Below are positions 1-64,000 of a DNA stretch of 64,000 nt, in pieces. Location of the stretch: the NCBI RefSeq assembly GCF_902830275.1, contig NZ_CADESW010000012.1, positions 62,001 through 126,000 of the forward strand, given 5' to 3'. How positions within the stretch are numbered: the first letter of the stretch is position 1; every line of letters starts with the position of its first letter. Both the position numbers and the translations under genes were made by a program. Below the pieces are notes generated by a model. That model was not told where the DNA came from, ran no database searches, and saw only the letters and a list, made by a program, of their open reading frames with translations. This DNA is from Burkholderia stagnalis. GTDB taxonomy: Bacteria; Pseudomonadota; Gammaproteobacteria; Burkholderiales; Burkholderiaceae.

Positions 1-89
1 GCCGCATACGCGGCGGGCCATGCGAAAGCGGCCGCGCATGCCAGCGCGATCCGGCCGCGCGACGGCCGCGCGGCAAGGGTGAATGACAT
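1..89 (-). CDS. N-terminus of an exported protein (partial), possibly a TonB-dependent receptor
   Basis: An ATG at 89 opens a leftward frame that stays open to the window edge. Its 29 visible residues form a textbook signal peptide: a basic n-region (RPSRGR), a hydrophobic Ala/Leu core and an AYA cleavage motif. AGGAAA lies a suitable distance upstream. It follows the DUF2946 gene on the same strand. In Burkholderia, DUF2946 genes often sit beside TonB-dependent (copper) receptors, so that identity is plausible, but the mature part is outside the window and the function is an inference. Confidence 0.6.
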   Translation of the reverse strand, partial: MSFTLAARPSRGRIALACAAAFAWPAAYA

Positions 90-210
90 GAATCGTTTCC
101 TGAAAACGTGATCGAACGCCGCCGGGCGCCGGGCTGCGCAGCGCGCACGAACCGGCGCGGCGCGCGGCCGGCGCCGCGTGCGGACAGCGCGCCGTCAGGC
201 GCGCGCGAAA

Positions 211-600
211 TCAGATCGAGACGGTTTCAGGCGGGGCGCGCGGCTGGGCAAGGCGGATGCCCTTGCGCACGAAGACGGGAAAAGACGGTGCGGGCGTGCG
301 AACCGTGAAGGTCCGCACGAAATCCGGCATTGCGGGCAGGCTCGCGCCAAGCGCGAGGTTCGCGGCGAAGCCGGGACAGTACACGCAATGCGGTACGCCT
401 GCGTGATCGACCGACGCCGCGCTGCGATCGTCGCCTGCCTGCGCGAGCACGAGATGACGCGCGCCCGCTGCACTGCACAATTCGAGCGTGAGTGCTCCCG
501 ACCCGCTCGATGCAAGACGCGCGTAGCCGACGACGGGCGACAGTACGTTCAGTACCAGCGCCAGCCAGACGAGGCCGATCCATCGCGTCGTTCGTTTCAT
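211..600 (-). CDS. DUF2946 family protein
   Basis: A protein of 129 residues that begins MKRTTRWIGL and has one N-terminal hydrophobic segment (about residues 7-25), consistent with a signal anchor or signal peptide. A Cys-rich patch reads HCVYCPGF. This layout, a membrane-targeted short protein with a paired-Cys motif, matches DUF2946, which often accompanies copper or TonB-dependent uptake genes. An upstream in-frame extension to 687 exists, but the Met at 600 gives a better signal segment. The partial exported-protein gene at 1-89 lies downstream on the same strand. The biochemical role is unknown. Confidence 0.7.
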   Translation of the reverse strand: MKRTTRWIGLVWLALVLNVLSPVVGYARLASSGSGALTLELCSAAGARHLVLAQAGDDRSAASVDHAGVPHCVYCPGFAANLALGASLPAMPDFVRTFTVRTPAPSFPVFVRKGIRLAQPRAPPETVSI

Positions 601-784
601 CGCGGTCCAGGAAAAAGTGCGCGCAAGTATAGCAAGCAGGCGCGCGCTGCCGATTCCGCTGACCGTATGATCGACATGGTCGCGCATGTGCCGTTAATAC
701 AACAGAGACAAAATCTAACGATTCGTTTCTGGCATAAATCTGAGCACGAGGTCGATAATCATTGAACCTGTTGGAGAAACGATC

Positions 785-931
785 ATGGACGAAAAACCGA
801 CCCGCGTGCCGCCCCCGGAGCAAGTGATGAGCCCGGATCCGGAACCCGTTGGCGTGGAATTCCTCGCCGAGCTGCCCGATCACGTGCGGGCATTCTTCGA
901 CGAGCAGCACAAGCTGTACGCGCCGAAGTGA
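785..931 (+). CDS. small acidic hypothetical protein, 48 aa
   Basis: The frame runs from ATG 785 to TGA 929-931 and is preceded by GGAG at 773-776, eight bases before the start. The product is 48 residues, acidic and proline-rich at the N-terminus, and ends in an amphipathic stretch with ELPDHVRAFFDEQHKLYAPK. There is no signal peptide or membrane segment. It is not recognised as a named family. The strong ribosome binding site and coding-like codon use support it. The same frame stays protein-like for 44 codons after the stop (see findings). Confidence 0.6.
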   Translation: MDEKPTRVPPPEQVMSPDPEPVGVEFLAELPDHVRAFFDEQHKLYAPK

Positions 932-1152
932 ACGGCCATTCCGCGCTTTAACCGCTGCGTGACGCCAGTCGACATCGTGCGGTTCATTGCTGCGCATCTG
1001 CCGCAGTTCGCATTGCACCCGGGTCGCAACGGCCTGACGGTGCCGGGTCAGCTCGTCCGCTGATTCCTGGGTCGCGACGCCACGCCGCGCGACTGTCTTC
1101 GTCTATTCTTCTGGTTTTCCACTTCCGGCCCGCCCGGCTCCCGATCGTTCCG

Positions 1153-1746
1153 ATGAAGCATGCTATTCGCGCCGGCCTCGCCGCAGCAGCACTCGGCCTC
1201 GCCCTCGTCTCCTCGCCACGCATCGCCGCCGCCGACGGCGACGACACGGCCCTGACCAACCTCGTCGCGCTCGCGTCGCAACGCCTCGCGCTCGCCGAGC
1301 CGGTCGCCCGCTGGAAATGGGCGAACGGCAAGCCGATCGAGGATCGTCCACGCGAAGCGGAACTGCTCGCGTCGGTCGAGAAGCGGGCGGCACAAGCCGG
1401 CGTCGATCCGGCCTTCGCCAGGACGTTCTTCGCCGATCAGATCGCGGCCAGCAAGGACGTGCAGAACGCGCTATTTGCGACGTGGCGGGCGACGCGGCCA
1501 CCCGAAGGCACGCCGCCCGATCTCGCGACCGGCACGCGGCCGAAGCTGGACCGACTCACGCAGGCGATGCTCGCGGGGCTCGCGCAGGTCGGTCAGTTGC
1601 GAAATGCGCCCGACTGCCAGTCACGGCTCGCACGCAGCATCGCCAACTGGAAGACATTGACGCGCTACGACGCGAACCAGGCGCAGGCGCTCAATACCGC
1701 GCTGTCGCACGTCTGTGCGGCGGGCGGCGCAAGCGCGATCGGCTGA
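1153..1746 (+). CDS. secreted (periplasmic) chorismate mutase, AroQ-gamma type
   Basis: A protein of 197 residues with a clear Sec signal peptide (about residues 1-27, cleaved near AAA/DGD). The mature part is the all-helical exported chorismate mutase fold. R44 in the first helix, K55 in the RWKWANGKPIEDRPRE stretch, E68-E70 and Q96 in FFADQIAASK match the positions of the active-site Arg, Lys, Glu and Gln of the secreted M. tuberculosis-type enzyme. The reaction is chorismate to prephenate outside the cytoplasm, where no normal shikimate supply exists. It stands alone, with no phenylalanine or tyrosine genes nearby, and converges on the exonuclease gene after 10 bases. Confidence 0.85.
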   Translation: MKHAIRAGLAAAALGLALVSSPRIAAADGDDTALTNLVALASQRLALAEPVARWKWANGKPIEDRPREAELLASVEKRAAQAGVDPAFARTFFADQIAASKDVQNALFATWRATRPPEGTPPDLATGTRPKLDRLTQAMLAGLAQVGQLRNAPDCQSRLARSIANWKTLTRYDANQAQALNTALSHVCAAGGASAIG

Positions 1747-1756
1747 CCCGCAGCGT

Positions 1757-2887
1757 CTACTCCGCCGTCGTCGCGAGCGCGGCGAGCGGGATCAGCTGCA
1801 GGCCGCGCGCCAGGTGCGTCTGGAGCAGCCGATGGGTGAAGGGTTCGAACGGCCCGGCCGTATCGTCGGCGGCCAGCCGCGCGGCCGCTTCGAGCGACGC
1901 CGCGGCGCCGAGATAGCGCCAGCCATCGATCACATGGAACATCTTGCGCTCGCCGTGCGCCTCGAACGCCACCGCGCCGTCGAATGGCCAGGGTGCCGCC
2001 GCGCCTGCGCGCGCCTCCGCCGCCGGACGGCGATTGAACGTCGGGCGCAGGCGCGCGATCCACTGCGCCTCGGCGAGCATCGCGCCGAGTTCGTTGCCGG
2101 TTTCCCGCCACTCGACGCGACGCACCTGCTGCGCCAGCCGCATTTCCTTCGCCGAGCGCCGCTCGCCGGTCAACAACGCGCGAAGCCGCTGCCGCACGCG
2201 CACGCTGCGCGCGACATAGAGCGGCTCGTCCGCTTCGCCGAACAACGCATACGCGCCGCACCCGGCCGGCGCGGTATCGAGCCATGCCTCGGTCAGGCCG
2301 CCCGCGAGGCGGAAGTGGCGCGTCGTGCGCGCGATCTGCTCGCGCAGCCGCTCGAGCGGCACGATCTCGTGCAATTGCCGCCAGAACTGCCAGATCAGGT
2401 CGGCATCCGCGAGCGCCCGGTGCCGCGCTGACGGTACGAGGCTGTGCCGTTCGACCAGCGCGTCGAGGCCATGCCGCGATTCGCGCGGAAACAACGCACG
2501 CGACAAGCGCACGGTACACAGCACATCGGGATTGAACGCAAACCCCACCCGCTCGAACTCGGCGCGCAGGAAACCTCGGTCGAAACTTGCGTTGTGCGCA
2601 ACGAACAGCTTGCCGTCGAGCCGCTCGAACAGCGCGGGCGCAAGCGACGCAAAGGATGGCGCATCGCGCACCATTGCATCCGAAATGCCTGTCAGTTGCT
2701 GGATGAACGGCGGGATCGACTGCCCGGGATTGACGAGCGAGGCCCACGTCGACACGCCGGACGGGCCGATCTCGACCACGCCGATTTCGGTGATCCGGTG
2801 TTCGGCAGACGAGCCCCCCGTGGTTTCGAGGTCGACAAAAACGAGCGGTTGTTCGCAGGCGGGATCGGGCGAGCGGGAATCGGACAT
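1757..2887 (-). CDS. DnaQ-like 3'-5' exonuclease fused to a GIY-YIG (Cho/UvrC-like) domain
   Basis: A protein of 376 residues counted from the MSDSRS start at 2887, where homology begins; longer starts only add low-complexity sequence. Residues 14-175 are a DEDDh exonuclease: D19 and E21 in FVDLETTG, D103 in HNASFDRGFL, and H156 with D161 in RHRALADAD. Residues about 205-290 are a GIY-YIG nuclease resembling the UvrC N-terminus and Cho. GIY reads GAY (211-213) and YIG reads YVA (224-226), while a following Arg, E273 and N285 are kept. Such fusions are annotated as epsilon-subunit-like proteins and probably act in DNA repair rather than replication. The last 90 residues are not recognised. Confidence 0.85.
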   Translation of the reverse strand: MSDSRSPDPACEQPLVFVDLETTGGSSAEHRITEIGVVEIGPSGVSTWASLVNPGQSIPPFIQQLTGISDAMVRDAPSFASLAPALFERLDGKLFVAHNASFDRGFLRAEFERVGFAFNPDVLCTVRLSRALFPRESRHGLDALVERHSLVPSARHRALADADLIWQFWRQLHEIVPLERLREQIARTTRHFRLAGGLTEAWLDTAPAGCGAYALFGEADEPLYVARSVRVRQRLRALLTGERRSAKEMRLAQQVRRVEWRETGNELGAMLAEAQWIARLRPTFNRRPAAEARAGAAAPWPFDGAVAFEAHGERKMFHVIDGWRYLGAAASLEAAARLAADDTAGPFEPFTHRLLQTHLARGLQLIPLAALATTAE

Positions 2888-2989
2888 GAAGGAACTGGGA
2901 ATCGGTGCTCCCGTGAGTATGCACCGGCAGGCCGGTCCGCGGCCAGCCCGAAGCGGCCGCGCGACAATTCCGGGCCGCAATAATGCAAA

Positions 2990-3011
2990 AAGCCCCCGCA
3001 TCGCGGGGGCT
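2990..3011 (-). terminator. rho-independent terminator of the cold-shock gene
   Basis: A hairpin with arms AGCCCCCGC and GCGGGGGCT is followed on the minus strand by TTTTTGCATT. It lies 27 bases beyond the stop of the cold-shock gene. Confidence 0.85.
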
Positions 3012-3038
3012 CGGACGTGATCGGCAATACGTGGCGCG

Positions 3039-3242
3039 TCAGATCGCCTGGATATTCGCTGCCTGCTTGCCTTTCGGCCCGACTTTCACGTCGAACGAAA
3101 CACGCTGATTTTCCTTCAGCGTTTTGAAGCCGTCCATCTTGATTTCGGAAAAATGCGCAAACAAATCCTCGCCGCCGTTGTCCGACGTGATAAAGCCGAA
3201 ACCTTTAGCATCGTTAAACCATTTCACGATACCGGTATCCAT
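3039..3242 (-). CDS. cold-shock domain protein, CspA family
   Basis: A protein of 67 residues beginning [10 protein letters not shown]. It is a single cold-shock OB-fold with both RNA-binding motifs, KGFGFI and DLFAHF. These proteins bind single-stranded RNA or DNA and act as RNA chaperones in the cytoplasm. The frame continues far upstream without a stop, but homology starts at 3242, and a GAAGG lies just before that ATG. It is a single-gene unit with its own promoter (3361-3389), a leader of about 110 bases and a terminator. It may be one of several csp paralogues, so no letter is assigned. Confidence 0.95.
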
Positions 3243-3360
3243 ACCTTCGTTCCCCACTCTATTTTGTTCAAAAAAGCTACTGTTATAGCCGTTTCCCGAA
3301 ATCTCGAAGCGTCGCCTCTGACACCAGCTACACACGCCGCCCGAGGACGGAGTGGTGACT

Positions 3361-3389
3361 TTATAAATTGGACAATCCCATTGCGTCAA
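3361..3389 (-). promoter_or_regulatory. sigma-70 promoter of the cold-shock gene, with long leader
   Basis: On the minus strand TTGACG (3384-3389) and TTATAA (3361-3366) are separated by exactly 17 bases. Transcription would start near 3354, giving a leader of about 110 bases before the ATG at 3242. Long structured leaders are typical of cold-inducible csp mRNAs. The rest of the 3243-3638 gap holds nothing else recognised. Confidence 0.75.
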
Positions 3390-3638
3390 GAGGATTTTTA
3401 GCGAACGTATTATAAAAATTACGCTAATGCCGGTGGAATCGGTACCCGATCGATTTCGATAAATCGATTCCACACAAAAACCTGTCACTATTACCGGGTT
3501 CGACATGGCCATAATCCGCGCCGCGAAAAACCTACCGGGGTCGAATCGCATCGGCAAAAATGCTCGGTATTTTTCCGGGTTGCAGAAAACGGCGGACGTT
3601 GCGATGCTGAACGTCACATCGACGCGACGGAGAAAGTC

Positions 3639-3911
3639 ATGTGGCTGGACGGAATCAAGCGCTTCGCTAGCCGGCTCGGCCGCGTTCGCCGCAAGTCCCG
3701 CGCACTTGCCGACGCCGCCCGCGAAAAGCCCTGCGACGCCGAATTCGATACGACCTGGCATGGCGACCACTGGCAGAACCTGCTCGCGTCGCCGCTCGAT
3801 GCGCGCCACTACGTGATGGAAGACTGGACCTATACCCCGCCCCCGGCCGAGGAAAACCGGGACGCGCCGCCACCCGGCAGGCGCAAGCGCCGCCGCTGGT
3901 ACGAACAATAG
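3639..3911 (+). CDS. hypothetical basic protein, 90 aa
   Basis: Starts with ATG at 3639 behind CGGAGAAAG. The product has a basic N-terminal helix ([21 protein letters not shown]), a central [26 protein letters not shown] segment rich in Trp and His, and a basic proline-rich tail ([14 protein letters not shown]). There is no signal peptide or membrane span. It is not recognised as a named family. A good ribosome binding site and coding-like composition support it. It sits between the cold-shock gene and the small-RNA candidate. Confidence 0.55.
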
Positions 3912-3928
3912 AAGCGGGCCCGACGGGC

Positions 3929-4013
3929 AAAAAAAAAGCGCGACTGGGAAGTCGCGCCGACAAAGGTTTGGAGATCTTTTCCGTCAACGAAAAAGTCTGC
4001 TTCGGAAAGCAGA
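3929..4013 (-). ncRNA. candidate small RNA of three tandem hairpins ending in a terminator
   Basis: On the minus strand three perfect or near-perfect hairpins, each with a 4-base loop, lie almost end to end. The first is a 7-bp stem at 3996-4013, the second an 8-bp stem with one G-U pair at 3976-3995, and the third an 8-bp GC-rich stem at 3938-3957. The last is followed by nine uridines (3937 to 3929), a classic intrinsic terminator. No gene lies upstream to be terminated by it. A TATACT -10 box at 4020-4025 places the start near 4013, so the RNA would be about 85 nt. The -35 is weak. No named family is recognised. Confidence 0.7.
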
Positions 4014-4019
4014 GATCGC

Positions 4020-4025
4020 AGTATA
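4020..4025 (-). promoter_or_regulatory. -10 box of the candidate small RNA
   Basis: TATACT on the minus strand, seven bases before the first hairpin. No convincing TTGACA is found 16-18 bases upstream, so the promoter may need an activator or another sigma factor. The rest of the 3912-4412 gap, apart from the small RNA, is the porin leader and holds no further gene. Confidence 0.5.
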
Positions 4026-4412
4026 GCGAGATAACATCCTTTCATTATCCATGCTACGCACAAACCTCTATTGCCGAAGCGACAATAATGACGCTGACGC
4101 AATGGGCGTGGCCGACTGGCCGCTGTCGCGACTGCGCAACGCCTGACACCCGCACCACCCCTTGCCCGCAATCTGCCGCAGCGCCGCAAAGCCTTGATCC
4201 GCAAGGCTCCCGGGCCGACCGAAAATCATTGCGCATTCCAAAATACAGTATTGCTTAAAGTGGCTTCCTCGCCATTCGGAGCCGCTTCTTACACTGAAAT
4301 TGAATTTTGAGACGAGAGCAACAAGCCCGCCCGTGCAGTAGCGCCGATGTCGCGCGCCGCACCGGAGCCCGCAACAGGTTCGCTTCCCTTCATCCGGTTT
4401 GGAGACAGATCA

Positions 4413-5555
4413 ATGAAAAGGACTCTGATCGTCGCGGCATTGTCGAGCGTGTTCGCGACCGCGGCGCACGCACAAAGTAGCGTGACGCTGTATGGCCTGC
4501 TTGACGCCGGCATCACGTACACCAACAACCAGGGCGGCCACAGCGCCTGGCAGCAGTCGACCGGCTCGGTCAACGGCAGCCGGTGGGGCCTGCGCGGCAC
4601 CGAAGACCTCGGCGGCGGCCTGAAAGCGATCTTCACGCTGGAAAACGGCTTCGGCATCAATAACGGCACGCTGAAACAGAATGGCCGCGAATTCGGCCGC
4701 CAGGCATTCGTCGGGCTCGCCCACAACCAGTTCGGCTCGCTCACGCTGGGCCGCCAATATGACAGCGTCGTCGACTATCTCGGCCCGTTGTCGCTGACCG
4801 GCACGCAATTCGGCGGCACGCAATTCGCGCATCCGTTCGACAACGACAACCTCAACAATTCGTTCCGGATCAATAACTCGGTCAAATACCAGAGTGCGAA
4901 CTACAACGGCCTGAAGTTCGGCGCGTTGTACGGCTTCTCGAATTCGACCAGCTTTGCCAACAACCGCGCGTACAGCGTCGGCGTGTCGTACAACTTCATG
5001 GGCTTCAACGTCGCGGCCGCGTACCTGCAGTTGAACAACAACGTGAACGGACTGGCGCAGACGGTCAGCGATCCCGGCGCGGTTGCCGGAGACTGGACGT
5101 TTGCCGCCGCACGGCAGCGCACCTGGGGCGCCGGCCTGAACTACACGTTTGGTCCGGCAACGGCTGGCTTCGTGTTCACGCAGACCCGCCTCACCGATAG
5201 CGTCGCGATCAGCGCCGGCCAATCGGGCGTGACGGGCGGCGTCGGGCTCGCGGGTGGCGTGCGCTTCAACAACTACGAATTGAACGGCCGCTACGCGCTG
5301 ACGCCGGCGCTCTCGCTGGCCGGGTCGTACACGTACACCGACGGCCGCATCGTCGGCCAGAGCCCGAACTGGCACCAGTTCAACCTGCAGGCGGCATACG
5401 CGCTGTCGAAGCGCACCGACGTCTACCTGCAGGGCGAATACCAGAAGGTCAACACGGACGGCCTGCACCTGCGCGCGAACATCAACGGCCTCGGCACGGC
5501 GTCGTCGAACAACAAGCAGGTCGCGGTGACAGCCGGCCTGCGCCACCGGTTCTGA
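4413..5555 (+). CDS. outer-membrane porin, Gram-negative OmpC-like family of beta-proteobacteria
   Basis: A protein of 380 residues from the ATG at 4413, which follows GGAGAC and gives a clean 20-residue signal peptide (MKRTLIVAALSSVFATAAHA). The mature protein opens with QSSVTLYGLLDAG, the hallmark first strand of Burkholderia trimeric porins, and ends in HRF, the C-terminal Phe needed for outer-membrane assembly. Alternating hydrophobic/polar strands and Gly/Asn-rich loops run through the length. It would be a general diffusion pore for small hydrophilic solutes. It is monocistronic with its own terminator. Confidence 0.95.
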   Translation: MKRTLIVAALSSVFATAAHAQSSVTLYGLLDAGITYTNNQGGHSAWQQSTGSVNGSRWGLRGTEDLGGGLKAIFTLENGFGINNGTLKQNGREFGRQAFVGLAHNQFGSLTLGRQYDSVVDYLGPLSLTGTQFGGTQFAHPFDNDNLNNSFRINNSVKYQSANYNGLKFGALYGFSNSTSFANNRAYSVGVSYNFMGFNVAAAYLQLNNNVNGLAQTVSDPGAVAGDWTFAAARQRTWGAGLNYTFGPATAGFVFTQTRLTDSVAISAGQSGVTGGVGLAGGVRFNNYELNGRYALTPALSLAGSYTYTDGRIVGQSPNWHQFNLQAAYALSKRTDVYLQGEYQKVNTDGLHLRANINGLGTASSNNKQVAVTAGLRHRF

Positions 5556-5587
5556 ACGGCGCCGCGCGGTCGCCGCCGGCACGACGA

Positions 5588-5612
5588 AGCGCCCCACGCG
5601 GGGCGCTTTTTT
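5588..5612 (+). terminator. rho-independent terminator of the porin gene
   Basis: A perfect 8-bp stem AGCGCCCC / GGGGCGCT with loop ACGC is followed by a run of six T, 33 bases after the porin stop codon. Confidence 0.9.
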
Positions 5613-5642
5613 CATGACGCGGCAACCGCGCAGCCAACGCGC

Positions 5643-6206
5643 TCAGGCCGCCCCCGGCTCCGGATAGCGCACGTCGAGCACGTCGATCGGCTGCGGGCCG
5701 GCGGGCGTCATCAGCGTGACGGTGTCGCCGATCTTCGCCTTGAGCAGCGCGCGCGCCACCGGCGAGATCCAGCTCACGTGCCCGCGGTCGAGATCGACCT
5801 CGTCGATGCCGACGATCGTGATCGTATGTTCCTCGCCATCCGGCGTCGCATAGTCGATGGTGGCGCCGAAGAACACCTGGTCGGTATTCTCCTGCCGGCT
5901 CGCGTCGACCACTTCGGCGATGTCGAGCCGCTTCGTCAGGAAGCGGATGCGCCGGTCGATCTCGCGCAGCCGCCGCTTGCCGTAGATATAGTCGCCGTTC
6001 TCGGAACGATCGCCGTTCGACGCCGCCCACGACACGAGCCGCACGACCTCGGGCCGTTCGGTATCGATCAGGCTCAGCAGTTCGTCCTTGAGGCGCTTGT
6101 GCCCCACGGGCGTGATGTAGTTCTTCGAGCCCGCCGGGATCGCCGTGTGGGCCTGGTCGAGATCGTCGTCGTCGCCGTCCGACTCTTTGACAAACGCCTT
6201 GTTCAT
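5643..6206 (-). CDS. greB: transcription elongation factor GreB
   Basis: A protein of 187 residues starting MNKAFVKES at 6206. It has an N-terminal coiled-coil domain (about residues 28-100) with the SENGDYIYGKRRLREIDRRI stretch at the hairpin tip, including the acidic residues that enter the RNA polymerase secondary channel. The C-terminal FKBP-like domain contains VSWISPVARALLKAKIGDTV. It rescues backtracked RNA polymerase by stimulating transcript cleavage. The KRRLREIDRR segment distinguishes GreB from GreA. It is longer than E. coli GreB (158 aa) because of an acidic N-terminal extension (ESDGDDDDLD). It converges on the porin terminator. Confidence 0.95.
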   Translation of the reverse strand: MNKAFVKESDGDDDDLDQAHTAIPAGSKNYITPVGHKRLKDELLSLIDTERPEVVRLVSWAASNGDRSENGDYIYGKRRLREIDRRIRFLTKRLDIAEVVDASRQENTDQVFFGATIDYATPDGEEHTITIVGIDEVDLDRGHVSWISPVARALLKAKIGDTVTLMTPAGPQPIDVLDVRYPEPGAA

Positions 6207-6316
6207 GATGCACATTCAACGTGGATTGCGGATGCTTCAAGGGTACACGATGCGTGGCCGCGCAAGCCCGCCTCCAGCATTTTGCGAATAAGGCTTCCCT
6301 TTTTATATAACCCTGC

Positions 6317-6322
6317 TATAAT
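6317..6322 (+). promoter_or_regulatory. -10 box of the tRNA-Arg genes
   Basis: A perfect TATAAT lies 13 bases before the mature 5' end of the first tRNA-Arg. No good -35 hexamer is seen at the usual spacing, so strength is uncertain. Confidence 0.6.
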
Positions 6323-6335
6323 CCCTCTTCTGCGT

Positions 6336-6412
6336 GCGGCTGTAGCTCAGTTGGATAGAGTACTTGGCTACGAACCAAGGGGTCGTGGGTTCGAATCCTG
6401 CCAGCCGCGCCA
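6336..6412 (+). tRNA. tRNA-Arg(ACG), copy 1
   Basis: A complete 77-nt cloverleaf. The acceptor arms GCGGCTG and CAGCCGC pair, the T-loop reads GGTTCGAATCC, and the anticodon stem CTTGG/CCAAG encloses CTACGAA with anticodon ACG at 6370-6372. CCA is encoded. A34 would be edited to inosine by TadA to read CGU, CGC and CGA. Confidence 0.98.
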
Positions 6413-6473
6413 TCTTTAAGGGGCCTTCCCATCGCAGAAGGTCCTGGCAGTTTGAAGTAGTATCGCTTTGCGT

Positions 6474-6550
6474 GCGGCTGTAGCTCAGTTGGATAGAGTA
6501 CTTGGCTACGAACCAAGGGGTCGTGGGTTCGAATCCTGCCAGCCGCGCCA
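6474..6550 (+). tRNA. tRNA-Arg(ACG), copy 2
   Basis: Identical over its full 77 nt to the copy that begins 138 bases upstream, including the encoded CCA and a shared GCGT just before the gene. It is probably cotranscribed with the first copy from the TATAAT at 6317 and ended by the terminator at 6557. Confidence 0.98.
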
Positions 6551-6556
6551 CTTCAG

Positions 6557-6585
6557 AAGGGCCTTCCTCCGGGAAGGCCCTTTTT
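6557..6585 (+). terminator. rho-independent terminator of the tRNA-Arg pair
   Basis: An 11-bp perfect stem, AAGGGCCTTCC with GGAAGGCCCTT, loop TCCG, followed by T-rich sequence. A decayed version of the same hairpin (about 6420-6442) lies between the two tRNA genes. Confidence 0.9.
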
Positions 6586-6696
6586 CTTTTCCCCTTCCCT
6601 TCGCACGAATTGCCGACACGGCCTTCACCCGGTACGCCCCAATGAAAACGGCGGCCCGAGGCCGCCGTCGTATCGCACGCATCAGACGCCCGCGCG

Positions 6697-9066
6697 TCAG
6701 TAATCCTGCCGCTCGCGCTCGATCCGCATCCCGCCGTCGTGACGCGCATGCGTGCCGTCGTCGGTCGAACGCTCGCGCATGATCCGCATCACGTCCGGAT
6801 TGGTCCGCACGCGCCGCATCACGTTCGCGAGGTGGACGCGGTCGCTGACCTGGATCACGAAGCGCAACACCGTCGATTCGTGCGTGAGATCCTCGTCCAT
6901 CGCGATGTGGACGATGTTCGCGTCGGCCGACGTGATGTCCGCCGCAACCCGCGCGAAAATCCCCTTCGTGTTCTTCACGAGCGCCTTCACCGCGACGTCG
7001 AACAGGCGGCCCGGCTGCGGCGCCCACTCGACATCGATCCAGCGGCCCGGATCGCGGCGATGGATGCGCTGCGCGACACGGCAATCGGTCGTATGAATCG
7101 CCATCCCGAGGCCGATGCCGATATAGCCCATGATCGCGTCGCCCGGAATCGGCCGGCAGCACGCGGACAACTGCACCGACATCCCTTCCGTGCCGGTGAT
7201 CACGACCGGCGGCGCATGATGCGCGGCATGGCGCTCTGCCTTCGGCAGGTCGTCGTCCGCATCGCGGCCGCTCATCAGCACCTCGATGCGCTTGGCCATC
7301 ACCGCGGCGACGCGGCGGCCGAGGCCGATATCCGCGAAGATTTCCTGGCGGCTCTTGTTGCCCGTCCACTGCACGAGCTTTTCCCACACTTCCGGCGTGA
7401 CGTCGGCGAGCGCGAGGCCGTAGCCCTTCAGGCTCTGGTCGACGAGCCGCTCGCCGAGCTGCACCGACTCGTTCAGGCGCATCGTCTTCAGGTAGTGACG
7501 GATCGCCGAACGGGCCTTGCCGGTGCGCACGAAGCCGAGCCACGCGGGGTTCGGCTTCGAATACGGCGCGGTGATCACTTCGACGATGTCGCCGCTCTTC
7601 AGCTCGGTGCGCAGCGGCAGCAGCTCGTTGTTGATCTTCACGGCGACGCACTGATTGCCGAGATCGCTGTGGATCGAATACGCGAAGTCGAGCGCCGTGG
7701 CGCCGCGCGGGAGCGCCATGATCTTCGACTTCGGGGTGAACACGTAGACCGCATCCGGGAACAGGTCGATCTTCACGTGCTCGAGGAATTCGCTCGAATC
7801 GCCGGCCTCGCTCTGGATGTCGAGCAGCGACTTCAGCCACTGGTGCGCGCGCTTCTGCACGTCGCTGAGATCCGCGCTGCTACCGTTCTTGTACAGCCAG
7901 TGCGCGGCCACGCCCGCCTCGGCGATCTCGTGCATCTTGCGCGTGCGCACCTGGAACTCGATCGGCGCGCCGAACGGGCCGACCAGCGTCGTATGCAGCG
8001 ACTGGTAGCCGTTGATCTTCGGGATCGCGATGTAGTCCTTGAACTTGCCCGGAACGGGCTTGTAGAGCGCATGCAGCGCGCCGATGCACGTGTAGCAGTC
8101 GAGCGGATTCTCGACGACGACGCGAAAGCCGTACACGTCGAGCACCTGCGAGAACGACAGCTGCTTGTCGCGCATCTTCCGGTACACGCTGTAGATGGTC
8201 TTCTCGCGCCCGGTGATCTCGGCGTCGATCTTCGCGTCCGCCATCGCGCGCTGCGCGGCTTCGAGGATCTTGCCGATCACCTCGCGGCGGTTGCCGCGCG
8301 CGGCCTTCACCGCCTTCTCGAGCGTCGCGTAGCGATGCGGATTGAAGTTCGCGAAGCTCATGTCCTGCAGCTCGCGATACGTATTGTTCAGACCGAGGCG
8401 GTGCGCGATCGGCGCATAGATGTCGAGCGTCTCGCGCGCGACGCGGCGGCGCTTTTCCATCGGCACCGCGCCGAGCGTGCGCATGTTGTGCAGGCGATCG
8501 GCGAGCTTGACGAGGATGACCCGCACGTCGCGCGCCATCGCGAGCAGCATCTTGCGGAAGTTTTCCGCCTGCGCTTCCTCGCGGCTGCGGAATTCCATCT
8601 TGTCGAGCTTGGACAGCCCGTCGACCAGCTCGGCGACCTTCGGCCCGAACCGTTCGGCCAGCTCGCTCTTGGTGACGCCCTGGTCCTCCATCACGTCGTG
8701 CAGCAGCGCGGCCATGACCGCCTGCGCGTCGAGCTTCCAGCCGGCGCAGATTTCCGCGACGGCGACAGGATGGGTGATGTAGGGTTCGCCGCTCTGGCGA
8801 TATTGACCGAGGTGGGCTTCGTCGCTGAAGTGGAACGCCGCCTTGACCTCTTTGATTTCCTCCGGAGCGAGATACTCGGCCAGCGCGGCAGTCAGATTCG
8901 CGATCGAAACGACGCCGTGCTTGCGCGGTTGCTCCGGGGTGGCGGTCGGCCCGAACAGATGCCGGAAGGACTGTTCGAGGACCGCGTCGATGTACTGGCG
9001 CGCAGGCGATTGTGCCGTGGCTTCGGTGGTCGGATCCGCGGAGGCGGACGATGGGGTGGTGCTCAT
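6697..9066 (-). CDS. spoT: bifunctional (p)ppGpp synthetase/hydrolase
   Basis: A protein of 789 residues from the ATG at 9066, which has GAGGAGG just upstream. Domains in order: the HD hydrolase with HPVAVAEI and the catalytic ALLHDVMED; the RelA/SpoT synthetase with GKFKDYIAIPKINGYQSLHT; a TGS domain; a conserved CCRPIPGD Cys motif; and a C-terminal ACT domain. An intact HD site and intact synthetase core indicate an enzyme that both makes and degrades the alarmone (p)ppGpp, the SpoT/Rel type. It follows rpoZ on the same strand, as in many proteobacteria where gmk-rpoZ-spoT form one unit. Cytoplasmic. Confidence 0.96.
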   Translation of the reverse strand: MSTTPSSASADPTTEATAQSPARQYIDAVLEQSFRHLFGPTATPEQPRKHGVVSIANLTAALAEYLAPEEIKEVKAAFHFSDEAHLGQYRQSGEPYITHPVAVAEICAGWKLDAQAVMAALLHDVMEDQGVTKSELAERFGPKVAELVDGLSKLDKMEFRSREEAQAENFRKMLLAMARDVRVILVKLADRLHNMRTLGAVPMEKRRRVARETLDIYAPIAHRLGLNNTYRELQDMSFANFNPHRYATLEKAVKAARGNRREVIGKILEAAQRAMADAKIDAEITGREKTIYSVYRKMRDKQLSFSQVLDVYGFRVVVENPLDCYTCIGALHALYKPVPGKFKDYIAIPKINGYQSLHTTLVGPFGAPIEFQVRTRKMHEIAEAGVAAHWLYKNGSSADLSDVQKRAHQWLKSLLDIQSEAGDSSEFLEHVKIDLFPDAVYVFTPKSKIMALPRGATALDFAYSIHSDLGNQCVAVKINNELLPLRTELKSGDIVEVITAPYSKPNPAWLGFVRTGKARSAIRHYLKTMRLNESVQLGERLVDQSLKGYGLALADVTPEVWEKLVQWTGNKSRQEIFADIGLGRRVAAVMAKRIEVLMSGRDADDDLPKAERHAAHHAPPVVITGTEGMSVQLSACCRPIPGDAIMGYIGIGLGMAIHTTDCRVAQRIHRRDPGRWIDVEWAPQPGRLFDVAVKALVKNTKGIFARVAADITSADANIVHIAMDEDLTHESTVLRFVIQVSDRVHLANVMRRVRTNPDVMRIMRERSTDDGTHARHDGGMRIERERQDY

Positions 9067-9130
9067 ATTCGCCTCCTCGGTCAGCAATCGTTGCGCGCGT
9101 GGACTACATGGCTGGCGTGAAGCGGTGCGG

Positions 9131-9334
9131 TTAGACCGGCACCTTCTTCAGCATCTCGACGCCAACCTGGCCAGCCGCGATCTCGCGCAGCGCGACGACG
9201 GTCGGCTTGTCGCGGCTTTCGATCTTCGGCGTGTGGCCTTGCGCGAGCTGACGCGCGCGATAGGTGGCGGCAAGCGCCAGTTCGAAGCGGTTCGGGATCT
9301 GCTTCAGGCAGTCTTCGACAGTAATGCGAGCCAT
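9131..9334 (-). CDS. rpoZ: RNA polymerase omega subunit
   Basis: A protein of 67 residues, [30 protein letters not shown]..., the canonical omega N-terminus with the conserved [13 protein letters not shown] helix that clamps the beta-prime subunit. It assists RNA polymerase assembly and carries part of a ppGpp-binding site in enteric bacteria, which fits its position directly before spoT. It sits 60 bases after gmk. Confidence 0.97.
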
Positions 9335-9394
9335 GGTGGGTAATTCCTTCTGAATATAGTGCTTATTCTACCTTATGTCCCTTGTCCGTCGCCG

Positions 9395-10084
<690 letters not shown>

Positions 10085-11008
10085 TTACTCCAGGTTTTGC
10101 ACTTGCTCGCGCATCTGCTCGATCAGCAGCTTCAGCGCCATCGACGCGTCGGCCAGTTCCTTGGCCGCCGCCTTCGAGCCGAGCGTGTTCGCTTCGCGAT
10201 TCAGTTCCTGCATCATGAAGTCGAGGCGCTTGCCGACGCGGCCGCCCTTCTCGATCACATGACGCGTTTCGTTCAGGTGCGCGGTGAGCCGCGACAGCTC
10301 TTCCGCGATGTCGATCCGGATCCCGTACATCGTCACTTCCTGACGGATGCGCTCCGCGGCTTCCTCGCGCGTCACGATCGGCGCGCTGCCTTCCGGCGCC
10401 GCGATGCCGAGCGCTTCCTGCAGCCGCTCGACGATCTTCTGCTGGTGCTTCGCGATCAGCTCCGGCACGAGCGGCGTGATGCGCGCGACGATCGCCTCCA
10501 TCTCGGCGACGTTCGACAGCAGCATCGCGGCGAGCTGCGCGCCTTCGCGCGAGCGCACGACGACCAGCTCGTTGATCGCTTCCTTGCCGCACGCGAGCAC
10601 CGCATCGCGGATCGCGTCGGCCGACACGCCGCTTTCGGCGATCACGCCGGGCCAGCGCAGGATCTCGCCCGCGCGCAGGCGGCCGACGCCCGGGAACGAC
10701 TCGAGCACCGTGCGCTCGAGATCGGCGAGCTGGCCGAGCGCCGCCTGGTTCAGCGCGCCCGCGCCGATGCTCTGCTCGCCGCGCTGCAGGTTGATGCGCA
10801 CGTCCACCTTGCCGCGCGACAGCTTGTTCATCAGCATCTCGCGCAGTGCGGGCTCGCAGGCGCGCACGTCGTCGGGCATGCGGAAATTCAGGTCGAGGAA
10901 ACGCGAGTTCACGGTGCGCAATTCGACCGACACGCTGGTGCCGCCGTTGCCCGTCGCCGCCGCGAGTTCGCGCGTGGCGCTCGCATAGCCCGTCATGCTG
11001 TAGATCAT
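10085..11008 (-). CDS. yicC: YicC family endoribonuclease
   Basis: A protein of 307 residues starting [10 protein letters not shown], the usual YicC start motif. The N-terminal domain has [18 protein letters not shown] and the C-terminal DUF1732 region has [22 protein letters not shown]. YicC proteins are stress-linked endoribonucleases; in E. coli the protein promotes degradation of the small RNA RyhB. It heads the leftward yicC-gmk-rpoZ-spoT run and is divergent from rph across a 173-bp promoter region. Confidence 0.95.
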
Positions 11009-11181
11009 GGTTCGTCTCGCCGTCTGGATGCCCTCGCGGGCCGGGGATAAGTCGAGGCGCCCGGCGCATTCGCAAGCGCGGGGCGGGAAACGGGCATTAT
11101 CCCATTTTTGGCGCAGACCCCGCCGGGCACGCCAGCCGTTCGGCGCTAAAATCAGGGTTTCCTCTCTGCCATCTTTCCCTC

Positions 11182-11922
11182 ATGACGCAATCCACCTCCC
11201 GGCCGAGCGGCCGCCGCGCCGACGAACTGCGCAAGGTCACCCTCACGCGCCACTACACGAAGCACGCGGAAGGCTCCGTGCTGGTCGAATTCGGCGATAC
11301 CAAGGTGATCTGCACGGCGAGCGTCGCCGAGCGCGTGCCCGAATTCCTGCGCGAGCGCGGGCAAGGCTGGCTGACCGCCGAATACGGGATGCTGCCGCGC
11401 GCAACGCATACGCGCAGCGATCGCGAGGCGGCGCGCGGCAAGCAGACGGGCCGCACGCAGGAAATTCAGCGCCTGATCGGCCGCGCGCTGCGCGCGGTGT
11501 TCGACCTGGAAGCGCTCGGCCCGCGCACGATCCACATCGACTGCGACGTGATCCAGGCCGACGGCGGCACGCGCACCGCGAGCATCACCGGCGCATTCGT
11601 CGCCGCGCACGATGCGGTGTCGAAGCTGATCGCCGCCGGCAAACTCGCACGCTCGCCGATCACCGACCACGTCGCCGCGATTTCGGTCGGCGTGTTCGAG
11701 GGCACCCCGGTGCTCGATCTCGATTACCCGGAAGATTCGCGCTGCGACACCGACATGAACGTCGTGATGACGGGCGCGGGCGGCTTCGTCGAAGTCCAGG
11801 GCACGGCGGAAGGCGTGCCGTTCTCGCGCGACGAGATGAACGCGCTGCTCGACCTCGCGCAAAGCGGGATCGGCGAGCTCGTGCGGCTGCAGAAGGACGC
11901 GCTGGGTGTGAGCCATGTCTGA
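11182..11922 (+). CDS. rph: ribonuclease PH
   Basis: A protein of 246 residues from the ATG at 11182 ([17 protein letters not shown]). It shows the phosphorolytic core with [17 protein letters not shown], the phosphate-binding [15 protein letters not shown] and the [19 protein letters not shown] strand. It trims tRNA 3' ends by phosphorolysis. Full length without the frameshift known from E. coli K-12. It overlaps rdgB by 8 bases, so the two are translationally coupled. Confidence 0.96.
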
Positions 11923-12541
11923 CGATCGCATCACGCCGTCGCTGTCGCGCATCGTGCTCGCGTCGAACAACGCGGGCAAGCTGCGCGAATTCACGGCGAT
12001 GTTCTCCACCGTCGGCATCGACGTGATTCCGCAGGGCGACCTCGCGGTGCCCGAAGCGGACGAGCCGTACCGCACGTTCATCGAGAACGCGCTGACGAAG
12101 GCGCGGCACGCGTCGCAGCTCACCGGGCTGCCGGCGATCGCCGACGATTCCGGGTTGTGCGTGCGCGCCCTGCGCGGCGCGCCGGGCGTCTATTCGGCGC
12201 GCTATGCGCAGCGCGCGGGGCTCGAGAAAGGCGACGCGGCGAACAACGCGCATCTCGTCGATCAGCTGCGCGGCGTCGACGATCGCCGCGCGTATTACTG
12301 CTGCGTGCTCGCGCTCGTGCGCCATGCCGACGATCCGGAGCCGCTGTTCGCCGAAGGCCGCTGGCACGGCGAGATCGTCGACGCGCCGCGCGGTGCGCAC
12401 GGATTCGGCTACGACCCGTATTTCTACCTGCCGTCGCTCGGCGCGACGGCGGCGGAACTGGAGCCGCCCGTGAAGAACGCGCTCAGCCATCGCGCGCTCG
12501 CGCTCAAGGCGCTGCTCGCGCGGCTCGCGGAGGTGGAATGA
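11915..12541 (+). CDS. rdgB: dITP/XTP pyrophosphatase (Ham1/RdgB)
   Basis: A protein of 208 residues with the family signature [11 protein letters not shown] near the N-terminus, the metal-binding [22 protein letters not shown] loop and the C-terminal [14 protein letters not shown] and [11 protein letters not shown] motifs. It hydrolyses ITP, dITP and XTP to the monophosphates and so keeps deaminated purines out of nucleic acids. It overlaps rph at its start and hemW at its stop (ATGA). Confidence 0.96.
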
Positions 12542-13752
12542 GCCAGGCTGCGGACACCGGCGCGCGCGTCGTCGCGACCTTCACGTCGCCCGGCCAGGTG
12601 CGGCTCACGTCGCTGCCGCCGCTCGCGCTGTACGTGCATTTCCCGTGGTGCGTGCGCAAGTGCCCGTATTGCGACTTCAACTCGCACGAGTGGAAGGGTG
12701 AACGGTTTCCGGAAACCGAGTATCTCGACGCGCTGCGTGCCGATCTCGAGCACGCGCTGCCGCTCGTCTGGGGCCGCCAGGTGCATACCGTGTTCATCGG
12801 CGGCGGCACGCCGAGCCTGCTGTCCGCGGCCGGCCTCGACCGCCTGCTGTCCGACGTGCGCGCGCTGCTGCCGCTCGACGCGGATGCCGAGATCACGCTC
12901 GAGGCGAATCCGGGCACCTTCGAGGCCGCGAAGTTCGCGCAGTTCCGTGCGAGCGGCGTGAACCGCCTGTCGGTCGGCATCCAGAGCTTCAACGAGGCAC
13001 ACCTGAAGGCGCTCGGCCGTATCCACGACGCCGCGCAGGCGCGCGCGGCCGTCGAGGTCGCGGCGCGGACGTTCGACAACTTCAACCTCGACCTGATGTT
13101 CGCGCTGCCGAACCAGACGCTCGACGAATGCCGCACCGACGTCGAGACGGCGCTCGCGTTCGCGCCGCCGCATCTGTCGCTGTATCACCTGACGCTCGAG
13201 CCGAACACGCTGTTCGCGAAGTTTCCGCCTGCCGTGCCGGACGACGACGCATCGGCCGACATGCAGGAATGGATCCACGCGCGCACGGCCGAGGCCGGTT
13301 ACGAGCGCTACGAGGTGTCCGCGTATGCGAAGCCGCACCACCAGTGCAAGCACAACCTGAACTACTGGCGCTTCGGCGACTATCTCGGCATCGGCGCCGG
13401 CGCGCACACGAAGCTGTCGTTCCCGAACCGCATCGTGCGGCAGGCGCGCTACAAGCACCCGGCGACCTTCATCGAGCAGGCGCTGGCCGGCACCCCGGTG
13501 CAGGAGGAGCGCGAAGTCGGCGCGCGCGACCTGCCGTTCGAGTTCATGCTGAACACGCTGCGGCTCGTCGAGGGCTTCCCGGTGCACAGCTTCGCCGAGC
13601 GCACCGGGCTGCCGATGAGCACGATCGAGCCGGCGCTCAAGGAAGCGGAGCGGCGCGGGCTGATCACGCGCGACTTCACGCAGATTGCGCCGACGCCGCT
13701 CGGCCAGCGTTTCCTCAACGATCTGCAGGAACTGTTCCTGCGCGACGATTGA
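12538..13752 (+). CDS. hemW: HemW, radical-SAM heme chaperone
   Basis: A protein of 404 residues. The start ATG at 12538 overlaps the rdgB stop as ATGA and follows GGAGGTGG. The radical-SAM cluster motif reads CVRKCPYCDFNSHEW, with the extra CDF Cys typical of the HemN/HemW group. GGGTPS and the C-terminal winged-helix region (about 320-400) follow. HemW homologues were long called oxygen-independent coproporphyrinogen oxidases, but they lack the HemN N-terminal residues and act as heme-binding chaperones. The rph-rdgB-hemW order is common in beta-proteobacteria. Confidence 0.93.
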   Translation: MSQAADTGARVVATFTSPGQVRLTSLPPLALYVHFPWCVRKCPYCDFNSHEWKGERFPETEYLDALRADLEHALPLVWGRQVHTVFIGGGTPSLLSAAGLDRLLSDVRALLPLDADAEITLEANPGTFEAAKFAQFRASGVNRLSVGIQSFNEAHLKALGRIHDAAQARAAVEVAARTFDNFNLDLMFALPNQTLDECRTDVETALAFAPPHLSLYHLTLEPNTLFAKFPPAVPDDDASADMQEWIHARTAEAGYERYEVSAYAKPHHQCKHNLNYWRFGDYLGIGAGAHTKLSFPNRIVRQARYKHPATFIEQALAGTPVQEEREVGARDLPFEFMLNTLRLVEGFPVHSFAERTGLPMSTIEPALKEAERRGLITRDFTQIAPTPLGQRFLNDLQELFLRDD

Positions 13753-13844
13753 CCACCACGGCCGCATCGCTCTGCGACCGGAGTCGGCACCCAGGTACCG
13801 TCTCCGGTCTACATGCGCGGCATTTCGGTTACAATGCCGCCTCC

Positions 13845-13932
13845 GGAAGCGTGGCCGAGCGGTTTAAGGCACTGGTCTTGAAAACCAGCGACGGGCAACT
13901 GTCCGTGAGTTCGAATCTCACCGCTTCCGCCA
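13845..13932 (+). tRNA. tRNA-Ser(TGA)
   Basis: An 88-nt class II tRNA. Acceptor GGAAGCG pairs with CGCTTCC, the anticodon stem CTGGT/ACCAG carries TGA at 13879-13881, the long variable arm is present, and CCA is encoded. TACAAT at 13830-13835 is a likely -10 box. Confidence 0.98.
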
Positions 13933-13936
13933 GAAC

Positions 13937-13977
13937 ATCCCGCCGACGCTCGCGCAGCCAGGCGGGATTTTTCTTTT
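13937..13977 (+). terminator. terminator of tRNA-Ser(TGA)
   Basis: The stem ATCCCGCC (13937-13944) pairs with GGCGGGAT (13961-13968) and is followed by TTTTCTTTT. Confidence 0.85.
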
Positions 13978-14119
13978 GCGCGGCCGTCGGCCACGCGCCG
14001 CGGCAATGCGCGCGTTGCACCGCCATCGCCTAGAATTCGGATCAGACCGGCGACACGAACGCCGCCGCGCATTCGATGCCGCGCGAGCTTACCCGCTCGC
14101 GCCGCACACGGAGACCGTC

Positions 14120-14413
14120 ATGTCCGAACAGTCGACTCCCATCCGCCACGTCGATTACGAAGGTTTCGAGATTCACGTGGTGCCGGCCCCGCTGCCGGGC
14201 GACGACACGCGCTTCACGTACACCGGCTACGTGTGCCACCCCGGCGCGAATCCGGCGCTGCCCGGCCATGCGGTGCCGTTCCATGCCGACGGCGAAGAAA
14301 GCTTCCCCAGTCTCGACGAAGCGATCCACGAAGCGGTGCACGTCGGACGCAGCATCGTCGACGGCACGCATCCGGACCTGTCGGTGCTGTCGCTCGTCAC
14401 CCACGGCTACTGA
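14120..14413 (+). CDS. conserved hypothetical protein, 97 aa
   Basis: The ATG at 14120 follows GGAGACC. The product is small, acidic and soluble: MSEQSTPIRHVDYEGFEIHV leads into a beta-rich segment (DDTRFTYTGYVCHPG) and an alpha-helical region (FPSLDEAIHEAVHVGRSIVDG). The pattern suggests a compact alpha/beta fold in which a short sheet senses or binds something, but no named family is recognised and no catalytic motif is seen. No signal peptide. Confidence 0.75.
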   Translation: MSEQSTPIRHVDYEGFEIHVVPAPLPGDDTRFTYTGYVCHPGANPALPGHAVPFHADGEESFPSLDEAIHEAVHVGRSIVDGTHPDLSVLSLVTHGY

Positions 14414-14750
14414 GGCGCCGTCCGACACGTCCGGTAGCGCGCCGATGCGGCGCGATGCCGTTGCGCAAGCAGGCGGCACGCGTCACCTTTCGATGCCGAT
14501 CAGCGCCGCCGCTCACGTCATGCATTTATCGCGCCATCCCGGCGTGCGCGCACGCCGCTGACTCGCCCCGCTCGCCTGCGCGCAACAGTGTCAGGCAGGT
14601 TCCGCTTCGGCACCGTCGCGCGCCGCGTGCGTTTGCCGGCATCATCGTCCGCCACCGTAATGCGCACGCCGCGCGATATGTGTTTCCCCCGATGTCGCGG
14701 CACGGGCCCGCGACTATCATCTGTGTATAGTCAGACCTGCCCACCTTTCC
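14414..14750 (+). other. intergenic region without a recognised gene
   Basis: A stretch of 337 bases between the 97-residue protein and the lipoprotein gene. TATAGT at 14726-14731 may be the -10 box for the lipoprotein gene; no good -35 was found. No repeat, RNA or coding signal was seen. Confidence 0.4.
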
Positions 14751-15245
14751 ATGGTCATCCCGCTCCGCCCGAGCGTCGTCCGCCTGCGCATCGCCGCGCT
14801 GGCCGGCGTTGCCGCGCTCGCCGCCTGCACGATCACGGTCACGCCGCCCGCTCCGCATTCCGTGGTGATACTGCCGTCGATCACGCGCAGCGCAAATATC
14901 GCCCAATACCGCACCGAAGTCGCCGAACGCGTCGCCGAAAGCAATCCGTCGGGCATGTTGCACGGCACGCCGCAGGCAATGCTGCGCTCGCTCGTCGTGG
15001 TCGCGTTCACCGTCGACCGCAACGGCCAGCTCGTGCACGCGTCGGTATATCGCAGCAATGGCGACAGCGAAGCCGAAGCGCTCGCGCTCGCGTCACTGCG
15101 CCGTTCGGCGCCGCTGCCGCCGCCGCCCGCGAAGCTGCTCGACGGCAAAGGCCAGCTGGAGCTGATGGAGGGCTGGCTCTTCAACGACAACGGCAAGTTC
15201 CAGCTGCAAAGCACGGCGTCGGCACAGGCCCAGTCGATCGACTGA
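14751..15245 (+). CDS. lipoprotein with a TonB C-terminal-like domain
   Basis: A protein of 164 residues with a lipoprotein signal: Arg-containing n-region, hydrophobic core and lipobox LAAC, giving an acylated Cys26. After a short linker (TITVTPPAPHS), residues about 45-150 resemble the C-terminal domain of TonB-family energy transducers, with AMLRSLVVVAFTVDRNGQLVHASVYRSNGDSEAEALALASLRRSAPLP. The missing N-terminal membrane helix and the lipid anchor mean it is not a classical TonB. It probably binds a partner at the outer or inner membrane face. Confidence 0.75.
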   Translation: MVIPLRPSVVRLRIAALAGVAALAACTITVTPPAPHSVVILPSITRSANIAQYRTEVAERVAESNPSGMLHGTPQAMLRSLVVVAFTVDRNGQLVHASVYRSNGDSEAEALALASLRRSAPLPPPPAKLLDGKGQLELMEGWLFNDNGKFQLQSTASAQAQSID

Positions 15246-15516
15246 ATGCGCGCCGCGCGCGATTGCCGGTGCGCGCCGCCGCTGGCTATAATTTTCCGCA
15301 CCCGCGCGGCCATCACGCCGCGTGCGCGTTCGCGCCTCACCCGGCCCGCGAACCGACCATGCCGGCACCGGGCGGCGGCGACCTGCCCGTCTCCCGCGTC
15401 GACCGGCGGATGACGATCGGCGGCGCGCGTCCACGCCGCCACCGCGTCGCGCCCGGCCATTCCGGCAGGCGCCGGCCACAAGGCCACCCCTTCCCCAGAA
15501 CATCACGGAGACCTCC

Positions 15517-16827
15517 ATGTCCGCATCCCCACCGGCCGTTGCGCACGCAACCAGTCCGGCCGGCGCCGTCAGCCACCGTCGCATCGTGTTCGCGAGCTTC
15601 ATCGGCACCGCGATCGAGTTCTACGATTTCTACGTCTACGCGACCGCCGCCGCGCTCGTGATCGGCCCGGTGTTCTTTCCGCACGGCTCGGCGACCGCGC
15701 AGGCGCTGTCCGCGTTCGTCACGTTCGGCATCGCGTTCATCGCGCGACCGATCGGCTCGTTCCTGTTCGGCCATTTCGGCGACCGCATCGGCCGCAAGTC
15801 GACGCTCGTCGCGTCGCTGCTCGTCATGGGCGTGTCGACCACCGCGATCGGCCTCGTACCCGGCTACGACGCGATCGGCACGCTCGCGCCGGTGCTGCTG
15901 TGCGTGCTGCGCTTCGGCCAGGGCATCGGCCTCGGCGGCGAATGGGGCGGCGCCGCGTTGCTCGCAACCGAGCATGCGCCGCAGGGCAAGCGCGGCTGGT
16001 TCGGGATGTTCCCGCAGCTCGGCCCGTCGGTCGGCTTCCTGATGTCGAACGGGCTGTTCTTCGCGCTCGCGCTGTCGCTGTCCGATGTGCAGTTCCGCAG
16101 CTGGGGCTGGCGCATTCCGTTTCTCGTCAGCGCCGTGCTCGTCGCGCTCGGCCTGTACGTGCGCCTGAAGATCGCCGAGACGCCCGCCTTCCAGGCCGCG
16201 CTCGATCGCAACGAGCGCGTGCGCGTGCCGGTCGCGACGCTCGTCACGCATCACTGGCGGCCGACGCTGCTCGGCGCGCTCGCGATGGTGGTCTGCTACA
16301 CGCTGTTCTACATCTCGACGGTGTTCTCGCTGTCGTACGGCGTCGCGACGCTGCATATCCCGCGCCAGACCTTCCTCGGCCTGCTGTGTTTCGCGGTCGT
16401 GTTCATGGGGCTCGCGACGCCGCTGTCGGCCTGGGCATCGGACCGCTTCGGCCGCAAGCCGGTGCTCGCCGCCGGCGCGATCGCGGCGCTGCTGTCCGGC
16501 TTCACGATGGCGCCGCTGCTCGGCAGCGGCTCGATCCCGCTCGTCGCGCTGTTCCTGACGCTCGAACTGTTCCTGATGGGCGTGACGTTCGCGCCGATGG
16601 GCGCGCTGCTGCCGGAGCTGTTCCCGACCAACGTCCGCTACACGGGCGCGGGCGTCGCGTACAACCTGGGCGGGATCCTGGGCGCGTCGATCGCGCCGTA
16701 CATTGCGCAGTTGCTGGCCGCGCAGGGCGGCCTGTCGTGGGTCGGCGGGTATGTGTCGGCCGCGGCGGCGATCAGCCTGCTCGGCGTGCTGCTGATGCGC
16801 GAAACGCGCGACGCATCGCTCGTCTGA
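15517..16827 (+). CDS. MFS transporter, metabolite:H+ symporter (MHS) family
   Basis: A protein of 436 residues from the ATG at 15517, which follows CACGGAGACC. Twelve membrane segments are visible. Family marks are GTAIEFYDFYVYATAAALVIGPVF in the first helix, GHFGDRIGRKSTL in loop 2-3 and GLGGEWGGAALLATEH in helix 5, all typical of the ProP/ShiA/YhjE group, and DRFGRKP in loop 8-9. Relatives carry dicarboxylates, shikimate, proline/betaine or other metabolites with protons; the substrate cannot be read here. No catabolic genes adjoin it. Confidence 0.9.
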   Translation: MSASPPAVAHATSPAGAVSHRRIVFASFIGTAIEFYDFYVYATAAALVIGPVFFPHGSATAQALSAFVTFGIAFIARPIGSFLFGHFGDRIGRKSTLVASLLVMGVSTTAIGLVPGYDAIGTLAPVLLCVLRFGQGIGLGGEWGGAALLATEHAPQGKRGWFGMFPQLGPSVGFLMSNGLFFALALSLSDVQFRSWGWRIPFLVSAVLVALGLYVRLKIAETPAFQAALDRNERVRVPVATLVTHHWRPTLLGALAMVVCYTLFYISTVFSLSYGVATLHIPRQTFLGLLCFAVVFMGLATPLSAWASDRFGRKPVLAAGAIAALLSGFTMAPLLGSGSIPLVALFLTLELFLMGVTFAPMGALLPELFPTNVRYTGAGVAYNLGGILGASIAPYIAQLLAAQGGLSWVGGYVSAAAAISLLGVLLMRETRDASLV

Positions 16828-16922
16828 TACCCGGGGCCGCCCGGGTTGTATGGCGGCCGGCGCCCTCCCATACTGGCAACCGGGCGCGCCGCCGGCTGCG
16901 CCGCGATCGCCAGGGAGCGACC

Positions 16923-17102
16923 ATGAGCATCCGCCTCGGCAATGCCGATCTCATCCTGATCCTGATGCTTGCGTTGGGCTGTGCGCTGCTGCTCGCGACG
17001 CGCTTCCGGCCGAAGACCTGGCGCGGCATCGCGATCGAGGCGCTAGTCGCGAATGTGGCCGCCGTCGCGACGGTACTTGCGGTCGAAGCGCTGCTCGCGT
17101 GA
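16923..17102 (+). CDS. small two-helix membrane protein, 59 aa
   Basis: The ATG at 16923 follows AGGGAGCG. The product has two predicted membrane helices (about residues 9-26 and 37-57) separated by a basic loop (TRFRPKTWRG). It is not recognised as a named family. The good ribosome binding site and the hydrophobic pattern support a real small protein. Confidence 0.65.
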   Translation: MSIRLGNADLILILMLALGCALLLATRFRPKTWRGIAIEALVANVAAVATVLAVEALLA

Positions 17103-17122
17103 GCGCGCGCCGCACTTGTGCG

Positions 17123-18151
17123 TCAGGCCGCGACGGGCGTACGACGCCTGCCGTAGGCCGGACTGACCGTTTCGATCGCCTCCAGCGCGTCGTCGACTGA
17201 CGGCGCGGCGCCCGAATCGCCAATCGAGCAGGCATTCGGCGCGCCGCCGATGCCGAAGTGCTGGCGCGACGTTGCCACGAAGATCATCACGGTCGGCCGA
17301 CGCAGCGCGTGCGCCATGTGAACGAACCCCGTGTCGACACCCACCACCAGCACGGCCCGGCCGATTGCCGCGCCGAGCTCGCGCACCGACAGCGCGGGCA
17401 GCACGACCGCTCCCGGCGCTCGTGCGGCGATGTCCTGCGCGGCATCGTGCTCGCCCGGCGAGCCCCACGGCAACAGCACGCGCACGCCGCGCGCCATCAT
17501 CTCCGTCGCGAGCGCCGCCCAGCGCTCGGCGGGCCATCGCTTCTCGTCGTTCGACGTCGCATGGAACATCATCATGAACGGCGTGCCATCGGTCACGGCG
17601 TCCGGCAGGCTCACGCCCTGCGGCGTGACGATTCCGTAATCGGCGATGCCCTGCGGATCGTAGCCGAACGCCTCGCCCGCACTCACGCGCATCCCGTGCC
17701 ATGCATTGAAACCGCGCCGCGGGCCGAAACGGTGCGAATAGGCGAAGCGTGCGCCGGTTTCGCCGAGATCCTGGGTCTGGTAGCCAACGCGGCGCGCGGC
17801 GCGCGCGAACGCCGAAATGATCGCGCTCTTGTAGACGCCGTGCAGATCGACGACCGCGTCGTAGCGGTGTGCGCGCAACGCGCTGATCGAGGCCCAGATC
17901 GCCTTCAGGTCGCCGCCGTTGCGCAGCTTCTTGAACCGCCGCAGCGGCGCGCACAGCACGTTGCTCACGCCAGGGTGCCAATGCACCACTTCCGCGCACG
18001 ACTCGTCGACAGCCCAGTCGACCGTGACGCCGGGAAATTCGCGATGTAGATCGGCAACGACCGGCAAGGTCTGGACGACGTCGCCGAGCGACGTCACTTT
18101 CACGATGAGGATGCGTTTCACGTTTGTTGTCAGTGCGCGAGAGCGTGCCAT
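17123..18151 (-). CDS. waaC: lipopolysaccharide heptosyltransferase I
   Basis: A protein of 342 residues of the GT9 family. ILIVKVTSLGDVVQTLPVVADL at the start and VGVDTGFVHMAHALRRPTVMIF near the C-terminus are the acceptor and ADP-heptose binding signatures. The enzyme adds the first L-glycero-D-manno-heptose to Kdo in the LPS inner core at the cytoplasmic face of the inner membrane. A GTG at 18121 (VKRILIVK) is an alternative start. No other LPS genes adjoin it, so a paralogous heptosyltransferase function cannot be excluded. Confidence 0.9.
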   Translation of the reverse strand: MARSRALTTNVKRILIVKVTSLGDVVQTLPVVADLHREFPGVTVDWAVDESCAEVVHWHPGVSNVLCAPLRRFKKLRNGGDLKAIWASISALRAHRYDAVVDLHGVYKSAIISAFARAARRVGYQTQDLGETGARFAYSHRFGPRRGFNAWHGMRVSAGEAFGYDPQGIADYGIVTPQGVSLPDAVTDGTPFMMMFHATSNDEKRWPAERWAALATEMMARGVRVLLPWGSPGEHDAAQDIAARAPGAVVLPALSVRELGAAIGRAVLVVGVDTGFVHMAHALRRPTVMIFVATSRQHFGIGGAPNACSIGDSGAAPSVDDALEAIETVSPAYGRRRTPVAA

Positions 18152-18299
18152 TTCGGCATACTAGTGATTCCCGGCCCCGCTAGCATTACAGCGCAATTAC
18201 ATTTGTAACGATATGCGGCGCAAGTGTGAAAGAGTGTAGAACACCGTGCGGTTCCCCGCGCTCTTTTTGTCATCCTTTCTCGTCCGACGCCCCCCGCCG

Positions 18300-19784
18300 A
18301 TGTCCCCTGCCAACTTGTTTCCCACCCTCACCCGCCGCACCCAGCGCCTCTGGCGCCAGTACGGCGTGTTCTGGCTCGGCGCAATTGCCGTCGGCCTGAC
18401 CGCCGTGCTCTACGCGCGGCTGATCGACTGGGGTTACGACACGTTCCGCACGCTGCGGCAGCACGCGCCCTGGGTGCCACTCTTTCTGACTCCGGCCATC
18501 GCGGCCGGCTCCGTCTGGCTCACCCGTCGCTTCTTTCGCGGCGCGGAGGGCAGTGGCATCCCGCAGGTGATCGCGACGCTGCACGCGCGCCCGAGCGCGT
18601 TCGGCGCGCGGCTGCTGACGCTGCGCATCCTGCTCGGCAAGGTCGTGATTTCGTGGTTCGGGATCCTTGGCGGCTTCACGATCGGCCGCGAAGGGCCGAC
18701 CGTGCAGGTCGGCGCGGCGCTGATGTTCAACCTGCGGCGCTTCTATCCGCGCTCGAACGCGCAGATCGAGCGCCAGCTCGTGCTCGCGGGCGCGGCGGCC
18801 GGCCTGTCGGCCGCGTTCAACACGCCGCTCGCCGGCATCGTGTTCGCGATCGAGGAGCTGACGCGCAGCTTTTCCGCACGCGCGAGCGGGGTGCTGATCA
18901 CGGCGATCATCATCGCCGGCGTGGTCGCGCTCGGGCTGAATGGCAACTACACGTATTTCGGCACGATCGACGCCGGCCCGCATTTCCCGAAGTTGCTCGC
19001 GGTCGCGGTGCTCGTCGCCGCGCTCGTGACCGGCATCGCCGGCGGGCTGTTCGCATGGCTGCTGCTCAATACGGGCCGCTGGCTGCCGCCCCGGCTGCTC
19101 GCGCTGTATCGCGAGCGGCCGATCGCGTTCGCCGCGCTGTGCGGTTTCGTGATCGCCGTGGTCGGCCTCGTGTCGGGCGGCACGACGTTCGGCAGCGGCT
19201 ACGCGGAAGCGCGCGGCCTGCTCGACGGCCGCGAGCAGCTGTCGGTGTTCTATCCGTTCCTGAAGATGGTATCGATGGTCGCGTCGTACCTGCCGGGCAT
19301 ACCGGGCGGGATCTTCGCGCCGTCGCTGTCGATCGGCGCGGGGTTCGGCAACCTGCTGCACCTCGTGTTCGGCGACATGCGCCTGCCGGTGCTGATTGCG
19401 CTCGCGATGGTCGGCTACCTCGCCGCGGTCACGCAGTCACCGATCACGTCGTTCGTGATCGTGATGGAAATGATCAACGGCCATGCGCTCGTGATTTCGC
19501 TGATGGCCACCGCGCTGATCGCGAGCCGCGTGTCGCGCTTCTTCGCGCCGCCGTTGTACGAGACGCTCGCGCAGCGCTACCTCGCACCGCCCGCGCCAGC
19601 CGACGCGCCGGCAGCCGCCGCTCCGGCGGCATCCGGCATCACCACGCCGCAGGATGCGGACGCCGCGCCGGCCGATCCGCTCGATACGCTGCGCGACGAG
19701 CGCGGCGGCGAGAACGGCGACGAACCGGCCGACGCCGCGGCGCCTTCCGCCACGACGCAGGCCGGCCCGCGCGACGCTCAGTAG
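18300..19784 (+). CDS. clcB: ClC-family chloride transporter, ClcB-like
   Basis: A protein of 494 residues from the ATG at 18300 (a GTG at 18246 is possible). Selectivity-filter motifs GSGIPQV, GREGPTVQ and GIFAP are intact, as is the AIEEL motif. The Glu in GREGP (external gate) and in AIEE (internal proton glutamate) point to a Cl-/H+ exchanger rather than a passive channel. The last 60 residues are Ala/Pro-rich and acidic, without a CBS domain. Likely role is acid resistance or charge balance. The 3' end overlaps the small antisense lipoprotein gene. Confidence 0.93.
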   Translation: MSPANLFPTLTRRTQRLWRQYGVFWLGAIAVGLTAVLYARLIDWGYDTFRTLRQHAPWVPLFLTPAIAAGSVWLTRRFFRGAEGSGIPQVIATLHARPSAFGARLLTLRILLGKVVISWFGILGGFTIGREGPTVQVGAALMFNLRRFYPRSNAQIERQLVLAGAAAGLSAAFNTPLAGIVFAIEELTRSFSARASGVLITAIIIAGVVALGLNGNYTYFGTIDAGPHFPKLLAVAVLVAALVTGIAGGLFAWLLLNTGRWLPPRLLALYRERPIAFAALCGFVIAVVGLVSGGTTFGSGYAEARGLLDGREQLSVFYPFLKMVSMVASYLPGIPGGIFAPSLSIGAGFGNLLHLVFGDMRLPVLIALAMVGYLAAVTQSPITSFVIVMEMINGHALVISLMATALIASRVSRFFAPPLYETLAQRYLAPPAPADAPAAAAPAASGITTPQDADAAPADPLDTLRDERGGENGDEPADAAAPSATTQAGPRDAQ

Positions 19785-19888
19785 ATCACCACCGGCGCCG
19801 GCCGGTAGTAGACGGGCCGGGCCGGCACCACGATGCAGCCGGCGAGCGTGACGGCCACGAGCGCGATCACGAATACGGTCTTCTTCAT
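19778..19888 (-). CDS. tiny lipoprotein, 36 aa
   Basis: The ATG at 19888 is preceded by CGGAGGCG. The 36-residue product has a lysine n-region (MKK), a hydrophobic core and a perfect lipobox LAGC, giving acylated Cys18. The mature part is only 19 residues, IVVPARPVYYRPAPVVIY, rich in Pro and Tyr. It ends inside the last codons of clcB on the other strand (7-bp overlap), and the WXXGXW gene precedes it on the same strand at 12 bases, so the two probably share a message. Such short Tyr/Pro lipoproteins are frequent in Burkholderia and have no assigned role. Confidence 0.75.
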   Translation of the reverse strand: MKKTVFVIALVAVTLAGCIVVPARPVYYRPAPVVIY

Positions 19889-19900
19889 CTCGCGCCTCCG

Positions 19901-20302
19901 TTACGCCCAGTGACCGCGCGTCCAGAACCAGTTCGGGCCGCGCTGGGCCCAGTGGCCCGGCACCCAGTGCATGCCGATCCGCTCGGTTTCCCAGTGGCCG
20001 CCGATCCACACGTAGCGGCCATGATCCCAGCGCCAGTGGCCGCGTTCCCACACGTAGCCGACCCGCGCTTCCGGTACGACCTCGTAGCGAATCGGCGGCG
20101 GTGCGTTCGGCGCGACGATCACGACCTCTTCGGCGCGCGCCGCCGCGGGCTCGGCGATGACGACTTCGCCGGGCCGGGTGACGACCGGCGTGGCGACGAG
20201 AATTTCATCCGCGCGCGCGGCAAGCGGCGCGGCGAAAGCAGACACGCCCGCCGCAGCGGCGGCGAACGCAAGGACAACGCGACGAATCGATGAGACAGCC
20301 AT
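19901..20302 (-). CDS. exported WXXGXW-repeat protein (BcpO-related)
   Basis: A protein of 133 residues from the ATG at 20302, which follows CAGGAGG. It has a signal peptide (cleaved near AARADE), a central Val/Pro/Glu-rich stretch, and a C-terminal set of aromatic repeats: YVWERGHWRWDHGRYVWIGGHW, then WVPGHW and WFWTRGHW. This YXWXXGXW repeat defines a family of exported beta-proteobacterial proteins with unknown function, thought to be envelope or outer-membrane associated. It is followed at 12 bases by the tiny lipoprotein gene. Confidence 0.85.
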   Translation of the reverse strand: MAVSSIRRVVLAFAAAAAGVSAFAAPLAARADEILVATPVVTRPGEVVIAEPAAARAEEVVIVAPNAPPPIRYEVVPEARVGYVWERGHWRWDHGRYVWIGGHWETERIGMHWVPGHWAQRGPNWFWTRGHWA

Positions 20303-20419
20303 CACAACCTCCTGATTGAACAAGCAACGCGAGCGTATTCAATCAATGCGGAGGCAGGGGTTACGGCCGACAGGCGCCGTGTTACGGCGTGCCCGAAAGT
20401 GCAACAGGGCGTAAGACGC

Positions 20420-20444
20420 GCACGGCGGCCTGAAGCCGCCGTGC
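20420..20444 (-). terminator. hairpin after minE, possible terminator
   Basis: A perfect 10-bp stem GCACGGCGGC / GCCGCCGTGC with loop CTGAA lies 20 bases beyond the minE stop. There is no strong T-run on the minus strand, so it may act as a weak terminator or an RNA-stabilising hairpin. Confidence 0.45.
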
Positions 20445-20463
20445 GGAACGGGAGCGACGCAGG

Positions 20464-20718
20464 TCAGGCCTGCGGAATCTCGATCTTCACTTCGAGCACC
20501 TCGAGATCGTCCTGACGCTCGAGGCTCACGCGGATGTCATCGTTCGAAATCTGCACGTACTTCGAGATCACGGCGACGAGCTCCTTCTGCAGCGCCGGCA
20601 GGTAGTCGGCGGGCGGCTTGCCGCCCACCCGCTCGTGCGCGATGATGAGCTGCAGGCGCTCCTTCGCGATCGACGCGGACTTTTTCTTCTCGCCGAGGAG
20701 AAACGACAGAATGGACAT
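20464..20718 (-). CDS. minE: cell division topological specificity factor MinE
   Basis: A protein of 84 residues: an N-terminal membrane-targeting helix ([30 protein letters not shown]) that contains the MinD-interacting segment, and a C-terminal dimerisation domain. It stimulates MinD ATPase and drives pole-to-pole oscillation. Last gene of the leftward minC-minD-minE run, 12 bases after minD. Confidence 0.97.
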
Positions 20719-20730
20719 GGGCGGCCTCCG

Positions 20731-21546
20731 TTACTTGCTGCCGAAGAGGCGCTGCAGCAGGCCCGGCTTCTGGTATTCGGTGAAGCGCAGCGGCTTGTCC
20801 TCGCCGAGGAAGCGCCCGACGATGTCCTTGTACGCCTCGGCGACGTCGGTGCCGTCGAGGTGCACGGCCGGCAGGCCCTGGTTCGACGCGTGCAGCACCG
20901 CTTCCGATTCCGGCACCACGCCGATCAGCTTGATGCGCAGGATCTCGCTGATGTCCTCGAGCGACAGCATCTCGCCTTCATTGACGCGCTTCGGGCTGTA
21001 GCGGGTAATCAGCAGGTGCTCCTTGATCGGGTCCTTGCCTTCGGTCGCGCGCTTCGTCTTCGACGACAGGATGCCGAGAATGCGGTCCGAATCGCGCACC
21101 GACGACACTTCCGGGTTCGTGACGATCAGCGCCTCGTCCGCGAAGTACATCGCGTGCAGCGCACCGGCCTCGATGCCCGCCGGCGAATCGCAGATGATGT
21201 ACTCGAAATCCATCCCGGCCAGGTCGTTCAGCACCTTCTCGACGCCGTCGCGCGTCAGCGCATCCTTGTCGCGGGTCTGCGACGCCGGCAGGATGTACAG
21301 GTTCTCGCACTTCTTGTCCTTGATCAGCGCCTGGTTCAGGTTCGCCTCACCCTGGATCACGTTCACGAGGTCGTACACGACGCGGCGCTCGCAGCCCATG
21401 ATGAGATCGAGGTTGCGCAGGCCGACGTCGAAGTCGATCACGGCCGTCTTGTGGCCACGCAGCGCGATACCGGACGCGAAGCTCGCGCTCGTCGTCGTCT
21501 TGCCAACGCCGCCCTTGCCGGAAGTCACCACGATGATTTTTGCCAT
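20731..21546 (-). CDS. minD: septum site-determining ATPase MinD
   Basis: A protein of 271 residues. The deviant Walker A motif reads SGKGGVGKTTTSA, followed by DFDVGLRNLDLIMGCERRVVYDL and the ICDSPAGIE Walker B region. The C-terminal amphipathic membrane-targeting helix includes KPGLLQRLFGSK. ATP-bound MinD recruits MinC to the membrane. It sits between minC and minE. Confidence 0.98.
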   Translation of the reverse strand: MAKIIVVTSGKGGVGKTTTSASFASGIALRGHKTAVIDFDVGLRNLDLIMGCERRVVYDLVNVIQGEANLNQALIKDKKCENLYILPASQTRDKDALTRDGVEKVLNDLAGMDFEYIICDSPAGIEAGALHAMYFADEALIVTNPEVSSVRDSDRILGILSSKTKRATEGKDPIKEHLLITRYSPKRVNEGEMLSLEDISEILRIKLIGVVPESEAVLHASNQGLPAVHLDGTDVAEAYKDIVGRFLGEDKPLRFTEYQKPGLLQRLFGSK

Positions 21547-21605
21547 TTACCCTATACCCTGTGTTCGTCAATGAGAGCCGATCGATCCGGTGTGCGCCGC
21601 GTGCT

Positions 21606-22379
21606 TCACGTCAGGCGCAACGGTTCGATCATCAGTTTTTCCTCTTCGAGCCGGATCTGCACCGGTTTGCCCAGCACGTCGGCGGGCAGCGGGTTCTCGG
21701 TCGTTCGATAGATACCCGCAATCGAAATCAGTTCCGGCTCCAGACACGTGCAGAAGATGCGCGCGTCGTGATTGCCGTGCACGCCCGCCAATGCGCGGCC
21801 GCGCAACGGCGCGTAGATGTGGATATTGCCTTCCGCAATGATCTCGGCGCCATGACTGACCGGCGCGAGCACCACGAGGTCCCCTTTCGCGTAAATCTGC
21901 TGCCCCGAGCGCAACGGCTTGTCGATCACGAGCGTCTGGCCGCCGGCCGGCGCCACCGCCGGTGCCGGCTCGGGCTCCGCTGCTACGACCGGCGCCTGGT
22001 CGGCAATCGCGTCGGCCGCCGGTGCCGCGTCCGCGTCGCCGGCCGCCTTCCCCGACGGCGCGCGGCGGTCGCGCGCCTCGAGCAGCGGCAGCCCCGCCTC
22101 GCCCGCCCAGCCCTGCGACGCCAGCGCGACGACGCCCACCGGGCGCATCCGCACGTCGCTGAGCATCTGGCGGATGTCGGCCAGCGCCACGCGTTCGCCG
22201 TCCGCAAGACGGCGGACGTCGATCGCGACGACATCGTCGGCAAAAAACTCGGGAGTCGCTTCGAAGCGCTTGACCAGTTCGGCACGCAACGCGTCGAGAT
22301 CGGTCGTCTTCACGGTGAACAGCAACGTATCGACCGAGCCGCTGCGCAGTTCGAAGAATGGCGATTTTTTAAGCGACAT
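21606..22379 (-). CDS. minC: septum formation inhibitor MinC
   Basis: A protein of 257 residues from the ATG at 22379; an in-frame GTG two codons upstream is possible. The N-terminal domain (1-105) inhibits FtsZ and the C-terminal beta-helix (about 150-250) contains [43 protein letters not shown]. The two are joined by a 45-residue Ala/Pro/Asp-rich linker, which explains the extra length over E. coli MinC (231 aa). It blocks division near the poles with MinD. Confidence 0.97.
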
Positions 22380-22529
22380 GGACACTCTGCAAAAAATTTT
22401 TGCGTATTTTACAGGCGTCCACGCGACCAGCCATTATTTTTGGGCGTCGCGCAACAGGCGTCGCGGCGGTCGACGTCGGGCCGCCGCGGGGAGAAAGGTG
22501 CGCCGGCGCCGGCGGGCACGGCCCGCCGG

Positions 22530-23042
22530 TCAGTGTTTCGCCTGCGACACGAACAGCGTCTTCATCGCGCCGGGCATCCGCGCGATCGGCGCATGTTCGC
22601 CGGTGTTGCCGAAGCCCGCGCGCTCGTAGAACCGGATCGCGTTGCGGTTCGCGTCCGCGATCCATGCGAAGACTTCCTGCGCGCCGCGTTCGGCGAGCCA
22701 GGCCGTCGCCGTTTCGACGAGCAGCACGCCGCCGCGCAGATGGCGCACCGCATGCGCGACCCACAGCTCGCTGACGAATGCGCGACGTTCGGGCGTATTG
22801 TCGAAATACGCGCCGATCATGCCGGCCGGATGGCCTTCGGTGTACAGCAGGAACGTGGTCGATTGATCGGATGTCGCGCGCTGCGCGGCAATGGCCGCCG
22901 CCGCGTCGGAATCGACGTTCAGCAATTCGGCCTCCGGCGCCTCGCCCGGTGCGTAGGGCTCACGCAGCGACGCGGCGCGGAGTTCGCGATACACGATGCC
23001 CTGGTCGGCAGCGATACGACGAACGGTCAAGGTCGAACTCAT
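22530..23042 (-). CDS. GNAT family N-acetyltransferase
   Basis: A protein of 170 residues from the ATG at 23042, behind AAGGGGG. The GNAT core shows RAFVSELWVAHAVRHLRGGVLLVETATAWLAERGA (motif A, with a less perfect acetyl-CoA loop than R/QxxGxG/A) and the motif B segment ANRNAIRFYERAGFGNTGEHAP. The substrate is unknown. It lies upstream of minC on the same strand with a 150-bp gap, so it is probably separate from the min genes. Confidence 0.85.
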   Translation of the reverse strand: MSSTLTVRRIAADQGIVYRELRAASLREPYAPGEAPEAELLNVDSDAAAAIAAQRATSDQSTTFLLYTEGHPAGMIGAYFDNTPERRAFVSELWVAHAVRHLRGGVLLVETATAWLAERGAQEVFAWIADANRNAIRFYERAGFGNTGEHAPIARMPGAMKTLFVSQAKH

Positions 23043-23687
23043 GCAGGCACAGCCCCCTTCGGACAGCAAGCTATTAGCTTCAACCGAAAGCGGGGCATGA
23101 GTCAAATCGTTATTTTCAAACGCCGGCGCGAATCGAAAGGCAACAGGCGTTGCGGGCGCCCGCGAAGGCCGTCGAACGTGCGCGGCTGTGCAGGTGCAGC
23201 ATCGCCGGCCCGGGCTCGGTTGCGCTCGGCGAACGACGACGACCCGCCCCGGCGCAGCCGGCGCGCCGCCTTGATGAGCGGGACAGTGCGCGCGCGGATC
23301 GGGTCGCGCCGGGCCGACGTTTCCGTATCGTCCCGGTGCCTCACCTGCCGAAAATCAAACGGACGCCCGCTCGCCTCGCGGTTTTTTATTGCGTCGCAAC
23401 ATATGTTGTCCGGCATGGCGCTTCGTGCCTGCATCGCCGGCCATTCCGGTTTCGTCAGACAATCGACAACCGGCGCGGGGTCGCCCGCCGCGTTTGCGGT
23501 CGTTTCAATCGGGGCGCGGCCGCCCTTCCCCGCATGCGCGGCCGGCAGCCGCCCGTTTGGAGTTTCCCGCCTAGCGCCGGGGTTTGGAAAAGTGGGCGCG
23601 CCGGTCGTATAACTGGCAAAACCGGGCCGCGACCCGGCGCCGCGCGCAAGCGTTCGCCGCGGACCAATGACGGATTCAAACAGCTCG
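23043..23687 (+). other. long intergenic region upstream of alkB
   Basis: A non-coding stretch of about 645 bases before the repeats. Open frames here have Arg-rich shadow composition and no ribosome binding sites, so none is called. The one clear element is a perfect 12-bp palindrome at 23397-23408. Confidence 0.5.
23397..23408. promoter_or_regulatory. 12-bp perfect palindrome, possible operator
   Basis: CAACATATGTTG is a perfect dyad in an AT-richer patch that follows TTTTTTATT, about 430 bases before alkB. Its size suits a dimeric MarR- or TetR-type regulator, but no regulator gene is adjacent. Confidence 0.35.
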
Positions 23688-23828
23688 GCATGGGGCCGGA
23701 CCAGGCGTTAAAGCGCCAACTCCGGCCGACTGCTCTGCATGGGGCCGGACCAGGCGCTAAAGCGCCAACTCCGGCCGACTGCTCTGCATGGGGCCGGACC
23801 AGGCGCTAAAGCGCCAAGTCCGGCCGAC
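23688..23828 (+). repeat. three tandem 49-bp hairpin repeats abutting the alkB ribosome binding site
   Basis: Copies begin at 23688, 23737 and 23786. The first two are full 49-bp units that differ at one base; the third is cut after 43 bases by the ribosome binding site. Each folds on itself: an outer GGCCGGA/TCCGGCC stem, a short internal loop, an inner GGCGC/GCGCC stem and a TAAA loop. In copy 3 a C-to-G change extends the outer stem to 8 perfect pairs. AGGAGGGAG starts immediately after copy 3 and the alkB ATG is 12 bases further. Confidence 0.9.
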
Positions 23829-23840
23829 AGGAGGGAGACA

Positions 23841-25001
23841 ATGGCAATGACCGACGGATCAGCCGCGAGCTGGTCGGATGGCAAGCGTTACCTCTGGCTG
23901 CTCGGCGTGCTGACGATCACGCTGCCGATCCTCTCGGCCCAGCTCGCGCTGTCGACAGGCCTGCACGTGTTCTGGTGGTTCGGCCCGCTGTTCGCGTTCG
24001 GCGTGATCCCGATCCTCGACACGCTGATCGGCGACGATCGCGACAACCCGCCCGAAGACGTCGTGCCCCGCCTGGAACGGGACCGCTATTACCGTGTCAT
24101 CGTCTACCTCGCGACGCTCGTCGAGTACGTCGCGTTCTTCCTGTGTACATGGATCGTCGCCACGCACGCGCTCGCGTGGTACGACTACGTCGGCTTCGCG
24201 CTGTCGCTCGGCGCGGCGACGGGCATCTCGATCAACACCGCGCACGAACTCGGTCACAAGACCAGCCACTTCGAGCGCTGGCTCGCGAAGATCACGCTCG
24301 CGCCGGTCGCCTACGGGCATTTCTTCGTCGAGCACAATCGCGGCCACCATGTCCGGGTCGCGACCGCCGAGGATCCGGCCAGCGCACGCTACGGCGAATC
24401 GTTCTGGGCGTTCCTGCCGCGCACCGTGATCGGCAGCATCCGCTCCGCCTGGAACCTGGAAGCGGCGCGCCTCGCGCGGCTCGGGAAGTCGCCGTGGACG
24501 TGGCGCAACGAAGTGCTGCACGCGTGGGCGATGACCGCCGTCGTGTGGGGCATCGCGATCGCGCTGTTCGGCAAGGCGGTGATCCCGTTCCTGCTGATCC
24601 AGGCCACATACGGCGCGTCGCTGCTCGAGGTGGTGAACTACGTCGAGCACTACGGGCTCGGGCGCAGGAAGCTGCCGAGCGGCCGCTACGAGCGCTGCAC
24701 GCCGCAGCACTCGTGGAACAGCAATCACGTCGTGACGAACCTGTTCCTGTACCAGCTGCAGCGGCACGCAGACCATCACGCGAACCCGACGCGCTCGTAC
24801 CAGGCGCTGCGCCACTTCGACTATGCGCCGCAGCTGCCGGCCGGCTACGCGACGATGATCCTGCTCGCTTACGTGCCGCCGCTCTGGTATCGCGTGATGA
24901 ACCCGCGCGTCGTCGCGCACTATGGCGGCGACATGGCGCAGTCGAACATCAAGCCGTCGATCCGGGACAAGGTGCTCGCGCAGTACGCGGCGACGGCCTG
25001 A
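23841..25001 (+). CDS. alkB: alkane 1-monooxygenase (AlkB)
   Basis: A protein of 386 residues from the ATG at 23841 behind AGGAGGGAG. It is an integral-membrane di-iron hydroxylase with about six membrane helices. The histidine boxes are complete: HELGHKTSH, EHNRGHH, LQRHADHHANP and the NYVEHYGL signature. It oxidises medium or long n-alkanes at the terminal carbon using electrons from rubredoxin. No rubredoxin domain is fused and no rubredoxin gene is adjacent. It is monocistronic, converging on a chemoreceptor gene, and preceded by the hairpin repeats. Confidence 0.96.
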   Translation: MAMTDGSAASWSDGKRYLWLLGVLTITLPILSAQLALSTGLHVFWWFGPLFAFGVIPILDTLIGDDRDNPPEDVVPRLERDRYYRVIVYLATLVEYVAFFLCTWIVATHALAWYDYVGFALSLGAATGISINTAHELGHKTSHFERWLAKITLAPVAYGHFFVEHNRGHHVRVATAEDPASARYGESFWAFLPRTVIGSIRSAWNLEAARLARLGKSPWTWRNEVLHAWAMTAVVWGIAIALFGKAVIPFLLIQATYGASLLEVVNYVEHYGLGRRKLPSGRYERCTPQHSWNSNHVVTNLFLYQLQRHADHHANPTRSYQALRHFDYAPQLPAGYATMILLAYVPPLWYRVMNPRVVAHYGGDMAQSNIKPSIRDKVLAQYAATA

Positions 25002-25047
25002 GCCTTCGCGGCGCGGCGCCGTTCCCGACTCGGCTCCGGCCGCGCGC

Positions 25048-26589
25048 TCAGGCGGCCGCCGTCTGCGGCAGCTTGAACACCGCCACCGCGTGCTGCAGCG
25101 CACGCGCCTGCTCGGCAAGCGCCTGCGTCGCCGCCGACGCCTGCTCGACGAGCGCCGCGTTGCGCTGCGTCGCTTCGTCCATCTGCGTGACCGCGATGTT
25201 GACCTGATCGATGCCGCCGCTCTGCTCCTGCGATGCCGCCGAAATCTCGCCGACGATCGACGTAACCCGCTGCACCGCCCCGACGATCTCGTGAATCGAT
25301 TCGCCCGCGCGGCCGATCAGCGCGGCGCCCGCGTCGACGCGCCGGGTCGACTGCTCGATCAGCACCTTGATTTCCTTCGCCGCGGCGGCGCTGCGCTGCG
25401 CGAGCGTGCGCACCTCGGACGCGACCACCGCGAAGCCGCGGCCCTGCTCGCCCGCGCGCGCGGCCTCCACCGCCGCGTTCAGCGCGAGGATGTTGGTCTG
25501 GAAGGCGATCCCGTCGATCACGGCAATGATCTCGCCGACCTTCGCCGAACTGTCGGCGATACCGTTCATCGTCTCGACTGCCTGCGTCATCACGCTGCCG
25601 CCGTTCGACGCGATGCCGGACGCGTCGTGCGCAAGCTGCGCCGCGTGCTGCGCGTTTTCTGCCGATTGGCGGACGACGCCCGTCAACTGCTCCATGCTCG
25701 CCGCGGTTTCCTCGAGCGACGCGGCCTGCGATTCGGTGCGTGCGGACAGGTCGTGGTTGCCCGACGCGATCTGCGCGCTCGCGGTCGCGACCGCTTCCGC
25801 GTGCGAGCGCACCTCGAGCACGACGTCCGACAGGCCCGCCTGCATCGTCTGCAGCGCGCGCAGCAGGTCGGCGATCTCGTCGCGGCCGGAGACCGAGAAG
25901 GCTTGCGTCAGGTCGCCGTCGGCGACGGCCTTCGCGCAAGCGACTGCTGCATCGAGCGGCCGCAGGATCGCACGGCTGAACAGGAACGCGCCGATCATCG
26001 CGACCACCAGCACGACCAGCATCAGCACAATGCTCGCGATCGTCGCATGCTGCGCGTCGCGCCCCGCGCGCTCGGACACCGCCGCGCTCTCGTCGGCGAT
26101 CGTCTTCGCGGCCCGTTCGAGCAGCGCGGCCGGCTCGCGATCGACGCCCGCGACCGCCGCGTCGCCGGCCGCCGCCTCGAAGCCGGCCGCCTTGAAGGCG
26201 TCGAAGCCGCGCCGGTAGCCGTCGCCCATCGCTGCGTGCGCACGCGCGAACTGCTCGATGAGCGTGCGGCTCTCGCCGGCCGGCAACTGCTTGTCGAGCT
26301 GCGCGGCGAGCGTGGCGACCGCGCGCTCGCGCGTCTGGAACGCGCTCCAGTACTTGTCGAGCTTGTCGGGCTGCTTGCCGCGCAGCAGCGTGTCCTTCCA
26401 TTCCTGGACCTGTAGCTTGAACTGCATGAGCGTCGCCGAGACGAGCCGCTCGTTGGCGACGTTCGTCTGCACGTCGTTCGTGAACGTGTCGATCGAGCGG
26501 TTGAGGATGTGAATGCCGTACAGCGCGCCGGAGAACATCAGCAACAGCGCGGCGGCAAACGCGAGGGGAATCTTGTAGCTCAGCTTCAT
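25048..26589 (-). CDS. methyl-accepting chemotaxis protein
   Basis: A protein of 513 residues. TM1 is at about 8-30, followed by a periplasmic helical ligand domain (about 31-188, four-helix-bundle type), TM2 at about 189-210, HAMP at about 212-265 and the cytoplasmic signalling domain with the highly conserved hairpin tip [34 protein letters not shown]. It senses a ligand in the periplasm and controls CheA. There is no CheR-tethering pentapeptide at the C-terminus. Its 3' end faces alkB 46 bases away; chemotaxis to alkanes is possible but only guilt by location. Confidence 0.95.
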
Positions 26590-26961
26590 GGGACCTTGGA
26601 TCGACAGAGGGATGACGGCGTCGCGGCGCGGACGCCTGTTTGTCGAAACCTGTTAACGGCGGGGAGGCTGGCGGCTTAAAGTAGACGAAAGCGATTGGCT
26701 GGAGAGGTGGGCACAACTTTGCGTGTGAAGAGGACGCCCGGCTTGAGGGCGACTGGCTGTCGCGTCCACTGAATAGTTAATGGCTGCGAACAAATGGCGT
26801 TCGCCGCAAGCCGGCGCGTACCGGACCACACTGAGGTGATGCGCCGGTCATCGCCGATTCCGGGCCCCAAAAAACGAAACGCCCCTTGGTCCTGACGGAT
26901 CAAGGGGCTGTGCCCAGGGTCGACGAAACGATCGGCGACGGTCGATGGATGCGCTACATGA
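26590..26961 (-). other. gap between the chemoreceptor and the T6SS cassette, with terminator-like hairpin
   Basis: A stretch of 372 bases without a convincing gene. It holds the terminator at 26869-26907 and presumably the chemoreceptor promoter, for which no clear sigma-28 or sigma-70 match was found. Confidence 0.5.
26869..26907 (-). terminator. terminator at the end of the T6SS cassette
   Basis: On the minus strand CCCCTTGATCC and GGACCAAGGGG pair with one mismatch around GTCA and are followed by a T-rich tail. It lies 55 bases beyond the PAAR stop. The hairpin closely resembles the terminator of tRNA-Ser(CGA) at the other end of the cassette. Confidence 0.75.
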
Positions 26962-27243
26962 CTAATCGCCGACTTGTGCAGCCGTACTTCCAATCAACGT
27001 ACAGCCACACTCGGTACGGTGGCCATGCAACGCGACACGCTCTCCCCCAATCGTGAATGTCGGATGGGACTCGATAATTTTGTTCACGCCGTGCGGACGC
27101 CCATCAGGATACTTTTCCGGGCAATCCACCAGATCGTGCAGCCGGGCGATCCTTTTACCATCGATCGTATGGCCTTCCGAGCCTGTAATGACTCGCCCGC
27201 CGTGCGAGGTCATGTCACCGACCACGATAACCTGCAATGCCAT
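26962..27243 (-). CDS. PAAR-domain protein, T6SS spike tip
   Basis: A protein of 93 residues from the ATG at 27243, which has a very strong AAGGAGGTG. The sequence is a PAAR fold: DMTSHGGRVITGS near the start, HPTFTIGGERVALHGHRTECGCTLIGS near the end, with the His/Cys residues that hold the structural zinc. PAAR proteins cap the VgrG trimer and can carry effectors. It is the last gene of the leftward vgrG cassette. There is no toxic extension, so it probably serves the separate effector encoded upstream. Confidence 0.9.
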   Translation of the reverse strand: MALQVIVVGDMTSHGGRVITGSEGHTIDGKRIARLHDLVDCPEKYPDGRPHGVNKIIESHPTFTIGGERVALHGHRTECGCTLIGSTAAQVGD

Positions 27244-27309
27244 CTCGACACCTCCTTTTTCGTCACGCGTCAGCCCTGCGATCGCTTGCGACTTGATGCG
27301 CGCCGTCGC

Positions 27310-28113
27310 TCAATCGCCATCCTGCTCGGGCTCTTTTTCCGGATACGACGGATAGGTACTGGATATCCGGCCCTTGATGTATTGAACTCGCGCACGGTAG
27401 GCATCGGTAAGACACTCGCTATTCACACACTTGTTCCTGACGTTTCTGATCCAATTGATCTGATCTTTTCTGACCGGGTCCTGATAAGAAATTTCCTTCG
27501 ACTGAACCAGCTGCATCGCAACAAATCCACGGTTCACCGTTTCATCAAGCTTCACGAGATCAGGATTGGCGCAAATAAGTCGCTCGACACTCGTCTGGGC
27601 CTTGGCACAATCGAAACTCTTTTCGGCGTTCATGGGAGGATGCGTTTCGCGTTGGAACGCATACATCCACGATCCGCTCGCCAGAACGAGAGCGTCTGAC
27701 GACTTGTAAATCATTGCGAATCGCAAACCCGAGCAAAGCGGCACATTCGCATCTCCAAGAAGATAAATTTCACTCATGTTCTTGTAGCCCATATGAAATT
27801 TATCGCTCAGAAACTTCCCAAACGTATCAAGCGATCCGAAGGCGTGCGCAATGACCGGATCAAAATAAAAATTCAATCGCTTTTGAATCTTGACCGTGCA
27901 CTCGTGCCCGACATACCGAAAAGTCACGCCATCATCGCTCGGAATCAGTGCACCCGAACTAACCGGATTCACAGGAAACGGAAGAGCATGATCATCCTTC
28001 GTTCTTTCGAATTGAGCGGCTCCGGTCATCAAGTATCGGTCTTGCGCGAAAGCGAAACCCGACAACGAAAACACCAGACTCAGAAATACTGCAACTTTCT
28101 TAAATTCTTTCAT
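27310..28113 (-). CDS. periplasmic LprI-like protein, likely T6SS immunity protein
   Basis: A protein of 267 residues from the ATG at 28113; a GTG at 28125 is possible. Residues 1-23 are a Sec signal peptide ending AFA. Residues about 167-250 match the lysozyme-inhibitor LprI family: SFDCAKAQTSVERLICANPDLVKLD, then QINWIRNVRNKC and CLTDAYRARVQYIKGR, with paired C169/C181 and C229/C234. The N-terminal 140 residues are not recognised. LprI of mycobacteria inhibits lysozyme. The gene starts 17 bases after an effector that carries a lysozyme domain, so it is inferred to protect the producer's own wall. G+C is clearly lower than in the flanking genes. Confidence 0.8.
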   Translation of the reverse strand: MKEFKKVAVFLSLVFSLSGFAFAQDRYLMTGAAQFERTKDDHALPFPVNPVSSGALIPSDDGVTFRYVGHECTVKIQKRLNFYFDPVIAHAFGSLDTFGKFLSDKFHMGYKNMSEIYLLGDANVPLCSGLRFAMIYKSSDALVLASGSWMYAFQRETHPPMNAEKSFDCAKAQTSVERLICANPDLVKLDETVNRGFVAMQLVQSKEISYQDPVRKDQINWIRNVRNKCVNSECLTDAYRARVQYIKGRISSTYPSYPEKEPEQDGD

Positions 28114-28130
28114 AATCTTGACCACGCGGC

Positions 28131-29837
28131 TCAGTGCTTTGAATTATAAACACCCTGGCAAAACATATCGTACTCTCGCTTCCGGCGCGTCGCGTTTTCG
28201 ATATCCAGGAACTCCTTGGGAGCCTCCGTATAGTCGCATTTATTCAATTTTGCGCGAAGATTAGGTGTCTTCGACAAGCTACCAAGATTGAATGCGAGCG
28301 ACACGAGGGCATCGTACTCGTACTGGTAGAGCGGAACAGTGATCGCGTTCCGAACACGTCCTTCTATGACCGCCACATCATCATCGAACAGTTTTTTCGC
28401 ATCGGCCACCGGGATCTTGCTCGACATGGCGACATAACCACTTGCCGCACAGCTGGCTTCCCGAATCAAGTGCCCCCACCCAACCGTGCAATAGCCCTTG
28501 CTATCGTCGTAGTAGTAAGTATTTTCTTTGGCCTTGTCAAAATGGACACCTTCCCATTCTTTTATGAAGTCCTTGCCGCGTTCCGAGAGCTTGAGTTGCG
28601 CAATTGGAATCCGATTCCCGACCGGCGGCAGCGACGGTGCATCGAGAAATATCGCCCGATACCCCTCCTGCAATATATCCACCGAATCCATCAGATCTTC
28701 GCGACGCTGGAACATATTCTTCAAGACCTTTCCATTCAACTTCGAATTCGGATCAAACCCCAGCGCGCCTGAATAGGTCTCGAAGTGAAGCATCGACACG
28801 TTCTTGCCGTGTACGATAGTCAGCGGAGTTCCGTCATCGTGCAGCAAAACCCCGCTCTTGGCGATCAGTTGCCCTTGGCTAACCGATTCGCCAACTTTCA
28901 CCTTGATCGACGATGGATCAACCTCTCCATACAACGCAATGAACTCACGTCCGTCGGTAGTTTTATGGTGAATGCTGATCTGCCACGTCTGACAATAAAA
29001 GGGTTCCCGTTTCATCACGACACCTGGCGCGATCGCAACGATCGGCGTATATGCCTCGACATACAAGTCCCGCGCGGCATGCTTTCGACGGCCGCGATCG
29101 CGGAGTGTGCCGAAACGTGCCAGAGTGATCCCACCGGCGCCCAAAGGCTTGACCCACGAACAGTCACCATATTTCCCTCCCTCGTCATTCAATGGACGAG
29201 TCTGGATCGGGAAAATAATCGGCGCGCCGCCCTTGCGCGGCGTAGTCGTCGGCGCTCCCCGATCGTTGTTGTCGTGATCGTTCTTCGGCGGCGCCCCCTT
29301 CGGATCCGGCTTCTTCGGTGCGGGCGCATCCGATTTTCTCGAATCGACAGGCGGCACCTTTAGTACCTGCCCAACCACGATCAGGTCGGATTTCAGACAA
29401 TTGACATGCTTGAGGAGATCGACGCTCGTGTGATATTTCCTGGCGATCACGGTCAGGTTGTCATGCGCTTTGACCTTGTAGGTACCTCGCCAGTAGTCAC
29501 CGCCGGCTCCGTCATCGGTCTTCGTCGGCAGGTCATGCAGCGTCTTCGGACTCGTCAGGTGGAATTTGATTTGCGACAGTGCGGCTTCAAGCCGTGCGAC
29601 TTCTTTCATGCTGTCGCTGGTCCATCGCTTCACATGGACGGAAAGGGCTTCCCCCATGCGCACGGAAAACTCGACTGCGCCCTGTGCGTTCGTCGATGCG
29701 GTGTGATAGACATGGTCGAGCCGCTCTTCCATACCCTTTATCTCGACCTTCAGATTCTGGATAGGCTGGCCAAAGTGGTCCTTGAAATAGACAGTGACCG
29801 CGGAGAGAGCGTCGTTGGTATTGTTGGATGTAGCCAT
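28131..29837 (-). CDS. T6SS effector with LysM, M23 peptidase-like and GH24 lysozyme domains
   Basis: A protein of 568 residues. Residues 12-75 form a beta-sandwich-like adaptor (VTVYFKDHFGQPIQNLKVEIKG). Residues 118-162 are a LysM peptidoglycan-binding domain. After a Pro/Asp linker, residues about 225-365 resemble an M23 endopeptidase: H253 and D257 (HxxxD) and H351 are the zinc ligands. Residues 415-560 are a phage-type GH24 lysozyme with E429, D445 and T451 in the EG...DxxGYCTVGWGH pattern. No signal peptide is present, as expected for a type VI cargo. It lies six bases after vgrG and 17 before the immunity gene. It would cut peptidoglycan in a rival's periplasm. The M23 site has two catalytic substitutions (see findings). 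Confidence 0.88.
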   Translation of the reverse strand: MATSNNTNDALSAVTVYFKDHFGQPIQNLKVEIKGMEERLDHVYHTASTNAQGAVEFSVRMGEALSVHVKRWTSDSMKEVARLEAALSQIKFHLTSPKTLHDLPTKTDDGAGGDYWRGTYKVKAHDNLTVIARKYHTSVDLLKHVNCLKSDLIVVGQVLKVPPVDSRKSDAPAPKKPDPKGAPPKNDHDNNDRGAPTTTPRKGGAPIIFPIQTRPLNDEGGKYGDCSWVKPLGAGGITLARFGTLRDRGRRKHAARDLYVEAYTPIVAIAPGVVMKREPFYCQTWQISIHHKTTDGREFIALYGEVDPSSIKVKVGESVSQGQLIAKSGVLLHDDGTPLTIVHGKNVSMLHFETYSGALGFDPNSKLNGKVLKNMFQRREDLMDSVDILQEGYRAIFLDAPSLPPVGNRIPIAQLKLSERGKDFIKEWEGVHFDKAKENTYYYDDSKGYCTVGWGHLIREASCAASGYVAMSSKIPVADAKKLFDDDVAVIEGRVRNAITVPLYQYEYDALVSLAFNLGSLSKTPNLRAKLNKCDYTEAPKEFLDIENATRRKREYDMFCQGVYNSKH

Positions 29838-29843
29838 AGTCGG

Positions 29844-32630
29844 TCAAGCACTCTGATTGACGTAATGATACGGATCGTCTGGCAGTTCATCGCCGGAAAC
29901 GTCGTACTGGTTGGCGTTATCGCCAGCCTCGGTTTCCACCAGCCACGCCCCCTGCGTGCCAACCAGAACCTGAATCGTTTCCGGTTGATCGGTCGAAAGG
30001 CGCGACGTCCTGCCCTCCTGATCGAGCGTGCCTTGGGCAAGCACCTCGCCGCTGACACGCCGAGCCGTATATTCGACCTCTTCAAACGACCTGCGCCAGT
30101 AAATGTCGTAGACATCGAGACGATTGCTGAACGCCTTGGGCATGTCCATGCCCGGGATCGAAACCGGCAACGACTTCGGGCCGGGCATTGCATGGCTCGC
30201 CGCGTGGGCGACCCACTTCGCCGGGGTGCCATGCTCGATGCCGGCCCCGTTGATCCGGATATAACTGCCCCTGGCCTGCAGCAGGATTTCTTCCGCCGCC
30301 GTGATCTCGATGCGCTTTTTCGCGCTGATCAGTTTCAGCACCTGGTCGGCAATGAGCTCTATGTCGTCGGACTGTGCCTGAATCTCCACCTTGCCTTTGG
30401 CGGAAAACAGCTTCATCCCCGCGCTTTTCACGAACAGGCTGATCTTTTCGGTCACGCTCGCCACCAGCGACTTGCCGACCGCCAGATGCGTACTCTCGCC
30501 GCTCACGACGTTCACGTGCTGATCGGCGGCGATCTGTGTCGACTGCCGCGTCGACATCGCGATACCGGCCGGGCTTGCCATCAGCATGATCGGCGTCTTG
30601 AAGCCGTTCGCACTCCCCGCTCCGCCTCCAGCCGTGCGGCCGCCCGATGCGGTGCCGGCCACGCTGGACTGCGTGGCATCGTTGAATGCACGCAGCGATT
30701 CATACCCGGGATCGAGCCCCTCAGCCTGGTGGGCAGCGCTCGCTCCCGAGAGCGACTTGACGACGTTCTCCGCGTTGGTCAGTTGTGCCGCTGCCTGCCG
30801 CACGTCCATCGGCTGATTGACCGACGCCGAATAACTGGATACGTAGATGCCTTGCCCCGCACGAATAGCACCATAAGCATCCGACTTCAGGTCGAAGCCG
30901 CTGCCAAGATAGGCACCCCGCGTGTTGCCGCTCTGATCGATCAAATAGCCGAGGTGAAGCAGACTGTTGGCGCTGCTGCTGAACAGCCGCACGCGGTTTT
31001 GCGCGGTCGCATCATCGAGCACCATCTCGTTGTAGCCGGCGCCCGAGAATTCCTTCGACCGATAGCCCGACATGATGCCGTTCGAGTGCCATTGCGGCTT
31101 GACGGCACCGTTATAGACGCGATGCAGGACCATCGGACGATCGCAGTCACCGCCGAGATATCCGACGATCACCTCTTCTCCGACGCGCGGAACATGGACA
31201 CCGCCGTATCCGCCGCCAGTATCCGATTGTGCAACGCGCACCCAGCACGATGCGAGCTCGTTCCCGGGATTAACGCGATCCCAGACGAACATGACCTTGA
31301 CCCGGTTCAGTTCGTCGGTATAAACCTCTTCCCCGCTCGGACCCACGACGATCGCGGTCTCCAGCTGCATCACGGGTTTCTTGTGTTCGAACGGGCTGCG
31401 ATACGGCACCGTCACCCGCTGGGCCTCGACTTCGGCCAGGTAAAAACCTGTCGAGCCGTCGTGGTGCGCGACCTGGAACCCCGCGTCCGCCGCCTGACTG
31501 GCCTTCGCCTGTGCGATCTGATGGCTCAGGCCATGGGGAAAACTCGATTCACGATCCGACAGCGGCAGGTTGTTCTCGATATACCGCCATACCTTGATCG
31601 CGGCAAATTCGCGTTGACCATCGGGATCTCGATCGTGGTCCGGATGATCCGCCAGAACGAAACGTCGCCCGACGTCGATACCGCGAAGGCCGCCCACGCC
31701 AAAATATCGCTTCGCGCGCGACTCCCATTCCTCGAGCCGGATTTTCGACAAATGCTCGCCGCGCCCATGGTCCTGATAGGTATACGGGCCCGTGTATTCA
31801 TACACCTCGGCCTGCTGCGGCAGATTTCCCTGGTCGGCCCGCGTCGGCAACGTCGTGCCTTTGGGATTGAACGGTGCGGACGGAGCCTTGTAGTCGAACG
31901 TACGCGTCGTGTGCAGAACGCTCTGCAGCGTTCGCGAGCCGGCCCATTGCACGAATCCGTCCGTCTCGCGGCGCGTGCCGGTGCGCTGGAACCGGGCCGT
32001 GCGCGGCGACATCTCGTCGAGTGATTGAATGGTGTCGGTCACAACGAACCGATGGGATTTGCCGTCTCCGTCGTGTTGCCAGAAACCAAACAGGCCCTCG
32101 TCCTCCATCAGACGGTGCACGAAATTCCAGTCGGTTTCGCTTTGACGGCAATACGAACGTGACGGCAATGGTTTCGACAGTGCGAACTGGAACTGCCCTC
32201 GCGCCTGTGGATGCTGATTGAACACATCCGCGATGATTTCGTCCGCCGCCTTGTCCTGCCAGTAGCGCATGTCGCTGCGAAACTTCAGGAAGTGCAGCCA
32301 CGATGCAAAAGTCAACTGATAAGTCGTCAGGCTACCGTCCGCGCCGAGTCGGCGGGCAGTATGAATATAACCGTTGATCGGCAGATAGGACTTGTCCGCC
32401 TGCTGTATCCACAACGTCATGGGTGCCGCGATCAGCGTCTTGAGTTCGACCGCGCCCGCTGCAGACACCATATCGAGCGTGACCGTGAAATCGCGTCCCA
32501 GTTCTGCCGACGTCACCGCACGTCGCGGCACCAACGTGTTCAACGGCAATGACGGTATGTCGGTCTTGAGCAGTCGGTCCTGCTGAATCAGACCGCCACG
32601 AATGGCCCGAACCAAATCGATCATGTTCAT
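29844..32630 (-). CDS. vgrG: VgrG spike protein of type VI secretion
   Basis: A protein of 928 residues. The gp27-like part covers about 1-400 (PLNTLVPRRAVTSAELGRDFTVTLD, SYCRQSETDWNFVHRLMEDEGLFGFW), the gp5-like OB domain and needle about 420-600 (LNRVKVMFVWDR, CWVRVAQSDTGGGYGGVHVPRVGEEVIVGYLGGDCDRPMV). The Rhs-type VgrG DUF2345 beta-helix follows at about 690-810. A further ~100 residues at the C-terminus resemble a transthyretin-like docking domain (YTARRVSGEVLAQGTLDQEGRTSRLS). It forms the puncturing tip. No sheath or baseplate genes are here, so this is an orphan cluster that depends on a T6SS elsewhere. Confidence 0.95.
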   Translation of the reverse strand: MNMIDLVRAIRGGLIQQDRLLKTDIPSLPLNTLVPRRAVTSAELGRDFTVTLDMVSAAGAVELKTLIAAPMTLWIQQADKSYLPINGYIHTARRLGADGSLTTYQLTFASWLHFLKFRSDMRYWQDKAADEIIADVFNQHPQARGQFQFALSKPLPSRSYCRQSETDWNFVHRLMEDEGLFGFWQHDGDGKSHRFVVTDTIQSLDEMSPRTARFQRTGTRRETDGFVQWAGSRTLQSVLHTTRTFDYKAPSAPFNPKGTTLPTRADQGNLPQQAEVYEYTGPYTYQDHGRGEHLSKIRLEEWESRAKRYFGVGGLRGIDVGRRFVLADHPDHDRDPDGQREFAAIKVWRYIENNLPLSDRESSFPHGLSHQIAQAKASQAADAGFQVAHHDGSTGFYLAEVEAQRVTVPYRSPFEHKKPVMQLETAIVVGPSGEEVYTDELNRVKVMFVWDRVNPGNELASCWVRVAQSDTGGGYGGVHVPRVGEEVIVGYLGGDCDRPMVLHRVYNGAVKPQWHSNGIMSGYRSKEFSGAGYNEMVLDDATAQNRVRLFSSSANSLLHLGYLIDQSGNTRGAYLGSGFDLKSDAYGAIRAGQGIYVSSYSASVNQPMDVRQAAAQLTNAENVVKSLSGASAAHQAEGLDPGYESLRAFNDATQSSVAGTASGGRTAGGGAGSANGFKTPIMLMASPAGIAMSTRQSTQIAADQHVNVVSGESTHLAVGKSLVASVTEKISLFVKSAGMKLFSAKGKVEIQAQSDDIELIADQVLKLISAKKRIEITAAEEILLQARGSYIRINGAGIEHGTPAKWVAHAASHAMPGPKSLPVSIPGMDMPKAFSNRLDVYDIYWRRSFEEVEYTARRVSGEVLAQGTLDQEGRTSRLSTDQPETIQVLVGTQGAWLVETEAGDNANQYDVSGDELPDDPYHYVNQSA

Positions 32631-33014
32631 GCGTTTTTCATCTTGTTTTCATCTCGGGCCTGTAGCGGCCCGTGCTCTCATGGATGGGGACGGCTACCCC
32701 ATGAATTGCACACGTGCGGCGCGATTCTACAGACGAAGATGAACCAAAGGAATCGATTGTCAACAATCGAAAGCATGACGAAAGGAGCGCGCACAACATC
32801 GCCTTTCAACAGTCGAACACACGTGCACCACGGCAGTTCAAGGAAGGTACGTCACCGTCATTTTTGGCCGGTGGCCGTCACGGCCATTCGTGCTCTCGCA
32901 ACATCCATTTGCTAGTGATTTTTCGTCCGGATGAGCGGGACCATGATCGACCGGATGCGTATAGCCACGGGGAACATGTTTCGAAGCGGTGAACACGAGA
33001 CCGTATCGAATCGG
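32631..33014. other. vgrG upstream region, AT-richer, no gene called
   Basis: Nearly 400 bases between the vgrG start and the tRNA-Ser terminator. It should hold the vgrG promoter, but no clear sigma-70 or sigma-54 match was found. Short open frames lack ribosome binding sites. Confidence 0.4.
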
Positions 33015-33056
33015 CAAAAACGAAAAACCCCTTGATCCTTCCGAATCAAGGGGTTT
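33015..33056 (-). terminator. terminator of tRNA-Ser(CGA)
   Basis: On the minus strand AAACCCCTTGAT and ATCAAGGGGTTT form a 12-bp stem, followed by TTCGTTTTTGCC. It starts eight bases after the tRNA 3' end. Confidence 0.85.
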
Positions 33057-33061
33057 CGTGT

Positions 33062-33154
<93 letters not shown>

Positions 33155-33282
33155 GTTTTTACTGCTCTTCGCGGCTGGTCGTTTCCGCGAAAGACAAGAT
33201 TATAGAACGGTCTCTTCGAATCTGCCAAGCCCCTTTTTGCATTTTTTTTGCGAGGGCCCGGAAGACGCGCCGACGTTCAATC

Positions 33283-34620
<1,338 letters not shown>

Positions 34621-34752
34621 CTAACGCACCGCGCGGCCGCCACGGCGTCGGCCTGACGGACAAGGCCTCAAACGGCGGCGCCGTGGCAGTATCGCATTGC
34701 CGTCACGCGCGCCGCGTGCCGGCCGACCGCAACGCAGGAAACCGGAGAACCG

Positions 34753-35019
34753 ATGGCCATCGAACTCGACAAGGACGTGCGCGACCGCGCGATCGCGTCG
34801 CTGCAACGCTATTTCACCGAAAACATGGAGGAGCCGATCGGCAACATCCAGGCCGGCGCGCTGCTGCATTTCTTCGTCGAGGAAATTGCGCCGGCGATCT
34901 ACAACCTCGCGATCGCCGACGCGCAGGAACGCCTGCACGCGCGCATCGCGGAACTCGATATCGAATGCCACGAGGAACCGTTCGGCTACTGGAAGAAACA
35001 GCCGGCGCGCAAGCGCTGA
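34753..35019 (+). CDS. DUF2164 family protein
   Basis: A protein of 88 residues, soluble and mostly helical: VRDRAIASLQRYFTENMEEPIGNIQAGALLHFFVEEIAPAIYNLAIADAQERLHARIAELDIECHEEPFGYWKK. The signature of DUF2164 (helix, IGNIQAG..LL.F..EE.....YN.A..DA) is clear. The family has no known function. The gene is isolated between serS and rarA and both neighbours run the other way. Confidence 0.88.
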   Translation: MAIELDKDVRDRAIASLQRYFTENMEEPIGNIQAGALLHFFVEEIAPAIYNLAIADAQERLHARIAELDIECHEEPFGYWKKQPARKR

Positions 35020-35045
35020 GCGAAACCGCGCCGCACCGCCGGCCG

Positions 35046-36356
35046 CTAGTCTTTCTTGCCGGCCTCGCGGTCGAGCTCGCGCAGCCACGCGAGCTTGTCG
35101 GCGATCTTCGATTCGAGCCCGCGCGGCACCGGCTTGTACCAGCGCGGCTCGCGCATTCCGTCGGGCAGGTACGTCTCGCCGGCCGCGTACGCGTTCGGCT
35201 CGTCGTGCGCGTAACGGTACGCGTGGCCGTAGCCGAGCTCCTTCATCAGCTTGGTCGGCGCGTTGCGCAGGTGCACGGGCACCTCGCGCGACTTGTCCTG
35301 CTTCACGAACGCCATCGCCTGGTTGAACGCGTTGTAGCCCGCGTTGCTCTTCGCCGCGCACGCGAGATAGATCACGGCCTGCCCGAGCGCCAGCTCGCCC
35401 TCGGGCGAACCGAGCCGTTCGTAGGTCTCGGCCGCGTCGTTCGCCATCTGCATCGCGCGCGGATCGGCGAGGCCGATGTCCTCCCACGCCATCCGCACGA
35501 TCCGCCGCGCGAGGTATTTCGGGTCCGCGCCGCCGTCGATCATCCGGCAGAACCAGTACAGCGCGCCGTCCGGGCTCGAGCCGCGCACCGACTTGTGCAG
35601 CGCCGAGATCTGGTCGTAGAAGTTGTCGCCGCCCTTGTCGAAGCGGCGCGCATTCAGCGTCATCGCGCTGCTGACGAACTCGGCGTCGATCGTCGTCACG
35701 CCCGCGGACGCCGCCGCCGTCTGCGCCTGCTCGAGCAGGTTCAGGAACCGCCGCGCATCGCCGTCCGCATAGCCGACCAGCGTGTCGACCGCCTTGTCGT
35801 CGAACGCGAGGCCGTCGAGCGCGATCTCCTGCGCGCGCTTGAGCAGCTGGCGCATCTCGTCGTCGGTCAGCGACTTCAGCACGTACACCTGCGCGCGCGA
35901 CAGCAGCGCCGAGTTGACCTCGAAGCTCGGGTTCTCGGTCGTCGCGCCGATGAAGGTCACGAGCCCCGATTCGACGAACGGCAGCAGCGCATCCTGCTGG
36001 CCCTTGTTGAAGCGGTGGATCTCGTCGACGAACAGGATCGTGTGGCGGCCGGTGCGGTTCAGCGTGTCCTTCGCCTGCTCCATCGCCTCGCGGATGTCCT
36101 TCACGCCGCCCAGCACCGCGGACAGCGCGATGAACTCGCAATCGAATGCCAGCGCGGTGAGCCGCGCGAGCGTGGTCTTGCCGACGCCGGGCGGACCCCA
36201 CAGGATCATCGAATGCGGCTTGCCCGATTCGAACGCGAGCCGCAGCGGCTTGCCTTCACCGAGCAAATGCGTCTGGCCGATCACCTCGGCGAGCGTCTTC
36301 GGCCGCAGCGCCTCGGCGAGCGGCCGGCGTGGTTCGACTTGAAACAGGTCGGACAT
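35046..36356 (-). CDS. rarA: replication-associated recombination ATPase RarA (MgsA)
   Basis: A protein of 436 residues starting MSDLFQVEPRRPLAEALRP at 36356. It is a clamp-loader-like AAA+ ATPase with Walker A GPPGVGKTT, Walker B ILFVDEIHRFNKGQQDALLP, sensor 1 IGATTENPSFEVNSALLSRAQVY, and the C-terminal tetramerisation region YLARRIVRMAWEDIGLADP. It acts at stalled replication forks with RecA and SSB. It follows lolA on the same strand, as is common in proteobacteria (ftsK-lolA-rarA). Confidence 0.96.
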   Translation of the reverse strand: MSDLFQVEPRRPLAEALRPKTLAEVIGQTHLLGEGKPLRLAFESGKPHSMILWGPPGVGKTTLARLTALAFDCEFIALSAVLGGVKDIREAMEQAKDTLNRTGRHTILFVDEIHRFNKGQQDALLPFVESGLVTFIGATTENPSFEVNSALLSRAQVYVLKSLTDDEMRQLLKRAQEIALDGLAFDDKAVDTLVGYADGDARRFLNLLEQAQTAAASAGVTTIDAEFVSSAMTLNARRFDKGGDNFYDQISALHKSVRGSSPDGALYWFCRMIDGGADPKYLARRIVRMAWEDIGLADPRAMQMANDAAETYERLGSPEGELALGQAVIYLACAAKSNAGYNAFNQAMAFVKQDKSREVPVHLRNAPTKLMKELGYGHAYRYAHDEPNAYAAGETYLPDGMREPRWYKPVPRGLESKIADKLAWLRELDREAGKKD

Positions 36357-36465
36357 GAACCCAGGCTCCACATCATGCGATGGCGGCCGAACGGGCCGCC
36401 GGACCCGCCATTATGACAGCCGCGCGACGGCGCCGCCGGGCCCGGTGCCCGCGCCCGGAAACGAC

Positions 36466-36493
36466 ACGGGCCTGCCATCGCCGGCAGGCCCGT
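36466..36493 (-). terminator. hairpin between lolA and rarA
   Basis: A perfect 11-bp stem ACGGGCCTGCC / GGCAGGCCCGT with loop GGCGAT follows the lolA stop. The tail (GTCGTTTC) is poor in T, so read-through into rarA is likely. Confidence 0.5.
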
Positions 36494-36517
36494 TGCGAAA
36501 GCGGCGCGCGGCGCCGG

Positions 36518-37207
36518 TCAGCCGGTGATCACGTCGGCGCCCTTCGGCACGACGAACTTGAACGTATCGGACTTCAGCGGCGGGTTGGTCTGGATGTTGG
36601 TGAACGTCAGCAGCGTGACGTTGCCGAACACGTCATGCAGCTCCATCGCGGCGAGCGTGCCGTTGCGAAAGCCGATGCCGATCCGCTGGAACTGCGTGTC
36701 CTGCGCCTTCGGCAGCATCTCGAGCCACTCGATGCCGCCCTTCTCGCCCGCATCGCGCAGCGTGTAGTTCTTGTCGAGGTCGTTGCTGCCGAACAGGATC
36801 GCGGCCGGGCTCGCGCCCAGCGCGCCGGCCAGCTTGCGCTCGGTGACCTGGTTCAGGTCGCGGTCGTACACGAACAGCTTCTCGCCGTCGGCCTGCAGCA
36901 CCTGCTGGTACGGCTTCTGGTACGTCCAGATGAACTTGCCGGGGCGCGAGAACACGAACGTGCCGCTCGAATTGTCGCCGGCCTTCGGCGCCGCCTGCAC
37001 GGCGCTCGCGCCCTTCGCGGGCGCCTTGACGATCTGCTGCGTGAACTCGCCCTTCGCCGCGTGCACCTGCGACACGAACGCCTTCAGCTGGGCCGTGCCG
37101 CCGGCGAACGCGTGCGTCGCCGCGAGCATCAGCGATGCGCCGGCGAGCGCCGCGCCGAGCCAGCGCCGCGTCGAACGAACGGATTGGGCGAACGAATGTT
37201 GCTGCAT
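36518..37207 (-). CDS. lolA: outer-membrane lipoprotein carrier protein LolA
   Basis: A protein of 229 residues from the ATG at 37207, which follows GGGAGAA. A signal peptide of about 35 residues ends THAFA/GGT. The mature protein shows the LolA pattern [55 protein letters not shown]. It carries lipoproteins across the periplasm from LolCDE to LolB. It lies 46 bases after ftsK on the same strand. Confidence 0.96.
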
Positions 37208-37253
37208 GATGCGGTTTTCTCCCTGGGTGGCCGGCGTCGCGTACGCCGCGGAC

Positions 37254-39563
37254 TCATTCCGCGTCGCGCGCCGGCACAAGAATTTCGCGGTTGCCGCTCG
37301 ACGACATCGCCGACACGAGCCCCGACTGCTCCATCTGCTCGAGCAGCCGCGCCGCGCGGTTGTAGCCGATCCGCAGATGGCGCTGCACGAGCGAGATCGA
37401 CGCGCGGCGGTTCTTGATGACGATCTCGACCGCCTGGTCGTACAGCGGATCAGACTCGCCGCCGCCTTCGCCGGTTCCCTCGCCGGCCGAGCCCTCGTCG
37501 CCGTCGGCGGTGCCGCCCTCGAGCAGGCCCTCGATGTAGTTCGGTTCGCCCTGCTCCTTGAGCTTCTCGACGACGCGATGCACTTCGTCGTCGGCGACGA
37601 ACGCGCCGTGCACGCGCACCGGCAGCCCGGTGCCGGGCGCCAGGTACAGCATGTCGCCCATGCCGAGCAGCGATTCGGCGCCCATCTGGTCGAGGATCGT
37701 GCGCGAGTCGATCTTCGACGACACCTGGAACGCGATCCGCGTCGGCACGTTGGCCTTGATGAGGCCGGTGATCACGTCGACCGACGGCCGCTGCGTCGCG
37801 AGGATCAGGTGGATGCCGGCCGCGCGCGCCTTCTGCGCGATCCGCGCGATCAGCTCCTCGACCTTCTTGCCGACGACCATCATCAGGTCGGCGAGCTCGT
37901 CGATCACGACGACGATGTTCGGCAGGCGGCCGAGCGGCTCCGGCTCGTCCGGCGTGAGGCTGAACGGGTTCGGGATCTTCTCTTCGCGCTTCGCCGCGTC
38001 GTCGATCTTGTTGTTGTAGCCGGCGAGGTTGCGCACGCCGAGCTTGCTCATCAGCTTGTAGCGGCGCTCCATCTCGGCGACGGTCCAGTTGAGCGCGTGG
38101 CCCGCCTGGCGCATGTCGGTGACGACCGGGCACAGCAGGTGCGGAATGCCTTCGTAGACGCTCATTTCGAGCATCTTCGGATCGATCAGGATCAGGCGCA
38201 CCTGCTCGGCGGTCGCCTTGTACAGCAGCGACAGGATCATCGCGTTGATCCCGACCGACTTGCCCGAACCGGTCGTGCCGGCCACCAGCAGGTGCGGCAT
38301 CTTCGCGAGATCCGCGCACACCGGCTTGCCGCCGATGTCCTTGCCGAGGCTGAGCGTGAGCGCCGACGACGCGGCCGCATAGACCTCGGAGCCGATGATC
38401 TCCGACAGGAACACCGTCTGGCGGCGCTGGTTCGGCAGTTCGAGCGCCATGTAGTTCTTGCCGGGGATCGTCTCGACGACGCGGATCGACACGAGCGACA
38501 GCGAGCGCGCGAGATCCTTCGCGAGGTTGACGATCTGGCTGCCCTTCACGCCGGTGGCCGGCTCGATCTCGTAGCGCGTGACGACGGGGCCCGGATACGC
38601 GGCGACCACGCTCGCCTCGACGCCGAAGTCCTTCAGCTTCTTCTCGATCAGGCGCGACGTGAATTCGAGCGTATCGGCGGAGATGGCCTCCTGCGCCTTC
38701 GGCGCCGAGTCGAGCAGCGACACCGGCGGCAGCGTCGAATCGCCGGGCAGGTCGGTGAACAGCGGCACCTGGCGCTCCTTCTCGACGCGCTCGGATTTCA
38801 CCGGCGTGACGACCGGCGGCACGATCGTCACCGGCTCGTGATCCTCGATGCGCACGCGCTCTTCCTCGACCTTGCCTTCGCGGCGCACGGCCGCGGCCTC
38901 GCCGAGCTTGCGGTCGCGCTCGGCCTCGCGGCGCAGCTTCGCGACGTTGACGGCGGACAGGATCGCGCCGCCGACGCGCTCGGACACCGACAGCCACGAG
39001 AAGCGGAAATACAGCGACAGGCCGATCGCGAGCGCGATCAGCAGCAGCAGCGTGCCGCCGGTGAAGCCGAACGCGTGCGACATCGCGCCCGCGACGGCCT
39101 CGCCGACCACGCCGCCCGGCGCGCGCGGCAGCTGCACCTTCAGCGACCACATGCGCAGCGCCTCGATGCCGTCGCACGCGAGCAGCACGAGCACGAACGC
39201 GAGCACCTCGGTCAGCCAGCCGATCGGCCGCTCGGGCTCGTCGTCCAGCGCCTCGTGGCCGGTGATGCGGCGGTAGTTGGCGGCGATGCGCCGGCCGAGC
39301 GGCACGATCAGCCAGTAGGCCGACAGGCCGAACAGCAGCAGGATGATGTCGGCCGTCCATGCGCCGACGCGGCCCGCCCAGTTCGTGATGTGATCGACCT
39401 GCGCCGCGTGCGTCCAGCTCGGATCGCGCCGGCTGTAGCTCAGCAGGGCCATCACCAGAAACGCGCCGAGCGCGACCTGGAGGATCCAGCGAATCTCCGT
39501 GAGGAGCTTCGACATCCGGTGCGGCAACGCCTGTGCCTGAGCGGAATAAGGAGCTTTTGCCAT
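37254..39563 (-). CDS. ftsK: DNA translocase FtsK
   Basis: A protein of 769 residues from the ATG at 39563; Met at 39515 is possible. Four membrane helices lie within the first 190 residues. A short charged linker (about 200-290) follows, then the RecA-like motor with Walker [16 protein letters not shown] and Walker [15 protein letters not shown], and the C-terminal gamma winged helix ([27 protein letters not shown]) that reads KOPS sites. It pumps DNA and activates XerCD at the septum. The linker is far shorter than in E. coli (1,329 aa protein), as in SpoIIIE-like members. Confidence 0.96.
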
Positions 39564-40902
<1,339 letters not shown>

Positions 40903-40960
40903 GCGAATCGCCCGGCGGGCGCTACAATGGCGTCCGCTGCCGCGACGCATGCCTGCCGAC

Positions 40961-40988
40961 AAGCCGCTGCCGACGCAGCGGCTTTTTT
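40961..40988 (+). terminator. rho-independent terminator of trxB
   Basis: A perfect 10-bp stem AAGCCGCTGC / GCAGCGGCTT with loop CGAC is followed by a run of T. Confidence 0.9.
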
Positions 40989-41032
40989 GTGCCCGCGCGC
41001 CCCGCGCGCCATTTGCCTTGCGTGTGTGAATC

Positions 41033-41809
41033 ATGGCGAAGAATCAACCCCATCCGAGCGATCCCGCGAAGCGGCAGGCCGCCGCCCGCCCCCAGCCCAC
41101 CGCCCCCGCCGCGCCGCCGGCGCCGGAGCCCGCCGCGCTGCGCGGCCAGGGCCTCGCCGGCCTCGGCGCGCTGCGCACCGCGCTGAAGGGCGAAGCCGAG
41201 CGCCGCGAGCGCGAACGCGTCGAAACCGCGAAGGCCACCCGCCAGGCCGAGGCCGACGCGAACCTGTTCCGCAACGAGATCGGCGCGATCCGGCCGCTGA
41301 ACGCGCCGCCGCGCGCCGCGTCCGGCCGCATGCAGCCCGACCCCGTGCCGAAGCAGACGCAGCGCGACGAGGAAGCGGTGCTGAACGCGACGCTGTCCGA
41401 CGAGTTCGATCCCGAGACGCTGCTCGACAGCGACGAGTCGCTGTACTACCACCGCCCCGGCATCAGCCGCGACGTGGTGCGCAAGCTGAGAAGCGGCGCG
41501 TGGATCGTGCAGGCGCAGCTCGACCTGCACGGGATGCGCCGCGACGAAGCGCGCGACGCGCTCGCCGAGTTCATCCGCGAAGCCGGCAAGAAGGGGCTGC
41601 GCTGCCTGCGCGTGATCCACGGCAAGGGCCTCGGCTCGGCCGGCAAGGAACCGGTGCTGAAGGGCAAGGTGCGCGCGTGGCTCGTGCAGAAGGAAGAAGT
41701 GATCGCATTCTGCGAGGCGCGCGGCCACGACGGCGGCGCGGGCGCGGTGCTCGTGCTGCTGCAGCTGTTGGCCGCCTCCGGCGAGCGGGGGCCGCGTGCC
41801 GCATCCTAG
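41033..41809 (+). CDS. Smr-domain protein (YdaL-like)
   Basis: A protein of 258 residues. The first 100 are Pro/Ala-rich with a charged helix (KGEAERRERERVETAKATRQAEADANLF). The Smr domain occupies about 155-245: LDLHGMRRDEARDALAEFIREAGKKGLRCLRVIHGKGLGS, then the TGxG-like GHDGGAGAVLVLL. Stand-alone Smr proteins are endonucleases acting on DNA or RNA, sometimes on stalled-ribosome mRNA. The last codons overlap the GTG start of the channel gene, indicating translational coupling. Confidence 0.9.
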   Translation: MAKNQPHPSDPAKRQAAARPQPTAPAAPPAPEPAALRGQGLAGLGALRTALKGEAERRERERVETAKATRQAEADANLFRNEIGAIRPLNAPPRAASGRMQPDPVPKQTQRDEEAVLNATLSDEFDPETLLDSDESLYYHRPGISRDVVRKLRSGAWIVQAQLDLHGMRRDEARDALAEFIREAGKKGLRCLRVIHGKGLGSAGKEPVLKGKVRAWLVQKEEVIAFCEARGHDGGAGAVLVLLQLLAASGERGPRAAS

Positions 41810-42419
41810 GCTGACGCTCGCGATCGCGGTGCTCGAAGCGATCGCGACGCTGGCCTTCGCGATCTCCGGCTTCATCGAAGCGCGCAAGAACCGGCTCGAC
41901 TCGGTCGGCACGTTCGTCGTCGCGCTCGCCACCGCGTTCGGCGGCGGCACGCTGCGCGACATCCTGCTCGAGCGCCGGCCGTTCTACTGGGTCGTGCACG
42001 ACGACTACGTGATCGCGATCTTCGTGCTCGCGCTGTTCGCGCCGTTCGTGCTGCGGATGCTGTCGCGGCTATCGGCCGAACGGCTGCTGCTGGTCGCCGA
42101 CGCGATCGGGCTCGGCATCTTCAGCATCTCGGGCACGTCGATCGCGCTCGACGCCGAGATGCCGCGCTTCATCGCGGTGATGATGGGCGTGATCACCGGC
42201 GTGGTCGGCGGGATCATCCGCGACGTGCTGTGCAACGACATCCCGCTGATCCTGCGCGATTCGCGGCCGTACGCGACCTGCGCGTTCGTCGGCTGCTGGT
42301 TCTATCTGCTGCTCGTGTGGCTGGACATGGATTCCGTCTACAGCGTGCTGACCGCGACCGGCTTCATCCTCGTCGCGCGGCTCGCCACGTACAAGTTCGA
42401 CGTGCGGTTGCCGCACTGA
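41796..42419 (+). CDS. trimeric intracellular cation channel (TRIC/UPF0126) family protein
   Basis: A protein of 207 residues with a GTG start at 41796, inside the 3' end of the Smr gene and behind CGGGGG. Six to seven membrane helices form two repeats, each with the family glycine motif: ATAFGGGTLRDILLERRPFYWV in the first and ITGVVGGIIRDVLCNDIPLIL in the second. Prokaryotic TRIC proteins form homotrimeric K+-permeable channels. Confidence 0.9.
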   Translation: MPHPRLTLAIAVLEAIATLAFAISGFIEARKNRLDSVGTFVVALATAFGGGTLRDILLERRPFYWVVHDDYVIAIFVLALFAPFVLRMLSRLSAERLLLVADAIGLGIFSISGTSIALDAEMPRFIAVMMGVITGVVGGIIRDVLCNDIPLILRDSRPYATCAFVGCWFYLLLVWLDMDSVYSVLTATGFILVARLATYKFDVRLPH

Positions 42420-42454
42420 GCGGCGCGGCGCCGCACCGGCGGGCCCACCCCGCG

Positions 42455-43207
42455 CTAGACGCGGCCCGCAAGATGAAAACGCGACGACGGGTGCCAGAGC
42501 TGCACCGACGTCGCGACCTGCTCTCCCACCCACGTCCGGCGCCACAGCATCAGGCACGGCTCGCCGATCTCCATCATCAGGTGCCGCCGTACCTGCTGGT
42601 CGGACTTCTGCGCATAGATCCGGAACTCGGCGCGCTGGATCGGCGCGAGCCGCACCATGTAGTGGTTCGGCGTCTCGGCCGTGAAGTCCTGCTCCAGATA
42701 GGCGGGAAACACCTTCGGATTGACGTAGCGATCCTCGAACTGGATCGGTTCGCCATCCTCGTAGTGAACGATCCGCGAATGAAATACGGGGCCGGCGGCC
42801 AGCGCAAGCGCGTCGATCGCGTGCGCGTCGTCGCTGCGCTCGAGCATCAGCACGCGCGCCGTGTGCCGGTGGCCGCGCTCGGCGATCTCGTCGGCGATGT
42901 TGCGGATCTCGAGCACGGTCGATTCATAACGCCGCGGCTCGACGAACGTGCCCGCGCCCTGGATGCGCGTCAGCACACGCTCGGCCGTCAGTTCGCGCAA
43001 CGCGCGGGACACGGTCATGCGCGCGACGCCGAACTCCTTCACGAGCTCGGCCTCGGTCGGAATCGCGCTGCCGGGCTTCCAATCGCCCGCGGCGATCCGC
43101 TGGACGACGTAGCGCTTGATCTGCTGATACGCCGGCAGTGCGCGTGCCGGCGCGTCTTCGCCGAGCGCGCGCGGGGATGGGCGGGTCACTTGCTCTGAAT
43201 GGTTCAT
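42455..43207 (-). CDS. hutC: HutC-type GntR repressor
   Basis: A protein of 250 residues from the ATG at 43207. The N-terminal winged helix-turn-helix (about 27-95) reads YQQIKRYVVQRIAAGDWKPGSAIPTEAELVKEFGVARMTVSRALRELTAERVL, and the C-terminal UTRA effector domain (about 110-245) contains VFHSRIVHYEDGEPIQFEDRYVNPKVFPAYLEQDFT, a region strongly HutC-like. HutC represses histidine-utilisation genes and is released by urocanate. It is the last gene of the leftward transporter operon and probably binds the operator at 48109-48120. A second HutC in the genome cannot be excluded. Confidence 0.88.
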   Translation of the reverse strand: MNHSEQVTRPSPRALGEDAPARALPAYQQIKRYVVQRIAAGDWKPGSAIPTEAELVKEFGVARMTVSRALRELTAERVLTRIQGAGTFVEPRRYESTVLEIRNIADEIAERGHRHTARVLMLERSDDAHAIDALALAAGPVFHSRIVHYEDGEPIQFEDRYVNPKVFPAYLEQDFTAETPNHYMVRLAPIQRAEFRIYAQKSDQQVRRHLMMEIGEPCLMLWRRTWVGEQVATSVQLWHPSSRFHLAGRV

Positions 43208-43301
43208 CTTCGCATCGGTCCATCGGTAAGGTCCCGGGCCGCGAACCAGCGGTCGGCGCATCGCGGATGGCGGCGCCGCACGCGGTCGCGGGCGAATTTC
43301 T

Positions 43302-44795
43302 CTACGATACGGGCGGTGCCGCGTCCGCGAGCAGCGCCGCTGCCGCCGCGATGTCGTCGGCGAGCGGCCGGTCGTCGCGATACGGCGGCACGCGCCCGCG
43401 CAGACGTCGCCACACCGTATCGGTCAGCGCCGCGCGGCGCGCATCGCCGGGCTGCAGGTCGTACGCCTGCGCCGCCGCGAGCAGCTCGATCGCCAGCACG
43501 CGCGTCGCATTCTCGATGATGTCGAGCGCCTTCAACGCAGCCGGCGTCGCATGGCACAGATGATCTTCCTGCAGCCCCGACGTGATGCCGCCGTCCAGGC
43601 TCGCGGGCGCCGCGAGCCGCTGGTTCTGCGCGACCAGCGCGACCGCCGTATACTGCGCGATCATGAACCCCGAACAGGTGCCGCCGGGCGCCGCAAGAAA
43701 CGCCGGCAGGCCGCTCACGAGCGGATTGACGAGGCGGTCGAGCCGGCGTTCGGCGATCGCCGCGACCTGCGCCATCGCGGCCGCGAGGCTGTCCATCGCG
43801 AGCGCAATGCCTGCGCCGACCGCATGCGCCTGCGAATGCACGCGCGGCGCGTCGCGCGTGCCCGCGACGATCGGGTTGTCGGTGACCGACGCGAGCTCGC
43901 GGTCGACCACGTCCGACGTCACGTCGAACACGTCGCGCGCCGCGCCGTGCACGTGCGGAATCGTGCGCAGGCTGAGCGGATCCTGCGTGTGCCGTCCGGC
44001 CATCGCGGCCAGCATCCCGCTGTCGGCGAGCGCGCCGCGCATCCTCGCGCCGACCCGCTCGATCCCGCGCGACACGCGCAGCGCGAGCGAACCCGCGTCG
44101 AACGCGGCGAGCTGGCCGCCGAGGTTTTCGAAGCTCATCGCGGCGATGCAGTCGGCCCAGTCGAGCAGATGCTCGGCCCGGGCGAGCGCGAGCGCCGCCA
44201 GCCCCGTCACGCAGGGCGTGCCGTTGACGAGGCTGAGCCCCTCCTTCGCGCCGAGCACGAGCGGCGCAAGCCCGATGCGGCGCAGCGCGTCACGCCCCGG
44301 CAACCGCTCGCCGCGATAGCGCGCATGGCCTTCCCCGATGCAGACGAGCGCAACGTGCGCCATGTGGGTCAGATAGCCGACCGAGCCGTGCGCGGGCACT
44401 TCGGGCAGGCAATCCGCGTCGAGCAGCGCGACGAGCTGCCTGACCACCTCGACGCGCACGCCCGAATGCCCGTGCGCATAGTTGTTGACGGCCGCCGCGA
44501 TGATCGCGCGCGTCTGCGCCGCGTCGAGCGGCGCGCCAACGCCGACCGCGTGGCTCATCAGGATGTTGCGTGACAGCGAGCTCTGCTCGCCGGGCGACAC
44601 GATCACGTCGCACAGTGCGCCGACGCCCGTGTTCACACCGTATGCGCGAATGCCGCGCGCGACGATTTCCTCGACGAGACCGCGCGCGGCGTCGATGCGC
44701 GCGAGCGTGTCGTCGGCGAGCGCGAGCGGCGCGCCGCCCGCGATTGCCGCAATCTGCCGCCAGTCGAGCGGGCGGCCGGAACGAATGACGGTCAT
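43302..44795 (-). CDS. histidine ammonia-lyase homologue lacking the MIO triad
   Basis: A protein of 497 residues that aligns with the HAL/PAL superfamily along its length: YGVNTGVG (Y52), GLSLVNGTP (N191), SVTDNP, QEDHL (E410). The expected GSVGASGDLAPLAH reads GSVG (137-140) followed directly by YLTHMAH, so Ala-Ser-Gly, which cyclises to the MIO electrophile, is missing. The active-site Tyr of QDPYSLR is Leu274. It therefore probably cannot deaminate histidine by the classical route. It may bind histidine or a relative. It lies seven bases after the ATPase gene in a HutC-linked uptake operon. Database names such as histidine ammonia-lyase would be misleading here. Confidence 0.85.
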   Translation of the reverse strand: MTVIRSGRPLDWRQIAAIAGGAPLALADDTLARIDAARGLVEEIVARGIRAYGVNTGVGALCDVIVSPGEQSSLSRNILMSHAVGVGAPLDAAQTRAIIAAAVNNYAHGHSGVRVEVVRQLVALLDADCLPEVPAHGSVGYLTHMAHVALVCIGEGHARYRGERLPGRDALRRIGLAPLVLGAKEGLSLVNGTPCVTGLAALALARAEHLLDWADCIAAMSFENLGGQLAAFDAGSLALRVSRGIERVGARMRGALADSGMLAAMAGRHTQDPLSLRTIPHVHGAARDVFDVTSDVVDRELASVTDNPIVAGTRDAPRVHSQAHAVGAGIALAMDSLAAAMAQVAAIAERRLDRLVNPLVSGLPAFLAAPGGTCSGFMIAQYTAVALVAQNQRLAAPASLDGGITSGLQEDHLCHATPAALKALDIIENATRVLAIELLAAAQAYDLQPGDARRAALTDTVWRRLRGRVPPYRDDRPLADDIAAAAALLADAAPPVS

Positions 44796-44802
44796 CGTGG
44801 CC

Positions 44803-45594
44803 TCAGTGCGCGGAGCGGTCTTGATGGCTCGACACGAACTGGCGGAACCGCTCCGATTTCAACCCGCCGAACACCTCGTCCGGCGTGCCGTCCGAGTCGA
44901 CCTCGCCCTGATGCAGGAACATCACGCGATTCGACACATGGCGCGCGAACCCCATCTCGTGCGTGACGACCAGCATCGTGCGCCCCTCCTCCGCGAGCGA
45001 GCGCATCACGCGCAGCACCTCGCCGACGAGCTCGGGGTCGAGCGCCGACGTCGGCTCGTCGAACAGCATCACCTTCGGATGCATCGCCAGCGCACGCGCG
45101 ATCGCGACGCGCTGCTGCTGGCCGCCGGACAGGTGCGCGGGATAGTGGCCGCGCTTGTCGGCGAGGCCGACGCGGGCCAAGAGCGCCTCCGCCTCCTCGA
45201 CCGCTTCCGCGCGGCTGCGTTTCTGCACGCGCAGCGGGCCTTCGACGAGATTGTCGAGCACCGTCATGTGCGACCACAGATTGAAGTTCTGGAACACCAT
45301 GCCGAGCTGCGAGCGGATCCGGTCGACCTGGCGGCGGTCGCTCGGATGCAGCTTGCCGTCGCGGGCGCGCGCCATCTTGAGCGTCTCGCCCGCGAGCGCG
45401 ACCGAGCCGTCGTCGGGCGTCTCGAGCAGGTTCAGGCAGCGCAGGAACGTGCTCTTGCCCGAGCCGCTCGCGCCGAGGATCGAGATGACGTCACCTTCGT
45501 GCGCGTCGAGCGAAATGCCCTTCAGCACGTGATGGCTGCCGAACGACTTGTGGATGTTCCTGACCGACAGGGCGACGGGCGCGGACGTGTTCAT
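44803..45594 (-). CDS. hisP: amino-acid ABC transporter ATP-binding protein, HisP type
   Basis: A protein of 263 residues. Walker A is GASGSGKST, the Q-loop region is [18 protein letters not shown], the signature is [17 protein letters not shown], and Walker B is [14 protein letters not shown], then the H-loop [15 protein letters not shown]. The polar amino-acid (HisP/GlnQ) subtype is clear from [11 protein letters not shown] and the 28-residue insert after the first strand. It energises import by the neighbouring permeases. Confidence 0.93.
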
Positions 45595-45622
45595 CGGATG
45601 CTCCGGAAAGTGGACGGTTCGG

Positions 45623-46363
45623 TCACGGGGTGATGCGGCGCGCTTCGGCGGCCGGGGCGGTTTTCGCGCCGCCCGGCAGCGGCGCGCGCAGGTGACGCGA
45701 CAGGCGCCATTCGAGCGCGCCCAGCGCGCGGACGATCAGGAAGTTCAGGCACAGGTAGATGAGCGCCGCGCACACGAACACCTCGGTCGTCCGATAGGTC
45801 TGCTGGATGATCTGCTGCGCGATGCCGGTCACTTCCCACACCGTCACGAGGCTCGCGAGCGCCGTCGACTTGACGAGCAGCACGGCTTCGGTCGAGTACG
45901 CGGGCAGGCACTGGCGCAATGCGATCGGGCCGATCACGCGCCGCAGCAGCGCGAAGCCCGACAGGCCGATCGAATAGCCGGCCTCGATCTGCCCGACCGG
46001 CACGGCCATCAGGCCGCCACGGATGATCTCCGCCGTATAGCCGGCCGTGCAGAGCGCGAGCGACAGCACCGCGCAGATGTACGGCTCGCGCAGCACCGGC
46101 CACAGGAAGCTCTCGCGGATCACGCCGAACTGGCCGAGCCCGTAGTAGACGAGAAACATCTGGATCAGCAGCGGCGAGCCGCGAAAGATCAGGATATAGA
46201 CGCGCGCGATGCGGTTCGGCAGCCAGTGCGGCGACACGCGCATCGCGACGACGACGAGCGACAGCAGGCCGCCGAGCACGAGCGACGCGACGAACAGGCT
46301 GAGCGTCATCGGCACGGCCGCGAGCAGCTGGCGCACCGTGTCGGCGAGGAATGCGAAATCCAT
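45623..46363 (-). CDS. hisM: amino-acid ABC transporter permease, HisM type
   Basis: A protein of 246 residues. The ATG at 46363 lies seven bases after GGAG; the ATG at 46369 is too close to it. Five membrane helices and the EAA-type motif ([42 protein letters not shown]) mark the polar amino-acid permease family. Partner of the other permease encoded just upstream. Confidence 0.92.
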
Positions 46364-46379
46364 GTTCATGCTCCGTGCG

Positions 46380-47102
46380 TCAGTTGCGTGCGAAATTGCG
46401 TCGGAACGAGCGCCCGACGTACGCTTCCGCGCGATTGAACACGCGGTTCGACAGGCCCGTCATCAGCAGGTACAGCGCACCGCCCGCGACGAAGAACACG
46501 AAATACTGATGCGTCGAATTGGCCGCGATCTGGCTCGTGCGCAGCAGCTCGGCGAGGCCCGTGACCGAAATCAGCGCGGAATCCTTGAGGCTGAGCTGCC
46601 ACACGTTGCCGATGCCCGGCAACGCGAAGCGCAGCACCTGCGGAACCAGGATGCGGCGCAGCACCATCGACGACGGCATGCCGATCGAGCGGGCTGCCTC
46701 CAGTTCGCCTTTCGACACCGCGAGCACGGCGCCGCGATAGACCTCGGCCTGGTACGCGCCCGAGATCATCCCGACCGCGAGCGCGCCGATCACGAACGGC
46801 GGCACGCCGACGAAGCCCTCCGCGCCAAACCATTGCCCGACGGTCGTGACGAGCGTCGAGCCGCCGAAATAGAACAGATAGATGACGAGCAGCTCGGGCA
46901 CGCCGCGAAACACGGTCGTATACAGATCACCCAGCACGCGCGCCACGCGATACCGCGACAGCTTCGCCGCGGCGACCAGCGCGCCGAACACGGCGCCGAC
47001 GGCCAGCGCGACGAGCGTCAGCGCCACCGTCATCAGGGCGGCGAGCAGCAGCACGCCGCCCCAGCCGTCCGTTCCGAAACCCAGCATTTCGATGAGCGCC
47101 AT
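46380..47102 (-). CDS. hisQ: amino-acid ABC transporter permease, HisQ type
   Basis: A protein of 240 residues from the ATG at 47102 behind CAGGGGA. Five membrane helices; the family motif reads YQAEVYRGAVLAVSKGELEAARSIGMPSSMVLRRILVPQVLRFALPGIGN. With HisM-type and HisP-type partners it forms a His/Lys/Arg/ornithine class importer. Confidence 0.93.
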   Translation of the reverse strand: MALIEMLGFGTDGWGGVLLLAALMTVALTLVALAVGAVFGALVAAAKLSRYRVARVLGDLYTTVFRGVPELLVIYLFYFGGSTLVTTVGQWFGAEGFVGVPPFVIGALAVGMISGAYQAEVYRGAVLAVSKGELEAARSIGMPSSMVLRRILVPQVLRFALPGIGNVWQLSLKDSALISVTGLAELLRTSQIAANSTHQYFVFFVAGGALYLLMTGLSNRVFNRAEAYVGRSFRRNFARN

Positions 47103-47183
47103 GTGCGTCCCCTGCTGATTAGGATGGAATCGACAGTCGGCCCGCGTGCGCGGCTTTCGTCACGCGTGCGGGCCGACGCGCCG

Positions 47184-48050
47184 TTACGGCGTGACGTCCG
47201 TCTTGAACCACTTGTCGGCGAGCTTCTTCACGGTGCCGTCCGCGAGCGCCGCGCCGATCGCCGTATCGAACTTCGCCTTCAGGTCGGCATCCTGCTTGCG
47301 GAACGCGAGCCCTTCGCCGGGCCCCCAGATCGGGCCGCCGAGCTTCGGGCCAGCCAGCACGATCGACGCGGTTTCCTTCTTCCCGGCGTTCGCCGCGTAG
47401 TACGTGACGTCGTCGAACGACGCGTCGATGCGGCCCGCGACGAGATCGAGATCACGCTCGGGCGACGTCTTGTACACGCGGATCGTCGCGACGTCCTTGA
47501 AACTGTCGTTGATGAACTTCGTATAGACCGTGCCCGACTGGATGCCGATCGTCTTGCCCTTCAGCTGCTTGCGCAGCGTGTCGACCGTCGGCTTGTCGGC
47601 CTTCGCATCGCCGGTCAGCTTGACGACCGGCGCGGCGGCGTCGCTCTTCGGGATGACCTTCGTGTCGGTGACCGCGAAGGTCGCGGGCGTGGCCGCGTAC
47701 GGCCGCGAGAACGCGAGGATCTTCTCGCGCTCGGGCGTGATCGAGATCGCATCCATCAGGATGTCGAACTTGCCGGCCTGCAGGCCGGGAATCATGCCGT
47801 CCCAGTCCTGCGCGACCATGTTGCACTGCAGCTTGATGCGTGCGCACACGTCGGCGAGCAGTTCCGGCTCGAAGCCGCCGAGCTTGCCGCCCGGCAGCGT
47901 CAGGTTCCACGGTGCGTAGCCGCCTTCGAGGGCGACCGTGACCGTCTTCCATTCCTTCGCCTGTCCCGGCACCGGCACCGCGAGGGCGGCGGCGAGGCTG
48001 ACGATCGCGGCGATCGTCCGGACTCCCGATTTGATTGGCTTGCCGTACAC
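47184..48050 (-). CDS. hisJ: periplasmic amino-acid binding protein, HisJ/ArgT type
   Basis: A protein of 288 residues. The GTG at 48050 is chosen because GGAG lies seven bases upstream and it leaves a normal signal peptide (cleaved near GQAKEW); upstream starts put extra residues ahead of the signal. The mature fold shows VALEGGYAPWNLTLPGGKLGGFEPELLADVCARIKLQCNMVAQDWDGMIPGLQAGKFD and ISITPEREKILAFSRPY, typical of lysine/arginine/ornithine/histidine binding proteins. It is the first gene of the operon and delivers ligand to the permeases. The exact ligand could be histidine, urocanate or another basic compound. Confidence 0.9.
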   Translation of the reverse strand: MYGKPIKSGVRTIAAIVSLAAALAVPVPGQAKEWKTVTVALEGGYAPWNLTLPGGKLGGFEPELLADVCARIKLQCNMVAQDWDGMIPGLQAGKFDILMDAISITPEREKILAFSRPYAATPATFAVTDTKVIPKSDAAAPVVKLTGDAKADKPTVDTLRKQLKGKTIGIQSGTVYTKFINDSFKDVATIRVYKTSPERDLDLVAGRIDASFDDVTYYAANAGKKETASIVLAGPKLGGPIWGPGEGLAFRKQDADLKAKFDTAIGAALADGTVKKLADKWFKTDVTP

Positions 48051-48108
48051 GTCATTTCTCCTTTCGTTGAAGACCCATCCCGTCAAGCAACCGAACCGCA
48101 TCGGGAAT

Positions 48109-48120
48109 TTGTATATACAA
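48109..48120 (-). promoter_or_regulatory. HutC-like operator of the transporter operon
   Basis: TTGTATATACAA is a perfect 12-bp palindrome, and it extends to CTTGTATATACAA on the side away from hisJ. It matches the HutC operator core (CTTGTATATACAAG) known from Klebsiella and Pseudomonas. It lies about 60 bases before the hisJ GTG start. TATACA within it could serve as the -10 box, so a bound repressor would block RNA polymerase. Confidence 0.85.
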
Positions 48121-48396
48121 GCATGCGGCGAAAAAAAATTCGCCACAAGCGCTGATCAAAAAAAAGGCAGAAACCGAGGGAAAGCCCCTATAAAAAGGCT
48201 GTCAGACAGGCAATGCGGGGAGCGGCGAGGGGGTGACAAGCGGTCGCCGCGCGACGGCCGGCGTCAATAATGTCTAGACAAATCGGGGAAAGATTGCGCG
48301 CTTCAAGGCTCGGGAAGCAGGCAAGCGGCATCCGGGCGCTGCGCGAACGGAGGCGCCCGCGAGAACGCGGATGGGGTAAATCGATGGGGACAGATT

Positions 48397-48421
48397 CCCG
48401 GCGCCGCGAGGGGGCGCCGGG
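48397..48421 (-). terminator. hairpin after the sugar ABC ATPase gene
   Basis: A 9-bp perfect stem CCCGGCGCC / GGCGCCGGG with a 7-base loop, 28 bases past the ATPase stop. No T-run is visible on the minus strand. Confidence 0.45.
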
Positions 48422-48448
48422 GGTGCGCGGGCGGTCGGGACCGGCCGC

Positions 48449-49567
48449 TTACGCGATCCGCTCTTCGGAAGCCGGATCGAACAGCACGGCCTTCGACACG
48501 TCGAACAGCAGCGACAGCGTCTGGTCGGGCTGCGGGTTCGCGGCCGGATGCACGCGGCTCACGATGCGCTTGCCGTTCACCTGCGCGAACACGTGCGTGT
48601 CGGGGCCGGTCGGCTCGGTCACGTCGACGCGCACGTCGAGCGGCTGCAGGTGCGACGCGTCGCCGTTGTGCGCGTGGCGCACGTCGGTGATGCGCTCCGG
48701 GCGCAGGCCGAGGATCACCTCGCGGCCGACGTGCGCGTTCAGCTTGCCCGCGTCGAACGGCAGGTTCAGCGCGCCGCGCGTGACGCCCGTGTCGATCTCG
48801 AGCGCGACGCCGCTGCCCTGCCCCACCAGCCGGCCGTTGATGAAGTTCATCGGCGGCGCGCCGATGAAGCCCGCGACGAACAGGTTCGACGGCGAATCGT
48901 AGATGTCCTGCGGCGCGCCGAACTGCTGCACCACGCCGTCCTTCATCACCGCGATGCGGTCGCCGAGCGTCATCGCCTCGATCTGGTCGTGCGTCACGTA
49001 GACGATCGTCGTGCCGAGGCGCTGGTGCAGCAGCTTGATTTCCGCGCGCATCTCGATGCGCAGCTTCGCGTCGAGGTTCGACAGCGGCTCGTCGAACAGG
49101 AACAGCGCCGGGTCGCGCGCGAGCGCGCGGCCCATCGCGACGCGCTGCCGCTGGCCGCCCGACAGCTGGCCCGGCTTGCGGTCGAGCAGGTGCTGGATCT
49201 GCAGCATCTGCGACACGCGATCGACGATCTGCTGCTGCTCGCTCTTCGGCACCTTGCGGATGTTCAGGCCGAACGAGATGTTCTCGCGCACCGTCATCGA
49301 CGGATACAGCGCGTACGACTGGAACACCATCGCGATGTCGCGATCCTTCGGCGACAGGTCGTTGACGACCTTGCCGTCGATCCGGATCTCGCCGCTCGTG
49401 ACGGTCTCGAGCCCGGCGATCATGTTGAGCAGCGTCGACTTCCCGCAGCCCGAGCCGCCGACGAGAATCAGGAACTGGCCGTCCTCGATGTCGATGTCGA
49501 CACCCTTCAGGACCGGCACCCCGTTCGGGTAGGTCTTGTACACGTCACGGATGGAAAGGCTTGCCAT
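48449..49567 (-). CDS. gtsD: sugar ABC transporter ATPase, MalK/UgpC type
   Basis: A protein of 372 residues. Walker A is GGSGCGKST, the signature is LSGGQRQRVAMGRALARDP, Walker B is LFLFDEPLSNLDA, and the C-terminal OB-fold regulatory domain (about 240-372) contains FVAGFIGAPPMNFINGRLVG and GLRPERI. It powers the sugar permeases encoded upstream. The symbol follows the pseudomonad glucose system and rests on context with zwf, pgl and glk. Confidence 0.9.
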   Translation of the reverse strand: MASLSIRDVYKTYPNGVPVLKGVDIDIEDGQFLILVGGSGCGKSTLLNMIAGLETVTSGEIRIDGKVVNDLSPKDRDIAMVFQSYALYPSMTVRENISFGLNIRKVPKSEQQQIVDRVSQMLQIQHLLDRKPGQLSGGQRQRVAMGRALARDPALFLFDEPLSNLDAKLRIEMRAEIKLLHQRLGTTIVYVTHDQIEAMTLGDRIAVMKDGVVQQFGAPQDIYDSPSNLFVAGFIGAPPMNFINGRLVGQGSGVALEIDTGVTRGALNLPFDAGKLNAHVGREVILGLRPERITDVRHAHNGDASHLQPLDVRVDVTEPTGPDTHVFAQVNGKRIVSRVHPAANPQPDQTLSLLFDVSKAVLFDPASEERIA

Positions 49568-49675
49568 GCTGTGAATCCTCTGTCTCGAGCGGCGCGCCCC
49601 GCGCGCCGCGTCCGGTTCGTTTCGATGCGCCGCGCGTCGCGCGCGGCCGGTTCGTCGTCTCGTATGAAACCGCGC

Positions 49676-50533
49676 TCAGCCCTTCACCGCGCCCGCCGTC
49701 AGGCCGCGCACGAAGTAGCGGCCGGCGATCACGTAGACGAGCAGCGTCGGCAGCGCGGCGATGATCGCGCCCGCCATGTCGACGTTGTATTCCTTCACGC
49801 CCGTCGACGTGTTCACGAGGTTGTTCAGCGCGACCGTGATCGGCATCGAATCGACGCCGGAGAACACGATCCCGAACAGGAAGTCGTTCCAGATCTGCGT
49901 GAACTGCCAGATCAGGCACACCATGAAGATCGGCAGCGACACGGGCAGCAGGATCTTCGTGAAGATCGTGAAGAAGCCCGCGCCGTCGATGCGCGCGGCC
50001 TTCACCAGCTCGGCCGGCACGCTCACGTAGAAGTTGCGGAAGAACATCGTCGTGAACGCGATGCCGTACACGACGTGCACGAACACGAGGCCGGGAATCG
50101 TGTTGGCGAGGCCGAGCATCCCCTGCAGGCGCGCCATCGGCAGCAGGATCACCTGGAACGGGATGAAGCAGCCGACCAGCAGCATCGTGAACAGCGCGTC
50201 CGCGCCGCGAAAGCGCCAGTGCGTGAGCACGTAGCCGTTGAACGCGCCGATCAGCGACGAGATCAGCACGGCCGGGATCACCATCTGCAGCGAATTCAGG
50301 AAGAACGGCTTCATGCCGTCGCAGCGCACGCCGGTGCACGCGCCGCTCCACGCCTTCACCCACGGCTCGAGAGTCCAGTGCGACGGCGGCGTCAGCAGGT
50401 TGCCGGTGCGCAGCTGGTCGAGATCCTTGAACGACGTCGACAGCATCACGTAGATCGGGAACAGGAAGTACAGCGCGAACAGGATCAGGGCCGCGTAAAT
50501 GACCGCGCGGCTGATGGTCATCTTAGGCTGCAT
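49676..50533 (-). CDS. gtsC: sugar ABC transporter permease, MalG type
   Basis: A protein of 285 residues with six membrane helices. The EAA loop reads ELVKAARIDGAGFFTIFTKILLPVSLPIFMVCLIWQFTQIWNDFLFG, which contacts the ATPase. The extracytoplasmic loop holds a short Cys pair (GACTGVRCDG). The start overlaps the MalF-type permease gene by 11 bases. Confidence 0.92.
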   Translation of the reverse strand: MQPKMTISRAVIYAALILFALYFLFPIYVMLSTSFKDLDQLRTGNLLTPPSHWTLEPWVKAWSGACTGVRCDGMKPFFLNSLQMVIPAVLISSLIGAFNGYVLTHWRFRGADALFTMLLVGCFIPFQVILLPMARLQGMLGLANTIPGLVFVHVVYGIAFTTMFFRNFYVSVPAELVKAARIDGAGFFTIFTKILLPVSLPIFMVCLIWQFTQIWNDFLFGIVFSGVDSMPITVALNNLVNTSTGVKEYNVDMAGAIIAALPTLLVYVIAGRYFVRGLTAGAVKG

Positions 50534-51461
50534 TGCGGGTGCTCCTCGATTCCAGGTACATCAGCGGCACCAGCACCGCGACCACGGTCGCGAGCATCAT
50601 CACCGACGATGCGGCGCCGAGCCCGAGCTGGCCGCGGTTGAACGAAAACGTGTACATGAACATCGCCGGCAGCGACGACGACGTGCCGGGCCCGCCCGCG
50701 GTCAGCGCGACGACGAGGTCGAAGGTCTTGATCGTGATGTGGCAGAGGATCAGCAGCACCGAGAAGAACACCGGGCGCATGCTCGGGATCACGATCTTGC
50801 GGTAGATCGTCGGCAGCGTCGCGCCGTCGACCTGCGCGGCCTTGAAGATCTCGCTGTCGACGCCGCGCAGGCCCGCGAGGAACAGCGCCATCACGAAGCC
50901 GGTCGATTGCCACACGGCCGCGATCACCACGCAGAAGATCGCCTTGTCCGGATCGCCGAGCCAGTCGAACGAGAAGCTCGTCCAGCCCCAGTCGTGCATC
51001 ACCTTCTCGAGGCCGAGGCCCGGGTTCAGGATCCACTGCCACGCGGTGCCGGTGACGATGAACGACAGCGCCATCGGATACAGGAAGATCGCGCGCAGCG
51101 CGCCTTCGTTGCGGATCCGCTGGTCGAGCAGGATCGCGAGGAACAGCCCGAGCGCGACGCAGATCGCGATGAACGGGATGCCGAACCAGCCGAGGTTCGC
51201 GGCCGAGGTCCACCACACGTCGTTCTGGAACAGGTCGGAGTAACGGCCGAAACCGTCGAACTCGTAATTCGGCAACAGCCGCGAACGGGTCAGCGACAGA
51301 TAGCCGGTAATCAGGATGAAGCCATAGATGAACACCACGGCGATCGCCACGCTGGGTGCGAGCACCAGCTTCGGGATCCAGCGGTCGGCGAACGCCGACA
51401 TCGGCGACGTGCGCCGGGCGCCGGCAGCGCCGGATCCGTTTCCGCTAAGAGGGGCAGCCAC
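50523..51461 (-). CDS. gtsB: sugar ABC transporter permease, MalF type
   Basis: A protein of 312 residues from a GTG at 51461, which has AGGAG nine bases upstream; the Met 20 codons on (51401) is also possible. Six membrane helices; the EAA loop reads EIFKAAQVDGATLPTIYRKIVIPSMRPVFFSVLLILCHITIKTFDLVVALT. It pairs with the MalG-type permease for glucose or mannose import. Confidence 0.9.
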   Translation of the reverse strand: MAAPLSGNGSGAAGARRTSPMSAFADRWIPKLVLAPSVAIAVVFIYGFILITGYLSLTRSRLLPNYEFDGFGRYSDLFQNDVWWTSAANLGWFGIPFIAICVALGLFLAILLDQRIRNEGALRAIFLYPMALSFIVTGTAWQWILNPGLGLEKVMHDWGWTSFSFDWLGDPDKAIFCVVIAAVWQSTGFVMALFLAGLRGVDSEIFKAAQVDGATLPTIYRKIVIPSMRPVFFSVLLILCHITIKTFDLVVALTAGGPGTSSSLPAMFMYTFSFNRGQLGLGAASSVMMLATVVAVLVPLMYLESRSTRNAA

Positions 51462-51558
51462 TTGATTCGACTCCTGGGACGAGAGTGATGCCGGCCAAGC
51501 CGGGGCCGGCATCGGATGCGGCGCGGGCCCGGCGGGCGGGCCCGATTGCTGCGCATGC

Positions 51559-51596
51559 AAAAACGCCCGGCGGATGAAACGTGACGTGCCGGGCGT
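51559..51596 (-). terminator. partial terminator between the binding-protein and permease genes
   Basis: On the minus strand ACGCCCGGC and GCCGGGCGT form a 9-bp stem followed by TTTTTGC. It lies just after the binding-protein stop, where it would reduce transcription of the permease genes relative to the binding protein. Confidence 0.7.
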
Positions 51597-51608
51597 GCGT
51601 TGCGCGCG

Positions 51609-52856
51609 TTACTTCACCTTCGCGGCTTTCGCGAGCGCGGCCACCGCGCTCTTCGAATCCTGCTGCGAGTTCATGAACTTCGTCACGACGTCGGTGATCG
51701 CGCCGGCGGTTGCGTCGCCCTGCGCCATGCCGTGCGCGAGCGACGGCACGAAGCCGCCCGACTTGATCGCGGTCTGCTCGTCGGCATACGACTTCTTCGC
51801 GCAGTCGTCGAACTTGTCCATCTTCACGCCGAGGCGCACCGGCACCGAGCCCTTCAGCAGGCTGAACTGCTCCTGGAATTCCGGCGTCATGATGGTCTTC
51901 GCGAGCGCGACCTGGCCCGGCGTCGCGGCGCTCTGCCCCTTCTGCTGGAAGAACACGAACGAATCGACGTTGAACGTATACGAATTCGCGGTGCCCGGCA
52001 CCGGCGCGCAGATGTAGTCCTTGCCCGCCTTCTTGCCCGCGTTCTCGAACTCGCCTTTCGCCCAGTCGCCCATGAACTGCATGCCGGCCTTGCCGTTGAT
52101 CACCATCGCGGTCGCGAGGTTCCAGTCGCGGCCGTTACGGCCGGCGTCGAAGTAGCCCTGGATCTTGCGCACGGTGTTGAACACGTCGAGCATCTGCGGC
52201 GACGTCAGCGTCGCCTGGTCGAGATCGACGATCGCCTTCTTGTAGAACGCCGGGCCCTGCGACAGCACGACGTCTTCCCACAGCGTCAGGTCCTGCCACG
52301 GCTGGCCGCCCATCGCGACCGGCTGGATGCCCGCGGCCTTCAGCTTGTCGGCGACCGCGAAGAATTCGGGCCAGGTGGTCGGCACCTTCGCGCCCACCTT
52401 GTCGAGCGCGGCCTTGTTCACGTAGAGCCAGTTCACGCGGTGCACCGAGAACGGCGCGCCGACGGTGTGGCCCTTGTACTTCATGATCTTGTCGATTTCC
52501 GGCGGCAGGTTCTGCTTCCAGTCGCCGGCGGCCGGGTCGATGTTGACGAGCACGCCCTGGTCCGCCCAATCCTGGATCAGCGGGCCCTTGATCTGCGCGG
52601 CCGACGGTGCGTCGCCGCTGATCACCTTGGTCTTCAGCGCGGTCATCGCCGCCGCGCCGGCGCCGCCCGCGACCGCGAAATCCTTCCACACGTAGCCCTG
52701 CTTCTGCAGGTCGTCCTTCAGTACGCCGACGGCCTTCGATTCGCCGCCCGAGGTCCACCAGTGCAGCACCGTCACATTCTCGGCCGCCTGCGCCGCCACG
52801 GCGCCAACCATCAGACCTGCGGCGCACAGCGCGCCCATGATCGCGCGAACTTTCAT
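51609..52856 (-). CDS. gtsA: periplasmic sugar-binding protein
   Basis: A protein of 415 residues with a signal peptide (MKVRAIMGALCAAGLMVGAVAAQAA). The mature part has the family-1 sugar-binding pattern VTVLHWWTSGGESKAVGVLKDDLQKQGYVW and FNVDSFVFFQQKG. The WWTSGGE start and the gene context (zwf, pgl, glk divergent) point to glucose, with mannose or xylose as alternatives. First gene of the leftward sugar transporter operon. Confidence 0.9.
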   Translation of the reverse strand: MKVRAIMGALCAAGLMVGAVAAQAAENVTVLHWWTSGGESKAVGVLKDDLQKQGYVWKDFAVAGGAGAAAMTALKTKVISGDAPSAAQIKGPLIQDWADQGVLVNIDPAAGDWKQNLPPEIDKIMKYKGHTVGAPFSVHRVNWLYVNKAALDKVGAKVPTTWPEFFAVADKLKAAGIQPVAMGGQPWQDLTLWEDVVLSQGPAFYKKAIVDLDQATLTSPQMLDVFNTVRKIQGYFDAGRNGRDWNLATAMVINGKAGMQFMGDWAKGEFENAGKKAGKDYICAPVPGTANSYTFNVDSFVFFQQKGQSAATPGQVALAKTIMTPEFQEQFSLLKGSVPVRLGVKMDKFDDCAKKSYADEQTAIKSGGFVPSLAHGMAQGDATAGAITDVVTKFMNSQQDSKSAVAALAKAAKVK

Positions 52857-53281
52857 TACTTATCTCCTCCAGACTGAATCAACTCGTGAGGTTCCGCAGC
52901 GGGAACCGGCTTCTTGGTGACGACGGGGAAATCGAGCCGCAGGGCGCTGCGCGCACGGGGCCGATGACCGGCCGGGCTCTTACAGAAAGCGTGACTTGAG
53001 ATTCAACGGCGTGTCTCCTCTTGTGTTTCTGGCCCACCGCGACGCGGCGCGAGCCCGGGGCCGACGACGCTCGCACGATGCGCGTCATCAATGTCCGATA
53101 ACATTCGGCACATGGCATACCCCGCGACGAAGAACGCGCTGTTGCATCGACCGCGCTTCATTTTTTCTTCGCCCGGGTGCTACCCCTTGCGGCGGATTGT
53201 AGTTAAACTACAATTCAGTGTCAAAAATATTTTTATCGCACTACGGATCGCTTCCCAGCACCCCAACCCGGGCGGAGACAC
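52857..53281. other. divergent control region between sugar transporter and zwf
   Basis: A 425-bp non-coding region. It holds the HexR-like palindrome at 53196-53214 and the promoters of both operons. No other clear element was identified. Confidence 0.6.
53196..53214. promoter_or_regulatory. HexR-like operator upstream of zwf
   Basis: A 19-bp perfect palindrome (9-bp arms around a central A), ATTGTAGTT A AACTACAAT. It fits the TTGT-N7-ACAA core and the TGTARTxxxAYTACA form reported for HexR sites in proteobacteria. It lies 67 bases before the zwf start. HexR is encoded as the C-terminal half of the glucokinase fusion in this operon, so autoregulation is likely. Confidence 0.85.
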
Positions 53282-54751
53282 ATGCATACCGATTCCAGCT
53301 TTACCTTCGTACTTTTCGGCGGCACCGGCGATTTGTCGATGCGCAAGATCCTCCCGGCGCTGTTCGAAGCACACCGCGCGAACATGCTGGCGGAGACCGG
53401 CAAGATCGTCGCGGTCGCGCGCCACGCGGCCGATCTCGCCGGGTATCTCGAATGGGTCGAGGAACACGTGAAGCCGCACGCGGCGAAGGCGTCGCGCGGC
53501 ACGTTCGACGAGGCCGCATGGAAAAGCTTCGTCGAGCGCATCGTGTACGTGAAGCTCGACCTCGGCCGCGCGGAAGACTACGCGCTGCTGCGCGACACGG
53601 TCCACCCGCTGCCCGGCACCCGGGTGTTCTATCTCGCGACGGGCCCGTCGCTGTTCGAGCCGATCTGCAAGGCGCTCGCGGCGGTCGGCCTGAACCAGGG
53701 CGCGCGCATCGTGCTCGAGAAGCCGCTCGGCTACGACCTGCGCTCGTCGAACGCGATCAACGACGCGGTGGGCGAGATCTTCGCGGAAGACCAGATCTAC
53801 CGGATCGACCACTACCTCGGGAAGGAGCCGGTGCAGAACCTGCTCGCGCTGCGCTTCGGCAACGCGCTGTTCGAGCCGCTGTGGCGCCGCGAATGGGTCG
53901 AGAGCATCCAGATCACGATCGCCGAGGAGCTCGGCGTCGAGGCGCGCGGCGATTTCTACGACAACACCGGCGCGCTGCGCGACATGGTGCAGAACCACCT
54001 GCTGCAGCTGCTGTCGATCGTCGCGATGGAACCGCCGCACTCGATGGATTCCGACTCCGTGCGCGACGAGAAGCTGCGCGTGCTGCGCGCGCTGAAGCCG
54101 GTCGACCCGCGCGACATCGGCAAGGTCGCGGTGCGCGGCCAGTACCACGCCGGCGTGATCAAGGGCGCGCAGGTGCCCGCCTATGCGACCGAGCCGGGCG
54201 TGAAGCCGGACAGCCCGACCGAGACCTTCGTCGCGCTGAAGGTCGAGATCGAGAACTGGCGCTGGGCCGGCGTGCCGTTCTTCCTGCGCACCGGCAAGCG
54301 GCTCGCCGATCGCGTCGCGGAGATCGTCGTCAACTTCCGTCCGGTGCCGCATTCGGCGCTCGGGCCGACCGCGCTGCGCCCCGGCGCGAACCGCCTCGTG
54401 ATCCGCCTGCAGCCGAACGAGACGATCCGCCTGTACTGCCTCGCGAAGCAGCCCGGCGAAGGGATGAACCTCGCGAGCGTGCACCTCGACCTCGCGTTCG
54501 ACCAGTTCTTCAAGGAAGGCCAGATGGAGGCGTACCAGCGCCTGCTGCTCGACGTGATCAACGGCCGCCTCGCCCTGTTCGTGCGGCGCGACGAGCAGGA
54601 AGCCGCGTGGCGCTGGGTCGAGCCGATCCTGAACGAATGGGCGCGCTCGCTGAAGCCGCCGAAGCCGTATGCGGCGGGCACGTGGGGCCCGGCCGCGGCG
54701 AGCGCGATGCTCGCGCAGCACGGCACCTGCTGGCTCGAGGAAGAGAATTGA
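53282..54751 (+). CDS. zwf: glucose-6-phosphate dehydrogenase
   Basis: A protein of 489 residues. The NADP-binding motif is FGGTGDLSMRKILPAL, the active-site signature is RIDHYLGKEPVQN, and the substrate-binding lysine motif LEKPLGYDLRSS is present. It converts glucose 6-phosphate to 6-phosphogluconolactone, the first step of the Entner-Doudoroff and pentose phosphate routes. First gene of zwf-pgl-glk/hexR. Confidence 0.98.
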   Translation: MHTDSSFTFVLFGGTGDLSMRKILPALFEAHRANMLAETGKIVAVARHAADLAGYLEWVEEHVKPHAAKASRGTFDEAAWKSFVERIVYVKLDLGRAEDYALLRDTVHPLPGTRVFYLATGPSLFEPICKALAAVGLNQGARIVLEKPLGYDLRSSNAINDAVGEIFAEDQIYRIDHYLGKEPVQNLLALRFGNALFEPLWRREWVESIQITIAEELGVEARGDFYDNTGALRDMVQNHLLQLLSIVAMEPPHSMDSDSVRDEKLRVLRALKPVDPRDIGKVAVRGQYHAGVIKGAQVPAYATEPGVKPDSPTETFVALKVEIENWRWAGVPFFLRTGKRLADRVAEIVVNFRPVPHSALGPTALRPGANRLVIRLQPNETIRLYCLAKQPGEGMNLASVHLDLAFDQFFKEGQMEAYQRLLLDVINGRLALFVRRDEQEAAWRWVEPILNEWARSLKPPKPYAAGTWGPAAASAMLAQHGTCWLEEEN

Positions 54752-54836
54752 CGATGTCCCGGGCGGGCGCCGCGCAGGCGGCGCCCGCCGCCGTACCCCA
54801 ACACGATTGAACAGATAACAGCAGTCCGGAGGAGAT

Positions 54837-55517
54837 GTGATCGAGATCCACGCTTTCGACACCCAGGAAGCGCAAAGCGACGCGCTCGCGCAAGCCGTCG
54901 GCGACGCGCTGCGCGCGGTGCTCGCCCGCCCCGCGCGCCCGACGCTCGCGGTGTCCGGCGGCACCAGCCCGCGCCCGTTCCTGCAGGCGCTGTCGCACGC
55001 GGCGCTCGACTGGAGCCATGTCGACGTGACGCTGGTCGACGACCGCTGGGTGCCGGAAGACGACGCCGCGAGCAACGCGAGCCTCGTGCGCGGCGCACTG
55101 CTGCAGCATGCCGCCGCGGCGGCGACCTTCCTGCCGCTCGTCGATACGCGCGCCGCGCTCGACGCGCACGTCGCCGCGCTGAATGCGAACCCCGCGCACC
55201 GCCTGCCCGATATCGCGGTGCTCGGCATGGGCGAGGACGGCCACACCGCGTCGATCTTCGCCGACGCGCCCGAATGGGGCCACGCGATCACCACCGCCGA
55301 GCGCTTCGTCGCCGTGCATCCCGGCGCGGCGCCGCATGCGCGCGTGAGCTTTTCGCTCGACGCGCTGACGCGCATCGACCGGCTGTTCCTGCTGATCGCC
55401 GGCAGCCGCAAGCGCGAGGTGCTCGAGGCGGCCGCTGCGTCGCCGCAGCAGAACGCCATTTCGAAACTGGCCAACGACAAGGGGACCCAGCTCGATGTCT
55501 ACTGGTGCGCAAAGTAA
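54837..55517 (+). CDS. pgl: 6-phosphogluconolactonase
   Basis: A protein of 226 residues. The GTG at 54837 is the only workable start, behind GGAGGAG, since the ATG two bases earlier hits an immediate stop. Motifs are [37 protein letters not shown] and the catalytic-loop [19 protein letters not shown]. It hydrolyses 6-phosphogluconolactone. It overlaps the glk/hexR gene by 23 bases. Confidence 0.96.
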
Positions 55518-57426
55518 AGCCGCCGCCGCCGCGGGCCAACATGCCGACGGCCCGCGCCTGCTCGCGGACGTGGGCGGCACCAACGCGCGCTTCGCGCTCG
55601 AAACCGGGCCGGGCGAGATCACGCAGATTCGCGTCTACCCGGGCGCCGAGTATCCGACGCTCACCGACGCGATCCGCAAATACCTGAAGGACGTGAAGAT
55701 CGCCCGCGTGAACCACGCGGCGATCGCGATCGCGAACCCGGTCGACGGCGACCAGGTCACGATGACCAACCACGACTGGAGCTTCTCGATCGAGGCGACG
55801 CGCCGCGCGCTCGGCTTCGACACGCTGCTCGTCGTCAACGACTTCACCGCGCTCGCGATGGCGCTGCCGGGCCTGACCGACGCGCAGCGCGTGCAGATCG
55901 GCGGCGGCGCGCGCCGCCAGAACAGCGTGATCGGCCTGCTCGGGCCCGGCACCGGGCTCGGCGTGTCCGGGCTGATTCCGGCCGACGACCGCTGGATCGC
56001 GCTCGGCAGCGAGGGCGGCCATGCGTCGTTCGCGCCGCAGGACGAGCGCGAGGATCTCGTGCTGCAGTACGCGCGCAAGAAGTTTCCGCACGTGTCGTTC
56101 GAACGCGTGTGCGCGGGGCCCGGCATCGAGATCATCTATCGCGCGCTCGCCGCGCGCGACAAGAAGCGCGTCGCTGCGAGCGTCGACACGGCCGAGATCG
56201 TCGAGCGAGCGCATGCGGGCGATGCGCTCGCGCTCGAGACGGTCGAATGCTTCTGCGCGATCCTCGGCTCGTTCGCGGGCAGCGTCGCGCTCACGCTCGG
56301 CGCGCTCGGCGGCGTCTACATCGGCGGCGGCGTCGCGCTGAAGCTCGGCGAGCTGTTCACGCGCTCGCCGTTCCGCGCGCGCTTCGAGGCGAAGGGCCGC
56401 TTCGCGCACTACCTCGAGAACGTGCCGACCTACCTGATCACCGCCGAATACCCGGCGTTCCTCGGCGTGTCGGCGATCCTCGCGGAGCAGTTGTCGAACC
56501 GCTCGGGCGGCGCGTCGTCGGCGGTGTTCGAGCGGATCCGCCAGATGCGCGACGCGCTGACGCCGGCCGAGCGCCGCGTCGCCGATCTCGCGCTGAACCA
56601 TCCGCGCTCGATCATCAACGACCCGATCGTCGACATCGCCCGCAAGGCCGACGTGAGCCAGCCGACCGTGATCCGCTTCTGCCGCTCGCTCGGCTGCCAG
56701 GGGCTGTCCGACTTCAAGCTGAAGCTCGCGACGGGCCTCACCGGCACGATCCCGATGAGCCACAGCCAGGTGCATCTCGGCGACACCGCGACCGACTTCG
56801 GCGCGAAGGTGCTCGACAACACGGTGTCGTCGATCCTGCAGCTGCGCGAGCACCTGAACTTCGAGCACGTCGAGAAGGCGATCGAGATCCTGAACGGCGC
56901 GCGGCGCATCGAGTTCTACGGGCTCGGCAACTCGAACATCGTCGCGCAGGATGCGCACTACAAGTTCTTCCGCTTCGGGATCCCGACGATCGCGTACGGC
57001 GACCTGTACATGCAGGCCGCGTCGGCCGCGCTGCTCGGCAAGGGCGACGTGATCGTCGCGGTGTCGAAGTCGGGGCGCGCGCCGGAGCTGCTGCGCGTGC
57101 TCGAGGTCGCGATGCAGGCCGGCGCGAAGGTGATCGCGATCACGTCGAGCAACACGCCGCTCGCGAAGCGCGCGACCGTCGCGCTCGAGACCGATCACAT
57201 CGAGATGCGCGAATCGCAGTTGTCGATGATTTCGCGAATCCTGCACCTGCTGATGATCGACATCCTCGCGGTCGGCGTCGCGATCCGCCGCGCCTCGCCG
57301 AACGCGGAGCTGAGCGAGGCCGTCGCGCAGGCGAAGACGCGCGCCAGCGACGACGAGACGGCCGACGTGCTCGACTGGCTGAGCCACGGCGCGTCGCCTG
57401 CCGCGCGGGACGCGGCGAGGGACTGA
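55495..57426 (+). CDS. glk: glucokinase fused to HexR/RpiR-family regulator
   Basis: A protein of 643 residues. Residues about 20-340 are a ROK-type/GlkA glucokinase: [15 protein letters not shown] (ATP site), [27 protein letters not shown] and [10 protein letters not shown]. Residues about 350-640 are a HexR-type regulator with an N-terminal HTH_6 domain ([28 protein letters not shown]) and a SIS sugar-phosphate domain ([47 protein letters not shown] region). The protein phosphorylates glucose and its other half probably senses a hexose phosphate or KDPG to control zwf. Such a fusion is known in Burkholderia. Confidence 0.95.
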
Positions 57427-57460
57427 CGCGCGCCGCGGCTGCGTCGCGCGGGCCGCATGT

Positions 57461-57497
57461 AAAAAAACGCCACCGGGTGCGATGCCCCGGTGGCGTT
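57461..57497. terminator. bidirectional terminator between glk/hexR and the MFS gene
   Basis: The stem AAACGCCACCGGG pairs with CCCGGTGGCGTTT around an 8-base loop, with A-rich sequence on the left and T-rich on the right. It can stop transcription from both sides. Confidence 0.9.
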
Positions 57498-57516
57498 TTT
57501 CATTCCAGCGCGCCGC

Positions 57517-58734
57517 TCAGGCGCCGGCCTTCACCGGCCGGCCATGCCAGCGCAGCACGAGGATCCGCCCGGCGAAGCACAGGATGCCCGTCACGCCGAT
57601 CGTGACGCCCATCGCGAACGGCGTGCCGTCCGCGAGTGCGCCGATCGCGACGCTCGCGAGCGCGCCGAGCGCGAGCTGCATCGCGCCGAACACGGCCGCC
57701 GACGCGCCCGCGTTGTGCGGATAGCGGTGCATCAGGTCGGTCGTGCAGTTCGCCGACAGGATCCCGACCACGCCGACGACGAAGAACAGGCACACCACGA
57801 TCGACCACAGCCCGCCCCACCCCGTCAGCGCGACGAGCGCGACCGCGAGCGACGCGACGCAGCTCACGAGCGACGCCGCCGCGATGATCCGCAGCGAGCC
57901 GAGGCGGCCGACGAGCCGCGTGTTCGTGAAGTTGCCGATCATGATGCCGACCACGTTCAGGCCGAACAGCAGGCCGTAATGCTGCGGCGACACGTGGAAG
58001 TATTCGATGTAGACGAACGGCGTCGCGGTGATGTACGAGAACATCGACGCGAATGCCATTCCGCCGCACAGCATGTGGCCCCATGCGACGGGATCGGACA
58101 GGATGCGCCCGTACGACGCGAACGACGCGAGCACGGCCGCGCTCTTGCGCCGCTCCTTCGGCCAGGTTTCCGGCACGCGCAGGTAGGCGGTCGCCGCGCA
58201 CAGCGCGCCGAACGCCGCGAGCACGACGAACACGCCGCGCCAGCCGGCGAAGCGCAGCACCTGCCCGCCGAGCAGCGGCGCGAGCAGCGGGCCCACCGCG
58301 GTGACGATCGCGACCATCGACAGCACCTTCGCCGCGTCGCTCGGTTCGTGCGCGTCGCGCGCGATCGCCCGCGCGAGCACCGATGCCGCGCCCGCGCCGA
58401 GCGCCTGCAGGAAGCGCACGACGATCAGCATGTCGATCGAGCCGGCCACGACGCAGCCGATGCTCGCGAGCGTGAACAGCGCGATGCCGCCGAGCAGCAC
58501 CGGGCGCCGGCCCCAGGTGTCGGACAGCGGGCCGTACAGCAGCATGCCGATCGAGAAGCCGGCCATGAAGCTCGTCAGCGTGCGCTGCGCGGCGCCGGCG
58601 CTCACGGAGAAGCCTTGCGCGATCGACGGCAGGCTCGGCAGGTACATGTCGGTGGCGATGGGTCCGCAGGCGGCAAGCGCGCCGAGCAGCAGGATCAGCC
58701 GGGCATCGGGCCGGCGCCGGACGACGTGAGACAT
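57517..58734 (-). CDS. Bcr/CflA-family drug efflux transporter
   Basis: A protein of 405 residues with twelve membrane helices. Start MSHVVRRRPDARLILLLGALAACGPIATDMYLPSLPSIAQGF is the Bcr/CflA first-helix signature (D-M-Y-L-P-..P). Motif A reads GPLSDTWGRRPVLLGG. Relatives export bicyclomycin, chloramphenicol, sulphonamides or dipeptides with proton antiport. The substrate cannot be read. The ATG at 58734 is preferred; a good ribosome binding site is not obvious. Confidence 0.9.
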   Translation of the reverse strand: MSHVVRRRPDARLILLLGALAACGPIATDMYLPSLPSIAQGFSVSAGAAQRTLTSFMAGFSIGMLLYGPLSDTWGRRPVLLGGIALFTLASIGCVVAGSIDMLIVVRFLQALGAGAASVLARAIARDAHEPSDAAKVLSMVAIVTAVGPLLAPLLGGQVLRFAGWRGVFVVLAAFGALCAATAYLRVPETWPKERRKSAAVLASFASYGRILSDPVAWGHMLCGGMAFASMFSYITATPFVYIEYFHVSPQHYGLLFGLNVVGIMIGNFTNTRLVGRLGSLRIIAAASLVSCVASLAVALVALTGWGGLWSIVVCLFFVVGVVGILSANCTTDLMHRYPHNAGASAAVFGAMQLALGALASVAIGALADGTPFAMGVTIGVTGILCFAGRILVLRWHGRPVKAGA

Positions 58735-58980
58735 GAGGATCCGGAAAGGAGCCGGTGCGCCCCGGGGGGGCGCGCGGCGGTGAGACGGAAGGCGGCGGCC
58801 GGATGCGGCTCGCCGCCGAGCCCATGATTGTACGCGCAACTTTTTCGAGTGGCCGCGACGGCGGCGGCCGGCCCCCGCCGTCGCGGCCCCACGCGGATCG
58901 CACTGCGCGGCGCGCGATCGTGCGCCGATTGGATTAAGCTTGCAGCCCTTGTCTGAACAATCCGCGTCCCGCCCGAACCG

Positions 58981-59436
58981 ATGACCGCCTTCCTGCTGAT
59001 CTGGAGCCCAAAGAAATGGCCGTGGCCCGAGCTGCCCGACGTCGCCGCGCGCGTGAAGGCCGGCGAGGCCGTGCACGATGCGTGGGGCTGCGGCTTCGCG
59101 CGCGGCATCCTGCCGGGCGACCGGGTGTTCCTGCACCGCGTCGCGAAGGAGCCCAAGGGCGTGTTCGGCTCCGGCTACGTGACGCGCGCGCCGTACGAGG
59201 TGCCCGATCCGTCGACCAGGCGCGGCTATCGGCTCTGCATCGACTTCGTCTACGACTGGCTCGTCGACGGCCACCAGGAGGTCGTGATCCCGCGCGACGC
59301 GCTGCGGGTCCACCCGTATTCGGTGCAGACCTGGGACGCGCAGACGTCCGGCACGTCGATCAAGCCGATGGTCGAGGGCCCGCTCGAAAAGCGCTGGGCG
59401 GAGCTGACCGGCGGCAAGCGCAAGCCGCCGCGCTGA
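58981..59436 (+). CDS. EVE/PUA-like domain protein
   Basis: A protein of 151 residues, [39 protein letters not shown], then [30 protein letters not shown]. The W.PKKW.W start and GDRVFLxRxxxEPxGxxGSGxVxxxPY core match the N-terminal EVE/PUA-like modules found in modified-cytosine restriction proteins and related systems, which read altered bases. Here the module is alone, with no HNH or nuclease domain. It may act as a stand-alone binder or as a housekeeping reader of modified nucleic acid. Function is not established. Confidence 0.75.
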
Positions 59437-59587
59437 GCGCCGCGCCGCCGCCCCCCGCGCGCCGAATCGCCGCGGGCCGCCCGCCGGCTCGCCGCGCGCG
59501 TCTCCGGTACAATCGGACGATCGTTCCGCCCAGGCGCCGCGGCCCGTGCACCGGCCCGCCCGCGCCCTTCTCTCGCAGGTTTCGCCC

Positions 59588-60871
59588 ATGTCCAACAATC
59601 AGATCCTTTTCGAACGCGCGCAGCAAACCATCCCCGGCGGCGTCAACTCGCCGGTCCGCGCGTTCCGTTCGGTCGGCGGCACGCCGCGCTTCGTCGCGCG
59701 CGCGCAGGGCCCGTATTTCTGGGATGCCGACGGCAAGCAGTACATCGACTACATCGGCTCGTGGGGGCCGATGATCGTCGGCCACGTCCATCCGGAAGTG
59801 CTCGCGGCGGTGCAGAAGGTGCTCGGCGACGGCTTCTCGTTCGGCGCGCCGACCGAGGCCGAGATCGTGATCGCCGAGGAAATCTGCAAGCTCGTGCCGT
59901 CGATCGAGCAGGTGCGGATGGTGTCGAGCGGCACCGAGGCGACGATGAGCGCGCTGCGCCTCGCGCGAGGCTTCACGGGCCGCAGCCGGATCGTCAAGTT
60001 CGAGGGCTGCTACCACGGCCACGCGGACAGCCTGCTCGTGAAGGCCGGCTCCGGCCTGCTGACGTTCGGCAACCCGACGTCGGCAGGCGTGCCCGCCGAC
60101 ATCGCGAAGCACACGACCGTGCTCGAATACAACAACGTCGCCGCGCTCGAGGAAGCGTTCGGCGCGTTCGGCGACGAGATCGCCGCGGTGATCGTCGAGC
60201 CGGTCGCCGGCAACATGAACCTCGTGCGCGGCACGCCCGAATTCCTGAACGCGCTGCGCGCGCTGTGCACGAAGCACGGCGCGGTGCTGATCTTCGACGA
60301 AGTGATGTGCGGCTTCCGCGTCGCGCTCGGCGGCGCGCAGGCCCACTACGGGATCCAGGCCGACCTCACCTGCCTCGGCAAGGTGATCGGCGGCGGGATG
60401 CCGGCCGCCGCGTTCGGCGGCCGCCGCGACATCATGGCCCACCTCGCGCCGCTCGGCGGCGTCTACCAGGCCGGCACGCTGTCGGGCAACCCGATCGCGG
60501 TCGCCGCGGGCCTGAAGACGCTGCAGCTGATCCAGGCGCCCGGCTTCTACGACGCGCTCACCGCGCAGACGAAGCGCCTCGCCGACGGCCTCGCCGCCGA
60601 GGCGCGCGCGGCCGGTGTGCCGTTCGCGGCCGATTCGATCGGCGCGATGTTCGGCCTCTACTTCGCGGAGCGCGTGCCGACGAGCTTCGCCGAGGTCACG
60701 CAGAGCAACGTCGAGCGCTTCAACCGCTTCTTCCACCTGATGCTCGACGAAGGCGTGTATTTCGCGCCGTCCGCGTACGAAGCCGGCTTCGTGTCGAGCA
60801 CGCACGACGACGCGGTGATCGACGCGACGCTCGCCTCCGCCCGCCGCGCGTTCGCCGCGCTGGCAGCCTGA
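59588..60871 (+). CDS. hemL: glutamate-1-semialdehyde 2,1-aminomutase
   Basis: A protein of 427 residues from the ATG at 59588. A PLP enzyme with [54 protein letters not shown] and the Schiff-base Lys in [16 protein letters not shown]. It converts glutamate-1-semialdehyde to 5-aminolevulinate in heme synthesis. TACAAT at 59508-59513 may be the -10 box. It is followed by ribD after 15 bases. Confidence 0.97.
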
Positions 60872-60886
60872 CGCGGGGCCGCGCGG

Positions 60887-62008
60887 ATGTTCTCCGACAC
60901 CGATTTCGCCCACATGCAGCGCGCGCTCGCGCTGGCCGCGCGCGGGATGTACACGACGACGCCGAACCCGCGCGTCGGCTGCGTGATCGTCAAGGACGGC
61001 AACGTGATCGGCGAAGGCTACACGCAGCCGGCCGGCCACGATCACGCGGAAGTGCAGGCGCTGAAGGACGCGCGCTCGCGCGGCCACGACGTCGCGGGCT
61101 CGACCGTCTACGTGACGCTCGAGCCGTGCAGCCACTTCGGCCGCACGCCGCCGTGCGCGAACGCGCTGATCGACGCGCGCGTCGCGAAAGTCGTCGCGGC
61201 GATGGAAGACCCGAATCCGCAGGTGTCGGGGCGCGGCCTCGGGATGCTGCGCGACGCGGGCATCGACGTGCGCTGCGGCCTGCTCGCGCACGAGGCGGGC
61301 GAACTGAACATCGGCTTCGTGTCGCGGATGACGCGCGGCCGCCCGTGGGTGCGGATGAAGAGCGCCGCGTCGCTCGACGGCCGCACCGCGCTGCCGTCCG
61401 GCGAGAGCCAGTGGATCACCGGCGACGCCGCGCGCCTCGACGGCCACGCGTGGCGCGCGCGTGCATGCGCGATCCTCACCGGCATCGGCACTGTGCGCGA
61501 GGACAACCCGCAGCTCACCGTGCGCGGCATCGACACGCCGCGCCAGCCGCAGCGCGTGCTCGTCGACAGCCGCCTCGAGCTGCCGCTCGACGCGCGCCTG
61601 CTCGAAGGCGCGCCGCTCTTGATCTTCTGCGGCCGGCTCGACGAAGCGGGCGAAGCGCGCGCCACCGCGCTGAAGGCGCGCGGCGCGGAGATCGTGCCGC
61701 TGCCGAACGCGCACGGCAAGGTCGACCTGCCGGGCATGCTGGCGGCGCTCGGCGCGCGCGGCATCAACGAGCTGCACGTCGAGGCCGGCCACAAGCTGAA
61801 CGGCTCGCTGCTGCGCGAACACTGCGTCGACGAGCTGCTGGTCTATCTCGCGCCGAGCCTGCTCGGCGCGGACGCGGCCGGCATGTTCGATCTCGCCGCG
61901 CCGGCCAGCCTCGACGCGCGCGCGCGGCTCACGTTTCACAGCATCGAGCGGATCGGCGACGATCTGCGCATCCTGGCGCGCTTCGCGCCGCTCAACGCCT
62001 CTCATTGA
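60887..62008 (+). CDS. ribD: riboflavin biosynthesis deaminase/reductase RibD
   Basis: A protein of 373 residues. The N-terminal deaminase domain has the zinc motif DHAEVQAL and YVTLEPCSHFGRTPPCANAL. The C-terminal reductase domain has MKSAASLDGRTALPSGESQWITGDAARLDGH and INELHVEAGHKLNGSLL. It carries out two successive riboflavin-pathway steps on the pyrimidine intermediate. It lies between hemL and ribE with 15 and 14 bases spacing, so the three are likely cotranscribed. Confidence 0.96.
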   Translation: MFSDTDFAHMQRALALAARGMYTTTPNPRVGCVIVKDGNVIGEGYTQPAGHDHAEVQALKDARSRGHDVAGSTVYVTLEPCSHFGRTPPCANALIDARVAKVVAAMEDPNPQVSGRGLGMLRDAGIDVRCGLLAHEAGELNIGFVSRMTRGRPWVRMKSAASLDGRTALPSGESQWITGDAARLDGHAWRARACAILTGIGTVREDNPQLTVRGIDTPRQPQRVLVDSRLELPLDARLLEGAPLLIFCGRLDEAGEARATALKARGAEIVPLPNAHGKVDLPGMLAALGARGINELHVEAGHKLNGSLLREHCVDELLVYLAPSLLGADAAGMFDLAAPASLDARARLTFHSIERIGDDLRILARFAPLNASH

Positions 62009-62022
62009 ACGGAATCGTCACG

Positions 62023-62658
62023 ATGTTTACCGGAATTGTCGCGGCCGTCGGCCGCATTGAATCGATCCAGCCGCTCGGCGCGTCGCCGGACGCGGGCGTG
62101 CGCCTCACCGTGAAAGCCGGCGGGCTCGACCTCGCCGACGTCGCGCTCGGCGACAGCATCGCGATCCAGGGCGCGTGCATGACGGTGATCGAGAAGTCGG
62201 CCGACGCGTTCGACGTCGAGGTGTCGCGCGAGAGCCTGAACCGCACGGTCGGCCTCGCGGCGCCCGGCGACGTCAATCTGGAAAAGGCGCTGCGCGCGCA
62301 TGACCGGCTCGGCGGGCACATCGTGTCCGGCCACGTCGACGGGCTCGGCACGGTGTCGCACTTCGCGCCGGTCGGCGAGTCGCACGAGCTGCGCATCGTC
62401 GCGCCGCGCGAGCTCGGCCGCTACCTCGCATACAAGGGCTCGATCACCGTGAACGGCGTGAGCCTGACCGTGAACTCGGTCGCCGACCGCGCGGACGGCT
62501 GCGAATTCTCGATCAACCTGATTCCGCACACGGTCGACGTGACGACGCTGCGGCACTTGAAGGCAGGCAGCACGGTCAACCTCGAGGTCGACATGATCGC
62601 GCGATACGTGGAGCGGATGCTGTCGGCGTCGCAACCCGCCGGCACCCCGCAGGACTGA
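62023..62658 (+). CDS. ribE: riboflavin synthase, alpha subunit
   Basis: A protein of 211 residues. MFTGIVAAVGRI and SGHVDGLGTV are the duplicated lumazine-binding signatures; the fold has two homologous halves (about 1-97 and 98-190). It forms riboflavin from two 6,7-dimethyl-8-ribityllumazine molecules. No FMN riboswitch is seen upstream in this window. Confidence 0.96.
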   Translation: MFTGIVAAVGRIESIQPLGASPDAGVRLTVKAGGLDLADVALGDSIAIQGACMTVIEKSADAFDVEVSRESLNRTVGLAAPGDVNLEKALRAHDRLGGHIVSGHVDGLGTVSHFAPVGESHELRIVAPRELGRYLAYKGSITVNGVSLTVNSVADRADGCEFSINLIPHTVDVTTLRHLKAGSTVNLEVDMIARYVERMLSASQPAGTPQD

Positions 62659-62666
62659 CCGTCCGG

Positions 62667-62699
62667 CGCGGGCGCCCCGGAGCCATCCGGGCGCCCGCG
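62667..62699. terminator. hairpin between ribE and the GGDEF gene
   Basis: A 14-bp stem with one bulge, CGCGGGCGCC..CCGGA against TCCGGGCGCCCGCG, loop GCCA. It lies between convergent genes. A T-run is missing on both sides, so termination by it is uncertain. Confidence 0.55.
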
Positions 62700-62701
62700 T
62701 C

Positions 62702-63862
62702 TCAGGCCGCGATATCGGCGTGCGCGGCGGCCGTCACGCGGTCGCGCCCGGCCGCCTTCGCCGCATAGAGCGCGGCGTCGGCGCGGGCCATCAGCTGCGA
62801 CAACGGTTCATCGGCCGCGCGCTCGGCCACGCCGGCGCTGAACGTGAACCGGACACCGCCCGCCCCGCCGCCGCCTGCGGCACGCGCCAGCGAAGCGCGC
62901 AGCCGCTCGATCGCGCGCGTGGCATCGCCCTCGGCGGTGTCCGGGCAGAGCACGGCGAACTCCTCCCCGCCGAGCCGCCCGAACAGGTCGCACGGCCGGA
63001 TTCCGCCCGACACGACCGCGGCGAAATGCACGAGCGCCTGATCGCCGGCCGCATGGCCGTGGCGGTCGTTGATCGTCTTGAAGTTGTCCAGGTCGACGAT
63101 GGCGAGCGACAGCGGCACGCCGGCGCGCACCGCGCGCAGGCAATGCTGCTCGGCCCGCTCGAGAAACGCGCCGCGCATCATCGCCCCCGTCAGGCCGTCG
63201 ATGGTCGCGAGCCGCTCGAGACGTTCCGCCACCCGGTCGTGCGCGAGCATCACGACGCCCATCGACAGGCACAGCAGGCTCAGCACGCCGAGCGCGAGAA
63301 ACACGACGTTCGCCGGGGCCACGCTCGCCACCGACGTGTCGCGCAGGTGGCCGAGCATGAACCCGGCGCTGCGTGCGGCATGGGCGAGCGCGCCGGCCGC
63401 GGCCACGACGGCGACGAACACGTAGCTGTACGTGGGCCGGTTCGCCGGCCGGCGGCGCCACGCCAGCCAGCCGATCGAGAAGCGCGTGTAGGCGACGAAT
63501 GCGGACATCAGCACGACGCGCACGCGCGAATCGCCGCCGTTCAGCGCGAAATCGACCAGCACCAGGATCAGCAGCGCGACAGCGGCCAGCTCGGCGCGAT
63601 ACACGGCGCGCACGCCGAAGAATTGCCGGAAGCCGTGCAGCACCGCGAGCGTCGCGCACGCATACAGCGCCGCCGCCACGCCGACCACGGCCGTGGATGT
63701 GCCGTCCGCGAGCGCGAGCACGATCGACACGGCCATCAGCGCCTGCGCGGCGAGCCAGCTGCGCAGGCCCGGCAGGCCGGCGCGCAGCAGCGAGCCGAGC
63801 ACGGCCAGCGACACGATGCAATGGATCAACAGGATCAGCAGGAGAACGGCGGGAGTCGACAT
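62702..63862 (-). CDS. membrane-bound diguanylate cyclase
   Basis: A protein of 386 residues from the ATG at 63862. About six to seven membrane helices fill residues 1-210. The GGDEF domain follows (about 225-375), with active-site GGEEF preceded by RPCDLFGRL, so the RxxD product-inhibition I-site lies five residues ahead. It makes cyclic di-GMP from two GTP and is feedback-inhibited. The membrane part probably senses a small molecule or the membrane state. The remaining 138 bases to the window end hold nothing recognised. Confidence 0.93.
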   Translation of the reverse strand: MSTPAVLLLILLIHCIVSLAVLGSLLRAGLPGLRSWLAAQALMAVSIVLALADGTSTAVVGVAAALYACATLAVLHGFRQFFGVRAVYRAELAAVALLILVLVDFALNGGDSRVRVVLMSAFVAYTRFSIGWLAWRRRPANRPTYSYVFVAVVAAAGALAHAARSAGFMLGHLRDTSVASVAPANVVFLALGVLSLLCLSMGVVMLAHDRVAERLERLATIDGLTGAMMRGAFLERAEQHCLRAVRAGVPLSLAIVDLDNFKTINDRHGHAAGDQALVHFAAVVSGGIRPCDLFGRLGGEEFAVLCPDTAEGDATRAIERLRASLARAAGGGGAGGVRFTFSAGVAERAADEPLSQLMARADAALYAAKAAGRDRVTAAAHADIAA

Positions 63863-64000
63863 GTCCGGAGCGCCCAATCTGAATCGCCGAACGCCGCCGC
63901 CCGTGTGCCGCCCCCCGGCGCATCGCGCCGTCTGGCTGGCCCCGCCGAAAGTGCGTGCCGCGCTTGCGCGCCGGCGATGCGATCGGGTCGGTACGGACGC

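What the first reader, a model, noticed from the sequence alone, without database searches (positions are those of the whole stretch)
43302..44795. Ammonia-lyase homologue with precise loss of the MIO tripeptide
The conserved GSVG-ASG-DLAPLAH is GSVG-YLTHMAH: exactly three residues are gone, with alignment intact on both sides (codons around 44376). The active-site Tyr of QDPYSLR is also Leu274, while Y52, N191, R277 and E410 remain. The reading frame and rest of the fold are intact, so this is a retained protein with a changed job, not a decaying gene. It lies in a HutC-controlled importer operon, suggesting a binding, sensing or alternative role on histidine-like compounds.
Basis: partly seen in the sequence, partly recalled or inferred. 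Interest (0 to 1): 0.82.

Follow-up and report, generated by a model that had tools for sequence, protein, structure and literature searches.

The report
Cofactor-less lyase, probably for histidine betaine
This bacterial gene is annotated in relatives as a histidine-breaking enzyme but lacks that enzyme's essential built-in cofactor, and its relatives and gene neighbours suggest that it instead splits trimethylamine from a methylated histidine such as hercynine and feeds the product into the normal histidine-degradation pathway.

Summary
ORF 43302-44795(-) is an intact, constrained PF00221 lyase with GSVG-YLTHMAH: a net three residues are missing and there is no MIO triad. All 88 aligned clade rows (87 distinct) share GYLxH and Leu274 and keep HAL residues Y52, H82, N191, Q271, R277, M378 and E410.

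MIO loss in this fold is already known from ergothionase, a trimethylamine-lyase. The window clade is not the known ergothionase family: those enzymes form a separate clade with another loop and their own lysines, and 8 of 299 Burkholderiaceae genomes carry both genes. Of 10 ergothionase-type loci, 6 hold the thio-pathway genes; of 80 window-type loci none does, while 29 hold hut genes. The four HutU neighbours tested score as genuine urocanate hydratase. Nine of 80 loci carry a glycine-betaine-type binding protein. An exact HutC-type operator lies upstream of the window operon.

Best reading (0.65): an MIO-independent trimethylamine-lyase acting on an N-methylated histidine, most likely hercynine, giving urocanate, which HutC senses and HutUIFG degrade. 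The substrate is inferred, not shown. New variant of a known kind.

The parts
43302..44795 (-). MIO-less aromatic amino-acid lyase homologue (497 aa), proposed hercynine trimethylamine-lyase; annotated histidine ammonia-lyase in relatives
44355..44387 (-). GSVGYLTHMAH loop (residues 137-147), where HAL has GSVG-ASG-DLAPLAH
42455..43261 (-). HutC-type GntR/UTRA repressor, downstream of the lyase on the same strand
   Evidence: TIGR02018 282.3 bits against cut-off 220; Pfam GntR + UTRA
44803..45594 (-). polar amino-acid type ABC ATPase (HisP-like)
45623..46369 (-). ABC permease (ArtM/HisM-like)
46380..47102 (-). ABC permease (HisQ-like)
47184..48146 (-). family 3 solute-binding protein; the ORF as listed; the real start is probably the GTG at 48050, after an AAAGGAG
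48109..48120 (.). perfect palindrome TTGTATATACAA matching the published HutC operator TGTA-N2-TACA
   Evidence: 1 match, 0.08 expected at up to 2 mismatches; motif from PMC12977541, passages read

Best explanation
The operon imports and splits a quaternary or N-methylated histidine, most likely hercynine (N-alpha-trimethylhistidine, histidine betaine). The lyase removes trimethylamine by beta-elimination without an MIO cofactor and yields urocanate. Urocanate relieves repression by the operon's own HutC and is degraded by HutU, HutI, HutF and HutG, encoded elsewhere in this genome. Shown: MIO loss, retained HAL pocket residues, clade, operator-like palindrome, gene neighbourhoods. Inferred: substrate, product, inducer and mechanism. 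Mechanistic rationale (general chemistry, recalled): trimethylamine is a good leaving group and a quaternary nitrogen has no lone pair to attack MIO, so the cofactor is dispensable, as in ergothionase.
For: 1) HAL's substrate and catalytic residues Y52, H82, N191, Q271, R277, M378 and E410 are invariant in 88 of 88 clade rows, 87 distinct; Ser81-His82 and this Met mark HAL selectivity (PMC11432326, passages). 2) MIO and Tyr280 are lost together, as in ergothionase (position 274 is Leu in 88 of 88 clade rows and 11 of 11 ergothionase-type rows). 3) Ergothionase-family lysines are absent: position 382 is Tyr in 88 of 88, Lys in 10 of 11 ergothionase-type and Val in 15 of 15 HutH rows. 4) Of 80 loci, hutU/I/F/G lie within the fetched flanks in 29 and thio-pathway markers in 0; of 10 ergothionase-type loci 6 have the thio-pathway. 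Four HutU neighbours tested score 945-976 bits as hutU and stay under the thiourocanate-hydratase cut-offs; the one tested beside an ergothionase in L155 scores 1045 against cut-off 930. 5) 63 of 63 window-type genomes have a HutU-family match at E <= 1e-100, against 154 of the other 236. 6) ProX/glycine-betaine-type binding proteins in 9 of 80 loci (one scored). 7) HutC-like regulator in 72 of 80 loci; exact palindrome in the window and a one-mismatch copy before the genome's own hutH operon. 8) This genome already has a HutH operon and a HisJ/HisP-type importer with its own palindrome, so plain histidine seems already served.
Against: No assay of this family was found. 51 of 80 loci, and the window, have no hut catabolic gene in the stretch examined. 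Most binding proteins (59 of 80 loci) are ordinary family-3 types, not betaine types. One ergothionase-type locus (L153) also sits beside genuine hutU, hutI, hutF and a HutC-like gene, so hut adjacency does not by itself fix the substrate. The HutU search also scores thiourocanate hydratase (702.7 bits), and two of the 63 genomes have weaker best matches (G458 1.7e-220, G423 3.5e-138). 8 of 80 loci lack a HutC-like gene and 56 of 80 lack the palindrome at one mismatch. Some members lie elsewhere: L072 beside housekeeping genes; L038, L040 and L113 beside a desaturase and molybdenum-hydroxylase subunits. Enzymes that use trimethylamine were not searched for.
Confidence: 0.65

Rival explanations
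1. It is a lyase for another modified histidine (N-alpha-dimethylhistidine, ergothioneine sulfonate or a similar compound), still MIO-free and still feeding the hut pathway.
For: The pocket keeps the imidazole and carboxylate residues, but nothing here fixes the amine substituents; an ergothionase-type gene beside genuine hut genes (L153) shows that related enzymes occur in such settings.
Against: Glycine-betaine-type binding proteins in 9 of 80 loci point to a quaternary amine; none of the five sulfur-pathway markers tested in 80 loci; no ergothionase lysine at 382.
Confidence: 0.15
2. It is an ordinary ergothionase (ergothioneine trimethylamine-lyase).
For: Both lack MIO and have Leu for Tyr280; same fold (6s7j TM-score 0.90); one MIO-less group is not rejected by the AU test (p 0.22).
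Against: Separate clade (100/100) and different loop; closer to HAL than to 6s7j in sequence (395 against 237 bits); 8 of 299 genomes hold both genes; thio-pathway markers in 0 of 80 loci.
Confidence: 0.06
3. It is a non-catalytic binding or sensing protein.
For: Loss of the cofactor HAL needs; location beside a regulator and an importer.
Against: Residues found essential in a characterised HAL are invariant; the lyase is grouped with hutU/I/F/G without hutH in L069; the operon already has a HutC sensor and a solute-binding protein.
Confidence: 0.08
4. It is an active histidine ammonia-lyase that works on plain histidine without MIO.
For: Histidine pocket kept and hut neighbours.
Against: No MIO and no Tyr280; below the HutH model cut-off (450.5 against 539.15 bits); canonical HutH lies in the same locus in 20 of 80 loci and elsewhere in this genome.
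Confidence: 0.06

Closest known systems
Histidine ammonia-lyase HutH (EC 4.3.1.3; PDB 1b8f, 7tqr)
   Same: Fold (TM-score 0.92 to P. putida HAL), 38-39% identity to that enzyme and about 41-42% to Burkholderia HutH, histidine-pocket residues, hut neighbourhood in part of the loci, HutC
   Different: No ASG/MIO; Tyr280 to Leu, Phe329 to Ala; under the HutH model cut-off; coexists with HutH in this genome
Ergothionase, ergothioneine trimethylamine-lyase (PDB 6s7j; the Burkholderia sp. HME13 enzyme was not available for comparison)
   Same: No MIO, Tyr280 to Leu, retained Tyr and Glu, family PF00221
   Different: Loop one residue shorter than HAL instead of three; has NKD and (Q/E)K lysines that are absent here; in 6 of 10 loci beside the thio-pathway genes
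Sinorhizobium hutXWV-hutH2 type loci (names and histidine/betaine transport recalled, not read; PMC3410850 passage, only lists hutH2 among putative targets of selection)
   Same: Glycine-betaine-type ABC importer next to a clade member, with HutC and HutF
   Different: The lyase there is annotated histidine ammonia-lyase; its identity with hutH2 was not verified

Membership tests
Histidine ammonia-lyase (HutH) | ASG triad forming MIO | tested here: not met
Histidine ammonia-lyase (HutH) | Score over the TIGR01225 / NF006871 cut-offs | tested here: not met
   450.5 against 539.15 and 468.3 against 524 bits
Histidine ammonia-lyase (HutH) | Y52, H82, N191, R277 and E410 equivalents | tested here: met
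   roles from PMC11432326 passages
Histidine ammonia-lyase (HutH) | Ammonia released from histidine | not testable with these tools
   needs an assay
Aromatic amino-acid lyase superfamily (PF00221) | Pfam gathering score and fold | tested here: met
Ergothionase | No MIO triad | tested here: met
   absence of MIO in ergothionase also stated in PMC13405746 passages
Ergothionase | Family-specific lysines (NKD; K at window position 382) | tested here: not met
   their catalytic role is recalled, from no call
Ergothionase | Groups with 6s7j rather than with HutH | tested here: inconclusive
   separate clade at 100/100, but one MIO-less group not rejected, p-AU 0.22
Ergothionase | Neighbouring thiourocanate hydratase or thiohydantoin desulfurase | tested here: not met
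   0 of 80 loci, against 6 of 10 ergothionase-type loci
Ergothionase | Ergothioneine turnover | not testable with these tools
   needs an assay
HutC repressor (42455-43261) | TIGR02018 cut-off | tested here: met
   282.3 bits against 220
HutC repressor (42455-43261) | TGTA-N2-TACA operator upstream of the operon | tested here: met
   48109-48120, exact; binding itself not testable here

The most novel reading that the evidence does not exclude
A so far undescribed family of MIO-independent hercynine (histidine-betaine) trimethylamine-lyases in Burkholderia and rhizobia, today named histidine ammonia-lyase in databases, which forms its own branch into histidine degradation under a urocanate-sensing HutC, and whose cofactor loss arose separately from that of ergothionase.
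Probability: 0.45. Interest if true: 0.75.

Novelty: new variant of a known kind. Interest (0 to 1): 0.6.

Why it matters
Hercynine is the precursor of the widespread antioxidant ergothioneine and is made by fungi and actinobacteria (recalled). My searches of open-access papers for its breakdown (listings only) showed no described gene for it. If the reading is right, a group of soil and root bacteria has a dedicated route for hercynine, another source of trimethylamine is identified, and many genes now called hutH are misnamed. It also gives a second MIO-less clade of this fold for asking what replaces the cofactor when the leaving group is good.

Tried and rejected
Ergothionase as the identity: my first guess from memory, rejected as the best reading. 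Independent loss of MIO: favoured by the tree and by the different loops but not shown, since the AU test does not reject a single MIO-less group. Sequence-decay reading: rejected by dN/dS 0.15-0.27 and by open frames of 488 aa or more in all 87 relatives extracted. Looking for the T. denticola loop with A1 and with a short piece did not print 6s7j; an ergothionase-like protein from L140 did. The gene caller was a simple home-made one, so neighbour lists beyond the tblastn markers are approximate; it missed the lyase in 3 of 10 ergothionase loci (L156, L157, L159), which I then took by coordinates. It counts as one locus, and the 88 aligned rows hold 87 distinct sequences.

Papers: DOIs for the ergothionase structure, the five-step pathway (DOI from memory), the sulfonate pathway and the HME13 enzyme returned nothing; what I say of their content is recalled. 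Peng et al. 2022 on MIO enzymes (PMC9002059): passages only; the term 'ergothion' does not occur in it.

Full report

A clade, not a mutant. All 80 show GS[VA]GYL[TSV]H; they come from Burkholderia, Paraburkholderia, Caballeronia, Trinickia, rhizobia, Labrys, Kaistia, Pleomorphomonas, Pseudomonas and gammaproteobacterial MAGs, among others. dN/dS of the window gene is 0.15-0.27 against nine relatives. In Burkholderiaceae 63 of 299 genomes have it (E <= 1e-130).

MIO-less lyases are known. PMC13405746 (passages read) states that ergothionase lacks MIO. The T. denticola ergothionase chain (6s7j) reads SSIG-EGDI-TTLSH, one residue shorter than HAL, has the same Leu for Tyr280, and carries lysines in WNKDK and IQKTF. 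A three-sequence profile (A3) found this family in 19 of 299 Burkholderiaceae genomes at E <= 1e-85 and not in the window's own; 8 genomes carry both types. The own genome has three PF00221 genes: canonical HutH, another ASG-bearing lyase (perhaps of the aryl-polyene/TAL kind, recalled), and this one.

Contrast of neighbourhoods. Of 10 ergothionase-type loci fetched (out of 19 genomes), 6 contain homologues of thiourocanate hydratase, thiohydantoin desulfurase and hydantoin-5-propionate amidohydrolase (families named for proteins of L154 and L155; the other loci by tblastn); two of these, L154 and L155, also have sulfide-quinone reductase-like and persulfide dioxygenase-like genes; one (L153) has hutU, hutI and hutF instead; three (L160, L161, L162) have none of these markers, although L162 has a HutC-like gene. 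Of 80 window-type loci none has a thio-pathway marker, 29 have hutU, hutI, hutF or hutG, 20 have hutU and 20 canonical hutH. Five loci have hutU but no hutH in the stretch (L069, L070, L071, L079, L096). In L069 the order is importer, lyase, hutU, hutI, hutF, hutG; its genome (handle G155) has a single HutU-family match, so its only HutU appears to be the one beside the lyase, while its canonical HutH lies on another contig. HutU proteins from four loci (L037, L069, L071, L092) score 945-976 bits as hutU and 663-708 bits on the thio and S-methyl-thio models, under their cut-offs of 930 and 880. All 63 window-type genomes have a HutU-family match, against 154 of the other 236 (Fisher p 1.4e-10, not corrected for kinship). 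The model also catches thiourocanate hydratase at about 700 bits; 61 of the 63 best matches are below 1e-270, which fits genuine HutU, and two are weaker (G458 1.7e-220, G423 3.5e-138).

Import and control. A HutC-like regulator lies in 72 of 80 loci, a family-3 binding protein in 59, and a ProX/glycine-betaine-type binding protein in 9, all from Rhizobiales (the S. meliloti L039 protein scored 110.8 bits on the ProX model, under its cut-off of 215). The window has one exact TTGTATATACAA, 58 bases before the likely start of the binding protein. HutC binds TGTA-N2-TACA, and histidine or urocanate is named as inducer in Pseudomonas (PMC12977541, passages read). Copies with at most one mismatch occur in 24 of 80 loci (28 sites; none in one Markov draw of each), mostly just before the binding-protein gene and, in L069 and L071, also just before hutU; the 56 loci without one include the Rhizobium, Sinorhizobium/Ensifer and Agrobacterium loci. 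In the whole 8.03 Mb genome there are 10 such sites, the window's included, with 0 for the reversed control. One lies before the canonical operon hutH-hutC-hutU-hutI-hutF-hutG. Of four further sites looked at, three lie at the start of a HisJ-type binding protein of a HisJ/HisP-type transporter, a ProY-like permease and an NCS1-like permease, and one beside a protein without a family match; the remaining four were not examined.

Active site. In a characterised HAL, Y52, H82, N194 and E411 are essential, Q274, R280 and F325 contribute, Y277 may assist the Glu, and F325 may stabilise the cation; Ser81-His82 and a conserved Met mark selectivity (PMC11432326, passages read). The window clade keeps all of these except the Tyr (Leu274) and the Phe (Ala325 in 87 of 88 rows), the residues linked there to the Glu and to the cationic intermediate. 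Position 382 is Tyr in 88 of 88 clade rows, Val in 15 of 15 HutH (14 of them from the clade's own loci) and Lys in 10 of 11 ergothionase-type rows; Y141, in the former MIO loop, is also invariant. I propose, without proof, that Y141 and Y382 help to hold the trimethylammonium group.

Evolution. In a tree of 66 sequences the window clade (30 rows) and the ergothionase type (11 rows) each lie on one side of a branch at 100/100, and the window clade joins HutH and most of the other ASG enzymes at 96/85. The AU test does not reject a single MIO-less group (p 0.22), and some branches are long, so one loss or two stays open.

Conclusion. The best-supported mechanism is MIO-independent elimination of trimethylamine from an N-methylated histidine, most likely hercynine, to urocanate. 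The substrate is inference from pocket, neighbours and importer type. My searches of open-access papers gave 0, 9, 5 and 3 papers, and no hercynine lyase shows in their titles or abstract openings; apart from passages of PMC13405746 and PMC7653990 I did not read their texts, and subscription papers were not covered, so prior description cannot be excluded.

Noticed in passing
L139:6778-8490, L140:7155-8813: Ergothionase-like proteins (loops GSIGDADI and GSVGEADI) with an N-terminal hydrophobic, signal-like segment in two unnamed Burkholderiales: possibly periplasmic ergothionases.
   Followed up: partly
L153:3405-10923: An ergothionase-family gene beside genuine hutU, hutI, hutF and a HutC-like gene instead of the thio-pathway genes; it may have another substrate.
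   Followed up: partly
L038:10049-17745, L040:10050-17746, L113:8049-15750: Clade member between a fatty-acid desaturase family protein and a cytochrome c / 2Fe-2S / molybdopterin hydroxylase set, with a PhnD-type binding protein; no HutC-like gene in L113. Purpose unknown.
   Followed up: partly
L164-L166 (own genome): Further TTGTATATACAA-like palindromes at the starts of an NCS1-like permease, a ProY-like permease and a HisJ-type binding protein gene: a likely wider HutC regulon.
   Followed up: partly
L081:6365-7525 and 16 other loci: A DAO-family FAD oxidoreductase recurs near the lyase in 17 loci; it might handle methylated amines.
   Followed up: no
L072:3897-13417: In a gammaproteobacterial MAG the lyase gene sits beside tsaD, dnaG and a methyltransferase gene, without the importer or HutC; L073 and L074 share these gene clusters.
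   Followed up: no
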